From Methylotenera oryzisoli (lineage in GTDB: Bacteria; Pseudomonadota; Gammaproteobacteria; Burkholderiales; Methylophilaceae), in NCBI RefSeq assembly GCF_004661485.1, contig NZ_PQVH01000008.1:124001-188000 (forward strand): a stretch of DNA of 64,000 nt, read 5' to 3'. The translations under genes were made by a program, and so were the position numbers. Shown in pieces: positions 1-64,000 of this stretch (position 1 is the first letter of the stretch; each line of letters begins with the position of its first letter). The notes under the pieces were generated by a model. It had not been told where the DNA came from and did no database searches. It saw only the letters and a program-made list of their open reading frames with translations.

Positions 1-531
1 TTGCTTATGGGATTTCCAGCCGACATTTATCGTTAGATACCTTTTACCCAAGGGTACATGACACTCAAACTGAAAGCTTTTTTTAAACACTTTTAGCTCG
101 TACCAAAATCCAGCACCTTCAATGCCGTTTGCATAAACACGGCAATAGCTTTCTTTCGGACGACTGAATAGCGCATAGTGAAAGCCATATGCGCAATTGC
201 GCCATAACCACATTAATCGGCAGTAATAGCGAATTAACGATTTACGATCATAATCTGACTGTGTCCATGCCCTTGCGAATGCAAACCAGTGGTCGGTGTT
301 GTACATCCCATACCACCACTCATCAACCGCGTTATCATGAGTTTGAAACCAATAGAGTGGTGTGATGATGTATTCACGCGGCATAGTCACGTATTGTCGG
401 TTAAGGCGCTTGACGACATCATGACGTACCTGTTTTCGTATGAAACAGGCAACCAATGGCGCCAGCAGGTAACAGGCCAGCTCAATAGCTAGTGCTGGAA
501 TAAAATATAAAAGCCAGATTATAACGTTCAT
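1..531 (-). CDS. Phage membrane-associated protein, DUF7338-like (3' end cut by window)
   Basis: Reading from an ATG at 531 the frame stays open to base 1, at least 177 codons. The N-terminus (MNVIIWLLYFIPALAIELA...) is a hydrophobic segment of about 25 residues. It is followed by a soluble part rich in W, Y and H, with DNAVDEWWYGMYN and later RYYCRLMWLWRNCAYGFHYALF. Small phage proteins of this kind, which I recall as DUF7338, sit near tail-fibre genes in many proteobacterial phages. Their function is unknown. The start overlaps the stop of the upstream gene (ATGA), so the two are probably translationally coupled. The family name is from memory. Confidence 0.6.
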   Translation of the reverse strand, partial: MNVIIWLLYFIPALAIELACYLLAPLVACFIRKQVRHDVVKRLNRQYVTMPREYIITPLYWFQTHDNAVDEWWYGMYNTDHWFAFARAWTQSDYDRKSLIRYYCRLMWLWRNCAYGFHYALFSRPKESYCRVYANGIEGAGFWYELKVFKKSFQFECHVPLGKRYLTINVGWKSHKQ

Positions 532-830
532 GGTTTTCCTTCATCGTATTCAATGGAGTTTTCGCAGTGGTTAGCTTCAATCTTGTCTAATATCTTACAA
601 AGTACGCATGCCCATTTTTCACCGCGTTTACGTGCTTTCGCAGCTCTGCTGCTGATTAACTCATCTTCATTACCACCAGTAGTTGCATTACCTAATTGGT
701 CGAAAGATTTAGCGATTAACAAGGCGCGATTACTGCCGCTGATAATGGCACAGAGCATCCAAACTGCTGCAACAAGGTTAGCTGCTTGGCACAGCACCCA
801 GATACCTAGCATGTATAAGCGCCACTTCAT
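528..830 (-). CDS. Small phage membrane protein, conserved, function unknown
   Basis: The product has 100 residues. The N-terminal 30 or so are hydrophobic (YMLGIWVLCQAANLVAAVW) and could be a membrane anchor. The rest carries FDQLGNATTGGNEDELISSR, then WACVLCKILDKIEANHCENS. A pattern of 'DQL-N...GG..DE.ISSR...C..C..LD.I...HCE.S' recurs in small phage proteins that neighbour DUF7338-type genes. The paired cysteines and the HC could bind a metal, but this is not established. It overlaps the next gene by 4 bp and follows the tail-fibre assembly gene by 2 bp, so it is part of the late operon. Function unknown. Confidence 0.6.
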   Translation of the reverse strand: MKWRLYMLGIWVLCQAANLVAAVWMLCAIISGSNRALLIAKSFDQLGNATTGGNEDELISSRAAKARKRGEKWACVLCKILDKIEANHCENSIEYDEGKP

Positions 831-832
831 GC

Positions 833-1291
833 TTATGCCGTGACGATTTCACCAACGCGCTGGATTGATAGCGCCAAGGCCTCATGAACCTCATCAAGCG
901 TTACTAGCGCAATTGTGTTGTCCGCAAGCTTCCAGTTTGCCGTTGTTTGGCCAATAAAATTAGCTGCTGTAATTGCGCTTAACATGTTGTTTCTAGCGGT
1001 TTCGTTTCCGTCGAATATTTTGCCACTGGATGTGGTGACTGTGATTGAATTAAGTGCTAGTAACTTATCTTTTTTAGCCTGAATTACTGCCAGCTCATCC
1101 AACTCATCCTGAGTTGGTGGCGGTGCTACATATTCAACTACCTTACCATTAACAACGTCAAATTTGTTTAGTTGGGCGTTGCAGTAGCGACTATAAAGCT
1201 CATCAGGAATATCCAAAGCGTCATCTGGAATATTTTTGGAAGCTCCAACAACATAAACTCCACCAGTTAATTTTGAGTATTTTGCTTTCAT
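833..1291 (-). CDS. Tail fibre assembly-like protein (DUF4376)
   Basis: The product has 152 residues. The C-terminal half (about 85-150) has the DUF4376 pattern: TTSSGKIFDGNETARNNML, then NWKLADNTIALVTLDEV. Such proteins lie directly downstream of tail-fibre genes in P2-like and other phages, in the place of P2 gene G. They are thought to act as fibre chaperones or fibre-associated proteins. The N-terminal half (YSKLTGGVYVVG...) resembles the start of tail-fibre assembly proteins. It begins 9 bp after the H stop. The role as G replacement is inferred from position and domain. Confidence 0.65.
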   Translation of the reverse strand: MKAKYSKLTGGVYVVGASKNIPDDALDIPDELYSRYCNAQLNKFDVVNGKVVEYVAPPPTQDELDELAVIQAKKDKLLALNSITVTTSSGKIFDGNETARNNMLSAITAANFIGQTTANWKLADNTIALVTLDEVHEALALSIQRVGEIVTA

Positions 1292-1300
1292 TACTGATCC

Positions 1301-2572
1301 TTATTTACCAATTAAAAAAACTTTAGGTGCCGTAGTAACGCCGTTACTTGACGCACTTCCAGTTTGATTTCTCTGAACAACCATATTAGTTAATGTAGGT
1401 GGTGACGATTGATAAAACAAATCACAAGCACCAGATGCAGACGCTTGCTGAGTTGAAACGCTAGAAAAATATGCTGCGGTTACAAAAGCAAGCGGGAATG
1501 TGACGGTTTGACTAACCTCTGTGTTATTTGCCGGGTCTGTCGCACCAGTTGCCCACTGGAAAATAATACCCCCTAGCCAATCTGGGAATTTAATAAAACC
1601 ATTTGTAGTAAATGAGTAAGAAAACCCAGCCGCCACAGCTATTGCTGACATGGCACCACGAATCCAGCTAGTGCTTGCCGCACTACTGCTGTTGTCCACA
1701 AAAGTAGGGTCGCTAGCAGCAGTGACAACTGTTGAGGCGCCAACCTTCTGAAACGTTAAACCAGTGACGCCAATCGTCACCGCACCATCGTTGGTAACCT
1801 GCCAGTTAGTATCTGCATTGGTAGCACCTTGTTCAACTAGAATGATTGCGCCGCTGTTTATCTCAGCCCCGGTATCGGCATCTAAGGCTCTAGTGGCTGG
1901 CACTGCCGCACCATTCCAAATATAGATGCCACGGTTAGCTGCAGTAGCATTGTCTTTTTCTAAAAATCTATCACCAATAACCATCGCCACACCATCAATG
2001 TTTGCACCAGGTGCTGCTAAGTTAATTGCAGCAGTTGAAGCGACCTTTACGCTGGCTTTGTAATCTAATTGGTATAGGGCTTGGCTAATTGCATCTTGTA
2101 CGAATGCAGTGGTAGCAATTGACGTGTCGTTATCACCAGATGCAGGTGTAGGTGCTTTGGGGTCTCCTGTGAATGTGGGTGAAGCCAATGGGGCTTTTAA
2201 AGCTAAAGCAGCTGTCATCGTAGCTGCAAAGTTAGCGTCGTTACCTAAGGCTGCGGCTAGTTCGTTTAATGTGTCTAGCGCTGCAGGAGATGAAGCTACT
2301 AAGTTTGCAATAGCCGTTTTCACAAATGCAGTGGTAGCAATTGATGTGTCGTTGTCAGCAGCCGCAGGGGTAGGTGCCTTAGGGTCGCCAGTAAATGTTG
2401 GTGACTCCAATGTTGCGCGTAATAGCAATTGAGCTAACAAATATTGCGTACGGCTTGCCAATTGTTTTGCTTGTAGGTTATCAATCCCTTCAGCACCACC
2501 CATCACAGGGTCGTCTGTTTCTAACTGGTAGATCTCAGCTTCCCATGCATTACCTTCTACTAAACCTGTCAT
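1301..2572 (-). CDS. H: Tail fibre protein, P2 gpH-like N-terminus with gp53-like C-terminus
   Basis: The product has 423 residues and forms the side fibres that contact the host. Residues 1-50 resemble the conserved P2 gpH virion-attachment end (QLETDDPVMGGAEGIDNLQAKQLASRTQYL). Two near-identical fibre repeats follow at about 55-88 and 128-162, each with SPTFTGDPKAPTPA and DNDTSIATTAFV. The C-terminus (NGFIKFPDWLGGIIFQWATG...) resembles the gp53-like tail-fibre tip domain, the likely receptor-binding part. It is shorter than P2 gpH (about 670 residues). It starts 12 bp after the stop of I. The receptor is unknown. Confidence 0.85.
   Translation of the reverse strand: MTGLVEGNAWEAEIYQLETDDPVMGGAEGIDNLQAKQLASRTQYLLAQLLLRATLESPTFTGDPKAPTPAAADNDTSIATTAFVKTAIANLVASSPAALDTLNELAAALGNDANFAATMTAALALKAPLASPTFTGDPKAPTPASGDNDTSIATTAFVQDAISQALYQLDYKASVKVASTAAINLAAPGANIDGVAMVIGDRFLEKDNATAANRGIYIWNGAAVPATRALDADTGAEINSGAIILVEQGATNADTNWQVTNDGAVTIGVTGLTFQKVGASTVVTAASDPTFVDNSSSAASTSWIRGAMSAIAVAAGFSYSFTTNGFIKFPDWLGGIIFQWATGATDPANNTEVSQTVTFPLAFVTAAYFSSVSTQQASASGACDLFYQSSPPTLTNMVVQRNQTGSASSNGVTTAPKVFLIGK
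2101..2412 (-). repeat. Duplicated fibre-repeat module inside H
   Basis: DNA at 2101-2190 and 2321-2412 encodes the same fibre repeat twice, with mostly third-position differences. Both contain 'aatgcagtggtagcaattga' on the plus strand. Such repeats form the shaft of phage fibres and are recombination points between phages. Confidence 0.75.
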
Positions 2573-2584
2573 CGTTTACTCCTG

Positions 2585-3145
2585 TTAAATCGTAATTAAT
2601 CCGCGTGTATAACTGCCGTTACGTGTTGCATTACCGTTGTGTCTTAAAGCTGCTGCAGTAAAATCCATATCGACCAAATGGCAGCAGTTACGCTTTACTG
2701 AAGCGATCATGCGTAGGATTGCCTGTGATTGATCTATGGTGATCGGGCGCTGCAGGACAATGCGAAAAGTTGCCCATTGTGTAGGCCCACCACGGCGGCG
2801 TAGGCCATTACGCGTAGCTTCACCGTTGTGTTTGATGTAATTAGCGCGCTCAATAAGAATTGCATCTGGATGACCGCGAATTGCTAGTGCATCTAATACT
2901 GCTTGAGGGGTACCTTTGCGCTCGTGAATTGGGATTGACTCTTCAATGGCCGCACGTTTTTTCTGCTCTGACCAATCGGTCTCCCAGTCATCAACTGAGT
3001 TTGCCCACGCTAACCATGGCAGTAAGCTTTTAGGGCAGGTTTGCGCGCTCCATAGGTTAGGGATTTGCTTTTCATTCTCATAATTAGTGAGCACTTTTTC
3101 TAGCGCACGCTCAAGTGGGGTGGTGTTTTTTGGGAGTAGCGTCAT
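2585..3145 (-). CDS. I: Phage tail protein I (baseplate)
   Basis: The product has 186 residues and matches P2 gpI, a baseplate wedge-tip protein that links fibre H to the baseplate. Family features are LLPKNTTPLERALEKVL at the start and NLWSAQTCPKSLLPWLAWANSVDDWETDWSE in the middle, with W-rich LPWLAWA and VD.W. These are typical of the P2 gpI / tail_P2_I family. The start overlaps the stop of J by 4 bp (ATGA), as in P2. The C-terminal third has RRGGPTQWATFRIVL. Length fits the family. Confidence 0.9.
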   Translation of the reverse strand: MTLLPKNTTPLERALEKVLTNYENEKQIPNLWSAQTCPKSLLPWLAWANSVDDWETDWSEQKKRAAIEESIPIHERKGTPQAVLDALAIRGHPDAILIERANYIKHNGEATRNGLRRRGGPTQWATFRIVLQRPITIDQSQAILRMIASVKRNCCHLVDMDFTAAALRHNGNATRNGSYTRGLITI

Positions 3146-4041
3146 CCTGTAATCTCCACAATTGCCACCGTTAATTCGGTGCAGAATGCTGCTTGATGAT
3201 CCGCCACTGTGATGTTTTCACTAATATTTAGCGTTACATCCCAAACTCCTTCTTGCTTTGCTGCTTTATGAAAGCCTGCAATGGTGTGGCTTACGCCTAA
3301 TTTGCGGCTGGTTTCTATATAGTTAGCAACTGCATTGTTAGATGCGGATACGATTAAGTTGTGGTCTGGCCCTTTGTATACTTTTAAGCCTACGTTTAGC
3401 GTGTAGGTGATGATTTCAGCCGCTTGCACGATGACTTCTTCACACATTGGTCTGATGTTATTGGGGTTAACTCTTGCCTCAACTGCATCGAGTATTGGTT
3501 GGCTTGGTACACCTTGCCCCTCACGTGATAGAACGGTGACTAGGCTTGTGCCTGGTACTGGGCTAGATGCAAATGCGTCTTTCACCATGCCGTGTGCGCT
3601 TAGTGCGTGGAATTTGTAAGCCTCAGATGGGCCTGCGCATGAGTAAGACTCTGGTTTAAGTGCCAAGCGGTTTCGGAAGTCTGTGTCTGACTCCATCACT
3701 TGCTCAACTGGTGGGAATGCGTCAGGGTCTGCCTCAGTAATGACTAGTCGCAGCTCACCGCGATAGTAAGTAAAGCCGATGTGATCAAGGTCTGGCCCTG
3801 AGCTGTATGCAAGTAATACTGCTTTAGCTTCATCGTTATAGCGAGCCTTTAGCCTTAACTCACGCCATGCTGCTAGTTGCATAAGCTTTACTAGTGGCTC
3901 TGATTCCAGTGTTAAGGTTTCTGCACACTCAGGGGCTAATAGAATTAGCTGATCTTTGTAATCTTGCAAGATAGATTCAAAGTCTAAGTCTTCAATCAGA
4001 CTTGGTGCTGGAAGCTCTGATAAGTTAATGGCTACAGTCAT
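3142..4041 (-). CDS. J: Baseplate assembly protein J
   Basis: The product has 299 residues, close to P2 gpJ (302), a baseplate-J wedge component. Visible family motifs are LPAPSLIEDLDFESILQ near the N-terminus, the stretch LLAYSSGPDLDHIGFTYYRG at about 75-95, and SDTDFRNRLALKPESYSCAGP, where the LxPExxSxAGP pattern is typical. It overlaps I and W by 4 bp on either side, so W-J-I is a tightly coupled baseplate unit. There is no sign of damage. Confidence 0.92.
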   Translation of the reverse strand: MTVAINLSELPAPSLIEDLDFESILQDYKDQLILLAPECAETLTLESEPLVKLMQLAAWRELRLKARYNDEAKAVLLAYSSGPDLDHIGFTYYRGELRLVITEADPDAFPPVEQVMESDTDFRNRLALKPESYSCAGPSEAYKFHALSAHGMVKDAFASSPVPGTSLVTVLSREGQGVPSQPILDAVEARVNPNNIRPMCEEVIVQAAEIITYTLNVGLKVYKGPDHNLIVSASNNAVANYIETSRKLGVSHTIAGFHKAAKQEGVWDVTLNISENITVADHQAAFCTELTVAIVEITG

Positions 4042-4400
4042 CTTAGGCCGCCGATAGGGATGTTAATAGATAGGCTATTGCCAGCTTGTGGGCCATCAAT
4101 ACGCACCGCATGCATGTCAATATTAGTTGCGCCATTTTCAGCGCCTAATGTGACGTTTACTTGCCTAATGGCGATACGTGGCTCCCACTTTGCTAATGCG
4201 CTAACCGTGGCTGCAATAAGCCTTAAGTTGTTTGGGGCGTTGTGTGGGTGATCAATCATCTCAGGCAGCAGTGAGCCGTAGTCGCGGCGCTCGATGCGTG
4301 TGCCGATGAGCGTGGTTAAAATGTCGCGGCAGCTTTGCCAGATATGTTCTATATCTGTAATTTTGCGGCCAGTTTTTGCGTTCATGCCTATGCTTTTCAT
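4038..4400 (-). CDS. W: Baseplate protein W (GPW/gp25 family)
   Basis: The product has 120 residues and belongs to the gp25/GPW baseplate wedge family. The typical core is visible: DIEHIWQSCRDILTTLIGTR, then RRDYGSLLPEMIDHPHN, matching the 'ILt..GtR..rpdyGs.l..liD.P' pattern. It overlaps V at its start and J at its stop by 4 bp each. It works with J and V in the P2 baseplate. Confidence 0.92.
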   Translation of the reverse strand: MKSIGMNAKTGRKITDIEHIWQSCRDILTTLIGTRIERRDYGSLLPEMIDHPHNAPNNLRLIAATVSALAKWEPRIAIRQVNVTLGAENGATNIDMHAVRIDGPQAGNSLSINIPIGGLR

Positions 4401-4993
4401 ACTGGCTGGCCTGTGTTGCTACCACCGGCCACAACGCCGGGGTGTAGGTGGTGTACGAGGCTGATGCCGTCCGCTGTAACGTCACCAGTAATATTTGCGC
4501 CAGTGTTTTCGCCTGCATAGCCGACCATGCCGTTTTCATATGTGAGTAAGTCTTGAATGTTGACCTTGCCTGTGAAGGTGACTTGTGGGCAGTCAATCAG
4601 GATGGATGTGGCAGCTTGTACCAGTGCGGTTTTAATACCAGTGGCATTAAGTGCACCAGTAGCATGGTTGTAGCTTATGATGGCGCCGTCTGGGTATTCA
4701 CGCACGCATTCTTCAGGGTTGGTGCTTGGTGCATTAAAGGCGTTACTGTAGAGGCCAACTAGCACTACACCTGCAGCAACTTCACCACTTGGGCTTAATA
4801 CAATGCATTGCTCACCTTCGGTTGGTGGATCCCAATCTTTAGTTGTGCCGGCACGTAAGTTAAACCAACGTAACCAGCCTGTAGTCAAGCCGCCACTAGC
4901 CACACGGCAAACTTTTTGGTCGTGATCAACCTCGTGTATTGTGCCTACACGGATGAGGTTTTCAATTAATCGGGAGAGTAGGGCTAAATCCAT
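4397..4993 (-). CDS. V: Baseplate spike protein V
   Basis: The product has 198 residues, near P2 gpV (211), the membrane-piercing spike at the tail tip. The N-terminal OB-fold region is visible (IENLIRVGTIHEVDHDQKVCRVASGGL...WLRWFNLRAGTTKDWDPPTEGEQCIVLSPSGE). A short beta-helix part follows, then a histidine-bearing end (HHLHPGVVAGGSNTGQP) that in P2 contributes to an iron site. It is the first gene after the dyad/-10 element at 5018-5060, which is probably its late promoter. V-W-J-I-H then form one transcription unit. Confidence 0.92.
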   Translation of the reverse strand: MDLALLSRLIENLIRVGTIHEVDHDQKVCRVASGGLTTGWLRWFNLRAGTTKDWDPPTEGEQCIVLSPSGEVAAGVVLVGLYSNAFNAPSTNPEECVREYPDGAIISYNHATGALNATGIKTALVQAATSILIDCPQVTFTGKVNIQDLLTYENGMVGYAGENTGANITGDVTADGISLVHHLHPGVVAGGSNTGQPV

Positions 4994-5017
4994 GTGATGA
5001 ATTTAACTAAGTGCAAA

Positions 5018-5060
5018 ATAGTAGTGTGGCTAGGGCAGTTCTATACGTAATAAATAGAAC
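5018..5060 (-). promoter_or_regulatory. Candidate phage late promoter upstream of V (dyad plus -10)
   Basis: The plus strand at 5038-5060 reads GTTCTAT-ACGTAATAA-ATAGAAC, a perfect 7+7 dyad with a 9-bp spacer. On the minus strand it is followed 14 bp later by TACTAT (5023-5018), a plausible -10. The same dyad with a TACTAG at almost the same distance lies upstream of O (11362-11403). P2 has activator-dependent late promoters at exactly these two places (PV and PO), so this is a probable Ogr-type activator site. The sequence differs from the TGT-N12-ACA dyad I recall for P2. Confidence 0.65.
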
Positions 5061-5069
5061 TATGGCGAG

Positions 5070-5522
5070 TTACTTTGCTAAGTGATCAATCACCTGGTCT
5101 TTGATGTGGTTGATATCTGCATCGGTAAAGCCTAGTAGCTGGCGCTCTGGGTATTTAACAGTGAGGTTACGGATGCGGCTGACACGATCACGCAGGCCAA
5201 ACTGGTGAACCTTTGCGATGCGCTCTACTTGTGGCGTAAACGAGATGCTCACTTGGTTTTGTGTGGCCTTGGCTTTTAAGTGCCGGTTAAGTTTAATTTT
5301 AGTAAACATAGCACGTTTTATGCGACCTTTTTTACTGCGTTTTTGTGGTTTGCGTGGCTCGTATGCAGTGCCGTCTGGGTTACGCTGTGCAGTAATGCGC
5401 TGCGCTTGTGATGCTCTTAGGTCTTTGGCTATTTCTCTCGATAGCGATTGGCGTGCGGTACCGTTAAGGTTTTGCACCAAGCCTTGGGCGAACACTTCTA
5501 GTTTTTTTACATCATCAGTCAT
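5070..5522 (-). CDS. S: Tail completion protein S / virion morphogenesis protein
   Basis: The product has 150 residues, the same as P2 gpS, which finishes the head-proximal end of the tail. The basic middle part (EPRKPQKRSKKGRIKRAMFTKI) and VHQFGLRDRVSRI match the phage virion morphogenesis family, where HQFGLRD is conserved. LLGFTDADINHIKD near the C-terminus is also typical. It overlaps R by 4 bp. A gap with the late-promoter dyad separates it from V. Confidence 0.9.
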   Translation of the reverse strand: MTDDVKKLEVFAQGLVQNLNGTARQSLSREIAKDLRASQAQRITAQRNPDGTAYEPRKPQKRSKKGRIKRAMFTKIKLNRHLKAKATQNQVSISFTPQVERIAKVHQFGLRDRVSRIRNLTVKYPERQLLGFTDADINHIKDQVIDHLAK

Positions 5523-5998
5523 TGGATAATAACTTCAAGCGGCGTTTGCAGTACTTCATTATCGTTAGCGAATAACTGCCAGCCAGTAGGGCCGGTGATG
5601 TCGAGTAATTTAGGCTCTTCTGCATGGCGAGAGACTAGCTTCCCTTGCTCTAAGGTAACAATAACAGCCTCTGTGAGCGCAAGTGTGATGCTGATATCTG
5701 TGTTTTTATGGTTGATTATTTCTGCCTCAAAACTCATGCCACTATCTGGCTTGCCAGTGAGTAAGCTTGGCTGATGCTCTCTCACCCAAACCAATAGCGG
5801 GATAAAGATATTGTCTGAGTGGGCGCTGTAGTCTGTAATGATGACATTCAGCGTGTAGTGGTACTCAAAGCTAAAGGTCGGTGCTTGTGTGCTGACGATT
5901 TGACCTTTATCGATAAAAACCAGCACTCGCTCTGGGTTCTTTTTCAACTCTGGGAGGGCTGCTTCTAACGCAGTACGCAAGCTGCTTGGTTTATTCAT
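5519..5998 (-). CDS. R: Tail completion protein R
   Basis: The product has 159 residues, like P2 gpR (155). I start at the ATG at 5998 rather than an upstream in-frame ATG at 6055. The protein then begins MNKPSSLRTALEAALPELKKNPERVLVFIDKG, matching the conserved 'MxKPxSLRxALtxavpxLkxNPdxlxxFidxG' start. The longer frame would only add residues overlapping Rz1. The W-rich middle (IPLLVWVREHQPSLL) is typical. It overlaps S by 4 bp and the Rz1 stop by 8 bp. Confidence 0.9.
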   Translation of the reverse strand: MNKPSSLRTALEAALPELKKNPERVLVFIDKGQIVSTQAPTFSFEYHYTLNVIITDYSAHSDNIFIPLLVWVREHQPSLLTGKPDSGMSFEAEIINHKNTDISITLALTEAVIVTLEQGKLVSRHAEEPKLLDITGPTGWQLFANDNEVLQTPLEVIIQ

Positions 5999-6272
5999 TT
6001 TTTGAGCCTGTGCTTGTACGGTTACTTTGTTTTTGTTGGCATTCGTAAACGGCATCTACTTGAGACGCACAATCGTGCCATGCTGCTTCTGCCGCCTCTA
6101 CATTGCGGCGCAAGTCACCATTAGTTTGTGGGTTGGAGGCTGGTAATTGGCAGCGCGTCACGCTCGGACAGCCAATTTCTATAATCCTGACTTCCGGTAA
6201 AGGTGGGGTGCTGCCGCAAGCTGATAACAGGATCAGGCAGGCGAGTGTTAGACCATGTTTTAATTTGCTCAT
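5991..6272 (-). CDS. Rz1-like spanin outer-membrane lipoprotein (LysC equivalent)
   Basis: The product has 93 residues and begins MSKLKHGLTLACLILLSACGS, a lipoprotein signal with lipobox LSAC (Cys at about 19), then a proline-containing stretch (TPPLPEV). It begins inside Rz in another frame and overlaps it over 6121-6272. This nested layout is typical of Rz/Rz1 spanin pairs. With Rz it would fuse inner and outer membranes in the last step of lysis. The tail is longer than minimal Rz1 proteins and carries extra cysteines. Confidence 0.82.
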   Translation of the reverse strand: MSKLKHGLTLACLILLSACGSTPPLPEVRIIEIGCPSVTRCQLPASNPQTNGDLRRNVEAAEAAWHDCASQVDAVYECQQKQSNRTSTGSKNE

Positions 6273-6561
6273 TTTCTTGCTCCAATGTGCGGATAGTTTG
6301 CTCGTGCTTGGTTAATAGGTTTTTAGTGGTAGATAGCTGCGCAATTAGATTGCTGTGTGCTGCTTGGTTTTCTTTTTCGCGCGTTGTAATCTGCGTGATG
6401 ATTTCCTGCTGCGCGTTTACCTGTGCCTTTGCTGCATTACGCTCTACCGTTAACAAGTTGTTATCACCGGTGAGAGATTTGTTTTTATAGGCGAGAATGC
6501 CTACAGCTGCTACGGACGTAATGATTAAGCTAACGATTATCCATGTTTTAATATTGGTCAT
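6121..6561 (-). CDS. Rz-like inner-membrane spanin (LysB equivalent)
   Basis: The product has 146 residues. An N-terminal membrane segment (IIVSLIITSVAAVGILAY, about 8-25) is followed by a long coiled-coil-like region rich in Q, E, K and T (35-100). The C-terminus has NTRLPDPVISLRQHP and QDYRNWLSERDALP, the signature of P2 LysB-type Rz proteins. The start overlaps the endolysin stop by 4 bp. The Rz1-like gene is nested in its 3' half. Confidence 0.88.
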   Translation of the reverse strand: MTNIKTWIIVSLIITSVAAVGILAYKNKSLTGDNNLLTVERNAAKAQVNAQQEIITQITTREKENQAAHSNLIAQLSTTKNLLTKHEQTIRTLEQENEQIKTWSNTRLPDPVISLRQHPTFTGSQDYRNWLSERDALPITSLQPTN

Positions 6562-7367
6562 GCTGTGGCCGTTTCTTCCGCATAGCGGTCATAAGCACGG
6601 GCTAGTTTGGTGTCGTACATATTGTTTTTGTAAGCAGGGCCGTTGTAGATGCGTGCGAAGTCTGCCCATTTTTTTGCCTTTAGCGCTTTGTGTAACGTTA
6701 CATCGGCCTGAATGAAGCGAACAAATGCGGTGAGTTGCGCAGCCTCGCCACTTTGCATGCTCTCAACAAAGTGTTGAATGCTGTTATAGCCTAGTGCCTT
6801 CCAGTGGTAGCCCATGATTTGGAACTGCCCCCAGCTGCAGGACTCTAGCGCGATGTCGTGATCAATGGCTTGTGCTGATTTAAGGCGCGTGTACTCTGGC
6901 CAGCCGCCACGGTAACCACCAGGCACTTGACCTACCAATTTAGGGTATTTGATAGCGAGGGTGTCTGCATCGTAGCCAGCTGCTTTAAGGCGGCGATACA
7001 TGATGTGGCGCTCAAACAGTATTTTTGCCCGGCCATCTTCAAAGAAGCCAGCGCCGTTGCTTTCTACTTCGTTCACGGCCATGATGCTTGGCACTGATAC
7101 GCCTAATGCTTCTGCAGCTGCGATGATGTGCTGTTGCGTGAGAAACTTTGGGTTTTTATTACGCGTTCTTAATGTTTGTAAGGTTTTTTCACCCACCAAG
7201 CCGTCAGGAACCAAGCCCATTTTAGTTTGAAATGCTTTAACTGCTTGCTCGGTGTTTGCATCAAACAGTGAGTCTTCTTTGACGTTGTAACCCTGTGCTA
7301 CTAGCAGGCGTTCTACTTCACGTACTGCATCGCCTAGATCACCGTTGCGGATTAAAGCTGTTGTCAT
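6558..7367 (-). CDS. Endolysin: peptidoglycan-binding domain plus N-acetylmuramidase
   Basis: The product has 269 residues and is modular. Residues 7-66 are a PG_binding_1 domain (GDLGDAVREVERLLVAQGY, then AFQTKMGLVPDGLVGEKT). Residues 80-265 are an N-acetylmuramidase (DUF3380) domain with VNEVESNGAGFF (Glu100/102 near the catalytic site), ILFERHIMYR and SCSWGQFQIMGYHW. No signal peptide or SAR segment is seen, so release should depend on the holin encoded just upstream, whose stop overlaps this start. It differs from the single-domain lysozyme (gpK) of P2. Confidence 0.92.
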   Translation of the reverse strand: MTTALIRNGDLGDAVREVERLLVAQGYNVKEDSLFDANTEQAVKAFQTKMGLVPDGLVGEKTLQTLRTRNKNPKFLTQQHIIAAAEALGVSVPSIMAVNEVESNGAGFFEDGRAKILFERHIMYRRLKAAGYDADTLAIKYPKLVGQVPGGYRGGWPEYTRLKSAQAIDHDIALESCSWGQFQIMGYHWKALGYNSIQHFVESMQSGEAAQLTAFVRFIQADVTLHKALKAKKWADFARIYNGPAYKNNMYDTKLARAYDRYAEETATA

Positions 7368-7684
7368 AGTGGACTCCTGTTTTTAAGTTTGTTGGTTAGC
7401 CAGATTTCCATTGCATAAATTGCGCGGCTGCCCATGTGTCCTGAAATACCTACTATTGCAGCTGTGATAAGCGCATTAAAATTTGCTGCTTCGCATAGCC
7501 AGAATGTGAGGACACCAGCAAACCCAGCCGTTACAATCTCACCGATTAACTCCACAAAGTTGCAGGCGCGAGCTTCACCTTTTTTAACTTTGTTGATAAA
7601 AGAAACTAAGCCGCCCCAGCAGGACAGAAAGATTACCCATCCATAAGTGATGAGCTGATAAGTGGTAGGGTCTTTTTCAGGCAT
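7364..7684 (-). CDS. Phage holin (LydA-like, class with three hydrophobic segments)
   Basis: With the start at 7684 the product has 106 residues, MPEKDPTTYQLITYGWVIFLSCWGGLVSF. Further hydrophobic stretches are IGEIVTAGFAGVLTFWLC and ALITAAIVGISGHMGSRAIYA. The start MPEKDPTTY and the GISGHMGSRAI motif recall LydA-type holins of betaproteobacterial P2-like phages. In-frame starts at 7711 and 7855 exist, but they would run deep into the zinc-ribbon gene and add charged, nonconserved sequence. It should form the lesion that lets the endolysin out. It overlaps the endolysin start by 4 bp. Confidence 0.82.
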   Translation of the reverse strand: MPEKDPTTYQLITYGWVIFLSCWGGLVSFINKVKKGEARACNFVELIGEIVTAGFAGVLTFWLCEAANFNALITAAIVGISGHMGSRAIYAMEIWLTNKLKNRSPL

Positions 7685-7871
7685 GCTTTTTGGCTTTCTG
7701 TCTTTTGTCATAATCGTCACGGCAATCGGCATCGCAGAATAAAACTTGCTCTCCGACTGGCTCCCAACAGTTGCGGCATTTACCACATGGTTGCACCGTA
7801 GGTTTTCTATACTTAAGTGCTTCGGCTCTATCTGTTTCTTCAAATGCGGTTGCAATGTCGTCTACTCTCAT
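7677..7871 (-). CDS. Small zinc-ribbon phage protein
   Basis: The product has 64 residues with four cysteines in a ribbon arrangement: C-x2-C-x10-C-x3-C (CGKCRNCWEPV, then VLFCDADC), followed by a basic tail RDDYDKRQKAKKHA. The N-terminal helix (MRVDDIATAFEETDRAEALKYR) recalls TraR/DksA-type small phage proteins. A comparable gene sits among the X and lysis genes of many P2-like phages. DNA, RNA or polymerase binding is possible but not shown. It lies 3 bp after X and overlaps the holin start by 8 bp. Confidence 0.7.
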   Translation of the reverse strand: MRVDDIATAFEETDRAEALKYRKPTVQPCGKCRNCWEPVGEQVLFCDADCRDDYDKRQKAKKHA

Positions 7872-7874
7872 TCA

Positions 7875-8081
7875 TTAATCCCATAGTTGCACTACTTGTT
7901 TATTGTTGGTTTTGGTTGGTGCGTCTGGCATTTCTACTGGGTGGCCAACTGGCAGAACATCACCTATTGATGCAAGGCCTTGGTTGGCTTTAAAAACTAG
8001 CTCACTCATGCCTTTTGTGCTGCCGTAGTAGCGGTAGCAGAGGCTGTCTACTGTGTCACCTTGGTTAGCATAAATAACCAT
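7875..8081 (-). CDS. X: Tail protein X (LysM-like)
   Basis: The product has 68 residues, like P2 gpX (67). YANQGDTVDSLCYRYYGSTKGMSELVFKANQGL matches the LysM-related phage tail X family ('qGDtvD.l.wr.yG.t.g..e.vl.aN.gLa'). It ends with a short VQLWD. The start overlaps the L stop (TAATG). It is needed for tail assembly; its exact place in the virion is not certain. Confidence 0.92.
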   Translation of the reverse strand: MVIYANQGDTVDSLCYRYYGSTKGMSELVFKANQGLASIGDVLPVGHPVEMPDAPTKTNNKQVVQLWD

Positions 8082-8554
8082 TAAATTAGCTCGATGGTGG
8101 TGCGGCTAATGCCTAAAATATCGTTGATGGCCCAGCGTGCGTCACGTTGTAAATTACCAACGCTTGGCTCTAGATCATCGGCACGCTTGTTGCCTTCATT
8201 ACTGCTGTCGTAATCAGGATAGCGTTCAATAATGTTGGCTTTAGTTAGGCAGGAAACAGCGAGTGTGTAGCGCTGTATGTTCGTACTGATGTTATCTAAC
8301 GTGCTTGCTGGTACGGCTGCTAGATTTTCGTGGCCGTTTGCTACCTTGGTTTGCTTCCATTTGACTAACTCGCTGTTAACCGTATAAATGGCATTAATGG
8401 TTAACTCTCTTAACCGTGGTGAGGTGATGGTGCCGTCTATGCGAATTAAATCACGTATGGTGGTGAGGCTTACATCTGGGAACCAGCCATCGTTGACGAT
8501 TACCGCTTCATTTTCTTCTGCTACTGGCACTGTGGCGGTTACTTGAAATGTCAT
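8081..8554 (-). CDS. L: Head completion protein L
   Basis: The product has 157 residues, like P2 gpL (169), which binds the portal vertex and stabilises filled heads. Motifs are NDGWFPDVSLTTIRDLIRIDGTITSPRLRELTINAI and a C-terminal RDARWAINDILGISRTTIELI. The last motif (R(D/E)..WAI.DIlG..R.tvELI) is characteristic. It overlaps X by 1 bp. A large hairpin separates it from M. Confidence 0.92.
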   Translation of the reverse strand: MTFQVTATVPVAEENEAVIVNDGWFPDVSLTTIRDLIRIDGTITSPRLRELTINAIYTVNSELVKWKQTKVANGHENLAAVPASTLDNISTNIQRYTLAVSCLTKANIIERYPDYDSSNEGNKRADDLEPSVGNLQRDARWAINDILGISRTTIELI

Positions 8555-8573
8555 GCTGATTTTGTCCTTAGTT

Positions 8574-8634
8574 GGATGGTGGAAAGGGTGATTAATAGTA
8601 GGAGACCAGTCCGATTAATCACCCTTTGCCATCC
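8574..8634 (-). other. Long stem-loop between M and L
   Basis: AAAGGGTGATTAAT (8583-8596) pairs perfectly with ATTAATCACCCTTT (8614-8627) around a 17-nt loop. An outer GGATGG/CCATCC pair (8574-8579, 8629-8634) lengthens the stem across a small internal loop. There is no T-run on either side, so a simple terminator is unlikely. An mRNA processing or stability element within the M-to-L transcript is possible. Confidence 0.7.
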
Positions 8635-8652
8635 AGTGCGGGGTACGCTCGG

Positions 8653-9354
8653 TTATGCTGCGGTTTGCGCGGCTAAATTCTTGAGTTGGCGCTGTACGTA
8701 TTCGATGTCTTTTTTAACACCTGATTTTTCGTGCAGCTTGTATGCTCGTGTGAAGCAATCTAATGCATAGTTGAGGCGTGTTAGCTCGTATGGCACTAGT
8801 GATTCATCGGTTAATAGTGCGTAACCCAATACTTTGTAGAGCTTTGCTTTTACTTCGTCTGGCATGTCTTGATCTAGCGTGACATCCATGGCTTTACGGA
8901 TGATTTCAATATCAATCGGCTCTTTAGCGTTGTGTGCTTTTAGGTAGAAGTCTGCGATTTCTTCAGCGATCACTACCGCAGTCTGGCGCTGATATTGATC
9001 AGGCATTTTTAGCTTGTGTTTAATTGCGTAGGCGGCAATTTTGATTGCTTCGGCTAGGTTGCCTGCATCAATATGCCAAACCATTACTGTCATCAAAACA
9101 TTGTCCTGCACGCCTTGATCACCTTCAATTACACCATCTACCCATGCGGTGTAATCTGGCAGTAGCTCACGTTTGATTACGGCGCGTGCCTCCATTGATT
9201 GCGTTTCGCTTAGGCGGCGTTTATCTGCCGCTAGCTTTACGAGCATAAGCTCGTATTGGTTTGCATTCGCTAGGCTGCGCTCTTGACCGCTGCCTTCTTC
9301 GGCTTGCAAGGCGGCGGTTGTTTTCTCAAAGTGTTTGCGTGCTGGACTGGTCAT
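8653..9354 (-). CDS. M: Terminase small subunit M (endonuclease)
   Basis: The product has 233 residues, like P2 gpM (247), the small terminase subunit that recognises and cuts cos with gpP. Family features are MTSPARKHFEK at the start and QYELMLVKLAADKRRLSETQSMEARAVIKRELLPDY. The stretch WVDGVIEGDQGVQDNVLMTVMVWHIDAGN is very typical of the gpM family. The C-terminal half is helical (YALDCFTRAYKLHEKSGVKKDIE). It lies between capsid N and the hairpin preceding L. Confidence 0.92.
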   Translation of the reverse strand: MTSPARKHFEKTTAALQAEEGSGQERSLANANQYELMLVKLAADKRRLSETQSMEARAVIKRELLPDYTAWVDGVIEGDQGVQDNVLMTVMVWHIDAGNLAEAIKIAAYAIKHKLKMPDQYQRQTAVVIAEEIADFYLKAHNAKEPIDIEIIRKAMDVTLDQDMPDEVKAKLYKVLGYALLTDESLVPYELTRLNYALDCFTRAYKLHEKSGVKKDIEYVQRQLKNLAAQTAA

Positions 9355-9406
9355 GTTTTTTCTTTCAGTAATGGTTGGCTTATTGCTTAAGTTGTTGTGA
9401 TTTCAG

Positions 9407-10420
9407 TTAAGAGATCACAATGTTTTCTGCTAATGCACCGCAGCCGTAGTCTTCAACCACGTAAGCGTCATTTGATGACTCGTAGTTTTCGATACGGTCA
9501 CGTTTAGCGTTATCAACCACCGTTCTGCGGCGTGCGCCTTCTTGCCAGTACACGCTTAAGTTATCCAGGCGTGTGACCAAGATTTTGCCAGCTGGGAAGT
9601 AAGGCACGGATACAGCAGGAATGCCACCGATACGCTTTTGGCTTTGTACCACTTGCGCTGCTAACTGCTCGGTTGGGGCTTGTGTTGCGTTGATTAATGG
9701 GAAGTATTTATCTGCCATTAAGCCACGGCCTACCACAGCTACGAGGTCGGTATCTTCGCGGTACCACGGTTCGATTAGGTTGTTGATCATGTCAAACACG
9801 AGTGCGTCTAGGTTTTTATAGTCGTCACCACCACCATCGCCAATTTTGATGGCGTTAGATGCTGCAACAATCTCATCCATTACGCGCTCTGGGGCATTTT
9901 CGCGGTATTTTTGTAACCAGCCCTTGTTTACGTCTTGCAGTAATGGGTTGGCGCCTTTGTCGCTAGTGGCAGCACGGCTGGTACCGTTAAAACCGATCAT
10001 GATGCGATCTAGTGCTTGGCGCGTTAAGATTGCGTCACGAATGCGTGTTTGGAAGTCTGCAAACTTAGACCATGCATCTAATTTTGCATATGTTAGATGC
10101 GTGTCAAAGTTAGTTTGTGTGCAAACGTAGCCAATTGCATCTAGCGTGGTTAGGTCTGTGGTTGTACGGTCATTTGTCGCAGTATTTGTGGTGCCAGCTA
10201 CTGGGCCACCAATGCCTAAACCTAGCTTTTCACCTTGTTGCTCGCTAACGCCAACAACATTGATGCGGCCTAAAAAGTCAGCCGATTCTGTCATTTTATT
10301 TTCTATGGTTTGCTGCACTGTTGGGCTTACTGTGAATTTCTCAACAGCACTGCTAACGCCACTGAGTGCGGCCACTTGGGCAAGGTAGGCGTTATATTTA
10401 ACGCGGGTATCGTTTTTCAT
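9407..10420 (-). CDS. N: Major capsid protein N
   Basis: The product has 337 residues, like P2 gpN (357), an HK97-fold shell protein. Motifs are FTVSPTVQQTIENKMTESADFLGRINVVGV near the N-terminus, then LGLGIGGPVAGTTNT and YVCTQTNFDTHLTY. The C-terminus has TRLDNLSVYWQEGARRRTVVDNAKRDRIENYESSNDAYVVEDYG, including the characteristic DRIENY.S.N..YV.E. In P2 gpO cleaves gpN near its N-terminus during maturation, and the same is expected here. Confidence 0.95.
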   Translation of the reverse strand: MKNDTRVKYNAYLAQVAALSGVSSAVEKFTVSPTVQQTIENKMTESADFLGRINVVGVSEQQGEKLGLGIGGPVAGTTNTATNDRTTTDLTTLDAIGYVCTQTNFDTHLTYAKLDAWSKFADFQTRIRDAILTRQALDRIMIGFNGTSRAATSDKGANPLLQDVNKGWLQKYRENAPERVMDEIVAASNAIKIGDGGGDDYKNLDALVFDMINNLIEPWYREDTDLVAVVGRGLMADKYFPLINATQAPTEQLAAQVVQSQKRIGGIPAVSVPYFPAGKILVTRLDNLSVYWQEGARRRTVVDNAKRDRIENYESSNDAYVVEDYGCGALAENIVIS

Positions 10421-10476
10421 CGTGCGCTCCGGGTTGGGATTGAAGTTTTAAATGGGTTGTTTGTTTACCGTTTGAA

Positions 10477-11292
10477 TTAGCAGTCGGTTGCGACTGTGCC
10501 ATCGCCACCTGTTGCCGGTTTACGGCTGTGTTGGTTATTAGGCTGACTGTCCATTTGCGCCTTAAACTCTGTAAACGCTTTACGGTCTGCTGCGCTTTCT
10601 TCAGTCAGCTTTTTGATTGATGTATTGAGTGAGTCAATCGTGGATTGCTGTGTGGCGAATTGATCTAGTGTTGACTTTTGACTGATGGCAATTTCTTCTA
10701 CTGCTTTGCTTACGCCAGTGAAGTTTTCAGTGTCGCTAGCAGTTTTCTTTGTCAGCAGGTCTTTTACTTTGTTGAATAATTGAGCACCCAAGCCTTCTGT
10801 GGTTTGTTCAATTTCAAGTTCAATGACGGTTTCTTCCGCTACAGTGAAAATGTTCTCTGTTTGTTGCTTGCGACTAGAGAATAGTTTTAATGCTTCTGTG
10901 CCAAGTGAAGATGGGCTATCAGTTACCCCTAGGCCGAATAGGTAAGCTTCGCCTGATTTAGCAAAATTTGGCTGAATTTCAATTGATGTGTAAATCTTCT
11001 GACGTTTTTTGTTGAACTCTACCAACTCTTCAGTGACGTCTAATTTCACAAATAAAGCTAGTTTCTTTTCACCGGCGATCTCTACTTCTTCTGATTTAGC
11101 TTCAATCACATCGCCAAGCGCTTTAAATTGGCTGTCTGGCAAAATGCCGCGAATATGCTCAAGCCAAATGCGTGCACCATATTTATCGCGGTTGTAGTTT
11201 TTGCCCATTTGCTCGATATCGCTACGGGATATTTCGCGGTTATCTGCTGTGGCACCTTCCACGGCAACTCGGAAAAATTTGGTTAATGGCAT
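10477..11292 (-). CDS. O: Capsid scaffolding protein O with maturation protease
   Basis: The product has 271 residues, like P2 gpO (284). The N-terminal half is a serine protease. By comparison with the P2 triad, Asp17 (ATADNREI), His46 (WLEHIRG) and Ser103 (YTSIEIQPNF) are the likely catalytic residues. The C-terminal half (from about 150) is helical and charged, the scaffold part. It is read divergently from P; the O-P gap holds the late-promoter dyad. Confidence 0.93.
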   Translation of the reverse strand: MPLTKFFRVAVEGATADNREISRSDIEQMGKNYNRDKYGARIWLEHIRGILPDSQFKALGDVIEAKSEEVEIAGEKKLALFVKLDVTEELVEFNKKRQKIYTSIEIQPNFAKSGEAYLFGLGVTDSPSSLGTEALKLFSSRKQQTENIFTVAEETVIELEIEQTTEGLGAQLFNKVKDLLTKKTASDTENFTGVSKAVEEIAISQKSTLDQFATQQSTIDSLNTSIKKLTEESAADRKAFTEFKAQMDSQPNNQHSRKPATGGDGTVATDC

Positions 11293-11361
11293 AGTGTCCT
11301 CGCTTTTTAAGCTGTTAACTGGTTAATTGAATCTAAGAACACATAGTCAATATTCAGGCGT

Positions 11362-11403
11362 CTAGTAGCAATGCGTTGCTGTTCTATTTGTCGGGTATAG
11401 AAC
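11362..11403 (-). promoter_or_regulatory. Candidate phage late promoter for O (dyad plus -10)
   Basis: The plus strand at 11381-11403 reads GTTCTAT-TTGTCGGGT-ATAGAAC, the same 7+7 dyad with a 9-bp spacer as at 5038-5060. Reading the minus strand toward O, TACTAG (11367-11362) follows 13 bp after the dyad. The spacer sequences of the two copies differ, so the arms are under selection rather than copied as a block. The dyad may also serve P on the other strand, although I see no equally good -10 there. Confidence 0.65.
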
Positions 11404-11447
11404 CGCCGCCAATATTGGTGCGCGAGGCTGACGGCTAATCTTGACGA

Positions 11448-13223
11448 ATGAATGCCGTTGCAGAATTTAATCAAAAAATAGCTGAGGACTTAGACCCTAG
11501 AAAACAGGCGCGTCTTTTGTATTGGAGTGGGTACCGTGTGGCACGGATTGCTGAGTTAATTGGCGAGAAAAAGGCCACGATTCACAGTTGGAAGCGCCGT
11601 GATAAATGGGATGAGACAGAGCCGACTGATAGGGTGGAGGCTACGATTGAGAGCCGATTGAATAAGTTGGTGCTCAAGGATAAAAAAGAGCCGATAGACT
11701 TTAAAGAGATTGATTTGCTTGGGCGCCAAATGGAGCGCATGAGCAGGGTGCGTAAGCACGACAAAACAGGCAACGAGGCTGACCTAAATCCGAAAGTGGC
11801 TAACCGTAACAGTGGGCCACGCCGCAAGCCTGAAAAGAACGCGATTAGCGAAGATCAGCAAGCTAAGATGCTGACCGCGTTTAAAGAGTCTTTGTTTGAT
11901 TACCAGCGCACCTGGTACCGAGCTGGTATGAAGCACCGGATGCGCAACTTGCTAAAGAGCCGCCAGATTGGTGCTACTTGGTTCTTTGCCCGGGAGGCTT
12001 TGTGTGATGCGCTTGAAACTGGGCGTAATCAGATTTTTCTATCCGCAAGTAAGGCTCAGGCGCATGTGTTCAAGGGTTACATTAAGCAGTTTGCCGCTGA
12101 GAGTGCTGATGTTGAGCTGACTGGTGAGTCTATTGTTTTACCGAATGCGGCTGAGCTGTATTTTTTAGGTACCAATTCTAAGACTGCACAAAGTTACCAC
12201 GGCAATTTGTATGTTGATGAGTATTTCTGGATCAATAAATTTCAGGAGCTGCGCAAGGTTGCCTCTGGCATGGCTGCACATAAGCATTGGCGCCAAACGT
12301 ATTTTAGTACGCCATCAAGCTTGGCGCATGATGCATATCCATTTTGGAGTGGGGCGCTGTTTAACAAAGGTCGCACTAAGGATCAGAAGGTTGAGTTTGA
12401 TGTTGCGCACCATGTGCTTAAAAATGGTGTGCTTTGCCCTGATGGCCAGTGGCGCCATATTGTTACGATTGATGATGCGCTGGCTGGCGGCTGTGATTTG
12501 TTTGATCTGCAGCAGCTGCTACTTGAGTATGGGCCTGAAGAGTTCCAAAACTTATTTAGATGCCAGTTTATTGATGATGCGGCTTCTGTGTTTCCACTTT
12601 CAGAGATGCAGGATTGCATGGTGGATAGCTGGACGGTTTGGGATGACTACAAACCATTTGCGCTGCGTCCTCTTGGGTTCCGCGAGGTGTGGGTTGGTTA
12701 TGACCCTGCATTAAGCGGTGACTCTTCTGCGTTGGTGGTGTTGGCACCACCTTTAGTGGCTGGCGGTAAGTTTAGGATGATTGAGCGTCACCAGTTCAAA
12801 GGGATGGACTTTGCCGCACAGGCTGAGGCGATCAGAAAAGTGACTACGCGTTATAACGTGACTTACATAGGCATTGACGTTACCGGCTTAGGTCATGGTG
12901 TTCATCAGATTGTTAAGACGTTTTTTCCAAATGTACATTCGTTCTCATATAGCCCAGAGATAAAAATGCGCCTGGTGCTTAAAGCTAAGGACGTGATTAG
13001 CAACCGAAGATTAGAGTTTGATGCAGGATGGACTGATGTTTCAGCTTCATTTATGGCAATTAAGAAAACGACCACACCAAGTGGTACCCAGATAACTTTT
13101 AAAGCAGGGCGCTCTACAGAAACCAGCCATGCAGATATTGCTTGGGCAACCATGCACGCTATGGCAAACGAGCCGCTAGAGGGTTCAATCGACACTAACA
13201 ATTCAATGATGGAGATTTACTAA
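11448..13223 (+). CDS. P: Terminase large subunit P (ATPase)
   Basis: The product has 591 residues, like P2 gpP (590), the packaging motor that cuts and translocates DNA with gpM. The N-terminus has an HTH-like segment (ARLLYWSGYRVARIAELIG). The ATPase Walker-like motif is at SRQIGATWFFAREA. The C-terminal nuclease part has VGYDPALSGDSSALVVL, YIGIDVTGLGHGVHQ and TSHADIAWATMHAM. It is transcribed divergently from O, as in P2, and overlaps Q by 1 bp (TAATG). Confidence 0.95.
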   Translation: MNAVAEFNQKIAEDLDPRKQARLLYWSGYRVARIAELIGEKKATIHSWKRRDKWDETEPTDRVEATIESRLNKLVLKDKKEPIDFKEIDLLGRQMERMSRVRKHDKTGNEADLNPKVANRNSGPRRKPEKNAISEDQQAKMLTAFKESLFDYQRTWYRAGMKHRMRNLLKSRQIGATWFFAREALCDALETGRNQIFLSASKAQAHVFKGYIKQFAAESADVELTGESIVLPNAAELYFLGTNSKTAQSYHGNLYVDEYFWINKFQELRKVASGMAAHKHWRQTYFSTPSSLAHDAYPFWSGALFNKGRTKDQKVEFDVAHHVLKNGVLCPDGQWRHIVTIDDALAGGCDLFDLQQLLLEYGPEEFQNLFRCQFIDDAASVFPLSEMQDCMVDSWTVWDDYKPFALRPLGFREVWVGYDPALSGDSSALVVLAPPLVAGGKFRMIERHQFKGMDFAAQAEAIRKVTTRYNVTYIGIDVTGLGHGVHQIVKTFFPNVHSFSYSPEIKMRLVLKAKDVISNRRLEFDAGWTDVSASFMAIKKTTTPSGTQITFKAGRSTETSHADIAWATMHAMANEPLEGSIDTNNSMMEIY

Positions 13224-14248
13224 TGAAAAAGTCAGCAGGTAAACAATTAACCGTAGCGGAAGATGCGAAAGCTGAGGTGTTTTCTTTTGGTGATCCCATT
13301 GCTATGTTAGATAAAAGCGAGATATTTGATTATCTGGAGTGCATGCCAGTTGGTAAGTATTACGAGCCACCAATCTCGTTTGCTGGGTTGGCTAAAGCGT
13401 TTAGATCTTCTGTGCATCATAGCAGTGCCATTTACGTTAAACGTAATATCTTAGTGAGCTGCTATATTCCGCACCCCTTATTAAGCCGTGCTGAGTTTTC
13501 TAAGTGGGCATTAGATTACCTAGTCTTTGGCAATGGTTGCCTTGAGGCTAAAAAGGCAATGTCAGGCAAGGTACTATCACTTCAGAGTGCGCTAGCTAAG
13601 TACACACGCCGTGGGATAGATGTAGATCAGTATTACTATGTGACCGGCTACAAACAAGAGCATGAGTTTGCTAAGGGTTCAATCTTTCATTTGATTGAGC
13701 CAGACCTTAACCAAGAGTTGTATGGACTGCCAGAGTATTTGCCTGCGCTAAACTCTGCGTTATTAAATGAGGATGCAACGCTATTTCGCCGGCGCTATTA
13801 TAAAAATGGTAGCCATGCTGGTTTTATTCTATACATGACAGATGCAGCTCAAAAGCAGGATGATGTGGATAGCTTAAGAACTGCGCTGAAAAACTCTAAA
13901 GGCCCGGGCAACTTCCGCAACCTGTTTATGTATGCGCCCAATGGTAAGAAGGATGGCATACAGTTAATACCTGTCTCTGAGGTAGCTGCTAAGGATGAGT
14001 TCTTTAACATCAAGAACGTAACGCGTGATGATCAGCTGGCAGCGCATCGGGTACCACCACAGTTGATGGGTATCATTCCTACCAATACTGGCGGCTTTGG
14101 TAACCCAGCAGATACAGCAGAAGTATTCTCACGTAATGAGTTGGCGCCTTTGCAAGCAAGGTTTATGGAACTGAATGACTGGCTTGGTATGGAAGTAGTA
14201 AAGTTCAACAACTATAAAATTGACTCATCAGGTGACCAGCCGAAGTAG
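13223..14248 (+). CDS. Q: Portal protein Q
   Basis: The product has 341 residues, like P2 gpQ (344), the dodecameric portal at the head vertex. Motifs are VFSFGDPIAMLDKSEIFDYLEC and YYEPPISFAGLAKAFRSSVHH. The middle has LIEPDLNQELYGLPEYLPALNSALLNEDATLFRRRYYKNGSHAGFI, which is almost diagnostic. The C-terminus has HRVPPQLMGIIPTNTGGFG. It is the last gene before the cos/att region, with a terminator 32 bp downstream. Confidence 0.95.
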   Translation: MKKSAGKQLTVAEDAKAEVFSFGDPIAMLDKSEIFDYLECMPVGKYYEPPISFAGLAKAFRSSVHHSSAIYVKRNILVSCYIPHPLLSRAEFSKWALDYLVFGNGCLEAKKAMSGKVLSLQSALAKYTRRGIDVDQYYYVTGYKQEHEFAKGSIFHLIEPDLNQELYGLPEYLPALNSALLNEDATLFRRRYYKNGSHAGFILYMTDAAQKQDDVDSLRTALKNSKGPGNFRNLFMYAPNGKKDGIQLIPVSEVAAKDEFFNIKNVTRDDQLAAHRVPPQLMGIIPTNTGGFGNPADTAEVFSRNELAPLQARFMELNDWLGMEVVKFNNYKIDSSGDQPK

Positions 14249-14279
14249 TAGCTAGCCAACACCTCAATTGAAAACTAAA

Positions 14280-14300
14280 CCGCCACTCGGCGGTTTTTTT
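14280..14300 (+). terminator. Rho-independent terminator after Q
   Basis: CCGCC (14280-14284), loop ACTC, GGCGG (14289-14293), then seven T. It ends the P-Q transcript just before cos. In P2 a similar hairpin lies between cos and Q. Confidence 0.88.
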
Positions 14301-14351
14301 ACGCCTATCAAATATTTAATAAAAAACCTCTATTCTGACCCAGCGCGCGCG

Positions 14352-14370
14352 CTCGTGACCCCGCCACGCC
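14352..14370 (-). other. Putative phage cos site
   Basis: The minus strand reads GGCGTGGCGGGGTCACGAG. From memory the P2 cohesive end is GGCGAGGCGGGGAAAGCAC and that of 186 GGCGTGGCGGGGAAAGCAT. The first 12 bases match 186 exactly and P2 at 11 of 12. Read toward Q it is followed by a GCGCGC-rich stretch ending GCGCTG and then the terminator, the same order as at the left end of P2. This would make 14370 about the left end of the packaged genome. The exact nick positions and overhang length are not known. Confidence 0.75.
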
Positions 14371-14401
14371 CGCACACTTCATACCCATAAAATTATGCGC
14401 G

Positions 14402-14498
14402 TGCATAAACTTGCTGAATGGCGCGGCCAGTGGCGGGGGATAGGTGTGACGCATGCAAATAGTTTATGCAAACACTTGCACCAGCTGCATGCATAAAC
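14402..14498. repeat. TGCATAAAC repeats beside cos
   Basis: TGCATAAAC occurs at 14402-14410 and 14490-14498 on the plus strand and at 14462-14470 on the minus strand: three copies in under 100 bp, next to cos. A 9-bp inverted repeat (CCCCGCCAC 14359-14367, GTGGCGGGG 14430-14438) links the cos core with the same stretch. Terminase (gpM) or integrase binding sites are possible; neither is shown. Confidence 0.6.
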
Positions 14499-14537
14499 GA
14501 ATTAATGTGCATTTTTGTGAAATTTAAAATTGATGAA

Positions 14538-14826
14538 CGGAAAAAGGTAATATTGGTAATGAATACATTTTAAACAGCTTAACCTATTGATGTGTATAGA
14601 TATTTTAAATTACCTTAAAAGGTAATATTAGGTAATACAAAAGGTAATATTTTTATATGTATTTGATTTTAAACAAATAAAAATATTCAAATTATTACAA
14701 ATTAAAAGGTAATGTGATTACCAATATATTACTTAAATATTACCTTTCCTTAATCATCCGAATACCGCATGAATAAACGATTACAGCGATATTTTAAAAA
14801 AATATTACCAATATTACCTTTTTCCG
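14538..14826. repeat. GGTAAT/ATTACC array framed by a perfect 23-bp inverted repeat
   Basis: The hexamer GGTAAT occurs at 14546, 14555, 14621, 14631, 14643 and 14708. Its complement ATTACC occurs at 14609, 14717, 14739, 14804 and 14813. That is eleven copies in 273 bp of AT-rich, noncoding DNA. The outermost pairs sit in a perfect 23-bp inverted repeat (14538-14560 and 14804-14826), which contains two hexamers 9 bp apart. Several inner copies have an AAAA leader. It lies between cos and attR. I see no ORF, transposase or clear target duplication. A protein-binding array (integrase/excisionase complex, origin or partition site) is the likely class. Confidence 0.7.
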
Positions 14827-14944
14827 ATGGGGTCAACTATTTTAAAAATATGATTTGAGCTTACTTTTGTTTGCCTGTAAAATGCGTGCCTGTAGTGGAA
14901 GTACATCAGATGTATGCAAGTGCGGTATTTGCATATATTAAAGA

Positions 14945-14965
14945 TGGGGCAAAATTGGGGCAAAA
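14945..14965 (+). repeat. Tandem TGGGGCAAAA near attR
   Basis: TGGGGCAAAA occurs at 14945-14954 and again at 14956-14965, an 11-bp period (one helical turn). It lies 80-100 bp from the tRNA fragment. Short repeats at this distance from a core are typical of arm-type integrase sites. This is an inference from position only. Confidence 0.45.
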
Positions 14966-15044
14966 CCATGTCTATCTATGTTTAACCATGATTAGTTAAA
15001 CGCATGATTTGATTAGGTATGTTGACTTATGATTACATAATTCA

Positions 15045-15072
15045 GTAAGTTCGAATCTCACCTCTTCCGCCA
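15045..15072 (+). other. attR: truncated 3' end of a tRNA-Ser gene
   Basis: The sequence holds a T-arm (GTAAG-TTCGAAT-CTCAC), the 3' acceptor strand CTCTTCC, discriminator G and encoded CCA. Nothing upstream resembles the rest of a tRNA. Acceptor GGAAGAG/CTCTTCC with G73 points to tRNA-Ser. The third T-stem pair is mismatched (A47 against C59 of the 150xx block, i.e. 15047/15059), as if the left bases came from the phage. A host rho-independent terminator follows at once. The intact gene and attL should lie beyond the left edge of the window. Confidence 0.82.
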
Positions 15073-15080
15073 AGAATTTT

Positions 15081-15117
15081 AAGCCGCTTAACTTTACAAT
15101 TAAGCGGCTTTGTTTTT
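15081..15117 (+). terminator. Terminator downstream of the tRNA-Ser 3' end
   Basis: AAGCCGCTTAA (15081-15091) pairs perfectly with TTAAGCGGCTT (15100-15110), followed by TGTTTTTT. This is the native terminator of the disrupted tRNA locus, now separated from the intact tRNA by the prophage. Confidence 0.88.
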
Positions 15118-15155
15118 TAACGTTAGTATCATCAAACATTACCCTAGGAATTAAC

Positions 15156-15434
15156 ATGACTCAAATCATCGTAGATCACAACCCATCAGAAGAGAAATTG
15201 AAACAATTAGGCGTATCAAGCTGGTCTATCTGGGATTGCGCACCTTCTAAATTCCCACTTAACTTTGATTCAGCAACTGAAAGTGCATACGTACTTGAAG
15301 GTGAAATCCATGTAACTCCACAAGGTGGCGAAACTGTTGTGATTAAAGCAGGTGATTTCGTTGTGTTCCCTAAAGGTTTGAAATCTAACTGGGAAGTAAC
15401 TAAACAATTGAAAAAACACTACAAGCATTCATAA
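15156..15434 (+). CDS. Small cupin-domain protein, copy 1
   Basis: The product has 92 residues and a single cupin of the cupin_3 type. Visible are VSSWSIWDCAPSKFPLNF, YVLEGEIHVTPQGGE and VIKAGDFVVFPKGLKSNWEV (GDFVxFPxGL is typical). The usual metal-binding histidines of the first motif are not evident, but an E in YVLEGE is. Its ligand or reaction is unknown; relatives are annotated as stress-linked or ureidoglycine-type cupins without proof. It is followed by its own terminator and a paralogue. Confidence 0.82.
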   Translation: MTQIIVDHNPSEEKLKQLGVSSWSIWDCAPSKFPLNFDSATESAYVLEGEIHVTPQGGETVVIKAGDFVVFPKGLKSNWEVTKQLKKHYKHS

Positions 15435-15462
15435 TTGCAATTTAGTGAATAAAGCTTAAAAT

Positions 15463-15490
15463 AAAGCCTCGATTCGTCGGGGCTTTTTTT
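15463..15490 (+). terminator. Terminator between the two cupin genes
   Basis: AAAGCCTCGA (15463-15472), TTCG tetraloop, TCGGGGCTTT (15477-15486), then T-run. One T-G pair. The UUCG loop makes it very stable. Confidence 0.9.
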
Positions 15491-15508
15491 ATTGCTAAGG
15501 AGTTTGGA

Positions 15509-15781
15509 ATGAGTAAGATCATCGTAGAAAAACCTAGTGCAGAGCAACTGGCTTCCTTAGGTGTAAAAGGCTGGCCGACTTGGTCTAAAGAAGTGTCACA
15601 ATTCCCTTGGCGTTTTAGCACGCAGGAAATCGCTTACATTCTGGAGGGGGAGGTGACAGTGCAACCATCTGAAGGCGAGCCAGTGAGCTTCACCGTAGGT
15701 GACTTAGTGACATTCCCCGCTGGATTATCTTGTGTTTGGCACGTCAAGAAACCACTCAAAAAGCATTATCAGCTTGGCTAG
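15509..15781 (+). CDS. Small cupin-domain protein, copy 2
   Basis: The product has 90 residues and is a clear paralogue of the preceding gene: IIVEKPSAEQLASLGVKGWPTWSKEVSQFPW, EIAYILEGEVTVQPSEGEPV and VGDLVTFPAGLSCVWHV. Both end LKKHY. The start follows AAGGAG (15497-15502). The strong terminator before it suggests separate or read-through expression. It converges on glnD with 21 bp between the stops. Confidence 0.82.
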   Translation: MSKIIVEKPSAEQLASLGVKGWPTWSKEVSQFPWRFSTQEIAYILEGEVTVQPSEGEPVSFTVGDLVTFPAGLSCVWHVKKPLKKHYQLG

Positions 15782-15802
15782 ATGGCCTAGCTGCATCTTT
15801 CC

Positions 15803-18421
15803 TTAAATTTCATCAAGCAAAGCCATTTGCAGTGCATGCACGCGGTTAAAATCAAGGCGCTCTCCGTTTTGGTCTGAGATTAAAAACGTATCCTCAGCGC
15901 GATTGCCTAGGGTGTTGATTTTTGCATTATGTAGTTTGATGCCGTATTTCAAAAATTGTTGTGCTAGCGTGGCGAGTAGGCCAGGTCTGTCATTAGCAAT
16001 AATCTCCAGCCGGTGATTGTTATTCTCGGCCTCTTTGGTGATGGTAATCTGTGCTTGAATCGGCATATGCTTCACTTGGCGACTTACTCTACCTTTAAGT
16101 GGAGACTCTAGCTGATATAGGTCATCAAGTTGATTGGCTAGCTCTAACTCAATAAACTTCAGTAAGCCGCTGTAGCTTACAGACTTGCCAGACTGGTCCA
16201 GAATAATAAAACTATTTAAGGCGTAATCATGTTGAGTAGTAAAGATTTTTGCTTCGACAATGCCATAACCCATACGGTCAAAGAAGTTACAGATTCTCGC
16301 AAATAAGTCGCTCTTGTCTTTAATGTAAATCATCACCTGAATACCATCGCCATGCGGGCTAAGCCTTGCGCGGACGATAGGTGTTTCGCTATAAAGGTGT
16401 GGCGTTAGCAAGCGGCTATGCCAGGCAATTTCGTCGCTCTCATGGCGGACAAAATAGTGCTCCCCAAACTGTATCCAGAGTGGCTCGTAGGCATGATTGC
16501 TTAAGCCAAACCTGCTCAGTTTATCTGATGCTTCTTTAATGCGTCGCTGTATGGTTTGTTTAGCGTGGAAGCCCGGGTCTGACAGAGCGTGATTGGTGGC
16601 AGAGTATAGGCTCTCTAGCAATCTAGCTTTCCAGGCGTTCCATACCACAGGGCTGGTGCCGCGAATGTCAGCAACAGTAAGTAAGTATAATGCGTTTAAT
16701 CTACGTTTATTTTCAACAAAACCCGCAAATGACTCAATCACACTAGGGTCAGATAAGTCGGTTTTTTGTGCGACGGATGACATTTTTAAGTGCGCTTCTA
16801 CTAGCCATGACACTAACGCACAGTCAGCTTTAGGTAAGTGATGTAACTTGCAAAATTTAAATGCATCAACTGTGCCTAATGTGGAGTGATCGCCACCGCG
16901 GCCTTTGGCAATATCGTGAAATAATGCGGCCATATACAGTAAATGCGGTGCATCAAACGCTGCAAAAATCTGGCTACACAATGGAAACTCATGTTTGAGC
17001 TCAGGCTTAGCGAAGCGTCGTAAATTCGCCAACACATTCAAAATATGTTCATCAACCGTATATACGTGAAATAAATCATGCTGCATTTGACCAACAATTT
17101 TGCCAAAAGCTGGAATATAGCTACCAAGTATCCCGTATCGATTCATTGCACGTAGCGCGCGATTAACGCCGCTAGGTTGCGACAGAATATCTATAAAAGT
17201 TTTTTTATTGCTGGCATTGTGCCTAAAGTCTTTATTGACTAATGGCTTTACGCGCTGCAACGTGCGCAGCAGCGTGGCGCCCATACCTGATAACTCAGGA
17301 TGCTGCTGTAACAGCAAAAATGCTTCAAAAATTGCAGATGGATTTTGCTGTAGCAGGTTTGCAGTTCTGGCTTCCAGCAAATCATTGCGTGCTTCAAATT
17401 TATCGTTGATGACACGAATTGCTGGCGGTGTCGCTACAATAGTCTCTTCTAGCAGCTTAAGCACAATTTCGTTCATAAGCTCAATAAATTTAACGCTACG
17501 GTAGTAGCTTTGCATAAGCTGCTCACTCGCGCGTCTGCGTGGGGTGTTGCTGTAACCTAATGTCGCTGCGAGATCGTTCTGAAAGTCAAATAACAATCGG
17601 TCTTCGCGCCGCCCGCTTAAAAAATGCAAGTGCGTGCGAAGTAACTGTAGTTTTTTTTCGTGGTGACGAATGCGGCGTGATTCAGTCACGGAGATAATTT
17701 GATCTTTTGCCAATGCAGCCCAAGGATTGCCGGCTGAGTATTGCTTGTTTTTAACCTGCAAGCTACGCGCTATCCAAATAATCATATGCAAATCACGCAG
17801 CCCACCTGGGCTTTCTTTGAGATTTGGTTCTAGGTTGTAAGCGGTGTCGTTAAATTTTGAGTGGCGCAGGTCCTGCTCTGTTAATTTGGCTTTTAAAAAA
17901 TCAATTGGGCTTAGATTCTTGGAAATGTTTGCCAGAAAGTCTTGATATATAGTGGCATTGCCAGATAGCAGGCGCGACTCTAGTACATTAGTTTGCACGG
18001 TGATATCTTTTTGCGCCTCACTGATGCATTCATCCAAGTTGCGTACGCTGTGACCGATATTCAGCCCCAAATCCCACATCAATCCGATTAGGTTTTCAAT
18101 GCTTTGATTTAGCGCGCTATTTTCTTGAGGTTTGTTTGGTATTAAAACCAGCAGGTCAATGTCAGAGTAGGGGAATAACTCACCGCGACCATAACCGCCA
18201 ACAGCAATCAGGCAGCAAGCTGGATCAATTTGTAAATCTGACCATAACTCCACGAGGAGTTGGTCAATAAACTTACAATGCTGTTTAAACAGACGGGTGG
18301 TGTTAGGTTGGCGGTTAAAGTCTTCTTTTAATGCTAAGAATTGCTTTTTTAAGGAGGTACGTAAAAAAGCAATTCTTTCTTTTGAAATTTCGATGGATTC
18401 TATATTGTTATCTAATTGCAT
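15803..18421 (-). CDS. glnD: Bifunctional PII uridylyltransferase / uridylyl-removing enzyme
   Basis: The product has 872 residues, normal for GlnD. It senses glutamine and adds or removes UMP on PII proteins, steering glutamine synthetase and nitrogen genes. Residues 75-90 carry the nucleotidyltransferase motif GGYGRGELFPYSDIDL (Asp87, Asp89). An HD domain at about 440-560 has VDEHILNVL and LFHDIAKGRGGDHS for removal. Two ACT domains lie at about 680-760 (RARLSPHGDGIQVMIYIKD) and 800-872 (LEIIANDRPGLLATL). It follows map by 31 bp, so the two are probably co-transcribed. Confidence 0.96.
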   Translation of the reverse strand: MQLDNNIESIEISKERIAFLRTSLKKQFLALKEDFNRQPNTTRLFKQHCKFIDQLLVELWSDLQIDPACCLIAVGGYGRGELFPYSDIDLLVLIPNKPQENSALNQSIENLIGLMWDLGLNIGHSVRNLDECISEAQKDITVQTNVLESRLLSGNATIYQDFLANISKNLSPIDFLKAKLTEQDLRHSKFNDTAYNLEPNLKESPGGLRDLHMIIWIARSLQVKNKQYSAGNPWAALAKDQIISVTESRRIRHHEKKLQLLRTHLHFLSGRREDRLLFDFQNDLAATLGYSNTPRRRASEQLMQSYYRSVKFIELMNEIVLKLLEETIVATPPAIRVINDKFEARNDLLEARTANLLQQNPSAIFEAFLLLQQHPELSGMGATLLRTLQRVKPLVNKDFRHNASNKKTFIDILSQPSGVNRALRAMNRYGILGSYIPAFGKIVGQMQHDLFHVYTVDEHILNVLANLRRFAKPELKHEFPLCSQIFAAFDAPHLLYMAALFHDIAKGRGGDHSTLGTVDAFKFCKLHHLPKADCALVSWLVEAHLKMSSVAQKTDLSDPSVIESFAGFVENKRRLNALYLLTVADIRGTSPVVWNAWKARLLESLYSATNHALSDPGFHAKQTIQRRIKEASDKLSRFGLSNHAYEPLWIQFGEHYFVRHESDEIAWHSRLLTPHLYSETPIVRARLSPHGDGIQVMIYIKDKSDLFARICNFFDRMGYGIVEAKIFTTQHDYALNSFIILDQSGKSVSYSGLLKFIELELANQLDDLYQLESPLKGRVSRQVKHMPIQAQITITKEAENNNHRLEIIANDRPGLLATLAQQFLKYGIKLHNAKINTLGNRAEDTFLISDQNGERLDFNRVHALQMALLDEI

Positions 18422-18452
18422 GCTGCACCATCGTTCATTTATTAATCTGGCA

Positions 18453-19268
18453 TTAAGTGCTTGATGGGTTGGTAATGAAAGCTGGAGGAGGAGGTGAGCC
18501 TGCGGACAGCGTCATGACTTCATAGCCTGTATCTGTCACTAAAATGGTATGTTCCCACTGAGCAGATAAACTGCGGTCTTTAGTCACGATAGTCCAGCCG
18601 TCAGGCATTTGCTTAATATCACGCTTCCCTGCATTAATCATTGGTTCAATCGTAAACATCATGCCTGCCTGAAGCTTAAGCCCGGCACCGGGTCGACCGT
18701 AATGCAGCACTTGAGGCTCCTCATGAAACACGGTCCCTATGCCGTGTCCGCAAAACTCACGTACAACACTGTAACCACTCTTTTCGGCAAACGTTTGTAT
18801 GGCATACCCGATGTCGCCTAATGTCGCACCAGGCTTCACTTTATTAATGCCTAACCACATTGCCTGATAAGTGATCTCACACAAACGCTTTGCTTGTATT
18901 GAGGCTTCACCTACATAAAACATGCGGCTAGTATCGCCGTGGTAACCATCTTTGATCACGGTAATATCAATATTGACGATATCGCCATTTTTTAGGACTT
19001 TATCACTAGGAACACCATGGCAAATCTGCTGGTTAATAGACGTGCAAATTGATTTTGGGTACGGCTTGTGCCCATCTGGTGCGTAATTTAAAGGTGCGGG
19101 AATTGCTTTCTGCACATCAACGATGTAGTCATGGCAGAGTTTGTCCAGTGCTTCTGTTGTTACACCGTGTACTACATAGGGTGTAATGAAATCCAGCACT
19201 TCAGAGGCTAGCCTGCCTGCGATACGCATTTTTTCGATATCGTGTTGATTTTTAATTGAGATTGCCAT
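18453..19268 (-). CDS. map: Methionine aminopeptidase, type I
   Basis: The product has 271 residues and removes the N-terminal Met from nascent proteins. All five metal ligands are visible: Asp101 (VNIDITV), Asp112 (HGDTSRM), His175 (CGHGIGT), Glu208 (TIEPMI) and Glu239 (QWEHT). His84 in CHGVP is the conserved substrate-side histidine. It lies upstream of glnD and diverges from the HDOD gene and the rpsB block, a common betaproteobacterial layout. Confidence 0.96.
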   Translation of the reverse strand: MAISIKNQHDIEKMRIAGRLASEVLDFITPYVVHGVTTEALDKLCHDYIVDVQKAIPAPLNYAPDGHKPYPKSICTSINQQICHGVPSDKVLKNGDIVNIDITVIKDGYHGDTSRMFYVGEASIQAKRLCEITYQAMWLGINKVKPGATLGDIGYAIQTFAEKSGYSVVREFCGHGIGTVFHEEPQVLHYGRPGAGLKLQAGMMFTIEPMINAGKRDIKQMPDGWTIVTKDRSLSAQWEHTILVTDTGYEVMTLSAGSPPPPAFITNPSST

Positions 19269-19301
19269 GTGTTTTATTGAAAATTGCTAATATGTCATTT
19301 T

Positions 19302-19310
19302 ATCATAGCA
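19302..19310 (-). promoter_or_regulatory. Candidate extended -10 for map-glnD
   Basis: The minus strand reads TGCTATGAT, an extended -10 (TG-N-TATGAT) about 34 bp upstream of the map start. No good -35 is needed for this type. Prediction by eye only. Confidence 0.35.
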
Positions 19311-19476
19311 TATCCATCTGTTTTTGAGGCTCTGCCTACAATTTTGCTGGTACGCCGTTCGATGAGGCGTTCATTGAGCTGATGGATTAATCATAATGAT
19401 CTTTATTTTTTTATAGATTTTGTTTCAGATTAAAAATGTAAGATGTAATATAGCCAAGAAAAAAGGAGATTGGTAC

Positions 19477-20313
19477 ATGGCGGCGATACCCGTAGACTTG
19501 GCGGCAAGGGATTTAAATGCATGGGTAACCTTTTTGAGAACTGCAGAAATCCCTGTACTTAAGCAAACGGCGCGTGAGATCGGGCGCCTGCAGGAAGATG
19601 AAGACAATCTAAGTGCCCGTGCAATCACAAATGTAGTACTTAATGACCCGATGATGGTTTTTAAGGTGCTTAGCTACGCTCAAAAGCATAAATCCCGCAG
19701 TCAGCTACAAGATCTTGCTCAAGTAGAGCAAGCGATTATGATGATGGGTACCGGTACTTTTTTTAGAAACATCCCTCCAGTGCCGTTGGTGGAAGATGCG
19801 TTAAAAACTAACTTAACTGCATTAATGCAGTTGCTTAAGCTGATTAAGCGTGCGCACAGGGCCGCCAACTTTGCGGTCGAGTGGGCTGCGCATTTGAATG
19901 ATTTACATGCGGAAGAAGTGCTTATCGCTGCCCTGTTACATGATTTATCAGAGATGTTGATGTGGTGTTATGCCCCGGAAAAAATGAATCTTATTCATGG
20001 TATGCAAACTGCTGATAAGGCCTTGCGCAGCAAGGTAGTGCAACAGGAAGTATTGGGTTTTGTGTTGCATGATTTACAGGTCCAGTTAGTCGATGTTTTT
20101 CAGCTACCGCCATTACTTGGCAAGCTGATGCAGGATGGTGCATCAGGCGAGCAGCGCGTCAGGAATGTTGCGCTAGCAGTCAACTTGGCGAGGCATTCGG
20201 CTAATGGCTGGGATGATGCAGCGCTGCCGGATGATTACCGCGATATATCCGAACTGCTGCGCCTAGATGTGGATAGGGTGATGCGTGTAGTGGGTGTGCC
20301 TGACGTGCAATAA
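19477..20313 (+). CDS. HDOD-domain protein
   Basis: The product has 278 residues. I start at 19477 (MAAIPVDLAARDLN), which has AGGAG 9 bp upstream; a longer frame from 19420 lacks this. Residues 20-220 look like an HDOD domain (FLRTAEIPVLKQTAREI, VVLNDPMMVFKVLSYA, AIMMMGTGTFFR). A HD dyad is kept in LIAALLHDLSEMLMW (about 152-158). HDOD proteins are usually signalling or regulatory, often without proven enzymatic activity. It sits between divergent map and rpsB. Its role is unknown. Confidence 0.8.
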   Translation: MAAIPVDLAARDLNAWVTFLRTAEIPVLKQTAREIGRLQEDEDNLSARAITNVVLNDPMMVFKVLSYAQKHKSRSQLQDLAQVEQAIMMMGTGTFFRNIPPVPLVEDALKTNLTALMQLLKLIKRAHRAANFAVEWAAHLNDLHAEEVLIAALLHDLSEMLMWCYAPEKMNLIHGMQTADKALRSKVVQQEVLGFVLHDLQVQLVDVFQLPPLLGKLMQDGASGEQRVRNVALAVNLARHSANGWDDAALPDDYRDISELLRLDVDRVMRVVGVPDVQ

Positions 20314-20512
20314 TCTTAAAATAATGTGTAGCAAAGCCTAGCAAACTCGGTCACTTGGTGTTATTATTCCGCCTTTGCATTTTCTTGCAAAACCTTCGCC
20401 ATTAATTTGGTGATGGCTAATTTACATACAACCCATTCTAGGGTGCTTGGATTTATGTCTGGGTGTTTCTGGTGTTGTGTGAATTGATAACCCTTTAGAA
20501 GAGAGATTTAAC
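20314..20512 (+). promoter_or_regulatory. rpsB leader region
   Basis: The 199 bp before rpsB have no gene. It should hold the rpsB promoter and the S2-responsive leader, but I see no hexamer pair I would call with confidence. A GA-rich AGAAGAGAG lies 7-15 bp before the start and acts as ribosome-binding site. Confidence 0.4.
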
Positions 20513-21250
20513 ATGTCTGTAACCATGCGTCAAATGCTGGAAGCTGGAGTTCACTTCGGCCATCAAACTCGTTACTGGAACCCAAAAATGGCACCGTTCA
20601 TTTTCGGTGACCGCAACAAAATTCATATCGTAAACCTTGAAAAAACATTGCCAATGTTTGAAGATGCACTTAAACATGTGCGCACATTGGCTGCAAACAA
20701 GGGTCGTATTTTATTCGTAGGTACTAAACGCCAAGCTCGTGACATCGTTAAAGAAGAAGCGACACGTGCAGGTTGTGCTTATGTAAATCACCGTTGGTTG
20801 GGCGGTATGCTTACTAACTTTAAAACTGTTAAACAATCTATCAAGCGCTTGCAAGACTTTGAAGTAATGTTGCAAGACGGTAGCTTGGAAAAGTTCGGTA
20901 AAAAAGAAGCGCTAGGTTATAAACGTGAAGTTGAAAAGCTAGAGCGTTCTATCGGCGGCATTAAAGAAATGGGTGGCTTACCTGACGCTATTTTCATTAT
21001 TGACGTTGGTCATGAAAGCGGTGCAATCACTGAAGCTGCTAAATTAGGCATTCCAGTGATTGGTGTGGTTGATACAAACAACTCACCAGACGGTGTTGCT
21101 TATGTAATTCCTGGTAATGATGACTCTAGCCGTGCAATTCGTTTGTACGCTCGTGGTATCGCTGATGCGGTATTGGAAGGTCGCAGCTCAGTGATTACTG
21201 AAATTGTTAAATCAGCTAGCGAAGAAGTAGCTGAGTCAGCTGCAGAATAA
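20513..21250 (+). CDS. rpsB: 30S ribosomal protein S2
   Basis: The product has 245 residues and begins [31 protein letters not shown], the S2 signature. Further on are [30 protein letters not shown] and [17 protein letters not shown]2 is needed for the small-subunit platform. It is followed by an attenuator-type hairpin and then tsf, the standard bacterial rpsB-tsf pair. Confidence 0.98.
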
Positions 21251-21263
21251 TTTACTCTGCTTA

Positions 21264-21288
21264 AAAAAGGGGCTTAAGGCCCCTTTTT
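21264..21288 (+). terminator. Terminator/attenuator between rpsB and tsf
   Basis: GGGGC (21269-21273), loop TTAAG, GCCCC (21279-21283), flanked by A-run and T-run. In other bacteria a partial terminator here lowers tsf relative to rpsB. Confidence 0.82.
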
Positions 21289-21292
21289 AATT

Positions 21293-21319
21293 TTGACAAT
21301 TTAGATATAAAAATATAAT
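21293..21319 (+). promoter_or_regulatory. Candidate sigma-70 promoter for tsf
   Basis: TTGACA (21293-21298) and TATAAT (21314-21319), both perfect hexamers, but with a 15-bp spacer, two short of ideal. It lies just after the rpsB terminator and 59 bp before the tsf start. Confidence 0.5.
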
Positions 21320-21377
21320 TAAATCAAACTGTTAATTTGCATTTTTAATGCAATACATGAATATTAAGGAGCTTAAA

Positions 21378-22253
21378 ATGGCTGAAATTACCGCAGGTAT
21401 GGTAAAGGAATTACGTGAGCGCACCGATGCGCCAATGATGGACTGCAAAAAAGCATTAACTGAAGCTGAAGGCGATATGACACGTGCTGAAGAAATTTTG
21501 CGTGTACGTTTTGGTAATAAAGCAAGCAAAGCTGCTGGCCGTGTTGCTGCTGAAGGTACTGTTGGTATTAGTATCAGTGCTGATGGTAAATCTGGCGCGA
21601 TGGTTGAAGTTAACTCTGAAACAGACTTCTGTGCTAAAAACGAAGACTTCTTAAAATACGTAAATGAGTTAGCTGGTGTTATTGCTGCTAGCTCAGCAAG
21701 TGACATCGCTGAAGTTGGTGCACTTGCTATGCGTGGTTCAACTGCGGAAGAAACTCGCGCACAACTAGTAGGTAAAATTGGTGAGAACATTACACCACGT
21801 CGTTTCGTGCGCCCAGCAGTTCAAGGTAAGCTTACAAGCTACGTGCATGGTAGCCGTATCGGTGTGTTAGTGGACATCGTTGGTGGTGATGATGCTTTAG
21901 CTAAAGATATTGCGATGCACATTGCTGCTGCAAAACCAAAATCATTAGATGCTTCTGGTATTGATGCAAGCTTGATCGAAGCTGAGCGCCGTGTTGCGAT
22001 CGAAAAAGCTAAAGAAGCTGGCAAGCCTGAAGCAATGTTGGAAAAAATTGCAGATGGTACAGTGCAAAAATTCTTAAAAGAAGTAACACTGTTGAGCCAA
22101 GTTTTTGTTAAAGATGACAAATTCACAATCGAGCAATTGCTTAAATCAAAAGGCGCAACTATCGCTTCATTCACAATGTACACAGTTGGTGAAGGTATTG
22201 AGAAGGTTGTTGTTGATTATGCCGCAGAGGTTGCAGCAGCAGCTAAAGTGTAA
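21378..22253 (+). CDS. tsf: Elongation factor Ts
   Basis: The product has 291 residues and recycles EF-Tu from GDP to GTP. It begins [27 protein letters not shown], where [12 protein letters not shown] is the EF-Ts signature. [10 protein letters not shown] at about 80 is the EF-Tu contact motif. I chose the ATG at 21378 because AAGGAG lies 6 bp upstream; an in-frame ATG at 21348 has no such site and would add a nonconserved extension. The C-terminus ends in an alanine-rich tail. Confidence 0.97.
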
Positions 22254-22285
22254 TTAACGATAAAGGTTAATAGCCTTTGAAAATT

Positions 22286-22322
22286 AAAATGGATTAAGCA
22301 GCTTGCTTAGTCCATTTTTTTT
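22286..22322 (+). terminator. Terminator after tsf
   Basis: AAAATGGATTAAGC (22286-22299), loop AGCTT, GCTTAGTCCATTTT (22305-22318), one G-U pair, then T-run. A shorter stem AAAGG/CCTTT lies just before (22262-22278). Confidence 0.85.
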
Positions 22323-22423
22323 AATGAAAATAAGCATTCAATTTGCGTTTCTACGGCTTATTTTTGTGCCTAAGACCGTTATTTTATGCTTAAATAAGCA
22401 AACTTAAAATTTGAGGAGTCCTC

Positions 22424-23140
22424 GTGTCTGCACCAGCATATAAGCGCATTTTACTTAAACTTTCTGGCGAGGCCTTAATGGGCGATGATGCTTATGGCAT
22501 TAACCGCGCGACCATCACCAGAATTGTGAGTGAAGTCAAAGAAGTAGTTGATTTAGGCGTGCAAGTTGCAGTCGTCATCGGAGGTGGTAATATCTTTCGC
22601 GGCGTAGCGCCAGCTGCAGAAGGCATGGATAGGGCAACCGCTGACTACATGGGTATGTTAGCAACCGTGATGAACGCGATGGCATTACAAGATGCAATGA
22701 AAAACATTGGCCTCAATGCACGTGTGCAATCCGCATTGAGCATTGAGCAAGTGGCTGAACCGTATATTCGTGGTAAAGCTATTCGTTACCTAGAAGAAGG
22801 TCGTGTCGTAATTTTTGGCGCAGGCACCGGTAACCCATTCTTCACTACAGATACTGCAGCTGCGCTACGTGGTATGGAGATTAACGCTGAAATCGTGATT
22901 AAGGCTACAAAAGTTGACGGTGTTTACACCGACGACCCAAAAACTAATCCAGAAGCAATGCGTTACAAAACTATTAGCTTCGATGAGGCAATATCCAAAA
23001 ATCTTAAAGTGATGGATGCAACCGCACTGACCTTATGTCGTGATCAGAAGTTACCTATCTCTGTGTTCAGCATCTTTAAGCAGGGCGCCCTGAAAAAAGT
23101 AGTGATGGGTGAAGACGAAGGTACAATGGTATTACCATAG
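22424..23140 (+). CDS. pyrH: UMP kinase
   Basis: The product has 238 residues and phosphorylates UMP to UDP. Motifs are [14 protein letters not shown] at the start, [13 protein letters not shown], and DHMGML-type [13 protein letters not shown]. The C-terminal part has [16 protein letters not shown] and [13 protein letters not shown]. The start is GTG at 22424, with GAGGAG 5 bp upstream; no in-frame ATG precedes the conserved start. It lies between tsf and frr as in most bacteria. Confidence 0.97.
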
Positions 23141-23244
23141 GCAACTGTAGTAAGGCTTTGTAAGTGTACGTTGTACATTTTATAGCCAGAGTAAAGTTAA
23201 CAAATAAATCAGTTTGTAGCGTTAAAGCTGAGTTGGAGAAATAA

Positions 23245-23802
23245 ATGTTAGAAGATGTGAAAAAAAATGCCGAATTAAGAATGCAAAAGTCATTAGAGGC
23301 ATTAAAGAATGATTTGGCCAAAGTACGTACCGGACGTGCTCATGTGGGTTTATTGGATCACGTGATGGTTGAGTATTACGGTTCAATGGTTGCAGTTAAC
23401 CAAGTTGCCAATGTCAATTTAGGTGATGCGCGTACCATCAATGTACAACCATATGAAAAAAACATGATCGCTAAAGTAGAGAAAGCGATTCGCGACAGTG
23501 ATTTAGGTTTAAATCCGGCAACCAATGGTGATTTGATTCGTGTGCCAATGCCAATGCTCACTGAAGAGCGTCGTCGTGATTTAACAAAGATCGTACGTAC
23601 CGAAGGCGAGGGTGCTAAAGTGGCTATTCGTAACGTACGCCGTGATGCAAATGATGCACTTAAAAAACTGGTAAAAGATAAAGCAATTTCTGAAGATGAT
23701 GAGCGTCGTGCTCAAGATGAGGTTCAGAAAGCTACAGACAAAGCGGTTGCCGAAGTTGATAAGATGTTGCAGGTAAAAGAAACAGATTTGATGGCTGTTT
23801 AA
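23245..23802 (+). CDS. frr: Ribosome recycling factor
   Basis: The product has 185 residues, the usual RRF length. It begins [33 protein letters not shown], with RTGRAH(V) conserved. [14 protein letters not shown] and [21 protein letters not shown] follow, then a long C-terminal helix. With EF-G it splits post-termination ribosomes. GGAG lies 7 bp upstream. Confidence 0.98.
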
Positions 23803-23872
23803 TCATAAGAATGGTGAATGCGGTGACACATTTTAATTGCAATTTTTTATGCATTTAGTCTTGGGGTATTAA

Positions 23873-24631
23873 TTGGCTTTATTCTCAAGTGCTACGCAGA
23901 GAGTACCTCCGGTTGCAGAGGTACCTAAGCATGTTGCAGTCATCATGGATGGCAACGGACGTTGGGCTCGGAAGCGCTTTTTACCCCGTATCGCTGGACA
24001 TAAGCGCGGTGTGGAAACCGTGCGTGATATAGTGAAGCAATGTATAGAACTTAAAGTGGGATACCTCACTTTATTTGCGTTTAGTAGTGAGAACTGGCGT
24101 CGCCCACCAGAAGAAGTTTCTTTCCTGATGTCCTTGTTTATGGAGGCGCTTAAACGTGAGGTGAATAAGTTACACCAAAACAATATTAAGCTCATCATGA
24201 TCGGGGACCGCAGTCGTTTTGATGCTAGCTTGATTGAGAAAATCGAAGCGTCTGAGCAATTAACTGCAAACAACACCGGTCTGGTATTAACCATTGCAGC
24301 CAATTATGGTGGCCGCTGGGATGTATTGCAGGCAGTCAATAAAATGCAAAAAGCAGAGCCTCAGCTAGCTGGTGTTTACGACGAAACACACCTAACGCCT
24401 TATTTGTCAATGAGTTACGCACCTGAGCCGGACTTATTCATCCGCACTGGTGGTGAAAAACGCATTAGCAACTTTCTTTTGTGGCAATTGGCTTATACCG
24501 AACTCTACTTTACAGACACATTGTGGCCAGACTTTAATGAAGCTGCGTTTAATGCGGCAATTCAATCCTATCAGCAACGTGAGCGTCGCTTTGGTCGTAC
24601 CAGTGAGCAACTTTCAGAGTCACCACGTTAA
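23873..24631 (+). CDS. uppS: Undecaprenyl diphosphate synthase
   Basis: The product has 252 residues and makes the C55 lipid carrier for cell-wall and LPS synthesis. The catalytic start [15 protein letters not shown] (Asp26) and [13 protein letters not shown] are visible. [15 protein letters not shown] and a C-terminal [28 protein letters not shown] follow. The start codon is TTG at 23873, after a GGGG-containing site; no ATG lies before the conserved core. It heads the uppS-cdsA-dxr-rseP-bamA run. Confidence 0.97.
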
Positions 24632-24668
24632 AGCTCGTTCAAATTCTAATTAATATAATGATATAAAA

Positions 24669-25493
24669 ATGCTAAGAACCCGAGTGATTACCGCAATATT
24701 GTTGGTTACAGGTCTGTTATTGACTGTATTTTTAGCATCGAAACAGGTATGGGCAATCGTAACGCTTGGTATCTCGTTATTAGCGGTCATGGAGTGGGCG
24801 CATCTAATCAAGCTTAATCGTACGCAGTCTTTCACCGTTGTTGTCATGACAGCATTGATTGGTGTTTGTGTGTTGTCATTACAATATACTGTATTAGCAC
24901 CATATCAGACCTACACTGAGCTGGCTTTACTAAGCATTTCCACATTGTTTTGGCTTGTGATAGCGCCTGTATGGCTTGGTCAGCGTAAAGCTTGCCAACA
25001 CCGCTTCATGATGGCTATTTTGGGAATATTACTGATTAGTGCCACATGGATTGCGCTGGTAGGGCTACATGAAATTAACCCATGGCTGCTAATTGGTGTA
25101 ATTGCTACGGTAAGCTTGGCAGATAGTGCAGCATATTTTGCTGGAAAACGATTTGGCCGTCACAAATTAGCACCTACCATTAGCCCAGGAAAAACATGGG
25201 AAGGTGTATTAGGGGCGCTGGCTGCCGTCACTATTTACGGTGGCTTATTGTGCTATTGCCAGCAATTTAGCCTTTGGCTGGTGCCGGCCTTGTGGCTAGT
25301 GGTCGTTTTTAGCATTATGGGTGACTTGGTTGAGTCATTGATGAAGCGTCAAGCTGGATTGAAAGATAGTGGTCAGCTATTACCAGGGCATGGCGGTATT
25401 TTAGACAGGATTGATGGTTTTATTCCAACCTTGCCAATGATCTTGCTTTCTATTTCTCTTTTACATTTCTCAGGATTTAATGTGCATGGCTAG
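24669..25493 (+). CDS. cdsA: Phosphatidate cytidylyltransferase
   Basis: The product has 274 residues with about eight hydrophobic segments and makes CDP-diacylglycerol from phosphatidate and CTP. The C-terminal signature is plain: SIMGDLVESLMKRQAGLKDSG, then LLPGHGGILDRIDG. ADSAAYFAGKRFGRHKL and SPGKTWEG also match the family. Its 3' end overlaps the possible dxr starts by 8-14 bp. Confidence 0.96.
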   Translation: MLRTRVITAILLVTGLLLTVFLASKQVWAIVTLGISLLAVMEWAHLIKLNRTQSFTVVVMTALIGVCVLSLQYTVLAPYQTYTELALLSISTLFWLVIAPVWLGQRKACQHRFMMAILGILLISATWIALVGLHEINPWLLIGVIATVSLADSAAYFAGKRFGRHKLAPTISPGKTWEGVLGALAAVTIYGGLLCYCQQFSLWLVPALWLVVVFSIMGDLVESLMKRQAGLKDSGQLLPGHGGILDRIDGFIPTLPMILLSISLLHFSGFNVHG

Positions 25494-26739
25494 TGTGTCG
25501 TCAGTTGATAATGTGGATTTAAACTCACAAGGTAAGATGCAGCAGGTAACGATACTCGGCGCAACTGGCACAATCGGAACACAAACTTTAGATGTAATTA
25601 GTCAGCATCCAGAGCGTTTTGGGGTGTTTGCGTTAACAGCCAGTACTAACGTGCAAGGCTTGTTTGATTTATGCGTCAAATATAAACCTCGCTATGCTGT
25701 CTTGTTATCTCCAAGTGCAGCATTAGTCTTAGAAACTCAACTGAAGAATGCGGGAGTAGCGACCACAGTACTACAGGGTGAAGAGGCGCTCATTGAAGTG
25801 GCATCGCATCAGGACGTTGATGTAGTGATGGCGGCGATTGTGGGGGCTGCTGGCCTTCACCCTGCGATGGCGGCAGCAAGAACCGGTAAGCGTATTCTAT
25901 TAGCCAACAAAGAAACCTTGGTGATGGCGGGCAATTTGTTTATGCAAGCAGTCATTGATGGTGGCGCAACACTGTTGCCGATTGATAGCGAGCATAATGC
26001 GATTTTTCAAGTCATGCCATATCAGCGTACTCCATATCAGCAAACCAGAGTATTAGCCGACATGGGAGTGAAGCGCATTCTACTCACAGCATCAGGTGGT
26101 CCATTTCGTAATGCCAGCCTAGACCAGCTGCGTAATGTAACGCGTGCGCAAGCTTTAAACCATCCCAATTGGGTGATGGGGCCTAAAATCACCATTGACT
26201 CTGCCACTATGATGAATAAAGGGCTGGAGGTGATTGAAGCGCATTGGCTGTTCAATGCAACCTCAGCGCAGATAGAGGTGGTTGTGCATCCACAAAGCGT
26301 TATACACTCCATGGTTGAATATAATGACGGTAGCGTACTGGCTCAGTTAGGCAATCCAGATATGCGTACGCCAATTGCTTATGGTTTGGGCTATCCTGAC
26401 CGCTTAGTCAGTGGTGTAAGTAGTTTAGATTTGTTGAAAATTGGACGGCTAGACTTTTGTGCGCCAGACCAGACTATGTTTCCCTGTTTGCGCTTGGCTT
26501 ATGAAGCCTTGGATGCAGGCGGTACCGCACCGGCCATTCTCAATGCCGCGAATGAAGTTGCAGTTGAGGCCTTTCTTGCTGACCAAATTGGTTTTATGGA
26601 GATTCCAGCACTCATTGAGTCCGTACTGAGTACATCTAATATCGAAGCAGTAACATCAATACCGCAGTTGGTTGATGTAGATACCGTGGCTAGACGCGCT
26701 GCAAGAAGCTGGCTAACTACCTCGACAGGTACCCATTAA
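25486..26739 (+). CDS. dxr: 1-deoxy-D-xylulose 5-phosphate reductoisomerase
   Basis: The product has 417 residues from the ATG at 25486 (AGGA 10 bp upstream). It makes MEP, the second step of the non-mevalonate isoprenoid pathway that feeds UppS. VTILGATGTIGTQTLDV is the NADPH-binding motif. LPIDSEHNAIFQ and NKGLEVIEAHWLFN hold metal- and substrate-binding residues. An internal ATG at 25537, directly before the conserved part and with AAGG close upstream, is an equally good start; the first 17 residues are not conserved. It overlaps cdsA by 8 bp. Confidence 0.95.
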   Translation: MASVSSVDNVDLNSQGKMQQVTILGATGTIGTQTLDVISQHPERFGVFALTASTNVQGLFDLCVKYKPRYAVLLSPSAALVLETQLKNAGVATTVLQGEEALIEVASHQDVDVVMAAIVGAAGLHPAMAAARTGKRILLANKETLVMAGNLFMQAVIDGGATLLPIDSEHNAIFQVMPYQRTPYQQTRVLADMGVKRILLTASGGPFRNASLDQLRNVTRAQALNHPNWVMGPKITIDSATMMNKGLEVIEAHWLFNATSAQIEVVVHPQSVIHSMVEYNDGSVLAQLGNPDMRTPIAYGLGYPDRLVSGVSSLDLLKIGRLDFCAPDQTMFPCLRLAYEALDAGGTAPAILNAANEVAVEAFLADQIGFMEIPALIESVLSTSNIEAVTSIPQLVDVDTVARRAARSWLTTSTGTH

Positions 26740-26774
26740 ACATATGTTGCATCTTAAACTACATAAATAACCCT

Positions 26775-28142
26775 ATGCTAACGACACTTGCTTTTATACT
26801 GACTATTGGCATTGTGGTTACCGTGCACGAGTACGGCCACTTTCAAGTTGCCAGGTGGTGTGGTGTTAAGGTACTTAAATTTTCTATCGGTTTCGGTCAT
26901 CCGCTATGGAGTAGAAAATTTGGTAAAGATCAAACCGAGTATGTGATTGCAGCGATTCCACTGGGCGGCTATGTAAAAATGCTCGGGGAGGAGCCTCTAT
27001 CTGATGCAACACAGGCTGTGGATGAAGACATGTCTCGTGCACTCAATAGGCAAAGCCTAAGTAAGCGCATGGCTATTGTATTGGCTGGGCCATTTGCTAA
27101 CTTGTTGCTTGCAGTTTTTCTGTACTGGCTTTTATTCATGGCTGGTGTTGTTGGTATCAAACCTATCATTGGTAAGTTAGTGGAAAACAGCCCCGCAGCT
27201 ATGCAAAATATACAAGCTAGTGAAGTTATTCAGAATATCAATCATCAGAGTGTAGCCAGCTGGCAAGATGCGCGCTGGCTATTGCTAAAAGAGTCACTCG
27301 AAAAAAATACGATTGAAGTACAAACTATTACCCCACAAAAAGAAATTAAGTCTTACGATCTCGATGTATCAGGTATTAACCTAGAAGATGAGAAGCAAGA
27401 CGTATTGGAGAAAATTGGGTTTTTAGTAGAAATGCCTGCTGTCCCAGCCGAGATTGGGGAAGTGATAAAAGATAGTCCTGCTGAGCGAGCTGGATTAAAA
27501 ACCAAGGATTTAGTGCTAGAGCTCAACCAAGTAAAGGTGAGCGACTGGGATATGTTCGTGAAAGAAATTAGATCCCACCCTGAAGTGCCAATGATATTGC
27601 TGGCGCAGCGTAACGGTGAGACGATTAAACTTAGTGTTACGCCAGAAGCCGTGATGGAAAAAGGCGAAAAAATAGGCCGTATCGGTGCCGGCTTTAATAT
27701 GCCTCAAAGTGAGTTGGACAAACTATTCATTACAACGCATTATTCAGGTGCTGTTGCCTTATTAAAAGCTGTAGAGAAAACATGGGACACCGCTACATTT
27801 AGCTTGAAAATGCTAGGTAACATGGTCTTGGGTAATGTGTCCTGGAAGGGCATGAGTGGTCCTGTTACTATTGCCAGTTATGCTGGACAGAGTGCAAATA
27901 TGGGGTTAAAAGCCTTTATCGGCTTCCTTGCACTGATCAGTATTAGTATTGGCGTGCTCAATCTATTACCGATTCCCATATTAGATGGTGGGCATTTCAT
28001 GTATTATATGGTTGAATTTTTTACAGGACGTCCTGTATCTGAAGCCGTCATGAATATAGGGCAAAGAATAGGCGTGCTGATTCTCGCATTTATGATGGTT
28101 TTGGCGTTTTATAACGATATAAATAGATTGATAACAGGCTGA
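26775..28142 (+). CDS. rseP: Site-2 intramembrane zinc protease RseP
   Basis: The product has 455 residues and cleaves membrane substrates such as the anti-sigma factor RseA in the envelope stress response. HEYGH (18-22) in the first membrane segment and LDGGH (about 402-406) near the C-terminus supply the zinc ligands. Two PDZ domains lie between (about 115-205 and 210-295, with VIKDSPAERAGLKTKDLVLELN). The location just before bamA is conserved. Confidence 0.96.
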   Translation: MLTTLAFILTIGIVVTVHEYGHFQVARWCGVKVLKFSIGFGHPLWSRKFGKDQTEYVIAAIPLGGYVKMLGEEPLSDATQAVDEDMSRALNRQSLSKRMAIVLAGPFANLLLAVFLYWLLFMAGVVGIKPIIGKLVENSPAAMQNIQASEVIQNINHQSVASWQDARWLLLKESLEKNTIEVQTITPQKEIKSYDLDVSGINLEDEKQDVLEKIGFLVEMPAVPAEIGEVIKDSPAERAGLKTKDLVLELNQVKVSDWDMFVKEIRSHPEVPMILLAQRNGETIKLSVTPEAVMEKGEKIGRIGAGFNMPQSELDKLFITTHYSGAVALLKAVEKTWDTATFSLKMLGNMVLGNVSWKGMSGPVTIASYAGQSANMGLKAFIGFLALISISIGVLNLLPIPILDGGHFMYYMVEFFTGRPVSEAVMNIGQRIGVLILAFMMVLAFYNDINRLITG

Positions 28143-28146
28143 TTGA

Positions 28147-30471
28147 ATGGCAATTCAAAATTTGAAACACCCTAAATTAAAACTAAAATCTATGTTATTG
28201 CTTGTCTCTAGCTTGTATGCTGGTTCAGTGATGGCACTTGAACCATTTCAAGTTAAAGATATTCGGGTAGAAGGTATTCAGAGGACAGAAGCAGGCACTG
28301 TGTTTAGCCACCTGCCTGTTAAAGTCGGTGAGATTATGGACGATGATCTTGCATCGCAAGCCATTAAGTCACTATATAGCACCGGTTTTTTCAAAGATGT
28401 ACGCATCGAAGCCGAAAATGATGTGCTAATTGTAACCGTGCAGGAACGCGCAGCCATTGCGCAAATTGAATTCAGCGGTAACAAGTCATTCCCAACAGAC
28501 AAAATGAAAGAGGGCTTAAAGCAAGTTGGTATTGCAGAGAGTCAAATTTTTGACAAGTCACAGTTAGACCGTGCAGAGCAGGAAATTAAGCGCCAATACT
28601 TATCACAAGGTAAATACGGCGCTACAGTAAAAACTGTGGTGACGCCTCTGGAGCGTAATCGCGTTGCTGTGCGCTTTGATATTGAAGAGGGGGCCGTTTC
28701 TAAGATTCGCGATATTAATATCGTTGGTAACAAGGCTTATACCATTGAAGATCTTCGAGCACAATTTTTGCTGACAACGCCTAACTGGATGAGTTGGTGG
28801 AATAAAGACGACCAATATTCCAAGCAAAAATTAAATGCTGACTTAGAAACCTTACGCTCGTTTTACATGAATCAGGGCTATCTTGAGTTTAATATTGATT
28901 CCACACAGGTTTCAATTACCCCTGACAAAAAAGACATCTACATCACTATTAATATTACCGAAGGCGAAAAGTATACGATTTCAGAGGTGAAGTTAGCCGG
29001 CGAAACCTTGGTGCCTGAAGATGAGTTGCGACAACTGATTCAAGTGCAGGCTGGTGATACCTTTAGCCGTGAGAAAGTCACGCAAACGAGCAAGGCGATT
29101 AGCGACCGACTAAGTAACGATGGGTATGCCTTCTCAAATGTGAACCCAGTGCCGGATATCAACAAAGAAAAGCATACCGCTGCGTTTACCTTTTTTGTTG
29201 ATCCTGGCAAACGTGTATATGTTAGACGCATCAATGTGGTAGGCAACACGCGTACGCGCGATGAGGTCATTCGACGTGAAGTGCGTCAACTAGAATCTGC
29301 CTGGTATGCATCTAATAAAATTAATCGTTCAAAAGAGCGTATTACGCGTACCGATTTTTTCTCTGACGTCAATGTAGAAACACCTGCAGTAGCTGGTACT
29401 GCCGATCAAGTTGATTTAAATATTAGTGTGACAGAGAAATCTACGGGTAGCGTACAGTTTGGTGCGGGTTTATCTAGTAACGAAGGTGTGGTGTTCGGTA
29501 TTACTGTCAACCAAAACAACTTCCTAGGTACGGGTAACCGTGTCAGCGCGCAAGTGAATACAGGTAAGGTTAATACGACTTACTCACTATCCTACACCGA
29601 TCCTTATTTCACCCCTGACGGTGTAAGTCGCGGTATCGACCTATATCGTCGCGATGTTAATACCAGTTCACTGAATATTGGTACCTACAACACCTCATCA
29701 TATGGTGGTGGCGTTAGATTCGGTATTCCATTAAATGAACGTGATGGCGTTAACTTTGGCCTTGCGGCTGACTTCACATCGGTAGATTTGACTTCTCAAA
29801 GCCCGCAACAATATAAAGACTTTTGCGAAAAGGCTAGTGGTTGTACCAGTAACTCTATAGTCGCGAGTGCAGGGTGGACGCATGACTCGAGAGATAGCAT
29901 CATGTTTACCACTAAAGGCGTATTACAAAGATTATCTGGAGAAGTTTCTATCCCAGTACTCGATTTAGAGTACTACAAAATAGACTATAAACATGCGTGG
30001 TTTAAAGAGTTATTTACTGGCTATACCTTGATGTTAAACGGGGAAATTGGATATGCTGACTCTTATGGCAATAAAAACTATCCATTCTTTAAAAACTTTT
30101 ATATGGGTGGCGTAAACTCTGTCAGAGGTTATACCAATGGTTCATTGGGACCGCGTGGTATCGACTCTACAACCGGTAACGACTTCGCTTTAGGTGGCAC
30201 AAAACGTATGTTGGGTAATGCTGAATTGTATATTCCAATCCCAGGTTTAAAAGACTCTAAACAATTCAGAATGAGTGCATTTGCGGATGCTGGTAATGTC
30301 TTTGGCGTGAATGATTCTTATGATTTTGGTGAGTTGCGTTATTCAACTGGTTTAGGTTTAAGCTGGATATCGCCGTTTGGTCCTTTAAAATTAGTATTTG
30401 CTAAGCCATTAAATAGTAAATCTGGTGATAATACGCAGACCATTCAGTTCCAGCTAGGTCAGCAGTTCTAG
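28147..30471 (+). CDS. bamA: Outer-membrane protein assembly factor BamA
   Basis: The product has 774 residues. A signal peptide ends near YAGSVMA (about residue 30). Five POTRA domains follow (about 35-430; each has a 'I..I.i.GN...t.' start such as VRRINVVGNTRTRDEVIRRE). The C-terminal 16-strand barrel ends in a terminal Phe (FQLGQQF). The lock motif VRGYTNGSLGPR contains the conserved VRGY. It folds and inserts beta-barrel proteins into the outer membrane. Confidence 0.97.
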   Translation: MAIQNLKHPKLKLKSMLLLVSSLYAGSVMALEPFQVKDIRVEGIQRTEAGTVFSHLPVKVGEIMDDDLASQAIKSLYSTGFFKDVRIEAENDVLIVTVQERAAIAQIEFSGNKSFPTDKMKEGLKQVGIAESQIFDKSQLDRAEQEIKRQYLSQGKYGATVKTVVTPLERNRVAVRFDIEEGAVSKIRDINIVGNKAYTIEDLRAQFLLTTPNWMSWWNKDDQYSKQKLNADLETLRSFYMNQGYLEFNIDSTQVSITPDKKDIYITINITEGEKYTISEVKLAGETLVPEDELRQLIQVQAGDTFSREKVTQTSKAISDRLSNDGYAFSNVNPVPDINKEKHTAAFTFFVDPGKRVYVRRINVVGNTRTRDEVIRREVRQLESAWYASNKINRSKERITRTDFFSDVNVETPAVAGTADQVDLNISVTEKSTGSVQFGAGLSSNEGVVFGITVNQNNFLGTGNRVSAQVNTGKVNTTYSLSYTDPYFTPDGVSRGIDLYRRDVNTSSLNIGTYNTSSYGGGVRFGIPLNERDGVNFGLAADFTSVDLTSQSPQQYKDFCEKASGCTSNSIVASAGWTHDSRDSIMFTTKGVLQRLSGEVSIPVLDLEYYKIDYKHAWFKELFTGYTLMLNGEIGYADSYGNKNYPFFKNFYMGGVNSVRGYTNGSLGPRGIDSTTGNDFALGGTKRMLGNAELYIPIPGLKDSKQFRMSAFADAGNVFGVNDSYDFGELRYSTGLGLSWISPFGPLKLVFAKPLNSKSGDNTQTIQFQLGQQF

Positions 30472-30491
30472 ATAGATTTATACATAATTGT

Positions 30492-30522
30492 ATCGAATAA
30501 GGGCACTAGCCGCTTATTCGAT
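30492..30522 (+). other. Intergenic stem-loop between bamA and skp
   Basis: ATCGAATAAG (30492-30501) pairs with CTTATTCGAT (30513-30522), with an inner GGC-ACTA-GCC. There is no T-run, so it may be an mRNA stability or processing element rather than a full terminator. Confidence 0.6.
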
Positions 30523-30580
30523 GAGATGTCTTATGGCATAATAATGCACACATGTGCAGTACAGCGTTAGGAGAAATTAA

Positions 30581-31084
30581 TTGAGTCAGTTTTTAAAAAG
30601 TTTATTAGTTGCAAGCTTAATCACATTCGCAGCAAGTGCTCAATCAGCAGAGTTGAAAGTTGGTTATGTACAAGTGGATAAAATCTTGCAAGATGCACCT
30701 CAAACAGCTGAGAGTGGTAAAAAATTAGAAAAAGAATTTAGCCCGCGCTCACAAGAGTTAGAGCGTATGGCCAAGCAGATTAAAGATATTGAAACAGTAT
30801 TAGATAAAGAAGGATTAACGCTTTCTGAATCTGAACGCCGCACTAAAGAGCGCGATGCACAAAATATTAAAATTGAATTTCAACGTAAACAACGTGAGTT
30901 ACGTGAAGATATCAATTTACGTAAAAATGAAGAACTAGGATCTTTACAAGACCGCATTAATAAAGCTGTTCAATCAGTATCTGAAGCTGAAGGTTATGAT
31001 TTAGTGGTGTACAGCGGTGTTGCTTATGCGAGTAAAAAAATTGACATTACAGACAAAGTATTAAAAATGCTTGGTAAGAAATAA
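30581..31084 (+). CDS. skp: Periplasmic chaperone Skp/OmpH
   Basis: The product has 167 residues. A signal peptide (LLVASLITFAASAQSA) is followed by ELKVGYVQVDKILQDAPQT, the OmpH start. A long charged coiled coil (about 45-125) forms the tentacles that hold unfolded outer-membrane proteins for BamA. The start is TTG at 30581 with AGGAG 8 bp upstream. It continues the conserved bamA-skp-lpxD order. Confidence 0.93.
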   Translation: MSQFLKSLLVASLITFAASAQSAELKVGYVQVDKILQDAPQTAESGKKLEKEFSPRSQELERMAKQIKDIETVLDKEGLTLSESERRTKERDAQNIKIEFQRKQRELREDINLRKNEELGSLQDRINKAVQSVSEAEGYDLVVYSGVAYASKKIDITDKVLKMLGKK

Positions 31085-31121
31085 GCAGTTTGTTTGATAA
31101 CGTTATATTTTCGAGCTAAGT

Positions 31122-32156
31122 ATGGATCAGCAATACTCACTTAACGATATTGTTAGTGCGCTAGGTGGTCATGTTGTAGGTGATGGCAGTGTTTTAATTA
31201 GTAGAGTATCTTCTATTGCTAATGCACAGACCGGCTCCATTAGCTTCTTTAATGATAGTAAGTATCAAAAAGCACTAGCTGCAAGTAATGCTAGTGCTTT
31301 TATCATGAAAGAAGCACATGCAAGCCTCACAACACAACCCAAAATTATCGTTGATAATCCTTACGCGTACTTTGCAAAACTATCCGCATTTCTAAACCCT
31401 TTAGCCGTCGTGCCAACGGGTGTGCATAAAACTGCAGTGATTCATACTTCGGCACATATTCCGGCCTCTTGCAGCATTGGCCCGCTAGTCGTTATTGGAG
31501 AAAATGTAACACTGGGTGAACATGTGGTCATCACTAGTGGTTGCGTGATTGAAAATGATGTAAAAATTGCAGCAAGAACGCGTTTGGAACCAAATGTAGT
31601 CATCAAACACCATTGTGAGATTGGTGAAAATTGCCATATATTTTCAGGGGTAATTATTGGTTCAGATGGTTTTGGCTATGCTGAAGAGTCAGGTAAATGG
31701 CTTAAAATACCCCAAGTCGGGCGTGTAGTTATTCATGCTAATGTAGATATCGGCGCCAATACTACAGTTGACCGCGGTGCGATTGATGACACAATTATTG
31801 AGGAAGGTGTCAAACTCGATAATTTAATTCAGATAGGTCACAACTGTGTGATTGGTGCACATACCGTGATAGCTGGTTGTGTTGGTGTGGCGGGAAGCGC
31901 ACGCATTGGCAAACACTGTAAAATAGGCGGTGCCGCGATGATATTGGGGCATTTGGAGATTGCTGATCACGTCACGGTTTCACCTGGCAGTATGATTACG
32001 CGCTCATTGCTGGCGGCGGATACTTATACCGCGCTTATGCCTTTCCAAACACACAAGGCATGGCTAAACACAGCGGCAAAGATTCGTCACTTAGATGACT
32101 TTGCGGCAAAAATTAAACAGCTTGAAAATGAAATTACTTTGTTAAAAGCAAAGTAA
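31122..32156 (+). CDS. lpxD: UDP-3-O-(3-hydroxyacyl)glucosamine N-acyltransferase
   Basis: The product has 344 residues and adds the N-linked hydroxyacyl chain in lipid A synthesis. The N-terminal LpxD domain has [21 protein letters not shown]. The middle is a left-handed beta helix of hexapeptide repeats. [10 protein letters not shown] and [18 protein letters not shown] hold the usual active-site region (His in QIGHN). The C-terminus is a coiled helix. Confidence 0.96.
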
Positions 32157-32213
32157 TTGGCACATTCACAGCTTAACGATAAAACTCTTTATAAGAAGTA
32201 AACCGAGATTAAT

Positions 32214-32684
32214 ATGACTAATAATGCAATCGCTACTACTAGTATGGATATTCATGAAATTTTAGAGCATTTGCCGCATCGTTATCCATTTGTATTGGTT
32301 GATCGCGTGCTGTCTTTGGAGTTGGGTAAAGAAATCACCGCGATTAAAAACGTGAGCGTGAATGAGCCTTACTTTCCTGGACACTTTCCATATCACCCAG
32401 TAATGCCTGGTGTTTTGATTGTGGAAGCCATGGCACAAGCCGCTGCTATATTGTCTTTTAAGACAATGGACACCAAACCTACGGATGATTCTGTGTATTA
32501 CTTTGCAGGCATTGATAGCGCCCGCTTTAAAAAGCCAGTTTCTCCTGGTGATCAAATTGTATTAAATGTAAAAATTGACCGTATTCTAAAAGGTATTTGG
32601 AAATACTCTGGTGTCGCTACTGTGGATGGTACCGTTGTGGCCGAAGCACAAATGATGTGTATATTAAAAGCCATTGAAAAATAA
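32214..32684 (+). CDS. fabZ: 3-hydroxyacyl-ACP dehydratase FabZ
   Basis: The product has 156 residues. [14 protein letters not shown] and the active site [22 protein letters not shown] are plain, with His57 and Glu71 as the catalytic pair. It dehydrates 3-hydroxyacyl-ACP in chain elongation. Its place between lpxD and lpxA matches its role in sharing hydroxyacyl-ACP with lipid A synthesis. An alternative start at 32244 (MDIHEIL) is possible. Confidence 0.97.
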
Positions 32685-32731
32685 GATATTAATTAGCACC
32701 AAATCGCATACAAAGAATAAGTGAAGTCAAA

Positions 32732-33514
32732 ATGCATACTGCAAAAATTCATCCAACCGCCATCATAGATGCTTCCGCAGCGCTGGATTCCAGCGTTGAG
32801 GTCGGCGCATACTCTGTGATTGGGCCGCACGTCAAGATTGATGCAGGGACACGCATTGCAAGTCATGTTGCGATTAATGGTCCAACTACTATTGGGAAAA
32901 ATAACCAGATTTTTCAGTATTCGTCACTAGGTGAAGCGCCGCAAGATAAGAAATACAAAGGCGAGCCAACTTTGCTTGAGATTGGCGATAACAATACTAT
33001 TCGCGAGTTCTGTACTTTTAATCGTGGCACGGTGCAAGATAAAGGCACAACTAAAATCGGTAACGATAACTGGATTATGGCATACGTGCATATTGCGCAT
33101 GACTGCCAAGTTGGTAACCATACCATTTTAGCGAACAACTCATCACTTGCTGGTCACGTCGATATGGATGACTACGCTATTTTAGGCGGTTTTACCCTAG
33201 TGCATCAGTTCTGTAAAATTGGCTCTCATGTCATTACAGCAGTGGGTTCTGTGGTGTTTAAAGACATTCCACCTTATGTGACGGCAGCTGGCTATGATGC
33301 TAAACCACATGGCATTAACTCCGAAGGCCTTAAGCGCCGGGGGTTTTCACCGGAAAGTATTTTACAGATCAAACGCGCTTATAAAACGCTTTATCGTAAA
33401 GGCTTAACTTTAGAAGAATCTAAAGTGGAGCTAGAAGCAATGGTATCAAAAACACCAGAAATCGGGCTTTTAACTGATTTTCTGAATGTATCTACTCGCG
33501 GCATTGTCCGTTAA
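32732..33514 (+). CDS. lpxA: UDP-N-acetylglucosamine acyltransferase
   Basis: The product has 260 residues, first enzyme of lipid A synthesis. It starts IHPTAIIDASAALDSSVEVGAYSVIGPHV and has a hexapeptide-repeat helix. HIAHDCQVGNHTILANN holds the catalytic His. The C-terminal helical part (RRGFSPESILQIKRAYKTLYRKGLTLEE) is typical. It lies 47 bp after fabZ and 9 bp before lpxB. Confidence 0.97.
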   Translation: MHTAKIHPTAIIDASAALDSSVEVGAYSVIGPHVKIDAGTRIASHVAINGPTTIGKNNQIFQYSSLGEAPQDKKYKGEPTLLEIGDNNTIREFCTFNRGTVQDKGTTKIGNDNWIMAYVHIAHDCQVGNHTILANNSSLAGHVDMDDYAILGGFTLVHQFCKIGSHVITAVGSVVFKDIPPYVTAAGYDAKPHGINSEGLKRRGFSPESILQIKRAYKTLYRKGLTLEESKVELEAMVSKTPEIGLLTDFLNVSTRGIVR

Positions 33515-33523
33515 TCTCGCATC

Positions 33524-34657
33524 ATGGTTAGAATTGGCATCGTGGCTGGAGAAGCCTCAGGTGATTTACTTGGTAGTCACCTGATACAAGCACTTAAACA
33601 AAAACGTTCAGATATTGAGTTTGTCGGTATCGCTGGGCCTAAAATGATCAGTGAAGGTGCTAAATCACTTTACCCGATTGAACGACTTTCGGTACGTGGC
33701 TATCTCGAGGTGATTAAGCATTTGTGGGGCTTGCTCAAGCTGCGTCGTGAGTTGCTGAATCATTTTTTAAGCAATCCCCCCGATTTATTTATTGGCATCG
33801 ATGCGCCGGACTTTAATTTCTGGCTAGAGCGAAAGCTTAAAAACAAAGGGGTTAAAACGATTCATTATGTAAGCCCATCTATTTGGGCGTGGCGCAAGAA
33901 TCGTATCAACAAGATTAAAAAAGCGGTTAACCAAGTGTTGGCACTGTTTCCTTTTGAACCTGCTTTATATAAAGAGAAGGGTGTCCCTGTCGCCTATGTC
34001 GGCCATCCTTTAGCTGATATGTTGCCGATAGAGCCTGACGTTGCTGGCGCTCGCGAAATTCTAAAACTAGATGCCAGTGCGTTAATTGTAGCGATGCTTC
34101 CGGGTAGTCGCCAAAGTGAAGTTCAGCAACATGCGGACTTGTTTGTACAAACGGCTAAGCAAATTTACGCGCAGCAACCAAATGCCATCTTTTTGGTGCC
34201 ATTGATTACACGTGAAACACGGCGTATTTTTGAATTGGCTATCTTTAACGAGCCTGAGGCGCTGCCTATTCAGCTGCTGTTTGGTCATGCGCATGATGCA
34301 ATGGAAGCATCTAATGTGGTCATTGTTGCATCTGGTACTGCAACACTTGAGGCCGCATTACTTAAAAAACCGATGGTGATAACCTATCGCATGTCTAACC
34401 TGAGCTGGCAGCTGCTCAAACGTATGCGATTACAACCATATGTAGGTTTGCCCAATATCTTGGCTGAGAAATTTGTCGTGCCGGAGTTGTTACAAGATGA
34501 TGCAACCGTTGAAAAAATTGCTCAAGCTACGCTGGAGCTTGTGAATGATAAAGAAAAACTCGCCACAATTAAAAGTGAGTTTACCGACATTCATTATCAA
34601 TTAAAGCAAAACACAGCTGAAAAAGCAGCAATTGCCGTACTCTCACATTTGAAATGA
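33524..34657 (+). CDS. lpxB: Lipid-A-disaccharide synthase
   Basis: The product has 377 residues. It begins [19 protein letters not shown], the LpxB signature. [30 protein letters not shown] and [10 protein letters not shown]-type [13 protein letters not shown] follow. [11 protein letters not shown] and MVITYRMS are near the C-terminus. It joins UDP-diacylglucosamine and lipid X. The stop overlaps rnhB by 4 bp (ATGA). Confidence 0.97.
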
Positions 34658-35271
34658 ATCAAATTCAGTTAATTTGCGGCGTAGACGAAGCTGGGCGCGG
34701 CCCACTAGCCGGCGATGTTTATGCCGCTGCAGTGATACTTGACCCAGAAAAACCGATTCAAGGCTTAGCTGACTCAAAAAAACTAAGTGAAAAAAAGCGT
34801 GATGCGTTGGCACTTGAGATTAAATCGTATGCTTTAGCTTGGAGTATTGCACACAGTACAGTAGAAGAAATTGACGAAATCAATATCTTGCAGGCTAGTT
34901 TGCTGGCAATGAAGCGTGCGATTGAATCAATACAAGCCAGTGAACCTGTGCAAGCTAGTCTAGCTGGCATGCTACCGATGCAATTGCTAGTGCAGGTAGA
35001 TGGCAATCAATGCCCTAAAATCAGTTTACCGTGCGAGGCTATCGTTAAAGGTGATAGCAAAGTACAGGCCATTTCTGCAGCATCCATTTTAGCTAAAACT
35101 GCACGTGATGCTGCACTGTATGAGTTAGACCAGCAATATCCTATGTATGGATTTGCACAACATAAGGGTTATCCAACAGCAGCTCATATGGCACTGTTGC
35201 GCCAACACGGTGTTTCGCCTGTACACCGGCGCAGCTATGCACCAGTACGAGCATTGATCCTGAATAATTAA
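34654..35271 (+). CDS. rnhB: Ribonuclease HII
   Basis: The product has 205 residues. [22 protein letters not shown] (Asp11, Glu12) and [11 protein letters not shown] are plain. [32 protein letters not shown] and [11 protein letters not shown] complete the active site. It removes ribonucleotides from DNA-RNA hybrids. It overlaps lpxB by 4 bp and converges on the next gene with overlapping stops. Confidence 0.97.
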
Positions 35272-35984
35272 GCTAACAGCAAGAACACTGTTGGTTTTTT
35301 ATGTAAGTCTGGCAGCACCGACGTTTTCCATTCTTTCACACGTTTTGTGATAATTAACTCATCACTACAGCTAATATTGCAGGCGATACATAATCTAGTT
35401 TCACCATTGCATGTGTTGAGTATATCTTCAAGCATATGCTGATTACGGTAAGGTGTTTCGATAAATATCTGTGTTTCCTGCTGTTTTGAGCGCTTTTCAA
35501 TTTCTTTAAGCTGAATAACGCGCGCGGCTTTATCACTCGGTAAGTAACCTAAAAAGGTAAAGCGCTGCCCATTCAGGCCACTTGCCATTAAGCTGAGTAA
35601 AATAGAGGAGGGGCCGACAAGCGGAGTTACTCGAATTCCCTTTTGGTGTGCAAGTGCGGCAAGCTTGGCACCGGGATCGGCGATGCCCGGACATCCAGCC
35701 TCGCTCATCAAGCCAACGTCTTTACCTGCCATCAGTGAGTTTAGTAAAGCGGGTAACTCTTTATCACTCGTATGCTCATTTAATGGTTTAAGCAAAAGGT
35801 CGCGTATGGGCTTGCTGTGTTTAATCGCGCTTAAGAAATGACGCGCAGTTTTCTCATTCTCAACAACAAACTCATCTAACTGCTGCGCGATAGCCACTAC
35901 CTCTGCAGGCAATACCTTGGTGATATTATCTTCGCCAAGAGTAACCGGAATAAAGTAGAGTGTTCCTGTTTTTTGATTAATCAT
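35268..35984 (-). CDS. SAM-dependent methyltransferase, tetrapyrrole-methylase fold (RsmI paralogue)
   Basis: The product has 238 residues. [21 protein letters not shown] and [21 protein letters not shown] match the RsmI/TP-methylase core, as does [10 protein letters not shown]. The N-terminal 'ATPIGNLxD' of true RsmI is replaced by [12 protein letters not shown], so it is a paralogue, not the 16S C1402 methylase itself. The substrate is unknown. The start overlaps the DUF4139 stop by 1 bp (TAATG). Confidence 0.85.
35273..35300 (+). terminator. Terminator for rnhB, inside the 3' end of the convergent gene
   Basis: CTAACAG (35273-35279), 8-nt loop, CTGTTGG (35288-35294) with one T-G pair, then six T. 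It begins 1 bp after the rnhB stop and lies wholly in the coding sequence of the minus-strand methylase gene. Confidence 0.65.
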
Positions 35985-37429
35985 TAATATTTCACTTGTA
36001 CTCGATAACTTAATGTAGCCTTACCTTCTGCAGGTACGTCAATTTTCCACACAGCTGTATTACTAGTGGCTTTTTGGCTAGGATGAGTTTCTTTTGTTAT
36101 TTTCCAATCGGCCGGAATCGGCTCTTGCACGGTAACAGTAACACGCTCTTTTTTTGCGTTTTTGATCACAATCTCATACGCGCTTTCGAACATACTATTA
36201 CCTTTGGCCGGGCGTGGTAAGGTTTTGAAGTCAGATTGCTTTTTATCTGCGGTTACATCAAATGCGTCACCTAACTTAAGTCGTACTGTTTCGTTTTTAG
36301 GGGTATGGTCAATACGGTCTTCCCCTACAAATTGCGCATTCCCTGAGCTATCTTTTTTATAGACCCGCATAATGCCTTTAGGTAAGGGGATGCCTAATTT
36401 TGCAGCTTCTTTGTTATCAAAATCTACAAATACGCCAACCTTTAACTTCTGACCTAAATCACCATAGCTGGCGTTGTAATAATAGTCAGCACCACGTAAC
36501 ACTAACTCTTTGCGTGCTGGCACCTGTGATGCAGAAAGCAGGGCTACTTGCTTGGTTTGATTCTCTGCAATCGTGGTTGGGTGATCCATACTGTATAAAT
36601 GGTACTCAAGCAGCGACTCTTCAGCCATAGGCGCAGCGGCGTCAGCTGTCATTTCTAAGCCTTTTCTCATACTCATCGCACGTGGGTAATTATCTTGTAC
36701 ACGATTAACATCTCCTGCTACTAGCTGCAATTTCGCATTTTGGTAACTGGTGCCACTGGTGTTGGTCAGCGTAACCCAGCCAGACAAATCTAGGCTGTCC
36801 TCTTTCGCATTTAGTTCTGCTACGTAATCAGCTTTCCAGTCCAAGCCGCCAGTCAAATAGCTCAACTCAACAGATTGCTCACCTGCTGTTTTATTATTAA
36901 GCTTAGTAATCAGGGTAGGGCGGTCACGTAAATTGATCGGCACATTATCATACACAATACGACCAGGCATGCCAGTTTCAATACGGTTGCCGATTTTCAT
37001 CACGACGCCGTTGTTAGCAGATAATACAGAAGCTTGTTCGCTGGTTTCTATGCCTGTAGCCGGGTTCGTGCTAATGACTCGCACCATTTTCCCTACATAT
37101 TTTTCTAGTAGTTTTTGTGGTGTAAGTAAGTCAAAATCAAAATTTTGTTCTAAAGTATCAAAGCTGCCCTTATGGCTAAGGCTACGCAATAAGGCTGTTT
37201 CTGGCCGTATTTGCGCACTTACGTCGCGTAATGCCAAGTTGTTTAAACCACTATTTAGTTTAACTTTACGCTGATCTTTAACTAAGGCTAAATTGCCATT
37301 GTAGATAGTAACGGCAACAGACTGCTGATCGCTTAAACTGCTGATGGCTTCATCTGCCTCTGTCGCCATGATATTGCTTGATAAAACGGACAGCACGCAA
37401 AGTACGATCAATTTATATTGATTAGGCAT
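35984..37429 (-). CDS. Exported DUF4139-domain protein
   Basis: The product has 481 residues. I start at 37429, with AGGAGT 6 bp upstream; a longer frame to 37471 lacks this. The N-terminus (KLIVLCVLSVLSSNIMA) is a signal peptide. SVAVTIYNGNLALVKDQRKVKL begins the mature protein. The DUF4139 core (about 190-480) has VELSYLTGGLDWKADYVAEL and ends with PAEGKATLSYRVQVKY. Relatives are secreted or periplasmic proteins of unknown role. It lies 61 bp from maf on the same strand. Confidence 0.85.
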   Translation of the reverse strand: MPNQYKLIVLCVLSVLSSNIMATEADEAISSLSDQQSVAVTIYNGNLALVKDQRKVKLNSGLNNLALRDVSAQIRPETALLRSLSHKGSFDTLEQNFDFDLLTPQKLLEKYVGKMVRVISTNPATGIETSEQASVLSANNGVVMKIGNRIETGMPGRIVYDNVPINLRDRPTLITKLNNKTAGEQSVELSYLTGGLDWKADYVAELNAKEDSLDLSGWVTLTNTSGTSYQNAKLQLVAGDVNRVQDNYPRAMSMRKGLEMTADAAAPMAEESLLEYHLYSMDHPTTIAENQTKQVALLSASQVPARKELVLRGADYYYNASYGDLGQKLKVGVFVDFDNKEAAKLGIPLPKGIMRVYKKDSSGNAQFVGEDRIDHTPKNETVRLKLGDAFDVTADKKQSDFKTLPRPAKGNSMFESAYEIVIKNAKKERVTVTVQEPIPADWKITKETHPSQKATSNTAVWKIDVPAEGKATLSYRVQVKY

Positions 37430-37490
37430 TACAAACTCCTTCTTGGTGAGAGTGGGTAAATGTGGCAACAATAAATAGCATTAAGTTCAT

Positions 37491-38072
37491 TTATATTACG
37501 GACACTTGCTCATGATTCAGCATGTTAATCAGAGCAATCAGCGGTAAGCCAATCAGCGCATTAGGGTCTTCACCAGTCATTCTTTCGATAATAGCAATGC
37601 CCAATCCTTCTGACTTTGCACTACCGGCACAATGATAAGGCTGTTCTTTTAGCAGATAATTTTCAATTTGCGCATCCGTTAAATTTCTAAACTGCACAAC
37701 ATAAGGCACAACTGCCGCTTGCATATGCTGCGTTTTTGCATTGTATAAACATAACGCGCTATGGAAAATCACTTCCCTGCCACGCATCATACGCAGCTGT
37801 TTAGTCGCATTGTCGTGATTTAATGGTTTGCCTAGTTGAATATTATCTAGTGTGGCTACCTGATCGCACCCAATCACTAGCGCATCTGTATGCGTAGCGC
37901 CGATTTTGATGGCTTTATCTTGAGCTAATCTTAAAGCTGTTTCTTGAGGTAATTCATTTTCTAGTGGCGTTTCATCTACATCTGGAGAGATGCAGCTAAA
38001 AGGAATCTGCAAGCGAGTTAATAGCTCACGTCTGTAAATTGAGGAGGAAGCAAGGATTAAATTATTGTGCAT
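37491..38072 (-). CDS. Maf-family nucleotide pyrophosphatase (YceF type)
   Basis: The product has 193 residues. [16 protein letters not shown], the Maf start, is followed by SPDVDETPL and [42 protein letters not shown] matches the YceF (7-methyl-GTP pyrophosphatase) subgroup rather than the dTTP/UTP type. It hydrolyses modified nucleotides and may act in housekeeping or division. In many betaproteobacteria it lies near yceD-rpmF-plsX, as here, though with pyruvate carboxylase genes between. Confidence 0.92.
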
Positions 38073-38084
38073 GATTATTATGGT

Positions 38085-38118
38085 AATAAAAAAGCCGACA
38101 GTACTTATCCGTCGGCTT
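38085..38118 (-). terminator. Terminator after pycB
   Basis: On the minus strand AAGCCGAC (38118-38111), an 11-nt loop, GTCGGCTT (38099-38092), then a T-run with one A. It ends the pycA-pycB transcript before maf. Confidence 0.85.
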
Positions 38119-38140
38119 AGTTTGTTAATTAAAGCATCGA

Positions 38141-39988
38141 TTATTCAGGTTGAATTTCAAGTAGAGATTCGTCCGGAGTAACAGTATCGCCTTTAGCTGC
38201 GTGGATAGCAACGACAATACCTGTGGTTGAAGCTTGGATTTCATTTTCCATTTTCATGGCTTCAATCACCAATACGCCATCACCAGCTTTTACTTTATCG
38301 CCAACGTTTACCTTAATCGCAACGATAGTGCCTGGCATAGAGGTGGTTACATGGCCTGGGTGAGAAGGGCGAGGACGGCCGCTACTTGTGTTGCTAGCTA
38401 CTTTTCTTTTGCCGCCACTACTTGTGCTGCCGCCATTAGAAATCTCGATTTCACTCAAGGTTTCAACGATGACTTCTTCAGCAATACCGTCAATAGACAC
38501 GAAATAAGGACGTTGCTCTTCACCAGCGTGGCCACTGCCAGTCACATTGATATGGAATGTTTCGCCATGCAATGTCACTTTAAACTCATTTGGTGCAAAT
38601 CTTGGGCCGCTAGATTTAATTGAGTTTTTATCTAGCAATACTTCAGGCACTAATGAACCAGCATTACGCTCTTGTAAATAAGTTTGGCCAATATCCGGGA
38701 ACATTGCATAAGTCAGCACATCCTCTTCTGACTTGGCAAAACGCTCAGCTTCACTGCTTAATCTTGCCATTTCTGGCTTGAGTAAATCTGCTGGTCTGCA
38801 GCTAACCACTTCAGCATCGCCAACAGCTTGTTGTTTGATGGCATCGTTAACCGCAGCAGGTGCTTTCCCGTATTGACCTAAGAAGTAGTTTTTAACTTCG
38901 TTGGTAATTGATTTATAACGAGCACCAGTCATTACGTTAAGTACAGCTTGTGTACCTACGATTTGCGATGTTGGTGTCACCAAAGGAGGGTAACCAAGAT
39001 CTTCACGTACTCTAGGAATTTCTTGCAGCACTTCATCCATGCGGTTAAGTGCGCCTTGCTCTTTTAGCTGGTTAGACAGGTTTGAGATCATACCGCCAGG
39101 GATCTGGTTCACCAGAACTCTGGTATCAACGCCGGTAAACTCACTCTCAAACTGCCAGTATTTCTTACGAACATCTCTGAAATAAGCAGTAATTTCCTGT
39201 AAAGCGGCTAAGTCTAAACCTGTGTCGTACTCAGTACCTTGTAACGCAGCCACTAGACTTTCAGTAGATGAATGGCTCGCACCTTCACCAAAAGATGAGT
39301 TACAGGTATCAATAATGCTCGCACCGGCCTCAATACCTTTAAGCAAGCTCATTGCAGATAAACCTGAGGTAGCATGGCTATGCAATTGAATTGGTAGGTT
39401 CACGGCACTACGCAATGCCTTAACCAACTCACCGGTACCTTGGGGTGTGAGTAAACCTGCCATATCTTTAATTGCGATAGTGTCGCAACCCATGGCTTCT
39501 AATTCTTTTGCTAACTGAACAAAATAGTTAACATCATGTACCGGACTTGTTGTGTAAGCAATGGCACCTTCAGCATGTTTGCCTAGCCTTTTAACAGCTT
39601 CAACCGAAGTTTGAATGTTACGCAAGTCATTCATGGCGTCAAAAATACGGAAAACATCAACGCCGTTATCTGCTGATTTCTGTACAAAAGCACGCACCAC
39701 ATCATCAGAGTAATGACGATAACCTAACAGGTTTTGGCCACGTAACAGCATTTTGATGCGACTGTTAGGTAAAGCTTTACGTAATTTAGCAAGACGCTCC
39801 CAAGGGTCTTCTTTTAGAAAACGTACACATGCATCGAATGTTGCACCGCCCCAAGCTTCAAGCGACCAAAAGCCGATAGCATCAAGCTTTGCACAAATTG
39901 GTAGCATGTCATCAGTACGCATGCGTGTTGCAATGAGCGACTGGTGACCATCGCGTAAAACTAGTTCAGTAACAGATACTTTTGCCAT
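38141..39988 (-). CDS. pycB: Pyruvate carboxylase subunit B / oxaloacetate decarboxylase alpha-like
   Basis: The product has 615 residues. The N-terminal carboxyltransferase domain begins [18 protein letters not shown] and has [16 protein letters not shown] and [14 protein letters not shown] (metal His). A PycA/OadA C-terminal domain follows, then a biotinyl domain with [11 protein letters not shown] (Lys579 is biotinylated). With an adjacent biotin carboxylase gene and no membrane decarboxylase subunits (beta, gamma), it most likely replenishes oxaloacetate. An 71-bp gap separates it from pycA. Confidence 0.9.
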
Positions 39989-40059
39989 ATTTTTAATCTA
40001 TCAATCTAAGGTTAAAATTAATTTTTAATACTCGAAACTCTTGTTAACTACCTTTGGTG

Positions 40060-41478
40060 TTAAATACCTTCGTGTGCCGCAATTACCGCTGAAATTGCCG
40101 CTGCGATTAACTCAGGCGGAATTTCATTGGCATAATTTGCCAACTCAGGATGCATCTCTACGAAACTGGTATTAAACTCGGCATCTCTAAATTCCTGATG
40201 CTTAAGAATTTCTTGATAATAAGGGATAGTCGTTTTCACACCGTAAATGATCATGTCATCCAATGCACGGCGACCACGCTCAATCACACCTTCCCATGTT
40301 AGCGCCCATACCGTCAATTTTGCACACATTGAGTCATAGTATGGCGGTATTTCATAGCCACTAAAGATGGCAGCATCCATACGCACACCAGGACCACCAG
40401 GCGCATAGTAACGTGTAATTTTACCAAAACTTGGCAAGAATCCGTTTTTAGGATCTTCCGCATTGATACGGAATTCCATCGCGTAACCTCTAAAGGACAC
40501 GTCTTTTTGTTTGTACTGTAAAGGCAAGCCATAAGCCACACGGATTTGCTCCTGCACAATATCAATACCTGTGATTGTTTCAGTCACAGTATGTTCCACT
40601 TGTAAGCGTGTGTTCATTTCCATGAAGTAGAATGTATTGTCAGAATCCAGCAAGAACTCTACAGTGCCTGCGTTTTCATATCCTACCGCTTTGGCGGCTT
40701 TTACGGCCAACCCACCAATGTACTCACGCTGCGCTTGTGAAAGCTGAGGTGATGGTGCAATTTCAATTAACTTTTGGTTGCGGCGCTGTATTGAACAGTC
40801 GCGCTCAAACAAGTGAATAGCATTACCCTGAGCGTCAGCTAACACCTGCACCTCAATATGACGTGGAGATACTACGCACTTTTCAATAAACACTTCAGGT
40901 TTACCGAAAGCTTTGCTTGCTTCACTAATCACGCGATCATAGTTGCCTAACAACTCTTTTTCGCTGTCACAACGGCGAATGCCGCGACCGCCACCGCCAT
41001 TGGTTGCTTTAAGCATGACAGGGTAGCCAATCTTGCTAGCAAGCGCTACGGCTTCTTCTAAGTTCTTTAGGTTACCATTGCTTCCTGGTGTACACGGAAT
41101 ACCTGCTTTAGTCATTGCATTACGTGCTTGAATCTTGTCGCCCATTTGGCGAATGACATCAGCCTTAGGGCCGATAAATTTAACACCGCGACGCTCACAA
41201 ATCTCCGCTAGCTCTGGATTTTCAGACAAAAAGCCATAGCCAGGGTGCAGCGCGTCACAACCAGCAGCCACGGCCAAATTAACAATGTTATGTGCATTTA
41301 AATAGCCGGCAACAGGGTCTGCACCGATATGATAAGCTTCATCTGCTTTTTTAACATGCAAAGCTTGGCGGTCTGCATCTGTATAAATCGCAACAGATTT
41401 GATGCCCATCTCAGAGCATGCGCGCACAATACGTACTGCAATTTCACCGCGGTTAGCAACTAGAATTTTTTTGAACAC
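40060..41478 (-). CDS. pycA: Pyruvate carboxylase subunit A (biotin carboxylase)
   Basis: The product has 472 residues. MFKKILVANRGEIAVRIVRAC and HPGYGFLSENPELAEIC are the biotin carboxylase start. ATP-grasp motifs are KATNGGGGRGIRR and YFMEMNTRLQVEHTVTE. It carboxylates the biotin on PycB using ATP and bicarbonate. The pairing with pycB, and the absence of accB (BCCP) next to it, argue against the acetyl-CoA carboxylase subunit. The 278 bp upstream is the divergent promoter region shared with yceD. Confidence 0.9.
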   Translation of the reverse strand: MFKKILVANRGEIAVRIVRACSEMGIKSVAIYTDADRQALHVKKADEAYHIGADPVAGYLNAHNIVNLAVAAGCDALHPGYGFLSENPELAEICERRGVKFIGPKADVIRQMGDKIQARNAMTKAGIPCTPGSNGNLKNLEEAVALASKIGYPVMLKATNGGGGRGIRRCDSEKELLGNYDRVISEASKAFGKPEVFIEKCVVSPRHIEVQVLADAQGNAIHLFERDCSIQRRNQKLIEIAPSPQLSQAQREYIGGLAVKAAKAVGYENAGTVEFLLDSDNTFYFMEMNTRLQVEHTVTETITGIDIVQEQIRVAYGLPLQYKQKDVSFRGYAMEFRINAEDPKNGFLPSFGKITRYYAPGGPGVRMDAAIFSGYEIPPYYDSMCAKLTVWALTWEGVIERGRRALDDMIIYGVKTTIPYYQEILKHQEFRDAEFNTSFVEMHPELANYANEIPPELIAAAISAVIAAHEGI

Positions 41479-41756
41479 GTAGGTAAGCCTTAATTTTATT
41501 AAATATCGTCACAAAAACAGTGCAATTGTAACATGGGAGCCTTAATTGCTAAATCCCTAGCGCAAATTTAAGCGCTAAATTCGACATGAAAAGTCATTTT
41601 AACTGCCCAATTTAATTGTCAAATAACCAAGCCAGGGGCCCTGCATCCGATGACCCCATCAAACACTTTGTCTTTAATCTTGGTTTTTTAACCTATACCG
41701 CCCATTATCTAGGATAATTTCACCAAATTTAATTCAACTTAATTAAAAGCATAATC

Positions 41757-42275
41757 ATGACCAATCAAAACTTATTAATTGACAACCTAGCCTTTGCAGC
41801 CCGTGGCGAGCGTTTGCAAGCAAAGCTTCCACTTTCTGACTTCCCCAGGTTGAGTGAGCTCATTTCATCGCAGCAAACAAAAGACGCCACACAAACTGGT
41901 GAAGTTGAGTTTAAGCTAGAAGGTGAAAAGAATGTGCTTGGGCAGTGCTTTCTACATTTGACGTTAAATGTTAACTTGTTAACGTCTTGTCAGCGCTGCC
42001 TAACCGACATGCCTTTAACTTTGGCGTTGAATTTTCACTACCTAATCAGCAATGTGGATGCAGACACTTTGGATGATGTTGAGGCAGAAGCTGGTGATGA
42101 TTTTGACGTTCAGGAGGTGAGTCAGTCAATGGATGTTAAGTTACTTGTTGAGGATGAGGTTATAATTGCGCTGCCAATCGCTCCTGTGCATGAGGGTGAT
42201 TGCGCGCCGGCCACAATGCAAAGTGGTGAGAAGCCTAACCCGTTTGCGGCGCTAAAAGGATTAATTAAATCTTAA
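41757..42275 (+). CDS. yceD: YceD family (DUF177) rRNA-associated protein
   Basis: The product has 172 residues. The DUF177 core has LTSCQRCLTDMPLTL, with the paired cysteines, and an acidic region around 105-130 (DDVEAEAGDDFDVQEV). Then comes LLVEDEVIIALPIAPVHEGDCAP. YceD is linked to 23S rRNA accumulation and precedes rpmF and plsX in proteobacteria, as here. Confidence 0.93.
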   Translation: MTNQNLLIDNLAFAARGERLQAKLPLSDFPRLSELISSQQTKDATQTGEVEFKLEGEKNVLGQCFLHLTLNVNLLTSCQRCLTDMPLTLALNFHYLISNVDADTLDDVEAEAGDDFDVQEVSQSMDVKLLVEDEVIIALPIAPVHEGDCAPATMQSGEKPNPFAALKGLIKS

Positions 42276-42429
42276 AATATATAGTATTGGCTGACAAAAC
42301 TAATGTTTTGTATTATTATTACGGGTTAGTTATTTAGTGTAATCTTAAATTAGTGATGCGTTATTCATTTATACGCATCGATTTACAAGTAATTGAGATG
42401 ATGTTTTAATCATTTTATTGGAGTTTATT

Positions 42430-42609
42430 ATGGCAGTTCAGCAAAACAAAAAGACACCTTCAAAGCGCGGTATGCACCGTTCGCACGACTTTTTGACAAA
42501 TCCACCATTAGCAGTTGAGCCAACTACTGGCGAAACGCACTTGCGTCACCATATTAGTCCTAATGGCTACTACCGTGGCCGTAAAGTATTGCCATCAAAA
42601 GGCGAGTAA
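42430..42609 (+). CDS. rpmF: 50S ribosomal protein L32
   Basis: The product has 59 residues and starts [22 protein letters not shown], the L32 signature. [16 protein letters not shown] ends it. I start at 42430 with TTGGAG 6 bp upstream; an in-frame ATG at 42418 only adds MEFI. It lacks the zinc cysteines found in some L32 forms. Confidence 0.96.
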
Positions 42610-42672
42610 ATCTACTCGGCGAACAATCTCAATAACAACTTTAGTTTAAATTGAATTGTTTGGCAGTACAGG

Positions 42673-42714
42673 AAACATAACGCCGCTCCATTAGCTTGGA
42701 GCGGCGTTATGTTT
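42673..42714 (+). terminator. Long perfect hairpin between rpmF and plsX
   Basis: Bases 42673-42689 pair with 42698-42714 over 17 bp (core AACGCCGCTCC/GGAGCGGCGTT), 8-nt loop. The stem ends in GTTTT. It is probably a terminator or attenuator that uncouples rpmF from the fatty-acid genes. Confidence 0.75.
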
Positions 42715-42796
42715 TAATGGTGTACCTATTAATCATGTTGCTAGCTGATGGCAACGATGTTCCGATTAAATTACTATTCAGATTGAGTATAAAGTA

Positions 42797-43843
42797 ATGG
42801 ATATTACAATTGCAATCGACGCAATGGGTGGCGATCACGGCCCCCACGTAACAGTGCCGGCGGCATTAAAAGCATTAAATTCAGATTCTGAGTTAAATAT
42901 TGTTTTAGTGGGCTTGAGCGATGTCATTGAAGCTGAACTAAAGGCACACAAAGCAACTGTTAGTCCGCGCCTGCGCATTCACCATGCAACTGAAGTTGTT
43001 ACCATGGACGAGTCACCGCAAAGTGCCCTAAAGAATAAAAAAGATTCTTCCATGCGTGTTGCCATTAATTTGGTTAAAAGCGGTGAAGCTAACGCCTGTG
43101 TCAGTGCAGGTAATACCGGCGCACTCATGGCAACAGCACGTTTTGTGTTAAAAACACTACCTGGCATAGACCGTCCTGCAATCGCCTCAGCTTTACCTAG
43201 TGAAAAAGGTAATACCTACATGCTAGATTTAGGGGCAAACGCCGACTGTACGCCTGAGCATCTATATCAATTTGCCATCATGGGTGCAATGTTGGTGAGC
43301 TGTGTCGAACATAAAGAGCGCCCGACCGTAGGCTTGCTAAATATTGGCTCGGAAGATATTAAAGGCAATGAAGTGGTCAAACAGGCTGGTGAGTTGCTCA
43401 AAGCCAGTCATTTGAATTTTTATGGTAATGTTGAAGGTGATGACATTTTTAAAGGAACGACCGATTTGGTTGTTTGTGATGGCTTTGTGGGCAACGTCTC
43501 ACTGAAAACCACAGAGGGCCTTGCTCATATGATGGGTAAGTTTTTAACCCAAGAATTCAAAAAGAGCTGGTTAACCAAGCTAATGGCACTTTGTGCGATG
43601 CCAGTACTCAAAGCCTTTAAAAATCGCTTAGACCCACGTCGTTACAATGGGGCAAGCTTTTTGGGCTTGCGTGGTATTGTGGTTAAAAGTCACGGTGGTG
43701 CAGATCGCGTGGCTTTTTTCTCTGCAATCCATGTGGCGATAGAAGAAGCGCGTAGCGGAGTGCTACGTCGCATTACCGAGCAGCTGGAAATTGAACATTT
43801 ACAACCGAGTACGGCTGTAAAAAACTCTCAGGATATGCAATGA
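42797..43843 (+). CDS. plsX: Phosphate acyltransferase PlsX
   Basis: The product has 348 residues. [22 protein letters not shown] is the PlsX start. [28 protein letters not shown] and [18 protein letters not shown] follow. It makes acyl-phosphate from acyl-ACP for phospholipid synthesis. The stop overlaps fabH by 4 bp (ATGA). Confidence 0.97.
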
Positions 43844-44784
43844 TATTTTCTCGTATAGCAGGCACCGGTAGCTATTTACCAAGCAAAATACTTACCAATG
43901 CTGATTTGGAACGCATGGTAGATACTACCGACGAATGGATTTTTACACGCACCGGCATACGTGAGCGCCATATAGCAGGCGAAGGCGAGTTTACAAGTGA
44001 CTTAGCCTTTCAAGCTGCTAAAAATGCAATTGCCAGTGCGGGCTTGACTCCAAATGATATTGATTTAATTATTGTTGCGACTACTACGCCAGATAAAGTG
44101 TTTCCTAGCGTCGCGACAATGGTACAAAAGAAACTGGAGATATCAGGTTGCCCAGCATTTGACATACAAGCAGTTTGCAGTGGTTTTGTGTATGCGTTGA
44201 CTACGGCAGATAACTTTATTAAATCTGGCAGTGCTAAATGTGCATTAGTCATCGGCGCCGAGACATTCTCACGCATCACTGATTACACCGACCGCGGCAA
44301 TTGTATTCTTTGGGGTGATGGTGCTGGTGCAGTTGTGCTGCAGGCATCAAGTGAGCAGGGTGTTATTTCTACACACCTGCATGCTGATGGCCGTTATGAA
44401 AACATGCTGCATGTGCCGCGCAATGCTGACAAGCCCGATACCGTTGTGATGGAAGGTAACGCTGTATTTAAAATGGCGGTCAACACCTTGGATCAAATTG
44501 TTGATGAAACGCTTGCTGCTAATAATATGCAGAAATCAGACATTGACTGGCTGGTACCGCATCAAGCGAATATCCGCATACTGCAGGCTACTGCTAAAAA
44601 GTTAGAGATGAGCATGGATAAGGTGGTGGTCACTGTAGATAGGCACGGCAACACTTCTGCAGCATCTATTCCTTTAGCATTAGATACAGCAGTAAAAGAC
44701 GGTCGCATCAAACGCGGTGACGTGATATTAATGGAGGCTTTTGGTGGCGGATTCACTTGGGGTTCTGCATTAATTAAGTATTAA
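43840..44784 (+). CDS. fabH: 3-oxoacyl-ACP synthase III
   Basis: The product has 314 residues. Cys113 ([10 protein letters not shown]), His in VPHQANIRI (about 241) and Asn in [10 protein letters not shown] (about 271) form the catalytic triad. [17 protein letters not shown] is typical of FabH. It starts fatty-acid synthesis from acetyl-CoA and malonyl-ACP made by FabD downstream. Confidence 0.97.
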
Positions 44785-44820
44785 TATTCAATAAACTATA
44801 TAGATAATATAAAGTAATTT

Positions 44821-45747
44821 ATGAAAAAAACAGCATTCTTTTTTCCAGGCCAAGGCTCACAGTCAGTGGGTATGATGAGTGGCTTTGGTGACAATAAAAT
44901 CATCCGTGATACATTCCAAGAAGCATCCGATGTTTTAGGTGTGGATTTTTGGGCAATGGCAACGGAAGCCAATGAACTGATTAACGAAACTACCAACACT
45001 CAACCTATTATGCTAACAGCAGGTATAGCTACTTGGCGTGCATGGCAGGCTTTATCCGACCAAATGCCAGCAGTAGTAGCGGGGCATAGCTTGGGTGAGT
45101 ACACGGCATTGGTAGCCGCTGGCGCGCTATCATTTAAAGATGCGTTGCCGCTAGTAAGATATCGCGCGGAAGTGATGCAAAGTGCCGTGCCTGCGGGCGT
45201 GGGTGCAATGGCTGCAATTTTAGGGTTGGATGATGATGCAGTGCGCGCTGTCTGTACTGAAGCTGCGCAAGGTGAGGTGCTGGAGGCGGTTAATTTAAAC
45301 TCACCAGGACAAGTGGTCATTGCCGGTAACAGAGCTGCTGTAGAGCGCGGCATGGAAGCTGCGAAAGCTAAAGGTGCCAAACGTGCGCTGGCTTTGCCTG
45401 TAAGCGTACCATCTCACTGTGCACTAATGCGTCCAGCTGCGCTTAAGTTGGCAGACTATTTAGCCAGTGTAACGATTAATGCACCGCTAATTCCAGTAGT
45501 ACATAATGCTGATGTCGCGGCTTACAGTGACAGTGATAAAATAAAGGACGCACTGGTACGCCAGTTATATAGTCCGGTACGCTGGGTTGAAACCGTGCAG
45601 CATATCGCCACACAAGGCATTGTGCAGTCTGCGGAGTGTGGTCCTGGTAAAGTATTAGCAGGATTGACTAAACGCATAGTTGCGGAACTGCCATGCATTG
45701 CATTAACAAGTAATGACGCATTACTTGAGCTCAAAAATACACTTTAG
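44821..45747 (+). CDS. fabD: Malonyl-CoA:ACP transacylase
   Basis: The product has 308 residues. FFFPGQGSQSVGMM begins it. The nucleophile elbow is AGHSLGEYTALVAAG with Ser90; His199 is in SVPSHCALMRPAA. It loads malonate onto ACP. It lies between fabH and fabG in the standard order. Confidence 0.97.
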   Translation: MKKTAFFFPGQGSQSVGMMSGFGDNKIIRDTFQEASDVLGVDFWAMATEANELINETTNTQPIMLTAGIATWRAWQALSDQMPAVVAGHSLGEYTALVAAGALSFKDALPLVRYRAEVMQSAVPAGVGAMAAILGLDDDAVRAVCTEAAQGEVLEAVNLNSPGQVVIAGNRAAVERGMEAAKAKGAKRALALPVSVPSHCALMRPAALKLADYLASVTINAPLIPVVHNADVAAYSDSDKIKDALVRQLYSPVRWVETVQHIATQGIVQSAECGPGKVLAGLTKRIVAELPCIALTSNDALLELKNTL

Positions 45748-45780
45748 AAAATATACTTTAAAAATTATAAGAGGTTGCTT

Positions 45781-46521
45781 ATGTTAGCTGGTCAAATTGC
45801 ATTAATTACAGGCGCAAGCCGCGGCATTGGTGCTGCTATTGCTTTAGAGTTAGGTAAGCAAGGCGCAATTGTCATCGGTACCGCAACGTCTGACAAAGGA
45901 GCATCAGCCATCAGTGAGACACTGGCTGCTGCTGGCATTCAAGGTGAAGGTATGTCCTTAGATGTGAATGATGCAGCTCAAGTGGAAACTACGCTAAAAG
46001 CTATTGGTGAAAAGTACGGTGACGTGAGTGTTCTTGTTAACAATGCAGGCATCACGCGTGACACTTTACTCATGCGTATGAAAGATGATGATTGGGATGC
46101 GGTTATCAGCACTAATTTAACTTCAGTGTTTCGTATGAGCCAAGCAGTGTTACGCCCGATGATGAAGGCGCGTGCAGGGCGCATTATTAGCATTTCATCT
46201 GTAGTGGGTCACATGGGTAATGCAGGTCAAACTAACTATGCCGCTGCCAAAGCTGGCATGACTGGGTTCACAAAATCATTGGCTGCCGAAGTTGGAAGCC
46301 GCGGAATTACTGTAAACTGTGTGGCTCCAGGTTTTATTGAAACTGATATGACAGCAGAGCTGTCTGAAGACATCACCAATAAAATGCTTGCTCGCATTCC
46401 GGTAGGGCGCTTAGGGTCAGTCAAAGAAATTGCAGCTACTGTTGCATTCTTAGCCTCACCTAATGCGGCTTATATCACTGGTGAAACTATCCACGTGAAC
46501 GGCGGAATGTTGATGGTTTAA
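45781..46521 (+). CDS. fabG: 3-oxoacyl-ACP reductase
   Basis: The product has 246 residues. GASRGIGAAIA is the NADPH motif; NNAGIT, Ser140 (ISISSVVG), Tyr153 and Lys157 (YAAAK) are the catalytic set. I start at 45781 (MLAGQIALITG), with AAGAGG 6 bp upstream; the in-frame TTG at 45775 would overlap that site. It reduces 3-oxoacyl-ACP. Confidence 0.97.
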   Translation: MLAGQIALITGASRGIGAAIALELGKQGAIVIGTATSDKGASAISETLAAAGIQGEGMSLDVNDAAQVETTLKAIGEKYGDVSVLVNNAGITRDTLLMRMKDDDWDAVISTNLTSVFRMSQAVLRPMMKARAGRIISISSVVGHMGNAGQTNYAAAKAGMTGFTKSLAAEVGSRGITVNCVAPGFIETDMTAELSEDITNKMLARIPVGRLGSVKEIAATVAFLASPNAAYITGETIHVNGGMLMV

Positions 46522-46574
46522 TGGTGTTTTTATATATAGACACCATTAGATTTGCTATCAATTGATTAAGTTTT

Positions 46575-46602
46575 TTGTATTATTGTTGAGTTTTGGTAGA
46601 AT
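46575..46602 (+). promoter_or_regulatory. Candidate promoter for acpP
   Basis: TTGTAT (46575-46580), 16-bp spacer, TAGAAT (46597-46602), about 60 bp before the acpP start, in an AT-rich gap of 141 bp. A separate acpP promoter would fit the high demand for ACP. Confidence 0.45.
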
Positions 46603-46662
46603 GTTGCCTTAGCTGAACTATTTTTTATATTTAAGCTATTTTTTATATTAAGGGGTATTTAG

Positions 46663-46899
46663 ATGTCTGACATCGAACAACGTGTTAAAAAAATTGTTGC
46701 TGAACAACTAGGTGCAAATGAAGCTGATGTTAAAAATGCATCATCATTTGTAGATGATTTAGGTGCTGATTCACTAGATACAGTGGAGTTGGTAATGGCG
46801 CTAGAAGAAGAATTTGACTGCGAAATCCCTGATGAAGAAGCAGAAAAAATCACTACAGTTCAATTAGCGATTGATTACATCAATACTAACCTCAAATAA
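46663..46899 (+). CDS. acpP: Acyl carrier protein
   Basis: The product has 78 residues and is acidic. [18 protein letters not shown] carries Ser37, the phosphopantetheine site. It carries the growing chain for FabH/FabG/FabZ/FabF and for LpxA/LpxD. AAGGGG lies 8 bp upstream. Confidence 0.98.
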
Positions 46900-46909
46900 A
46901 TTCACAATT

Positions 46910-46945
46910 AGGCAGTTTGCTCGTTCAGGGCTTGCTGCCTTTTGC
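46910..46945 (+). terminator. Weak terminator after acpP
   Basis: AGGCAG (46910-46915) and CTGCCT (46935-46940) followed by TTTTG. The loop is long, so this is a tentative call. The 242-bp gap to fabF shows nothing else clear. Confidence 0.35.
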
Positions 46946-47141
46946 CTTTTTGTTTCCTAATCCCAGTCTGCCAGTGTTTTTAGAGGAGATTCTAGATTCC
47001 ACTGGATAAGTTTTACCTTAAGACCTAGGGAAGTCAGAAACCGAGATAGTCCTGTTGTACAGTGCTAGTTGCACAGTTTAAGTTGCGAGCAATTTGTAGC
47101 AATTTAATGCACATAGTAAAGAATTCTTAGAGGTATCCTGT

Positions 47142-48374
47142 ATGTCTAAACGTAGAGTGGTTGTTACTGGTCTTGGCGTTGTATCACCGGTAGGTATTGG
47201 TGTTAAAACTGCTTGGGATAATCTTGTTGCTGGCAAGTCCGGCATTACACAAATTACTAAATTTGACACGAGCGCATTTGCATCGACAATTGCTGGTGAG
47301 GTCAAAGATTTTAATCCTGAAGATTTCATCACTGCCAAAGATGCTAGACGTATGGATACGTTTATTCAATACGGTTTAGCTGCCGCGATTGAAGCAGTGA
47401 AAGATTCAGGTATTGTTGCCACCGAAGAAAATGCCGAACGTATCGGCGTTTCGATTGGTTCAGGTATCGGCGGCATGCAACTGATTGAGGACACCGACAT
47501 TCTGTACAAAGAGTCTGGTCCACGCAAAATATCTCCATTTTTTATCCCTGGCACGATCATCAACATGATTTCAGGTAACTTAAGCATTATGTTTGGCTTT
47601 AAAGGCCCTAATGTTTCGATTGTTACTGCCTGTACAACTGGCACGCACTCTATTGGTGATGCTTCACGCATGATTGAATATGGCGATGCAGATGTGATGA
47701 TTGCTGGTGGCGCAGAAGCTGCTATTACCCGTTTAAGCGTTGGTGGCTTTGCTGCGGCGCGAGCACTTTCAACACGCAATGATGACCCAGCAACCGCTAG
47801 CCGCCCATGGGATAAAGACCGTGATGGCTTCGTGATTGGTGAGGGCGCTGGTGTGATGGTGCTGGAAGAGTACGAGCATGCCAAAAAACGTGGTGCAAAG
47901 ATTTATGCGGAATTAAGTGGTTACGGCATGAGTGCTGACGCTTACCATATGACTGCGCCAAATATGGACGGCCCACGCCGCTCTATGCGTAATGCAATGC
48001 AGAATGCTGCTATTAATCCAGATGCAGTGCAATACGTCAACGCACACGGCACATCAACACCACTTGGTGATACCAATGAAACCAATGCAATTAAAGCTGC
48101 ATTTGGTGAGCATGCTTACAAATTAGTGGTTAACTCAACTAAATCAATGACAGGCCATTTACTTGGCGGTGCCGGCGGTTTGGAATCAGTGTTTACTGTA
48201 TTGGCAATTCACAATCAATTGTCACCACCTACCATCAATATCTTTAACCAAGATCCTGATTGTGATTTGGATTACTGTGCGAATACTGCACGTGATATGA
48301 AAATTGAGTATGCGCTGAAAAACAACTTTGGTTTTGGTGGTACGAACGGCAGTTTGGTGTTTAAAAAAATCTAA
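47142..48374 (+). CDS. fabF: 3-oxoacyl-ACP synthase II
   Basis: The product has 410 residues. The catalytic Cys164 lies in [14 protein letters not shown]; His residues are in [11 protein letters not shown] (about 304) and [10 protein letters not shown] (about 341). The C-terminal [14 protein letters not shown] is typical. It condenses longer acyl chains and adjusts fluidity. The start has AGAGG 9-13 bp upstream. Confidence 0.97.
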
Positions 48375-48398
48375 CTAGCCATTTAGTTGCTGTAATCT

Positions 48399-48432
48399 AA
48401 GCCCGCATTGGTCGTCAATCGCGGGCTTTTTA
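48399..48432 (+). terminator. Terminator after fabF
   Basis: AAGCCCGC (48399-48406), ATTG and CAAT extend the stem inward, GCGGGCTT (48421-48428), then T-run. It closes the fatty-acid cluster before pabC. Confidence 0.88.
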
Positions 48433-48493
48433 TTCACCGTTACATGGTGTATTAGGTAGTGTATTTATGATGTGTATGGTTTAATTACGCCTT

Positions 48494-49330
48494 ATGGCTT
48501 CTCATCATACATCTTTAATTAACGGCAGTTTTGATCAAACCATTTCCGCCACAGACCGTGGCTTTACCTACGGAGATGGTGTGTTCCGCACCATGAAAAT
48601 TAAAGATGGGCAGCCCGTCAGTTGGCCTTTTCATTATCAGAAGTTAGTTGCAGATTGTGCAGTAATCGGTATTGTCTGCCCGAGTGCAGAACTGTTAATG
48701 TGTGACATTCAACTGCTGTTTCCAATTGACGAATTTGACAATGGACAAGTACAGGTTGTAAAAATCATTATTACCAGAGGCGAGGGCGAGCGCGGTTATG
48801 CACCACCTGCTGTGACGATTCCCACACGTGTATTAATTAAATCAGCCATGCCCACGTATGCTGACGCCCATTACATTCAAGGTGTGCGGTTGCATCTGTG
48901 TGACACGCGCTTGGCACTGCAGCCCAAGCTAGCAGGCATTAAACACTTAAATCGCCTTGAAAACATTCTGGCGCGTATGGAGTGGCGTGATGAATCAATA
49001 TTTGATGGACTGATGCTGGATCATGACGATAGCGTCATTGAGTGCACTATGAGTAATATTTTTGCGCGCGTGGGCAAACAGTTATACACCCCAGATTTAA
49101 ATGCGTGCGGCGTGGCTGGCATCACTAGGCAGCGCATCCTTGGTTTAGAGGCCTTACTTGGTTTAAACACTCACATTACGACGCTATCATTGCCAGAGCT
49201 ATTCAATGCAGATGAAGTAATTATTTGTAATAGTTTATATGGCGCATTTCAGGTAACCGCCATAGGCGATCAAACATGGGAGCAACAGACGTTGGCTTCT
49301 ACAATTAGAAATATACTGACTCATGGTTAA
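48494..49330 (+). CDS. pabC: Aminodeoxychorismate lyase (PLP enzyme)
   Basis: The product has 278 residues, fold-type IV PLP. DRGFTYGDGVFRTMKI is the start motif; Lys150 in LAGIKHLNRLENILAR is the likely PLP lysine. It releases pyruvate to give 4-aminobenzoate for folate. It overlaps mltG by 8 bp, a common pairing. Confidence 0.93.
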   Translation: MASHHTSLINGSFDQTISATDRGFTYGDGVFRTMKIKDGQPVSWPFHYQKLVADCAVIGIVCPSAELLMCDIQLLFPIDEFDNGQVQVVKIIITRGEGERGYAPPAVTIPTRVLIKSAMPTYADAHYIQGVRLHLCDTRLALQPKLAGIKHLNRLENILARMEWRDESIFDGLMLDHDDSVIECTMSNIFARVGKQLYTPDLNACGVAGITRQRILGLEALLGLNTHITTLSLPELFNADEVIICNSLYGAFQVTAIGDQTWEQQTLASTIRNILTHG

Positions 49331-50318
49331 ACGTATTAAAAGATGGTTGATTATCTGCCTAGTTTCAATAGTATTGATAACAGCTTGGCTGGCGTATTAC
49401 GCTATTTCTCCGCTCAGATTACAACCTAGCAGCCAGGAGGTAGTGATTGCCCCCAATAGCGGGCTACGCAGCATTGCCAATCAATTAGTTACTCAAGGTG
49501 TGTTACGTGAGCCATGGCGCTTTATTTTGCTCGCCAAGCTTTTAAATAAAGAGCAGTATTTACAGGCCGGTAGCTACACTTTAAACAAAAATGTTTCCCC
49601 TTATCAGCTATTGCTGTCGCTCAATTATGGTAAAGCAACGCAAGGCAGTGTCACCTTTATTGAGGGACGCACCTTTGCACAAATGCGTGAGAAACTCGCT
49701 AAGAATGATGCGGTGAAGCAAACTACAACGACGTTGTCAGACCGTGAGATTATGCAGTTATTGGGTTCTAAATACACAACACCTGAAGGTTTGTTTTTCC
49801 CTGACACGTTTTACTTTAATCGTCACACGCCAGACATTGCGTTGTTAAAAATCAGCTACGATGCGATGCAGGCTAAGCTGAATAAAGCATGGCAAACTCG
49901 AGACCCAAACTTACCTTACAAAGATAGCTATGAAGCGCTAATTATGGCTTCAATTATCGAAAAAGAAACGGGAAAGCCTAGCGAACGCCCAATGATCGCA
50001 GGTGTTTTTGTCAACAGAATGCGGTTTGGTATGCGTTTGCAAACCGACCCTACCGTCATTTATGGCATGGGCTTGCAGTATGACGGTAATATCCGCAAAA
50101 AAGACTTGCTAACAGATACCCCTTATAACACTTATACCAGAAGCGGTTTGCCACCAACGCCAATTGCGATGCCAGGCATGGCTTCTATCGAGGCTGCATT
50201 ACACCCGGCTGACACTAAAGCGCTGTATTTTGTAGGCAAGGGTGATGGTAGCCACGCTTTTTCTAATAATTTAAATGAGCATAACCGTGCGGTAGTGCTT
50301 TATCAGTTGAAGAAATAA
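49323..50318 (+). CDS. mltG: Endolytic murein transglycosylase MltG
   Basis: The product has 331 residues. A membrane anchor (LIICLVSIVLITAWLAYY, 9-26) is followed by the YceG domain. The catalytic Glu213 lies in ASIIEKETGKPSERP; VNRMRFGMRLQTDPTVIYG is typical. It cuts nascent glycan strands in the periplasm. It lies between pabC and tmk. Confidence 0.96.
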   Translation: MVKRIKRWLIICLVSIVLITAWLAYYAISPLRLQPSSQEVVIAPNSGLRSIANQLVTQGVLREPWRFILLAKLLNKEQYLQAGSYTLNKNVSPYQLLLSLNYGKATQGSVTFIEGRTFAQMREKLAKNDAVKQTTTTLSDREIMQLLGSKYTTPEGLFFPDTFYFNRHTPDIALLKISYDAMQAKLNKAWQTRDPNLPYKDSYEALIMASIIEKETGKPSERPMIAGVFVNRMRFGMRLQTDPTVIYGMGLQYDGNIRKKDLLTDTPYNTYTRSGLPPTPIAMPGMASIEAALHPADTKALYFVGKGDGSHAFSNNLNEHNRAVVLYQLKK

Positions 50319-50321
50319 AAT

Positions 50322-50927
50322 ATGACAGCAAAGTTTATTACTTTAGAGGGCATGGATGGCGCGGGTAAAAGCACCCATATCGCTGATATCATTAAGGCAA
50401 TTAGCGCACGTGGTGTAGAGGTGGTCTCCACACGTGAGCCGGGTGGTACCGAGCTAGGTGAGCGCCTACGCGAGTTGCTACTGCATGAAGCAATGCACCC
50501 TGAAACCGAAACCCTGCTGATGTTCGCAGCTAGGCGCGAACATATTGCCAATGTGATTGCACCTGCATTAGCACGCGGCGCCTACGTACTGTCTGATCGA
50601 TTTACAGACGCAACTTATGCTTACCAATGCGGCGCTAAGGGCGTATTAGCCTCAAAAATAGAGCAGCTGGAGTTGTGGGTGCAAGAAAGCCTGCAGCCAG
50701 ACTTAACCTTGCTTTTTGATGTGCCGGTTGAGGTCAGTATGCAGCGTTTGTCGGCAGCACGCACCCCAGATAAGTTTGAAAGAGAATCTGCTGATTTTTT
50801 TACGCGCATTCGTCATGCTTATCTACAACGTGCACAACAAAACCCGGCAAGATTCAAAGTGATTGATAGTAACCGTCCTTTAGATGAGGTTGCCAGATCT
50901 GTAATGCAGGCAATAGCATCGCTGTGA
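50322..50927 (+). CDS. tmk: Thymidylate kinase
   Basis: The product has 201 residues. The P-loop is EGMDGAGKSTH; STREPGGTELGERLR and LSDRFTDATYAYQ follow. It phosphorylates dTMP. It starts 3 bp after mltG and overlaps holB by 4 bp (GTGA). Confidence 0.97.
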   Translation: MTAKFITLEGMDGAGKSTHIADIIKAISARGVEVVSTREPGGTELGERLRELLLHEAMHPETETLLMFAARREHIANVIAPALARGAYVLSDRFTDATYAYQCGAKGVLASKIEQLELWVQESLQPDLTLLFDVPVEVSMQRLSAARTPDKFERESADFFTRIRHAYLQRAQQNPARFKVIDSNRPLDEVARSVMQAIASL

Positions 50928-51943
50928 CTAATATGAGCAATGTTGCTGACATTTACCCATGGCAAACCCAAATTTGGGAGCGTTTAGCGCAAGGTGGCCA
51001 ACGCTTGCCGCATGCAATTTTACTGCATGGCAGAGCGGGTATTGGTAAGTACGACTTTGCGCGCAGCTTTAGCCAAGCACTTTTATGTTTGAATAGGGCG
51101 TCCAACGGAGCCGCATGCAAAACGTGCCCAAGCTGCAACTGGTTTAACGATGAGAGTCACCCAGACTTCCGCCTGTTAAGCCCTGAGCAAGAAACAGAAG
51201 CTGAAGATGCTGCGCCGAGCAAAAAAACCAAGAAAAAAACACAGATATCTGTTGCACAGATTCGCGATCTAAGTGATTTTTTAAGTTTATCCAGCCATCA
51301 AAGTAGTGGTGTGCGCATCGTGTTACTGCATCCGGCTGAAACCTTAAATATTGCTTCTGCAAACGCACTGCTCAAAATGCTGGAAGAGCCAGCACCAGGC
51401 GTGATTTTCATTTTGGTTGCCCATCAGCTGCAGCGTTTACTGCCAACCATCATTAGCCGCTGCCAAAAAATCAACATGCCAGTACCTAGCGAACTGCAAG
51501 CGCTTTCGTGGCTTGAACAGCAGGGCGTAAAAAATGCAAAGCAACAATTAGCCTATTTAGAAGGTTCGCCAATTAAGGTGTTTGCTGAGCAAATGCAATT
51601 TGACCAACTCTCTGAGATATGGCGCCATTTAGCGCTGGGCGCAAAGTTAGAGCCTTATGTACTTGCTCCTATGTTAATTGCTAACTCAGCCGAAGCTGGC
51701 GTGATTACCATCCAAAAGTGGCTATATGATATGGTCGCCGTTAAGTTAGGTCAGCAGGCACGCTATCATTTGCAGCACATCGGTGCTTTGCAAGCGCTGG
51801 CGGACAGAGTAAACTTAAGTCGGTTGTTCGATATGCATAAAAAACTGAACGAGTTAAGAAAATTGGCTTCGCATCCGCTGAACCATGATCTGCAGATGGA
51901 GGGCTTATTGCTTGATTACACTAAGCTTTTTACTACAGCGTAA
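50924..51943 (+). CDS. holB: DNA polymerase III subunit delta'
   Basis: The product has 339 residues from a GTG at 50924, or 336 from an ATG at 50933; neither has a clear Shine-Dalgarno site, and coupling to tmk is likely. HAILLHGRAGIGKYDFA is the degenerate Walker A. A zinc-binding knot is seen in CKTCPSCNWFNDESHPDF. It is part of the clamp loader. Confidence 0.94.
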   Translation: MTNMSNVADIYPWQTQIWERLAQGGQRLPHAILLHGRAGIGKYDFARSFSQALLCLNRASNGAACKTCPSCNWFNDESHPDFRLLSPEQETEAEDAAPSKKTKKKTQISVAQIRDLSDFLSLSSHQSSGVRIVLLHPAETLNIASANALLKMLEEPAPGVIFILVAHQLQRLLPTIISRCQKINMPVPSELQALSWLEQQGVKNAKQQLAYLEGSPIKVFAEQMQFDQLSEIWRHLALGAKLEPYVLAPMLIANSAEAGVITIQKWLYDMVAVKLGQQARYHLQHIGALQALADRVNLSRLFDMHKKLNELRKLASHPLNHDLQMEGLLLDYTKLFTTA

Positions 51944-52051
51944 TTTTTAGAATTTTATAAAACACAGTAATTCTAAATATTTTTAATTTCGATATTCTTT
52001 GTTAACTTAACAGAATCAACACATTAAGTAGAACCCCAATAGAGTTTAATT

Positions 52052-52435
52052 ATGGCTGAAGATACACAAGACGAAATTAAAACCCCCAACACCATTACAC
52101 CCAAGCCTGGCGTACTATCACTGGCAATCAAGGAAAAAGCAGCGCTCTATGCGGCATATATGCCGTTTTTAGTGGGCGGAGGCTTGTTCATCCCAACAAC
52201 GAAATCATTTCAGATAGGGGAAGAAGTATTCATGCTGCTGAGCCTGATTGATGATCCGGTTAAGTTAAAAGTGGTAGGTAATGTCGTTTGGGTTACGCCA
52301 AATACGCAAGGTAATAAACCGCAGGGTATTGGTGTTCAATTTAACGAAAAAAGCGGTGGCTTAGAAGCGCGCACTAAGATTGAAGGATTGCTCGGTAACG
52401 CTTTAAAATCATTACGTGCTACCCATACCATTTAG
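52052..52435 (+). CDS. pilZ: PilZ-domain protein (type IV pilus PilZ)
   Basis: The product has 127 residues. LVGGGLFIPTTKSFQIGEEVFMLLSL and VVGNVVWVTPNTQGNKPQGIGVQF match the type IV pilus PilZ subgroup, which often lacks the c-di-GMP RxxxR motif, as here. Its place after holB and before tatD is conserved in beta- and gammaproteobacteria. It probably acts in pilus assembly with PilB. Confidence 0.9.
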   Translation: MAEDTQDEIKTPNTITPKPGVLSLAIKEKAALYAAYMPFLVGGGLFIPTTKSFQIGEEVFMLLSLIDDPVKLKVVGNVVWVTPNTQGNKPQGIGVQFNEKSGGLEARTKIEGLLGNALKSLRATHTI

Positions 52436-52459
52436 TCGAAAACCATTTAATTAAACACC

Positions 52460-53230
52460 ATGCTTGTTGATTCTCATTGCCATCTTAATTTCCCAGAGCT
52501 ATTAGCCAACCTACCTGCGATTAAACAATCTATGCAGGATAATCAGGTTAGCCATGCACTATGCATATCTGTCACCTTGCCGGACTTTCCTCAAGTATTG
52601 GCACTTGCTGAGGAAAATGAAAATTTTTATGCCTCTGTTGGCGTGCATCCCGATTATGAGGATATTCAGGAGCCAACCGTAGAGGAACTGATTAAACTGG
52701 CCAATCACCCCAAAGTAATTGCGATTGGGGAAACCGGGTTGGATTACTTTAGACTTACCGGTGATTTAGAATGGCAGCGCACCCGTTTTCGCACCCATAT
52801 TCGTGCCGCGATTGCCACAGGCAAACCGCTGGTGATCCATACGCGCAACTCACCTGAAGATACATTGCGCATTATGCGCGAAGAGAATGCACAGCAAGTT
52901 GGTGGAGTAATGCATTGTTTTACCGAAAGTTTAGATGTTGCACTGGAAGCGATTGCACTAGGTTTTTATATTTCGTTCTCTGGGATTATTACCTTTAAGA
53001 ATGCGCATAGCATTAAAGAGGTTGCCAAGCACGTTCCGCTGGATAGAATTTTAGTGGAAACGGACTCTCCTTATTTAGCGCCTACACCTTATCGTGGCAA
53101 AACAAACCAGCCTAGTTATGTGAAACACGTGGCGGAGGAGGTGGCTAATTTACGCGGTATCTCTTTTGACACACTTTCCACAGCAACTACTGAAAACTTC
53201 TTCAGATTATTTAAACACGCTAAGCGCTAA
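52460..53230 (+). CDS. TatD-family metal-dependent hydrolase
   Basis: The product has 256 residues. MLVDSHCHLNF holds the HxH metal ligands. SVGVHPDY, AIGETGLDYF, LVIHTRNS, GVMHCFTES and ETDSPYLAP complete the active site. It is closest to YcfH, which follows holB in E. coli. The substrate is probably DNA or D-aminoacyl-tRNA-type; not certain. Confidence 0.93.
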   Translation: MLVDSHCHLNFPELLANLPAIKQSMQDNQVSHALCISVTLPDFPQVLALAEENENFYASVGVHPDYEDIQEPTVEELIKLANHPKVIAIGETGLDYFRLTGDLEWQRTRFRTHIRAAIATGKPLVIHTRNSPEDTLRIMREENAQQVGGVMHCFTESLDVALEAIALGFYISFSGIITFKNAHSIKEVAKHVPLDRILVETDSPYLAPTPYRGKTNQPSYVKHVAEEVANLRGISFDTLSTATTENFFRLFKHAKR

Positions 53231-53284
53231 TATCAGGTGAGCAGTAAGCGTTATAAATCAAGTAACATCAGATAAAGGCAGTCA

Positions 53285-54046
53285 ATGCAATTAACCATGT
53301 TAGGCGTAGGTTCCAGTGCCGGCACACCGATGATAGGTTGCCAATGCAGCACATGTGTATCTACCGATAAGCGCAATCATAGAACGCGTTGTTCAAGTGC
53401 AATTACTCTGGATAATGGCAAGGTTATTCTGATTGATACTGGCCCAGATCTGCGCCAGCAGGCTTTAAGAGAAGGGCTAATGAACGTAGATGCAGTGCTT
53501 TATACGCATACCCACGCAGACCACTTGCATGGGATTGATGATTTACGTGCCTACTGCCAGAGGCAGCGTTGCCAGATTCCGTTATACGGTAGCCCGGAAG
53601 CAATGCGGCATATTGCCGATAAGTTTGGTTACACGCTGCGTGAAGCTGGCGATTTTTGGGACTTACCCATTTTAAAAGTAAACCCGGTTACTTCATCGTT
53701 TACGTTATTTGAGCAAACTATCACCCCCATTCCTATTAAGCACGGGCATAGTGATATATACGGCTACCGTATTGGAAACTTGGTTTACTTAACTGATGTA
53801 TCAGCAATACCCGCTAGCTCGATGGAGTTTTTAAATGATGTCGATGTACTGCTATTAGATTGTTTACGCATCACGCCGCATTATACGCACGTTAACTTGG
53901 AACAAAGCCTTGGATTGGCTAGTCAGATAGGGGCCAAAGCTACTTATTTAATCCATATGACGCATGATTTGGAGTATGCCGCACTTACTGCGCAACTGCC
54001 AGCGAATGTGTTTGTCGGCTACGACGGATTAAAAATTAAAATTTAG
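53285..54046 (+). CDS. MBL-fold hydrolase, PhnP-like
   Basis: The product has 253 residues. THTHADHLHGIDDL is the HxHxDH motif; IPIKHGHSDIYGYRIG and LTDVSAIP supply further ligands. CQCSTCVSTDKRNHRTRCSSA near the N-terminus is the PhnP-type metal site. PhnP hydrolyses cyclic phosphate esters, but no phn genes lie nearby, so the substrate is open. Confidence 0.9.
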   Translation: MQLTMLGVGSSAGTPMIGCQCSTCVSTDKRNHRTRCSSAITLDNGKVILIDTGPDLRQQALREGLMNVDAVLYTHTHADHLHGIDDLRAYCQRQRCQIPLYGSPEAMRHIADKFGYTLREAGDFWDLPILKVNPVTSSFTLFEQTITPIPIKHGHSDIYGYRIGNLVYLTDVSAIPASSMEFLNDVDVLLLDCLRITPHYTHVNLEQSLGLASQIGAKATYLIHMTHDLEYAALTAQLPANVFVGYDGLKIKI

Positions 54047-54087
54047 CAGTAAACCGATTGCTCAGTGTATCGTTTGTTAATGCACGG

Positions 54088-54113
54088 TTCAATGAGATAA
54101 TTCAGTGAGATAA
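54088..54113 (+). repeat. Tandem 13-bp repeat upstream of the small exported gene
   Basis: TTCAATGAGATAA (54088-54100) is followed directly by TTCAGTGAGATAA (54101-54113), 25 bp before the start codon. It could be a binding site in the 5' region. Confidence 0.5.
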
Positions 54114-54138
54114 TAAAGCGTTAATTTTGGAGATAGAT

Positions 54139-54516
54139 ATGCAATTTAGTTTTAAGAAAGCCTTAACAACCGTAGCAATGGCCTCATTCTTAGTGGCTTC
54201 CATTTCAGTGACGCATGCTGCTCCCAAAACTTATACTGAAAATGAGTTTTTGAGTACATTTAGTGGAAAGAATAAAAAAGTAATTACTGATAAGCTAGGT
54301 GCGCCTTTCAAAAAGGAAATGTCTGTTAAACCATCGGGTGCCAATACAGTCATGCTTAAAGCTGGTGCAGATGAAAGCAAATCTAAACCAGTTAAAGTTG
54401 AAATGTGGTACTACAAGAATATCGTGAAATACGACCCAAAACGTACTTATAAAGAAACTGAAATTACGTTTGTTAATGATAAAGCAATGAACATTGCATT
54501 CTTTAACAACCGTTAA
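54139..54516 (+). CDS. Small exported protein, possibly BamE/SmpA-like fold
   Basis: The product has 125 residues. I start at 54139 (MQFSFKKALTTVAM) with TTGGAG 6 bp upstream. A signal peptide ends near VTHAA (about residue 28). The mature part has ITDKLGAPFKKEMSV, VKVEMWYYKNI and EITFVNDKAMNIAFF. The 'I...LG.P.......WyY......y.itF' pattern resembles the BamE/OmlA fold, but no lipobox is seen. Function unknown. A 13-bp tandem repeat lies just upstream. Confidence 0.7.
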   Translation: MQFSFKKALTTVAMASFLVASISVTHAAPKTYTENEFLSTFSGKNKKVITDKLGAPFKKEMSVKPSGANTVMLKAGADESKSKPVKVEMWYYKNIVKYDPKRTYKETEITFVNDKAMNIAFFNNR

Positions 54517-54815
54517 TCCATAAAATCACACCTAATCGCTTAAAACGCTACTTGTAAGCTCAGCCCGCTCGCGTCCAAAAGTTGCGTTTTAAGTTTCAGT
54601 AGATTCAGCATCACCCATAGGCACAGCACAATACTAGGCAAGTTAAAGTCCAGCAATCCTGTATTGCAAGTGGTGCTCATTGTTAAACTATCACTGTAAA
54701 GCAGTTTGCCATAGCACTGAAATGTGGTTTAAACTAGTTCATATCTAAGCGTTATTATGCTGCATATATCACTAGCGATATCATTTGCTCACCCAGTTTG
54801 GAGGTGATGAACAAT
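54517..54815. other. Intergenic region without a recognised gene
   Basis: These 299 bp contain no convincing ORF or RNA gene. The last bases hold GGAGGTG, the ribosome-binding site of the next gene. A promoter must lie here, but I see no clear hexamer pair. Confidence 0.4.
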
Positions 54816-55595
54816 ATGAACAAGCAACCGACTGTTAAAGGCATACTCTTTGATTTAGATGGCGTGCTTTATACTGGCTCCAGCCCTATATCTGGAGCAA
54901 TAGATGCGGTGCGTACCATTAGAGCCAGTGGTCTACTATGCCGGTTTGTGACCAATACCAGCACATTGTCGCTGGTTTCATTACACAACAAGCTCAATGC
55001 CTTAGGCTTCTCCATCCCTATTCGTGAAATCATCAGTGCGCCTCAAGCCACATTGCTTTACTTAAAACAACAAACGCATGCCACTTGCCGCTTATTGCTG
55101 GCTGATGATGTTAAAAAAGATTTTAATGTACTGCCTCAATCATCGACTGATCCAGACTACATTGTGATTGGTGATATCGGCAATGCTTGGACTTACGCAT
55201 TACTCAATGATGTCTTTAACGCATTGATGAAGGGCGCAAAGCTGATCACTATTCATAAAAACAAGTTCTGGCAAACCGAGCAAGGACTGCAAATGGATAT
55301 AGGCGGTTTTGTAGAGGCTTTGGAATATGCCAGTGGTGTTAAAGCAATGGTCATCGGCAAACCGGCTCCTGAGTTTTTTAAAATCGCACTTGATGATTTA
55401 GGGCTCACGCCAGCAGAGGCAATGATGGTGGGCGATGATATTGATGTGGACGTGGGAGGCGGCCAGCAAGTAGGACTGACTGGAGTGTTGGTTAAAACCG
55501 GGAAGTATCGCCAGCACTATGCAGAAGCATCGGCAATTAGGCCTGATATCCTAATTGATTCAGTGGCAGATTTACCGAAAGCACTAGGGCTGTGA
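54816..55595 (+). CDS. HAD-family hydrolase (HAD-IIA, HDHD2/phospholysine type)
   Basis: The product has 259 residues from 54816, nine bases after GGAGGTG. Motif I is GILFDLDGVLYTG, motif II TNTSTLS, motif III about AMVIGKPAPEFF and motif IV MVGDDIDVDVGG. This is the TIGR01458-like HAD-IIA group (eukaryotic HDHD2/LHPP relatives). A phosphatase is likely, substrate unknown. Starts at 54807 and 54798 are less well placed. Confidence 0.87.
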   Translation: MNKQPTVKGILFDLDGVLYTGSSPISGAIDAVRTIRASGLLCRFVTNTSTLSLVSLHNKLNALGFSIPIREIISAPQATLLYLKQQTHATCRLLLADDVKKDFNVLPQSSTDPDYIVIGDIGNAWTYALLNDVFNALMKGAKLITIHKNKFWQTEQGLQMDIGGFVEALEYASGVKAMVIGKPAPEFFKIALDDLGLTPAEAMMVGDDIDVDVGGGQQVGLTGVLVKTGKYRQHYAEASAIRPDILIDSVADLPKALGL

Positions 55596-55652
55596 ACTAA
55601 GTAATACCACATAGCCATGATTGTCGTTAAACGGTGAAGAATGGAGTCTGAT

Positions 55653-55859
55653 ATGAATAACGAAACTTTCAATATGAGCATTCGTCAGTTCTTAAAAATG
55701 GCCGGCATTAGCTCCCAGCGGGAAATTGAACAAGCTGTAGCGCGAGCCAGCGCAAATAACACACTCAAAGGAAATGAGCATTTACCCGTTAAAATGACGC
55801 TCACAATAAGCGCATTGAACCTGAATGTCAGCTTTGATGGAACTATTGACCTTGGTTAA
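55653..55859 (+). CDS. DUF6494 family small protein
   Basis: The product has 68 residues: FNMSIRQFLKMAGISSQREIEQAVARA, then LKGNEHLPVKMTLTISALNLNVSFDGTIDLG. This matches a conserved short family (DUF6494 from memory) of unknown function. GGAG lies 6 bp before 55653. Confidence 0.75.
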   Translation: MNNETFNMSIRQFLKMAGISSQREIEQAVARASANNTLKGNEHLPVKMTLTISALNLNVSFDGTIDLG

Positions 55860-55930
55860 TACAATCAATAGGTTGTAATTTATAGTTAATTAAAAATATT
55901 AACTTTTTTGCGCTAAGTTTTGCCTTGTTG

Positions 55931-56278
55931 CTAGGCGCCATTGCCTGCCAACATATTGACTTTAGTTGCCATGATGAAGTCATTCTCATGCAAGCCGTTG
56001 ATTTTGTGTGTCTGAAAAACAACGCTACAGTAACCCCAGCCTATCGTGATATCCGGGTGGTGCCCTTCCTGTTCGCATAAGTGCCCAACACGTTGCGCCA
56101 GCGCCAATGCATCCATAAAGTTCTTAAGCTTAAATGTGCGTTTAATTTTGGTGGCATCATCGCGTAGCTCCCAGCCGGGCGCTAACGCTAGGTACTGATT
56201 AGCCACTTCAATGGTCATAGGTGGGATCCCACCCTGGCAAGGCGTACACTGTTTGGTAGTCAGGTCTATGCTGTTCAT
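55931..56278 (-). CDS. phhB: Pterin-4a-carbinolamine dehydratase
   Basis: The product has 115 residues. WELRDDATKIKRTFKLKNF and the motif EGHHPDITIGWG are diagnostic, with the adjacent histidines in the active site. It recycles the pterin cofactor of aromatic amino acid hydroxylases and also serves in other pterin routes. No hydroxylase gene is in the window. It is divergent from the suf operon. Confidence 0.93.
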   Translation of the reverse strand: MNSIDLTTKQCTPCQGGIPPMTIEVANQYLALAPGWELRDDATKIKRTFKLKNFMDALALAQRVGHLCEQEGHHPDITIGWGYCSVVFQTHKINGLHENDFIMATKVNMLAGNGA

Positions 56279-56527
56279 GGAAGCTCTCCTTAATTATTGA
56301 TAGAAGCACTTGAGTTATGACAAACTTTAAATATATTAGTTGTTATTCAGCACTTTTTAGTAGGCAGGCGTATCATGGAACTTATAAACAGGCCATAAGT
56401 CCCATTTATGTCACTGGCTTTAGAGTGACGCGGGCGTTTGGTGGTGGCGCTATCATTGGTGAAGCCAATGCCATGGAAGGTGCCGAATATGTTGCGCTAG
56501 AAGTGAATAGCGCGTGTGGTGGGCTTG
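56279..56527 (+). promoter_or_regulatory. suf operon upstream region
   Basis: TTGAGT (56310-56315), 16-bp spacer and TATATT (56332-56337) form a plausible promoter for suf, leaving a leader of about 180 nt. An open frame at 56317-56553 runs through it and into sufB, but it begins inside the promoter, matches no family I know and has no ribosome site, so I do not call it a gene. No clear IscR or Rrf2 regulator gene lies here. Confidence 0.4.
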
Positions 56528-57973
56528 ATGACTACTACGAAACAATTAGATGAATTAATTAACCGTGAGTATCAGCATGGTTTCTACACGCAGCTAGAAG
56601 CTGACACCATCCCGCTTGGCCTAAACGAGAGCACTGTCAGGCTTATTTCCGCAAAAAAAAATGAACCGGCCTTCATGCTTGAGTGGCGCTTAAAGGCTTA
56701 CCAGCACTGGTTAACGCTTTCAGAGCCCACATGGCCGAACCTGCATTACCCACCCATTGACTATCAGCACGCTTATTATTACTCTGCACCCAAATCAGAA
56801 AAAACTGGTCCGCGCGATTTATCAGAAATCGACCCAGAGTTACTGCGTACCTACGAGAAACTAGGCATTCCGCTAAGAGAGCAGCAGGTGTTGGCTGGCG
56901 TAGCGGTAGATGCGGTATTTGACAGCGTATCGGTAGCCACTACCTTTAAGCAAAAGTTATCTACGCTCGGGATTATTTTCTGCCCATTTTCAGAAGCTGT
57001 GCAGAAGCATCCGGAATTAGTGCAGCAATACCTAGGCTCTGTCGTGCCTTACACCGATAATTTTTTCGCAAGCTTGAATGCAGCAGTGTTTAGCGATGGC
57101 TCTTTCTGCTACATCCCCCCCGGGGTTAGATGCCCGATGGAGCTTTCAACTTACTTCCGCATTAACGCAAAGAATACGGGGCAGTTTGAGCGTACGCTTA
57201 TTATTGCTGACAAAGACTCCTATGTAAGCTATCTGGAAGGCTGCACCGCACCGATGCGAGATGAAAACCAGCTCCACGCTGCCGTTGTAGAGCTTATTGC
57301 ACTGGAAGGTGCTCGAATCAAGTACGCTACGGTACAGAACTGGTACCCTGGAGATAAAGACGGTAAAGGTGGCATTTATAATTTTGTTACCAAACGCGGA
57401 GATTGCCGTGGTGATCGATCACATATTTCATGGACTCAGGTAGAAACTGGCTCAGCCATTACCTGGAAGTACCCCAGCGTTATCTTGCGTGGCAATGGCT
57501 CTGTGGGTGAGTTTTACTCAGTCGCGCTCACCAACCACCACCAGCAAGCCGATACGGGGACTAAAATGATTCATATCGGCCAAGATACCAAGAGTACGGT
57601 GCTTTCTAAAGGAATTAGCGCAGGTTATGGCCAGAACACTTATAGAGGGTTGATTAAGGTGTTGTCTGGTGCAGAAAATGCGCGCAACTATACCCAGTGC
57701 GATTCATTGCTATTGGGCTCAAAATGTGGCGCACATACGTTTCCGTACATTGAAGTAAAAAACCCCAGTGCAAAGGTAGAACACGAAGCCTCTACCTCTC
57801 GTATCGGTGAAGACCAGTTGTTTTACTGCACTCAACGCGGCATCCCACCTGAGGACGCAGTATCAATGATCGTTAGTGGTTTTTGCAAAGCAGTGTTTCA
57901 GGAACTGCCCATGGAATTTGCGGTTGAGGCACAGAAATTATTAGGAGTCAGCTTAGAAGGTGGTACAGGCTAG
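56528..57973 (+). CDS. sufB: Fe-S cluster assembly scaffold SufB
   Basis: The product has 481 residues. YHYSAPK-type [37 protein letters not shown] begins the conserved part. [22 protein letters not shown] and [27 protein letters not shown] hold the conserved Cys. [16 protein letters not shown] is near the end. With SufC and SufD it builds Fe-S clusters. The start at 56528 ([15 protein letters not shown]) fits the family; a GTG at 56516 is the only longer option. Confidence 0.96.
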
Positions 57974-57983
57974 GAGAGATTAC

Positions 57984-58784
57984 ATGCTATCTATCAAAAA
58001 CCTGCACGCATCAATTGACGGTAAAGAAATATTGCGTGGCATTGACCTTGAAGTGAAGGCGGGGGAAGTGCATGCCATTATGGGGCCTAATGCTTCTGGC
58101 AAAACTACGCTGGCTCAACTACTGGCTGGTAGAGCGCTTTATGCTGTTACCGCAGGGAGTGTTCAGTATCTTGGCCGAGATTTACTCAGCATGACACCAG
58201 AGCAGCGTGCTTGTGAAGGCGTGTTTCTGGCTTTTCAATACCCAGTTGAAATTCCAGGGATTAGTAATGCGCTATTTCTTAAAACAGCACTTAACGCCAT
58301 CCGTAAATATCACCTGTTGCCAGAGTTGGATGCGATGGATTTTCTGAGCCTAGTGCGCGAACGGATGAAACGAGTCGGCATGGATGACGCTATGCTGTTA
58401 CGTGCGGTGAATGAGGGGTTTTCTGGAGGCGAGAAAAAACGTAATGAAATATTGCAGCTAAGCGTGCTGCAACCAAAATTAGCCATTCTTGATGAAACTG
58501 ATTCTGGCCTTGATATAGATGCACTCAAATTGATTGCTGATGGCATCAACGATATGCGTGATCATGAACGTGCAATCATTCTGGTGACTCACTACCAACG
58601 GCTTTTGGACTACGTTGTACCAGATATGGTGCATGTGCTGTCACAAGGACGCATTGTTAAATCAGGCGGGGCAGATTTGGCTAAGAATCTTGAACAGCAC
58701 GGTTACAGCTGGGTTAATACGGATGCCATTGCTAACCAAGCCATTCAGAATAGCCAGATAACCCAAGCCAACCAAGCCCCTTAG
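57984..58784 (+). CDS. sufC: SufC ATPase
   Basis: The product has 266 residues. Walker A is MGPNASGKTTL, the signature is FSGGEKKRNEILQ and Walker B is LAILDETDSGLDIDAL, all typical of SufC. I start at 57984 (MLSIKNLHASIDGKEIL), with AGGAG 8 bp upstream. It powers the SufBCD scaffold. Confidence 0.97.
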   Translation: MLSIKNLHASIDGKEILRGIDLEVKAGEVHAIMGPNASGKTTLAQLLAGRALYAVTAGSVQYLGRDLLSMTPEQRACEGVFLAFQYPVEIPGISNALFLKTALNAIRKYHLLPELDAMDFLSLVRERMKRVGMDDAMLLRAVNEGFSGGEKKRNEILQLSVLQPKLAILDETDSGLDIDALKLIADGINDMRDHERAIILVTHYQRLLDYVVPDMVHVLSQGRIVKSGGADLAKNLEQHGYSWVNTDAIANQAIQNSQITQANQAP

Positions 58785-58794
58785 GAGCTAAGCC

Positions 58795-60123
58795 ATGCAT
58801 GCGCAACCACAATCTTGGCAAAATATAGCGTTATCGCTAGTGCCATATGAGCTGGCCGGTAACAGCACACCTTGGGTGTTGGCAACAAGGAAAGCCGCGT
58901 TTAAGCGTTTTGAATCCCATGGATTTCCTACCAGACGCGAAGAGGAGTGGAAATACACCGATGTGTCATTGATTAGTAAGCGCGGAACGCTAGCCCCTGA
59001 CAACATCCCACCTGAAGCATCATCTGAAGCAAAGTTACTTGCTTGGACCTTGCCTAGTGAAGGCATGCATCTGATGGTGTTTGTGAATGGGCACTTTGAT
59101 TCTGGCTTATCTAACATTGACGATTTGCCTGCAGGTGTGCAGATAAGCAGTCTTGCGGATATGCTGGATGAAGGCGCAGAGCTACCAAAAGACTTGTTTA
59201 AGCAACAGCATGAACATACTGTATTTTCTGCGCTAAACAATGCATTTGTGACTGATGGTGCAGTATTGAACATTACACCAAATACAGTGGTGAATAAACC
59301 GATTTATATTTTGCTTATCGCCAGCGGGCATGGCACGGCAATTTATCCGCGCATGATTATCATGGCTGGGGCTGGTGCACGCGCTACCATCATTGAACAC
59401 TATATGGGCACTTTAGATGCACATAATTTCACCAATGCTACGACGCAGATTAACCTAGGTGATGGTGCAACGATTGAGCATTGCAAGCTTACACAGGAAG
59501 GCCCAGCAGCCGCACATATTGCAGGTATCCACGTACAACAAGCCGAGGGCAGCCACTTTACTTCTAAATCATTTGTATTTGGCGGGCGATTAGTCCGAAA
59601 CGATATTACTGTTAGCCTGAATGAGCCTAATTGCACATGCACCTTAGATGGTTTATATCTGTTAAATGATAAGCAGCATGTTGACCACCATACACGTATT
59701 GACCACATAGCAGCCTCATGTACTAGCCGCGAATACTACCGAGGCGTGCTAGATGGGGAGTCGCGCGGCGTATTTAACGGAAAAGTCATTGTGCACCATG
59801 GGGCTAATAACACTGATGCAAATCAGACAAACCATAACTTGCTGCTGTCACGGCAAGCTGAAATTGATACTAAACCGCAGCTGGAAATTTTTGCGGATGA
59901 TGTTAAATGCACACATGGGGCAACCGTGGGGCAATTGAGTGATGAAAGCTTGTTTTACTTACGCTCACGTGGCCTAGATGAAGTAGTGGCGCGCTCAATG
60001 CTGATTTATGGGTTTGCTAATGACATCATTCGTGGCGTGAATGTGCCTTACTTACGCACACGCCTGGAGCATCTTTTATTAGATCGTTTGCCACAGGGGG
60101 AGATGGTCAAGGAGCTGCTATGA
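58795..60123 (+). CDS. sufD: SufD
   Basis: The product has 442 residues. RREEEWKYTDVSLI and the beta-helical core (HTRIDHIAASCTSREYYRGVLDGESRGVFNGKVIVHHGANNTDANQTNHNLLLS) are diagnostic. CTHGATVGQLSDESLFYLRSRGL ends the core and contains the conserved His. It pairs with SufB. It overlaps sufS by 4 bp (ATGA). Confidence 0.97.
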   Translation: MHAQPQSWQNIALSLVPYELAGNSTPWVLATRKAAFKRFESHGFPTRREEEWKYTDVSLISKRGTLAPDNIPPEASSEAKLLAWTLPSEGMHLMVFVNGHFDSGLSNIDDLPAGVQISSLADMLDEGAELPKDLFKQQHEHTVFSALNNAFVTDGAVLNITPNTVVNKPIYILLIASGHGTAIYPRMIIMAGAGARATIIEHYMGTLDAHNFTNATTQINLGDGATIEHCKLTQEGPAAAHIAGIHVQQAEGSHFTSKSFVFGGRLVRNDITVSLNEPNCTCTLDGLYLLNDKQHVDHHTRIDHIAASCTSREYYRGVLDGESRGVFNGKVIVHHGANNTDANQTNHNLLLSRQAEIDTKPQLEIFADDVKCTHGATVGQLSDESLFYLRSRGLDEVVARSMLIYGFANDIIRGVNVPYLRTRLEHLLLDRLPQGEMVKELL

Positions 60124-61415
60124 AAATGGGTGAATTCCATATGAACAAGCATGGTGGTACAAATGATGCAAGCACGGTTGAGTCCGAGATTACCAATCAC
60201 CTGCTGGTACAGCATTGGCGAAAAGACTTCCCAATACTTCACACCAGCTTGTATGGTAAACCGCTAGTTTATTTTGACAATGCTGCCACCACACAAAAAC
60301 CATCGATAGTCATCGAGGCGGAGAATCACTATTATCGTCACACCAACGCTAATGTACACCGCGGTATTCACACCTTAAGCCAGCAAGCTACAGAAGTATT
60401 TGAGTCTGCCAGAGGCAAGTTGCGGCAACTCATTAACGCGCGTCATGACCATGAAATAATATTTGTTCGCGGCACCACAGAAGCCATTAATTTAGTCGCA
60501 CAGAGCTATGGGCGCAGCAGGTTTAAGGCTGGTGATGAAATTATTATCAGTGCTATGGAGCATCATTCCAACATCGTTCCATGGCAAATGCTGTGTCAGC
60601 AAACCGGTGCCATCTTGCGCGTAGTGCCGGTGAGCGATGCTGGCGAGCTGGATATCAATGTCTATCAATCGTTACTCAATAAAAAAACCAAACTGGTTGC
60701 CATTTCACACGTATCCAACACTTTGGGTAGCATTAACCCTGTTAAAACCATCATCAACTATGCACATGCGAAACATGTGCCAGTGTTGCTGGATGGCGCA
60801 CAGGCGATTGCTCATCTTCCTGTCGATGTTCAAGATTTAGATTGTGACTTTTATGCTTTTTCTGGCCATAAACTATATGGACCAACAGGAATTGGCGTGC
60901 TTTATGGTAAAGCTGACCTGTTAGACGAAATGCCCCCATACCAAGGGGGAGGGGACATGATTAGCTCAGTAAGTTTTGAGGCCACGACTTACAACAAGCT
61001 ACCGTATAAGTTTGAAGCAGGTACTCCCAATATTGCCGGTGCAGTTGGCCTTGGTACCGCGGTGGACTACTTAAGCGCCATAGGGCTTGATGCTATTGTC
61101 AAGCACGAAGACTCTCTCTTAAATTACGCCTCTGAGCTGATGACCAACATACCAGAGCTACGCATCATCGGCAACGCCAGACATAAAACCGGCATCATTT
61201 CATACGTAATGGCTGGTGTGCATCCGCATGACATCGGTACCTTTTTAGATAGGCAAGCCATTGCCGTCCGCACTGGTCATCATTGCACCATGCCGCTAAT
61301 GGAGCGTTTTGGCGTTCCGGCGACGGTGCGTATCTCATTTGCGCTATACAACACAAAAAATGAGATAGATAAGCTAGTGAGTGCAATTTATCAAGCAAGG
61401 GAGTTATTTAAGTGA
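60120..61415 (+). CDS. sufS: Cysteine desulfurase SufS
   Basis: The product has 431 residues from 60120; an internal ATG at 60141 is also possible. VYFDNAATTQKPSIVIEA, TTEAINLVAQSYG and AMEHHSNIVPWQ are typical. The PLP lysine is in FYAFSGHKLYGPTGIGV. The active-site Cys389 lies in VRTGHHCTMPLMERF. It supplies persulfide sulfur. It overlaps sufU by 4 bp (GTGA). Confidence 0.96.
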   Translation: MKMGEFHMNKHGGTNDASTVESEITNHLLVQHWRKDFPILHTSLYGKPLVYFDNAATTQKPSIVIEAENHYYRHTNANVHRGIHTLSQQATEVFESARGKLRQLINARHDHEIIFVRGTTEAINLVAQSYGRSRFKAGDEIIISAMEHHSNIVPWQMLCQQTGAILRVVPVSDAGELDINVYQSLLNKKTKLVAISHVSNTLGSINPVKTIINYAHAKHVPVLLDGAQAIAHLPVDVQDLDCDFYAFSGHKLYGPTGIGVLYGKADLLDEMPPYQGGGDMISSVSFEATTYNKLPYKFEAGTPNIAGAVGLGTAVDYLSAIGLDAIVKHEDSLLNYASELMTNIPELRIIGNARHKTGIISYVMAGVHPHDIGTFLDRQAIAVRTGHHCTMPLMERFGVPATVRISFALYNTKNEIDKLVSAIYQARELFK

Positions 61416-61852
61416 ACGACTTGCGCGATCTCTATCAAGACATGATTTTTGACCATTACCGTCAGCCTAGAAACTATGGTCAACTGGAGAATGCTAACCA
61501 TAAAGCAGAAGGCTACAATCCATTATGCGGAGATAAAGTAAGCTTAACGCTCACACTCAAAGATGGCGTTATTCACGACCTAAAGTTTGAAGGTAGCGGC
61601 TGCGCAATTTCAACTGCTTCAGCCTCACTGATGACAGAGGCATTAAAAGGAAAAACTGCAGAAGAAGCACTTAGTATGCTCGAGGATTTTAAAGCATTAG
61701 TGACTGGTGCCAGTGTAGCTAAAGATATGGGAAAGCTCACTGTACTCGCTGGCGTGCAAGCGTTTCCGCAACGGGTTAAATGCGCCACACTGGCATGGCA
61801 CACATTGCAAGCGGCGTTAAAAAGCAGCACTGAGCCTGTGACCACGGAGTAA
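61412..61852 (+). CDS. sufU: SufU-type Fe-S assembly protein
   Basis: The product has 146 residues. Cys39 (NPLCGD), Asp41, Cys64 (GSGCAIST) and Cys124 (RVKCATLAW) are the SufU ligands. The longer insertion between the second and third Cys separates SufU from IscU. In Firmicutes SufU is a zinc-dependent sulfur acceptor for SufS. No sufE is in this operon, so SufU may fill that role. The start is GTG. Confidence 0.92.
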   Translation: MNDLRDLYQDMIFDHYRQPRNYGQLENANHKAEGYNPLCGDKVSLTLTLKDGVIHDLKFEGSGCAISTASASLMTEALKGKTAEEALSMLEDFKALVTGASVAKDMGKLTVLAGVQAFPQRVKCATLAWHTLQAALKSSTEPVTTE

Positions 61853-61859
61853 GTAATCT

Positions 61860-62219
61860 ATGATGTTTGATTGGAAAAAGTTCGCAGATGAGCAGCAAGC
61901 CCCGGCACCAAGCAAAGAAGCACTTTTGGTGCGGGTAAGAGAGATGTTGCAGTCAATATATGACCCAGAACTTCCAGTGAACATATACGACCTAGGCTTG
62001 GTTTACCAATTAGAGGCCACGGAATCTGGGCACATCAATATCACCATGACACTCACCACGCCCAATTGCCCAGTAGCACAAACCTTTCCTGATACCGTGC
62101 GGGAAAAATTGCTTTGTGTGCCAGGTGTTAACGGCGTAGATGTGACGTTGGTATGGGATCCACCGTGGGGCCGTGACAGTATGAGTGAAGCGGCTAAATT
62201 ACAACTTGGCATGCTATAA
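61860..62219 (+). CDS. sufT: SufT / MIP18-family (DUF59) Fe-S maturation protein
   Basis: The product has 119 residues. YDPELPVNIYDLGLVYQL is the DUF59 core; MTLTTPNCPVAQTFPDTVR holds the conserved Cys. VDVTLVWDPPWGRDSMSEAAKLQLGML ends it. SufT helps transfer clusters to proteins. It begins 7 bp after sufU; ATGATG offers two start codons. Confidence 0.94.
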   Translation: MMFDWKKFADEQQAPAPSKEALLVRVREMLQSIYDPELPVNIYDLGLVYQLEATESGHINITMTLTTPNCPVAQTFPDTVREKLLCVPGVNGVDVTLVWDPPWGRDSMSEAAKLQLGML

Positions 62220-62230
62220 GGAGCACAAAT

Positions 62231-62560
62231 ATGAGTAACTGGATAGATGTGGCGGCAATAGACGATTTTAAATCTGGCACTTGCCGCGTGGTAAAGACTG
62301 ACGAAGCATCGGTTGCCGTATTTAACATTAATGGGCGTTACTATGCGATTGATAACCTGTGTAGCCACGAGGAGGCTGAATTATCAACCGGAAAACTTGA
62401 GCGTGATGAAGTCATTTGCCCGCTACATGGGGCGCACTTTTCTTTGGTAACTGGAGAGGCGCTCACTGCGCCTGCCTATGAAAATTTAAGAACCTACCCA
62501 GTCAGAATTAATAATGGATGGCTAGAAGTGGATACCGAACTTCAGTGGGATATTGCCTAG
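62231..62560 (+). CDS. Rieske-type [2Fe-2S] ferredoxin
   Basis: The product has 109 residues. Cys44 and His46 (NLCSHEEAEL) and Cys63 and His66 (VICPLHGAHF) are the CxH and CxxH ligands. It resembles NirD/biphenyl-ferredoxin proteins. As last gene of suf it may be an electron donor for cluster assembly or a client protein; its partner is unknown. AAGGAG lies 7 bp upstream. Confidence 0.93.
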   Translation: MSNWIDVAAIDDFKSGTCRVVKTDEASVAVFNINGRYYAIDNLCSHEEAELSTGKLERDEVICPLHGAHFSLVTGEALTAPAYENLRTYPVRINNGWLEVDTELQWDIA

Positions 62561-62658
62561 ATACAAGCATATATCAATGATTTAATAGCTTACTTCAGAC
62601 AATTGTAATTAAATGTCATGTATAAATGCATAAATAGTTCTACAATGAGTACCATAGC

Positions 62659-62721
62659 TAAGTAAAAACAAAGCTTAAGTAAAAACAAAGTCAAATAAAT
62701 ATAAGGTTAAGTAAACACAAG
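62659..62721 (+). repeat. AT-rich direct repeats downstream of suf
   Basis: TAAGTAAAAACAAAG occurs at 62659-62673 and 62676-62690, with a variant TAAGTAAACACAAG at 62708-62721. They lie in the 215-bp gap before the Yip1-like gene, otherwise without visible content. Confidence 0.55.
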
Positions 62722-62775
62722 ATTTAGATATAACGATACATAAGCTAATGACCAATTTTTTGGGAGGGTAGTTTC

Positions 62776-63357
62776 ATGAGTCTTTTAAATTTATTCTGGT
62801 TGTTTTTTGTACCAACAAAAGGATGGCGGCATCTCGTACAGCGCAAGCTATCTATGCACAGGCTTTATTTGCTGCATGTAGTTCCAATGTCATTGATACC
62901 CCCGTTGTTCATCTACTGTGCAGCGGGGAAATACGCGGGAGACTTACTTCCGGTTTTATCTAATCAGAAATTATTATTAGTCGCAGCAATTCTGTTCGTT
63001 GTTGAGTTGGCTTCGGTTCCGGTGATGGGTCTCATTATTCGCCAATTAGGGGAGGTTGCAGAAATTCACCCCACCTATCATCAAGCCTTCACGCTTGCAG
63101 CTGTAGCACCCACTCCTTTATGGCTAGCGCCAATTGTGCTTTTGGTCCCTGACATGACGTTTAACCTAGTAGTGCTCACCATGGCATTAATGGCCACGGT
63201 AGGATTTATCTATTATGGGGTTCCTGCGGTGTTTCATATAAAAGAGCGCGGTCATGCGATTTTGATGTTTGGCGCTGTATTAACTGCAGGTGTTATTGGC
63301 TGGGCGCTGCTAATGATTGTTACCTTAGTGGTATTAGGTAGCGTGCAGAACTTATAA
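62776..63357 (+). CDS. Yip1-family membrane protein
   Basis: The product has 193 residues with about five membrane segments (near 33-50, 62-85, 103-123, 128-150 and 160-190). LFFVPTKGWRHLVQRK at the start, then HRLYLLHVVPMSLIPPLFIYC, matches bacterial Yip1 proteins. GGGAGG lies 9 bp upstream. The role is unknown. Confidence 0.8.
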   Translation: MSLLNLFWLFFVPTKGWRHLVQRKLSMHRLYLLHVVPMSLIPPLFIYCAAGKYAGDLLPVLSNQKLLLVAAILFVVELASVPVMGLIIRQLGEVAEIHPTYHQAFTLAAVAPTPLWLAPIVLLVPDMTFNLVVLTMALMATVGFIYYGVPAVFHIKERGHAILMFGAVLTAGVIGWALLMIVTLVVLGSVQNL

Positions 63358-63378
63358 TTGCGGTAGTATCGTTCACAC

Positions 63379-63409
63379 CATCAAGAGGCTCTAAATGAGC
63401 CTCTTGATG
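63379..63409 (+). terminator. Stem-loop terminator after the Yip1-like gene
   Basis: CATCAAGAGGCTC (63379-63391), loop TAAAT, GAGCCTCTTGATG (63397-63409): 13 perfect pairs. The T-run after it is weak, so it may be only partly efficient. Confidence 0.7.
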
Positions 63410-63451
63410 CATTTATGTTTGCTGAAAATGAGTTAAAAGGGTAATGAGTAG

Positions 63452-63628
63452 ATGTTTTGGCGTAATAATAAAAACCTAAACCTTTATAAAATCTTACATC
63501 ACGCCACAGACTGCACCAACAGCCGAGATGGTGCAAAAATGGTAGTGTATTGTCCGATTGAGCGACCAGAGCAAGTGTTTGTTAGAGATGAAGCTGAGTT
63601 CATGGTGAAATTTACACAAGTCGACTAG
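63452..63628 (+). CDS. 58-residue protein, DUF1653-like
   Basis: An ATG at 63452 opens a frame of 58 residues: MFWRNNKNLNLYKILHHATD, then GAKMVVYCPIERPEQVFVRDEAEFMVKFTQVD. The pattern 'Y..l..At.......VVY.......fVR....F..' resembles DUF1653. AAGGG lies about 10 bp upstream. It is convergent with rdgC. The match is by eye. Confidence 0.55.
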   Translation: MFWRNNKNLNLYKILHHATDCTNSRDGAKMVVYCPIERPEQVFVRDEAEFMVKFTQVD

Positions 63629-63656
63629 TATTTTGGATATTGACCAGCATTTCAAC

Positions 63657-63686
63657 CGGTACCCAACCCATTCAGGTTGAGTACCG
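63657..63686. terminator. Hairpin between the convergent 58-residue ORF and rdgC
   Basis: CGGTAC-C-CAACC (63657-63668) pairs with GGTTG-A-GTACCG (63675-63686), one mismatch. A second small stem CACAAT/ATTGTG follows. T-runs are poor on both strands; a bidirectional terminator is possible. Confidence 0.45.
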
Positions 63687-63699
63687 TGTGCAACACAAT

Positions 63700-64000
63700 C
63701 TAATTGTGCGGAATTTCCCCACCCAATGCATTGGTTAAGTCAGCCAGCATCTTAGCCAGTTCACCTGTCATCAGGGTGAAGTCTAGCGCAAATATTTCAT
63801 CAGCATCCTCTGCTAAGGTTGTTGAATCCTCTTTAATAATATCTAGAAATTCGAGCCGTTTAATTTGCATTTGCTCGGTTAGTACAAAAGATATTCTGTC
63901 ATTCCAAGTCATGCCTAAACGCGTCACACGCTTGCCTGCGGCTATGTGTTTCATGATTTCATCGCCTTCTAGCGCATGGTTCGCATAACGAATCGTGGCT
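63700..64000 (-). CDS. rdgC: Recombination-associated protein RdgC (C-terminal part, cut by window)
   Basis: The frame is open from the right edge to the stop at 63700 and encodes TIRYANHALEGDEIMKHIAAGKRVTRLGMTWNDRISFVLTEQMQIKRLEFLD..., then DFTLMTGELAKMLADLTNALGGE. This is the typical RdgC C-terminus. RdgC is a ring-shaped DNA-binding protein that limits RecA activity. About two thirds of the gene lies beyond the window. The Met at 63954 is internal, not the start. Confidence 0.92.
   Translation of the reverse strand, partial: ATIRYANHALEGDEIMKHIAAGKRVTRLGMTWNDRISFVLTEQMQIKRLEFLDIIKEDSTTLAEDADEIFALDFTLMTGELAKMLADLTNALGGEIPHN

Follow-up and report, generated by a model that had tools for sequence, protein, structure and literature searches.

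The window analyzed here is a 64,000-nucleotide stretch of the Methylotenera oryzisoli genome that holds part of a P2-like prophage. A gene for a P-type terminase ATPase subunit (positions 11448 to 13223, forward strand) is followed by a gene for a Q-type portal protein (13223 to 14248, forward strand), which was named by homology to annotated portals and is the nearest coding neighbor of the block under study. Outside that block lies a cos core, GGCGTGGCGGGG, at 14359 to 14370 on the reverse strand, which was compared with the P2 and Smp131 cos sequences as given in passages of the Smp131 paper (PMC3931495). On the other side is the attR core, AGTTCGAATCTCACCTCTTCCGCCA, at about 15048 to 15072 on the forward strand, a 25-bp copy of the 3' end of tRNA-Ser. 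ARAGORN found no tRNA in the window and placed the intact tRNA-Ser(TGA) at attL, the left prophage end (L251, 5576 to 5665). The 386-amino-acid integrase is also encoded at the left end, outside the window. Two copies of GGGGCAAAA, 11 bp apart, form an integrase arm-type pair at 14946 to 14965 (forward strand; copies at 14946 and 14957), and a partner pair of GGGGCAAA, likewise 11 bp apart, lies on the attL side (L251, 5712 to 5730; copies at 5712 and 5723). The role of these pairs is assigned by analogy with known arm sites, and they suggest that the integrase of this prophage has its own sites, apart from the GGTAAT array.

That array occupies a 289-bp element, a putative replication origin, at 14538 to 14826 (forward strand), between cos and attR, where the earlier note had placed it. 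Eleven exact hexamers are present, six as GGTAAT (14546, 14555, 14621, 14631, 14643, and 14708; forward strand) and five as ATTACC (14609, 14717, 14739, 14804, and 14813; reverse strand). The ends are inverted-repeat arms of 23 nt each that are 100% complementary, the left at 14538 to 14560 (forward) and the right at 14804 to 14826 (reverse), and each carries two iterons 9 bp apart (14546 and 14555; 14804 and 14813). An inner-left cluster (14609 to 14648) comprises one reverse site at 14609 and forward sites at 14621, 14631, and 14643, and an inner-right cluster (14694 to 14744) comprises ATTACA at 14694 (reverse), 14708 (forward), 14717 (reverse), ATTACT at 14728 (reverse), and 14739 (reverse). 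The degenerate sites ATTACA (14694 to 14699) and ATTACT (14728 to 14733) fall at positions that the alignment shows to be conserved in the family, giving 13 site positions. The central spacer (14649 to 14707) is ~92% A+T and is a candidate melting region. By the IHF consensus, an IHF-like site, TAACCTATTGAT (YAANNNNTTGAT), lies at 14580 to 14591 on the reverse strand; most homologues have theirs around element positions 115 and 220 instead.

The site count, the complementarity of the arms, and shuffling confirmed the description of 11 hexamers with a perfect 23-bp inverted repeat. When the block was shuffled 5000 times with dinucleotides preserved, it held 0.49 hexamers on average and never more than 4, and the commonest 6-mer of any kind averaged 3.1, with a maximum of 8 per shuffle, in 500 block shuffles. 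The whole window holds 66 GGTAAT/ATTACC sites versus 31 expected. No open reading frame of at least 80 amino acids overlaps 14538 to 14826, a block that had been described as noncoding, and no Rfam match at gathering scores was found between window positions 11000 and 18000.

Conservation of the element in phages and bacterial genomes

A nucleotide profile search yielded 141 full-length elements, the window copy included (133 distinct; one genome, present as L005 and L223, is counted twice), of which 101 are exactly 290 bp long within a range of 286 to 299 bp. The window copy, which was among the sequences used to build the model, scored 142 bits in nhmmer over model positions 1 to 290. Homologues keep its site order and spacing. 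The earlier note had set conservation of the hexamers in related phages as a test, and the mean information is 1.75 bits per base in the 13 six-base site positions versus 0.69 outside them. Exact GGTAA is kept at 10.6 of the 13 sites on average across the 133 distinct copies, a motif biased to GGTAAT given that the loci were found through it; the search left overall length and most of the spacings free. Around positions 115 and 220, two IHF-like motifs are present in strict form in 78 of the 141 elements (5.6 expected from shuffles) and in relaxed form in 120 (9.4 expected). Further conserved bases, such as TGATTTTAAAGGGTTT, were seen in the spacers at element positions of about 41 to 65, 120 to 142, and 222 to 246, beyond the IHF-like sites, and may be the sites of a second protein or hairpins.

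An 18-mer of the terminal repeat matched 37 viral loci (26 with a full element, 2 with a partial one, and 9 without a profile match) and 77 loci in the genome collection, where elements were present in 16; the Psychrobacter matches L174 and L227 had no element. Three sites at fixed spacing, searched as a pattern, were found in at least 120 stretches. One hexamer-count match (L051) proved to be a repeat lacking the element and was removed from the model. With window positions 14300 to 15140 as the query, blastn returned no match in phages or plasmids; with a Pseudomonas homologue as the query, it returned 7 phage records and 3 weak plasmid records. A family-wide blastn search of 187 genomes (E<=10) gave mostly short A+T-rich matches, and, apart from the window itself, G075 alone gave a full-length match.

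The earlier note knew of no P2-like phage described with such an element, which does not hold for carriage, given that phiCTX, Sirocco, Dobby, and Smp131 all carry the array or element. The phiCTX copy (D13409), a direct homologue that lies between the attP core and cosR, scored 170 bits; the record annotates int, the attP core, and cosR and has nothing on the array. No published description of the array was found in the available portions of the phiCTX, GGTAAT, and Smp131 literature; older phiCTX papers fall outside that search, and an earlier description is possible. Two further contigs deserve mention. L033 (1 to 13446; IMGVR_UViG_2808606543_000001) is a 13.4-kb contig with a canonical element that also encodes a Mob_Pre relaxase, a P2-type major capsid protein, a 928-amino-acid primase-type open reading frame, and, judged by eye, an Ogr-like zinc finger; it is possibly a capsid-bearing satellite or mobilizable element. 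L238 has its element about 4 kb from a primase.

Association with a primase-helicase gene

The candidate initiator gene of the prophage lies outside the window (G000:C14:108515-111196), about 27 kb from the element and about 6 kb from it in the circular form, and its product is ~890 amino acids long. It belongs to phrog_1139, a family of ~890-amino-acid "DNA primase" proteins with Toprim and P-loop regions, and its helicase fold matches that of SaPIbov1 Rep, a Rep/Cch fold with a C-terminal domain. Record-wide family searches covered phrog_1139, the P2-type small terminase PF05944, and the Arm-DNA-bind_2 integrase in 52 element-bearing records, namely contigs of at least 32 kb among the matches listed plus four phages (L028 and the contigs behind L132 to L167 were left out, and L079 has a partial element only). 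phrog_1139 was present in 51 of the 52. The sole miss, L048/G197, is a cut contig in which TerS begins at 7.2 kb, and its relative G187 carries the gene 7.6 to 10.4 kb upstream of TerS. PF05944 was present in 52/52 and the integrase in only 25/52. Association alone cannot separate phrog_1139 from TerS, given that the small terminase is equally constant.

Among 16 element-bearing bacterial genomes, phrog_1139 was full length in 14, partial in 1 (G249), and absent in 1 metagenome-assembled genome; by coordinates, the gene lies 4 to 29 kb from the element in 12 of those 14. The gene is uncommon: of the 369 genomes searched in the class, 8 had it at E<=1e-100, one of them the window's own.

Arrays and altered sites at loci selected by the gene

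The converse search started from the gene. At twelve primase loci we looked for arrays in three ways, using the profile, a motif-agnostic score that asks for a 6-mer recurring at the element's spacing, and a k-mer count. The class search supplied six of these loci, and the other six were extra primase copies in genomes reached through the motif (G246, G241, G247, and G237); the latter six, like the four named phages reached through the element, are not independent of the motif. The same architecture was present at four loci, with altered sites at three of them (GTAATC in G474, AGTAAT in G237C31, and GGTTAG in G246C7; GGTAAT in G606). Three more had a different array no more than about 100 bp past the primase gene, built of GGGTGACA (G254), CCGGAACA (G237C59), or TGGAAGG (G247C47), and in each the end pairs are once more inverted and spaced 9 bp apart. 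No array was found at the other five (G412, G460, G511, G241C13, and G241C53), of which the G460 and G241C53 contigs are shorter than 18 kb. The start of one contig (L264 1 to 560; G511:C10) carries a dense tandem array of the GGGACAYAACG type, unlike the other arrays, about 20 kb from a phrog_1139 gene.

We also took 37 of 41 primase-selected contigs of at least 28 kb (L340, L342, L346, and L348 were left out, the last two lying in contigs already known to bear the element); the set was drawn from the best 80 of 533 primase matches and consists of close relatives of the window's gene. Eighteen match the canonical model at E<1e-6, one (G637) keeps the element's spacing with CCTAACC sites, and in two (G654 and G655) the gene is followed by a TGGAAGG array. 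No array was found in 16, of which 10 were read throughout in pieces and 6 in full with the canonical model only; 5 of those 10 end less than 1 kb from the portal match, and a window-type element would lie beyond the end. Weak paired signals in G643 and G648 were not counted.

All four named phages reached through the element (Dobby, OQ658368, Sirocco, and Halomonas phage 4908) carry the gene. Conversely, an array was present in six of eight phages reached through the gene, which were drawn from 21 gene-bearing records, duplicates included: Smp131 (AGGTAAC), ESSI2 (CATCACA), 2F_1 (GGTTAC/GTAACT), UFJF_PfPro (CTGTCAG), phi3 (CCGGAACA), and PaBSM (TGGAAGG). None was found in ZY1 or Mae-JY29. The gene content and order of the ZY1 record (L395; OR820920.1, "Bacillus phage vB_BpuM-ZY1") closely parallel those of Halomonas phage 4908, and a Bacillus host for this P2-like phage looks odd. 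Such an array was absent from all seven P2-like controls without the gene (P2, Fels-2, AP3, Momento, PHL101, Vibrio 1.202.O, and ENT90); PHL101 has eight GCAAGCA copies at 18297 and Momento seven GGGGCA copies at 29988, neither with the element's architecture.

Comparison across these records shows that the predicted sites of an array change together, and with the initiator, while the architecture stays on a common frame; nearly every array has its end pairs spaced 9 bp apart. The array lies directly 3' of the gene in phi3, PaBSM, G254, G237C59, and G247C47, and at 61 bp from it in L026.

Comparison of phi3 and PaBSM and alternative explanations

Phages phi3 and PaBSM have 19.5 kb in common, mostly late genes, at 98.9% DNA identity. 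Protein identity is 99.6% for TerL, 97.9% for the portal, 100% for the capsid, and 177/200 for TerS as annotated; it is 57% for the primase, 58% for the integrase, 58% for the repressor, and 85% for Cox. The iterons behind the primase gene are CCGGAACA in phi3 and TGGAAGG in PaBSM. Of the proteins compared, it is the primase whose presence follows the array from record to record and whose sequence diverges where the sites do. The repressor and the integrase diverge as well, but the sites that belong to them are elsewhere or did not appear in the array. An annotated reverse transcriptase gene adjoins int in phi3 (L401 1071 to 2756).

We considered that a small early regulator (Cox/excisionase, a repressor, or an Arc-like protein) could bind the sites, which would make the element an operator, an excision site, or an immunity site. 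The position of the array near attP in phiCTX and the window, together with the divergence of repressor and Cox between phi3 and PaBSM, would fit such a role. However, Cox is still 85% identical in that pair despite a site changed throughout, and both phages have the array directly behind the primase gene and not at att. Copies outside the array also miss the expected region: Sirocco has five exact GGTAAT outside it, none near its CI-cox region (26.6 to 27.3 kb), and the outside copies in PaBSM (4) and phi3 (10 CGGAACA) do not fall in the C-cox region. We regard a regulator as unlikely.

It is less likely still that the hexamers are cosB-like sites through which the terminase small subunit helps choose DNA for packaging. 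The distance from cos to the element is near constant, at about 167 to 188 bp, in six phages (the window's prophage, Sirocco, Dobby, Halomonas phage 4908, Smp131, and phiCTX), which may reflect shared descent or a link to packaging, and PF05944 is as constant a partner as noted above. Against this, the terminase is unlikely to set the site, given that TerL and the late block are so nearly identical in phi3 and PaBSM yet the sites differ; the sites are not conserved with the terminase. Moreover, the element lies about 19 to 21 kb from TerS in the Pseudomonas-type records G187 and G190, and P2-like controls lack the array.

Integrase arm-type sites on the P arm of attP were among the roles proposed in the earlier note, and the constant order and orientation of element, attP, and int in phiCTX, the window, and several relatives agree with them. 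Yet the separate GGGGCAAA pairs flank the core on both sides in this prophage, and phiCTX has GTTCCCA pairs on both sides of its core with no GGTAAT between int and the core; every GGTAAT hexamer in the 2.4-kb phiCTX record is inside the element. A lambda-type attP arm has one motif, bound by the Int N-domain, on both sides of the core, and GGTAAT does not show this pattern. ESSI2 carries, behind int, a separate array of GTCCACA, and PaBSM has GTCCAC pairs, both distinct from the iterons; the consulted sections of the Smp131 paper locate integrase repeats beside int and do not mention an array near cos (PMC3931495). The Arm-DNA-bind_2 integrase accompanies fewer than half of the element-bearing records, and the array is kilobases from int in phi3 and PaBSM. 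Arm sites are highly improbable, while two other parts of the proposal, an ordered array for cooperative binding and an origin among its possible roles, are supported.

Just as improbable is a partition site or a plasmid-type incompatibility locus without origin function. Symmetric dispersed sites do resemble some centromere-like loci, but the annotations of Sirocco and Halomonas phage 4908 list no ParA/ParB gene (phi3 has one annotated partition ATPase fragment), and the element pairs with a primase-helicase. A stand-alone MITE, which the earlier note had raised as a point to check and which would have several copies with target duplications, was rejected: the element is single copy in the host genome (G000), where two other matches are its own inverted-repeat arms, and its homologues occupy like, phage-specific places.

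Discussion

Collectively, our findings suggest, with a probability that we put at roughly 85%, that the 289-bp element serves the P2-like prophage as its theta-type replication origin and that its hexamers are iterons for the prophage's own primase-helicase initiator. The initiator would be a zinc/Toprim (DnaG-type) primase fused to a self-loading helicase of the SaPI-Rep/Cch type, ~890 amino acids in all, and the 11 to 13 GGTAAT sites would be its iterons. We hypothesize that its C-terminal domain binds the iterons, as reported for relatives, probably as two oligomers, one per inverted half. Two IHF-like bends and the symmetric ends could then fold the array and melt an A+T-rich spacer, after which the helicase would load in both orientations and the Toprim domain would prime both forks. 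Binding, melting, loading, and bidirectional firing are all predicted steps in this scheme.

Some observations count against an origin. No array was seen in 16/37 contigs, 5/12 loci, and 2/8 gene-selected phages, and the element lies far from the initiator gene in this prophage, unlike in SaPI. There was no turn in GC skew at the array in eight phages, the extremes falling 1.2 to 15 kb from the arrays, which we take as uninformative.

The origin reading provides a concrete candidate origin and initiator for the P2-like branch to which phiCTX, Smp131, and prophages of Pseudomonas and Betaproteobacteria belong, and a natural set of initiator-iteron pairs, spanning GGTAAT to CCGGAACA, in which to study how such a domain selects its site. 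As far as the literature was searched, three points are new: that complete P2-like phages carry the array, that the symmetric 290-bp module stands apart from its gene, and that one frame bears a series of site alphabets. A broader and, taken jointly, speculative proposal, which we hold to be doubtful, is that the Peduoviridae have a second replication class with a portable 290-bp origin, in which the iteron alphabet set by the initiator's C-terminal domain serves as a compatibility code, the cos distance couples firing to packaging in the phiCTX/window branch, and small capsid-bearing elements such as L033 took over the module.

P2 itself replicates from a rolling-circle origin within gene A, through nicking by the A protein. 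Carriers of the element have the virion and late-gene family in common with P2; in contrast, P2, Fels-2, PHL101, and ENT90 are without such an array, and the last three are annotated with A-type replication proteins. The satellite phage P4 has a primase-helicase initiator, alpha, and dispersed iterons at an origin away from the gene, with two iteron loci, ori and crr. The prophage resembles P4 in its putative primase-helicase initiator, its dispersed iterons, and its candidate origin away from the gene. One cluster was seen in the parts of the prophage scanned, the left part (L004) having 14 dispersed hexamers, at most 2 per 300 bp.

Comparison with the pri-rep-ori replicons of SaPI/PICI elements (SaPIbov1 Rep, EcCICFT073) draws on portions of two reports (PMC6092414, PMC7581432). 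Both systems pair iterons with a self-loading helicase bearing a C-terminal domain; here too the array is paired with its initiator, and different initiators go with different iterons, with the misses counted above. The origin lies directly 3' of the gene in phi3, PaBSM, G254, and others, as in SaPI/PICI; in the window it does not, and the window and phiCTX-type array is away from the gene, near att and/or cos. Unlike SaPI/PICI, the carriers here are full P2-like phages, and the origin is one symmetric ~290-bp unit with 11 to 13 sites and paired ends. The primase fused to the helicase here is of the DnaG/Toprim type, whereas those of SaPIbov1 and SaPI5 are of the AEP type in the sections of the report that treat them (PMC7581432). 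The window element would therefore work like a PICI replicon but is not filed as one; by analogy, its predicted mechanism is a variant of the SaPI/PICI rep-ori replicons and recalls that of P4 alpha.
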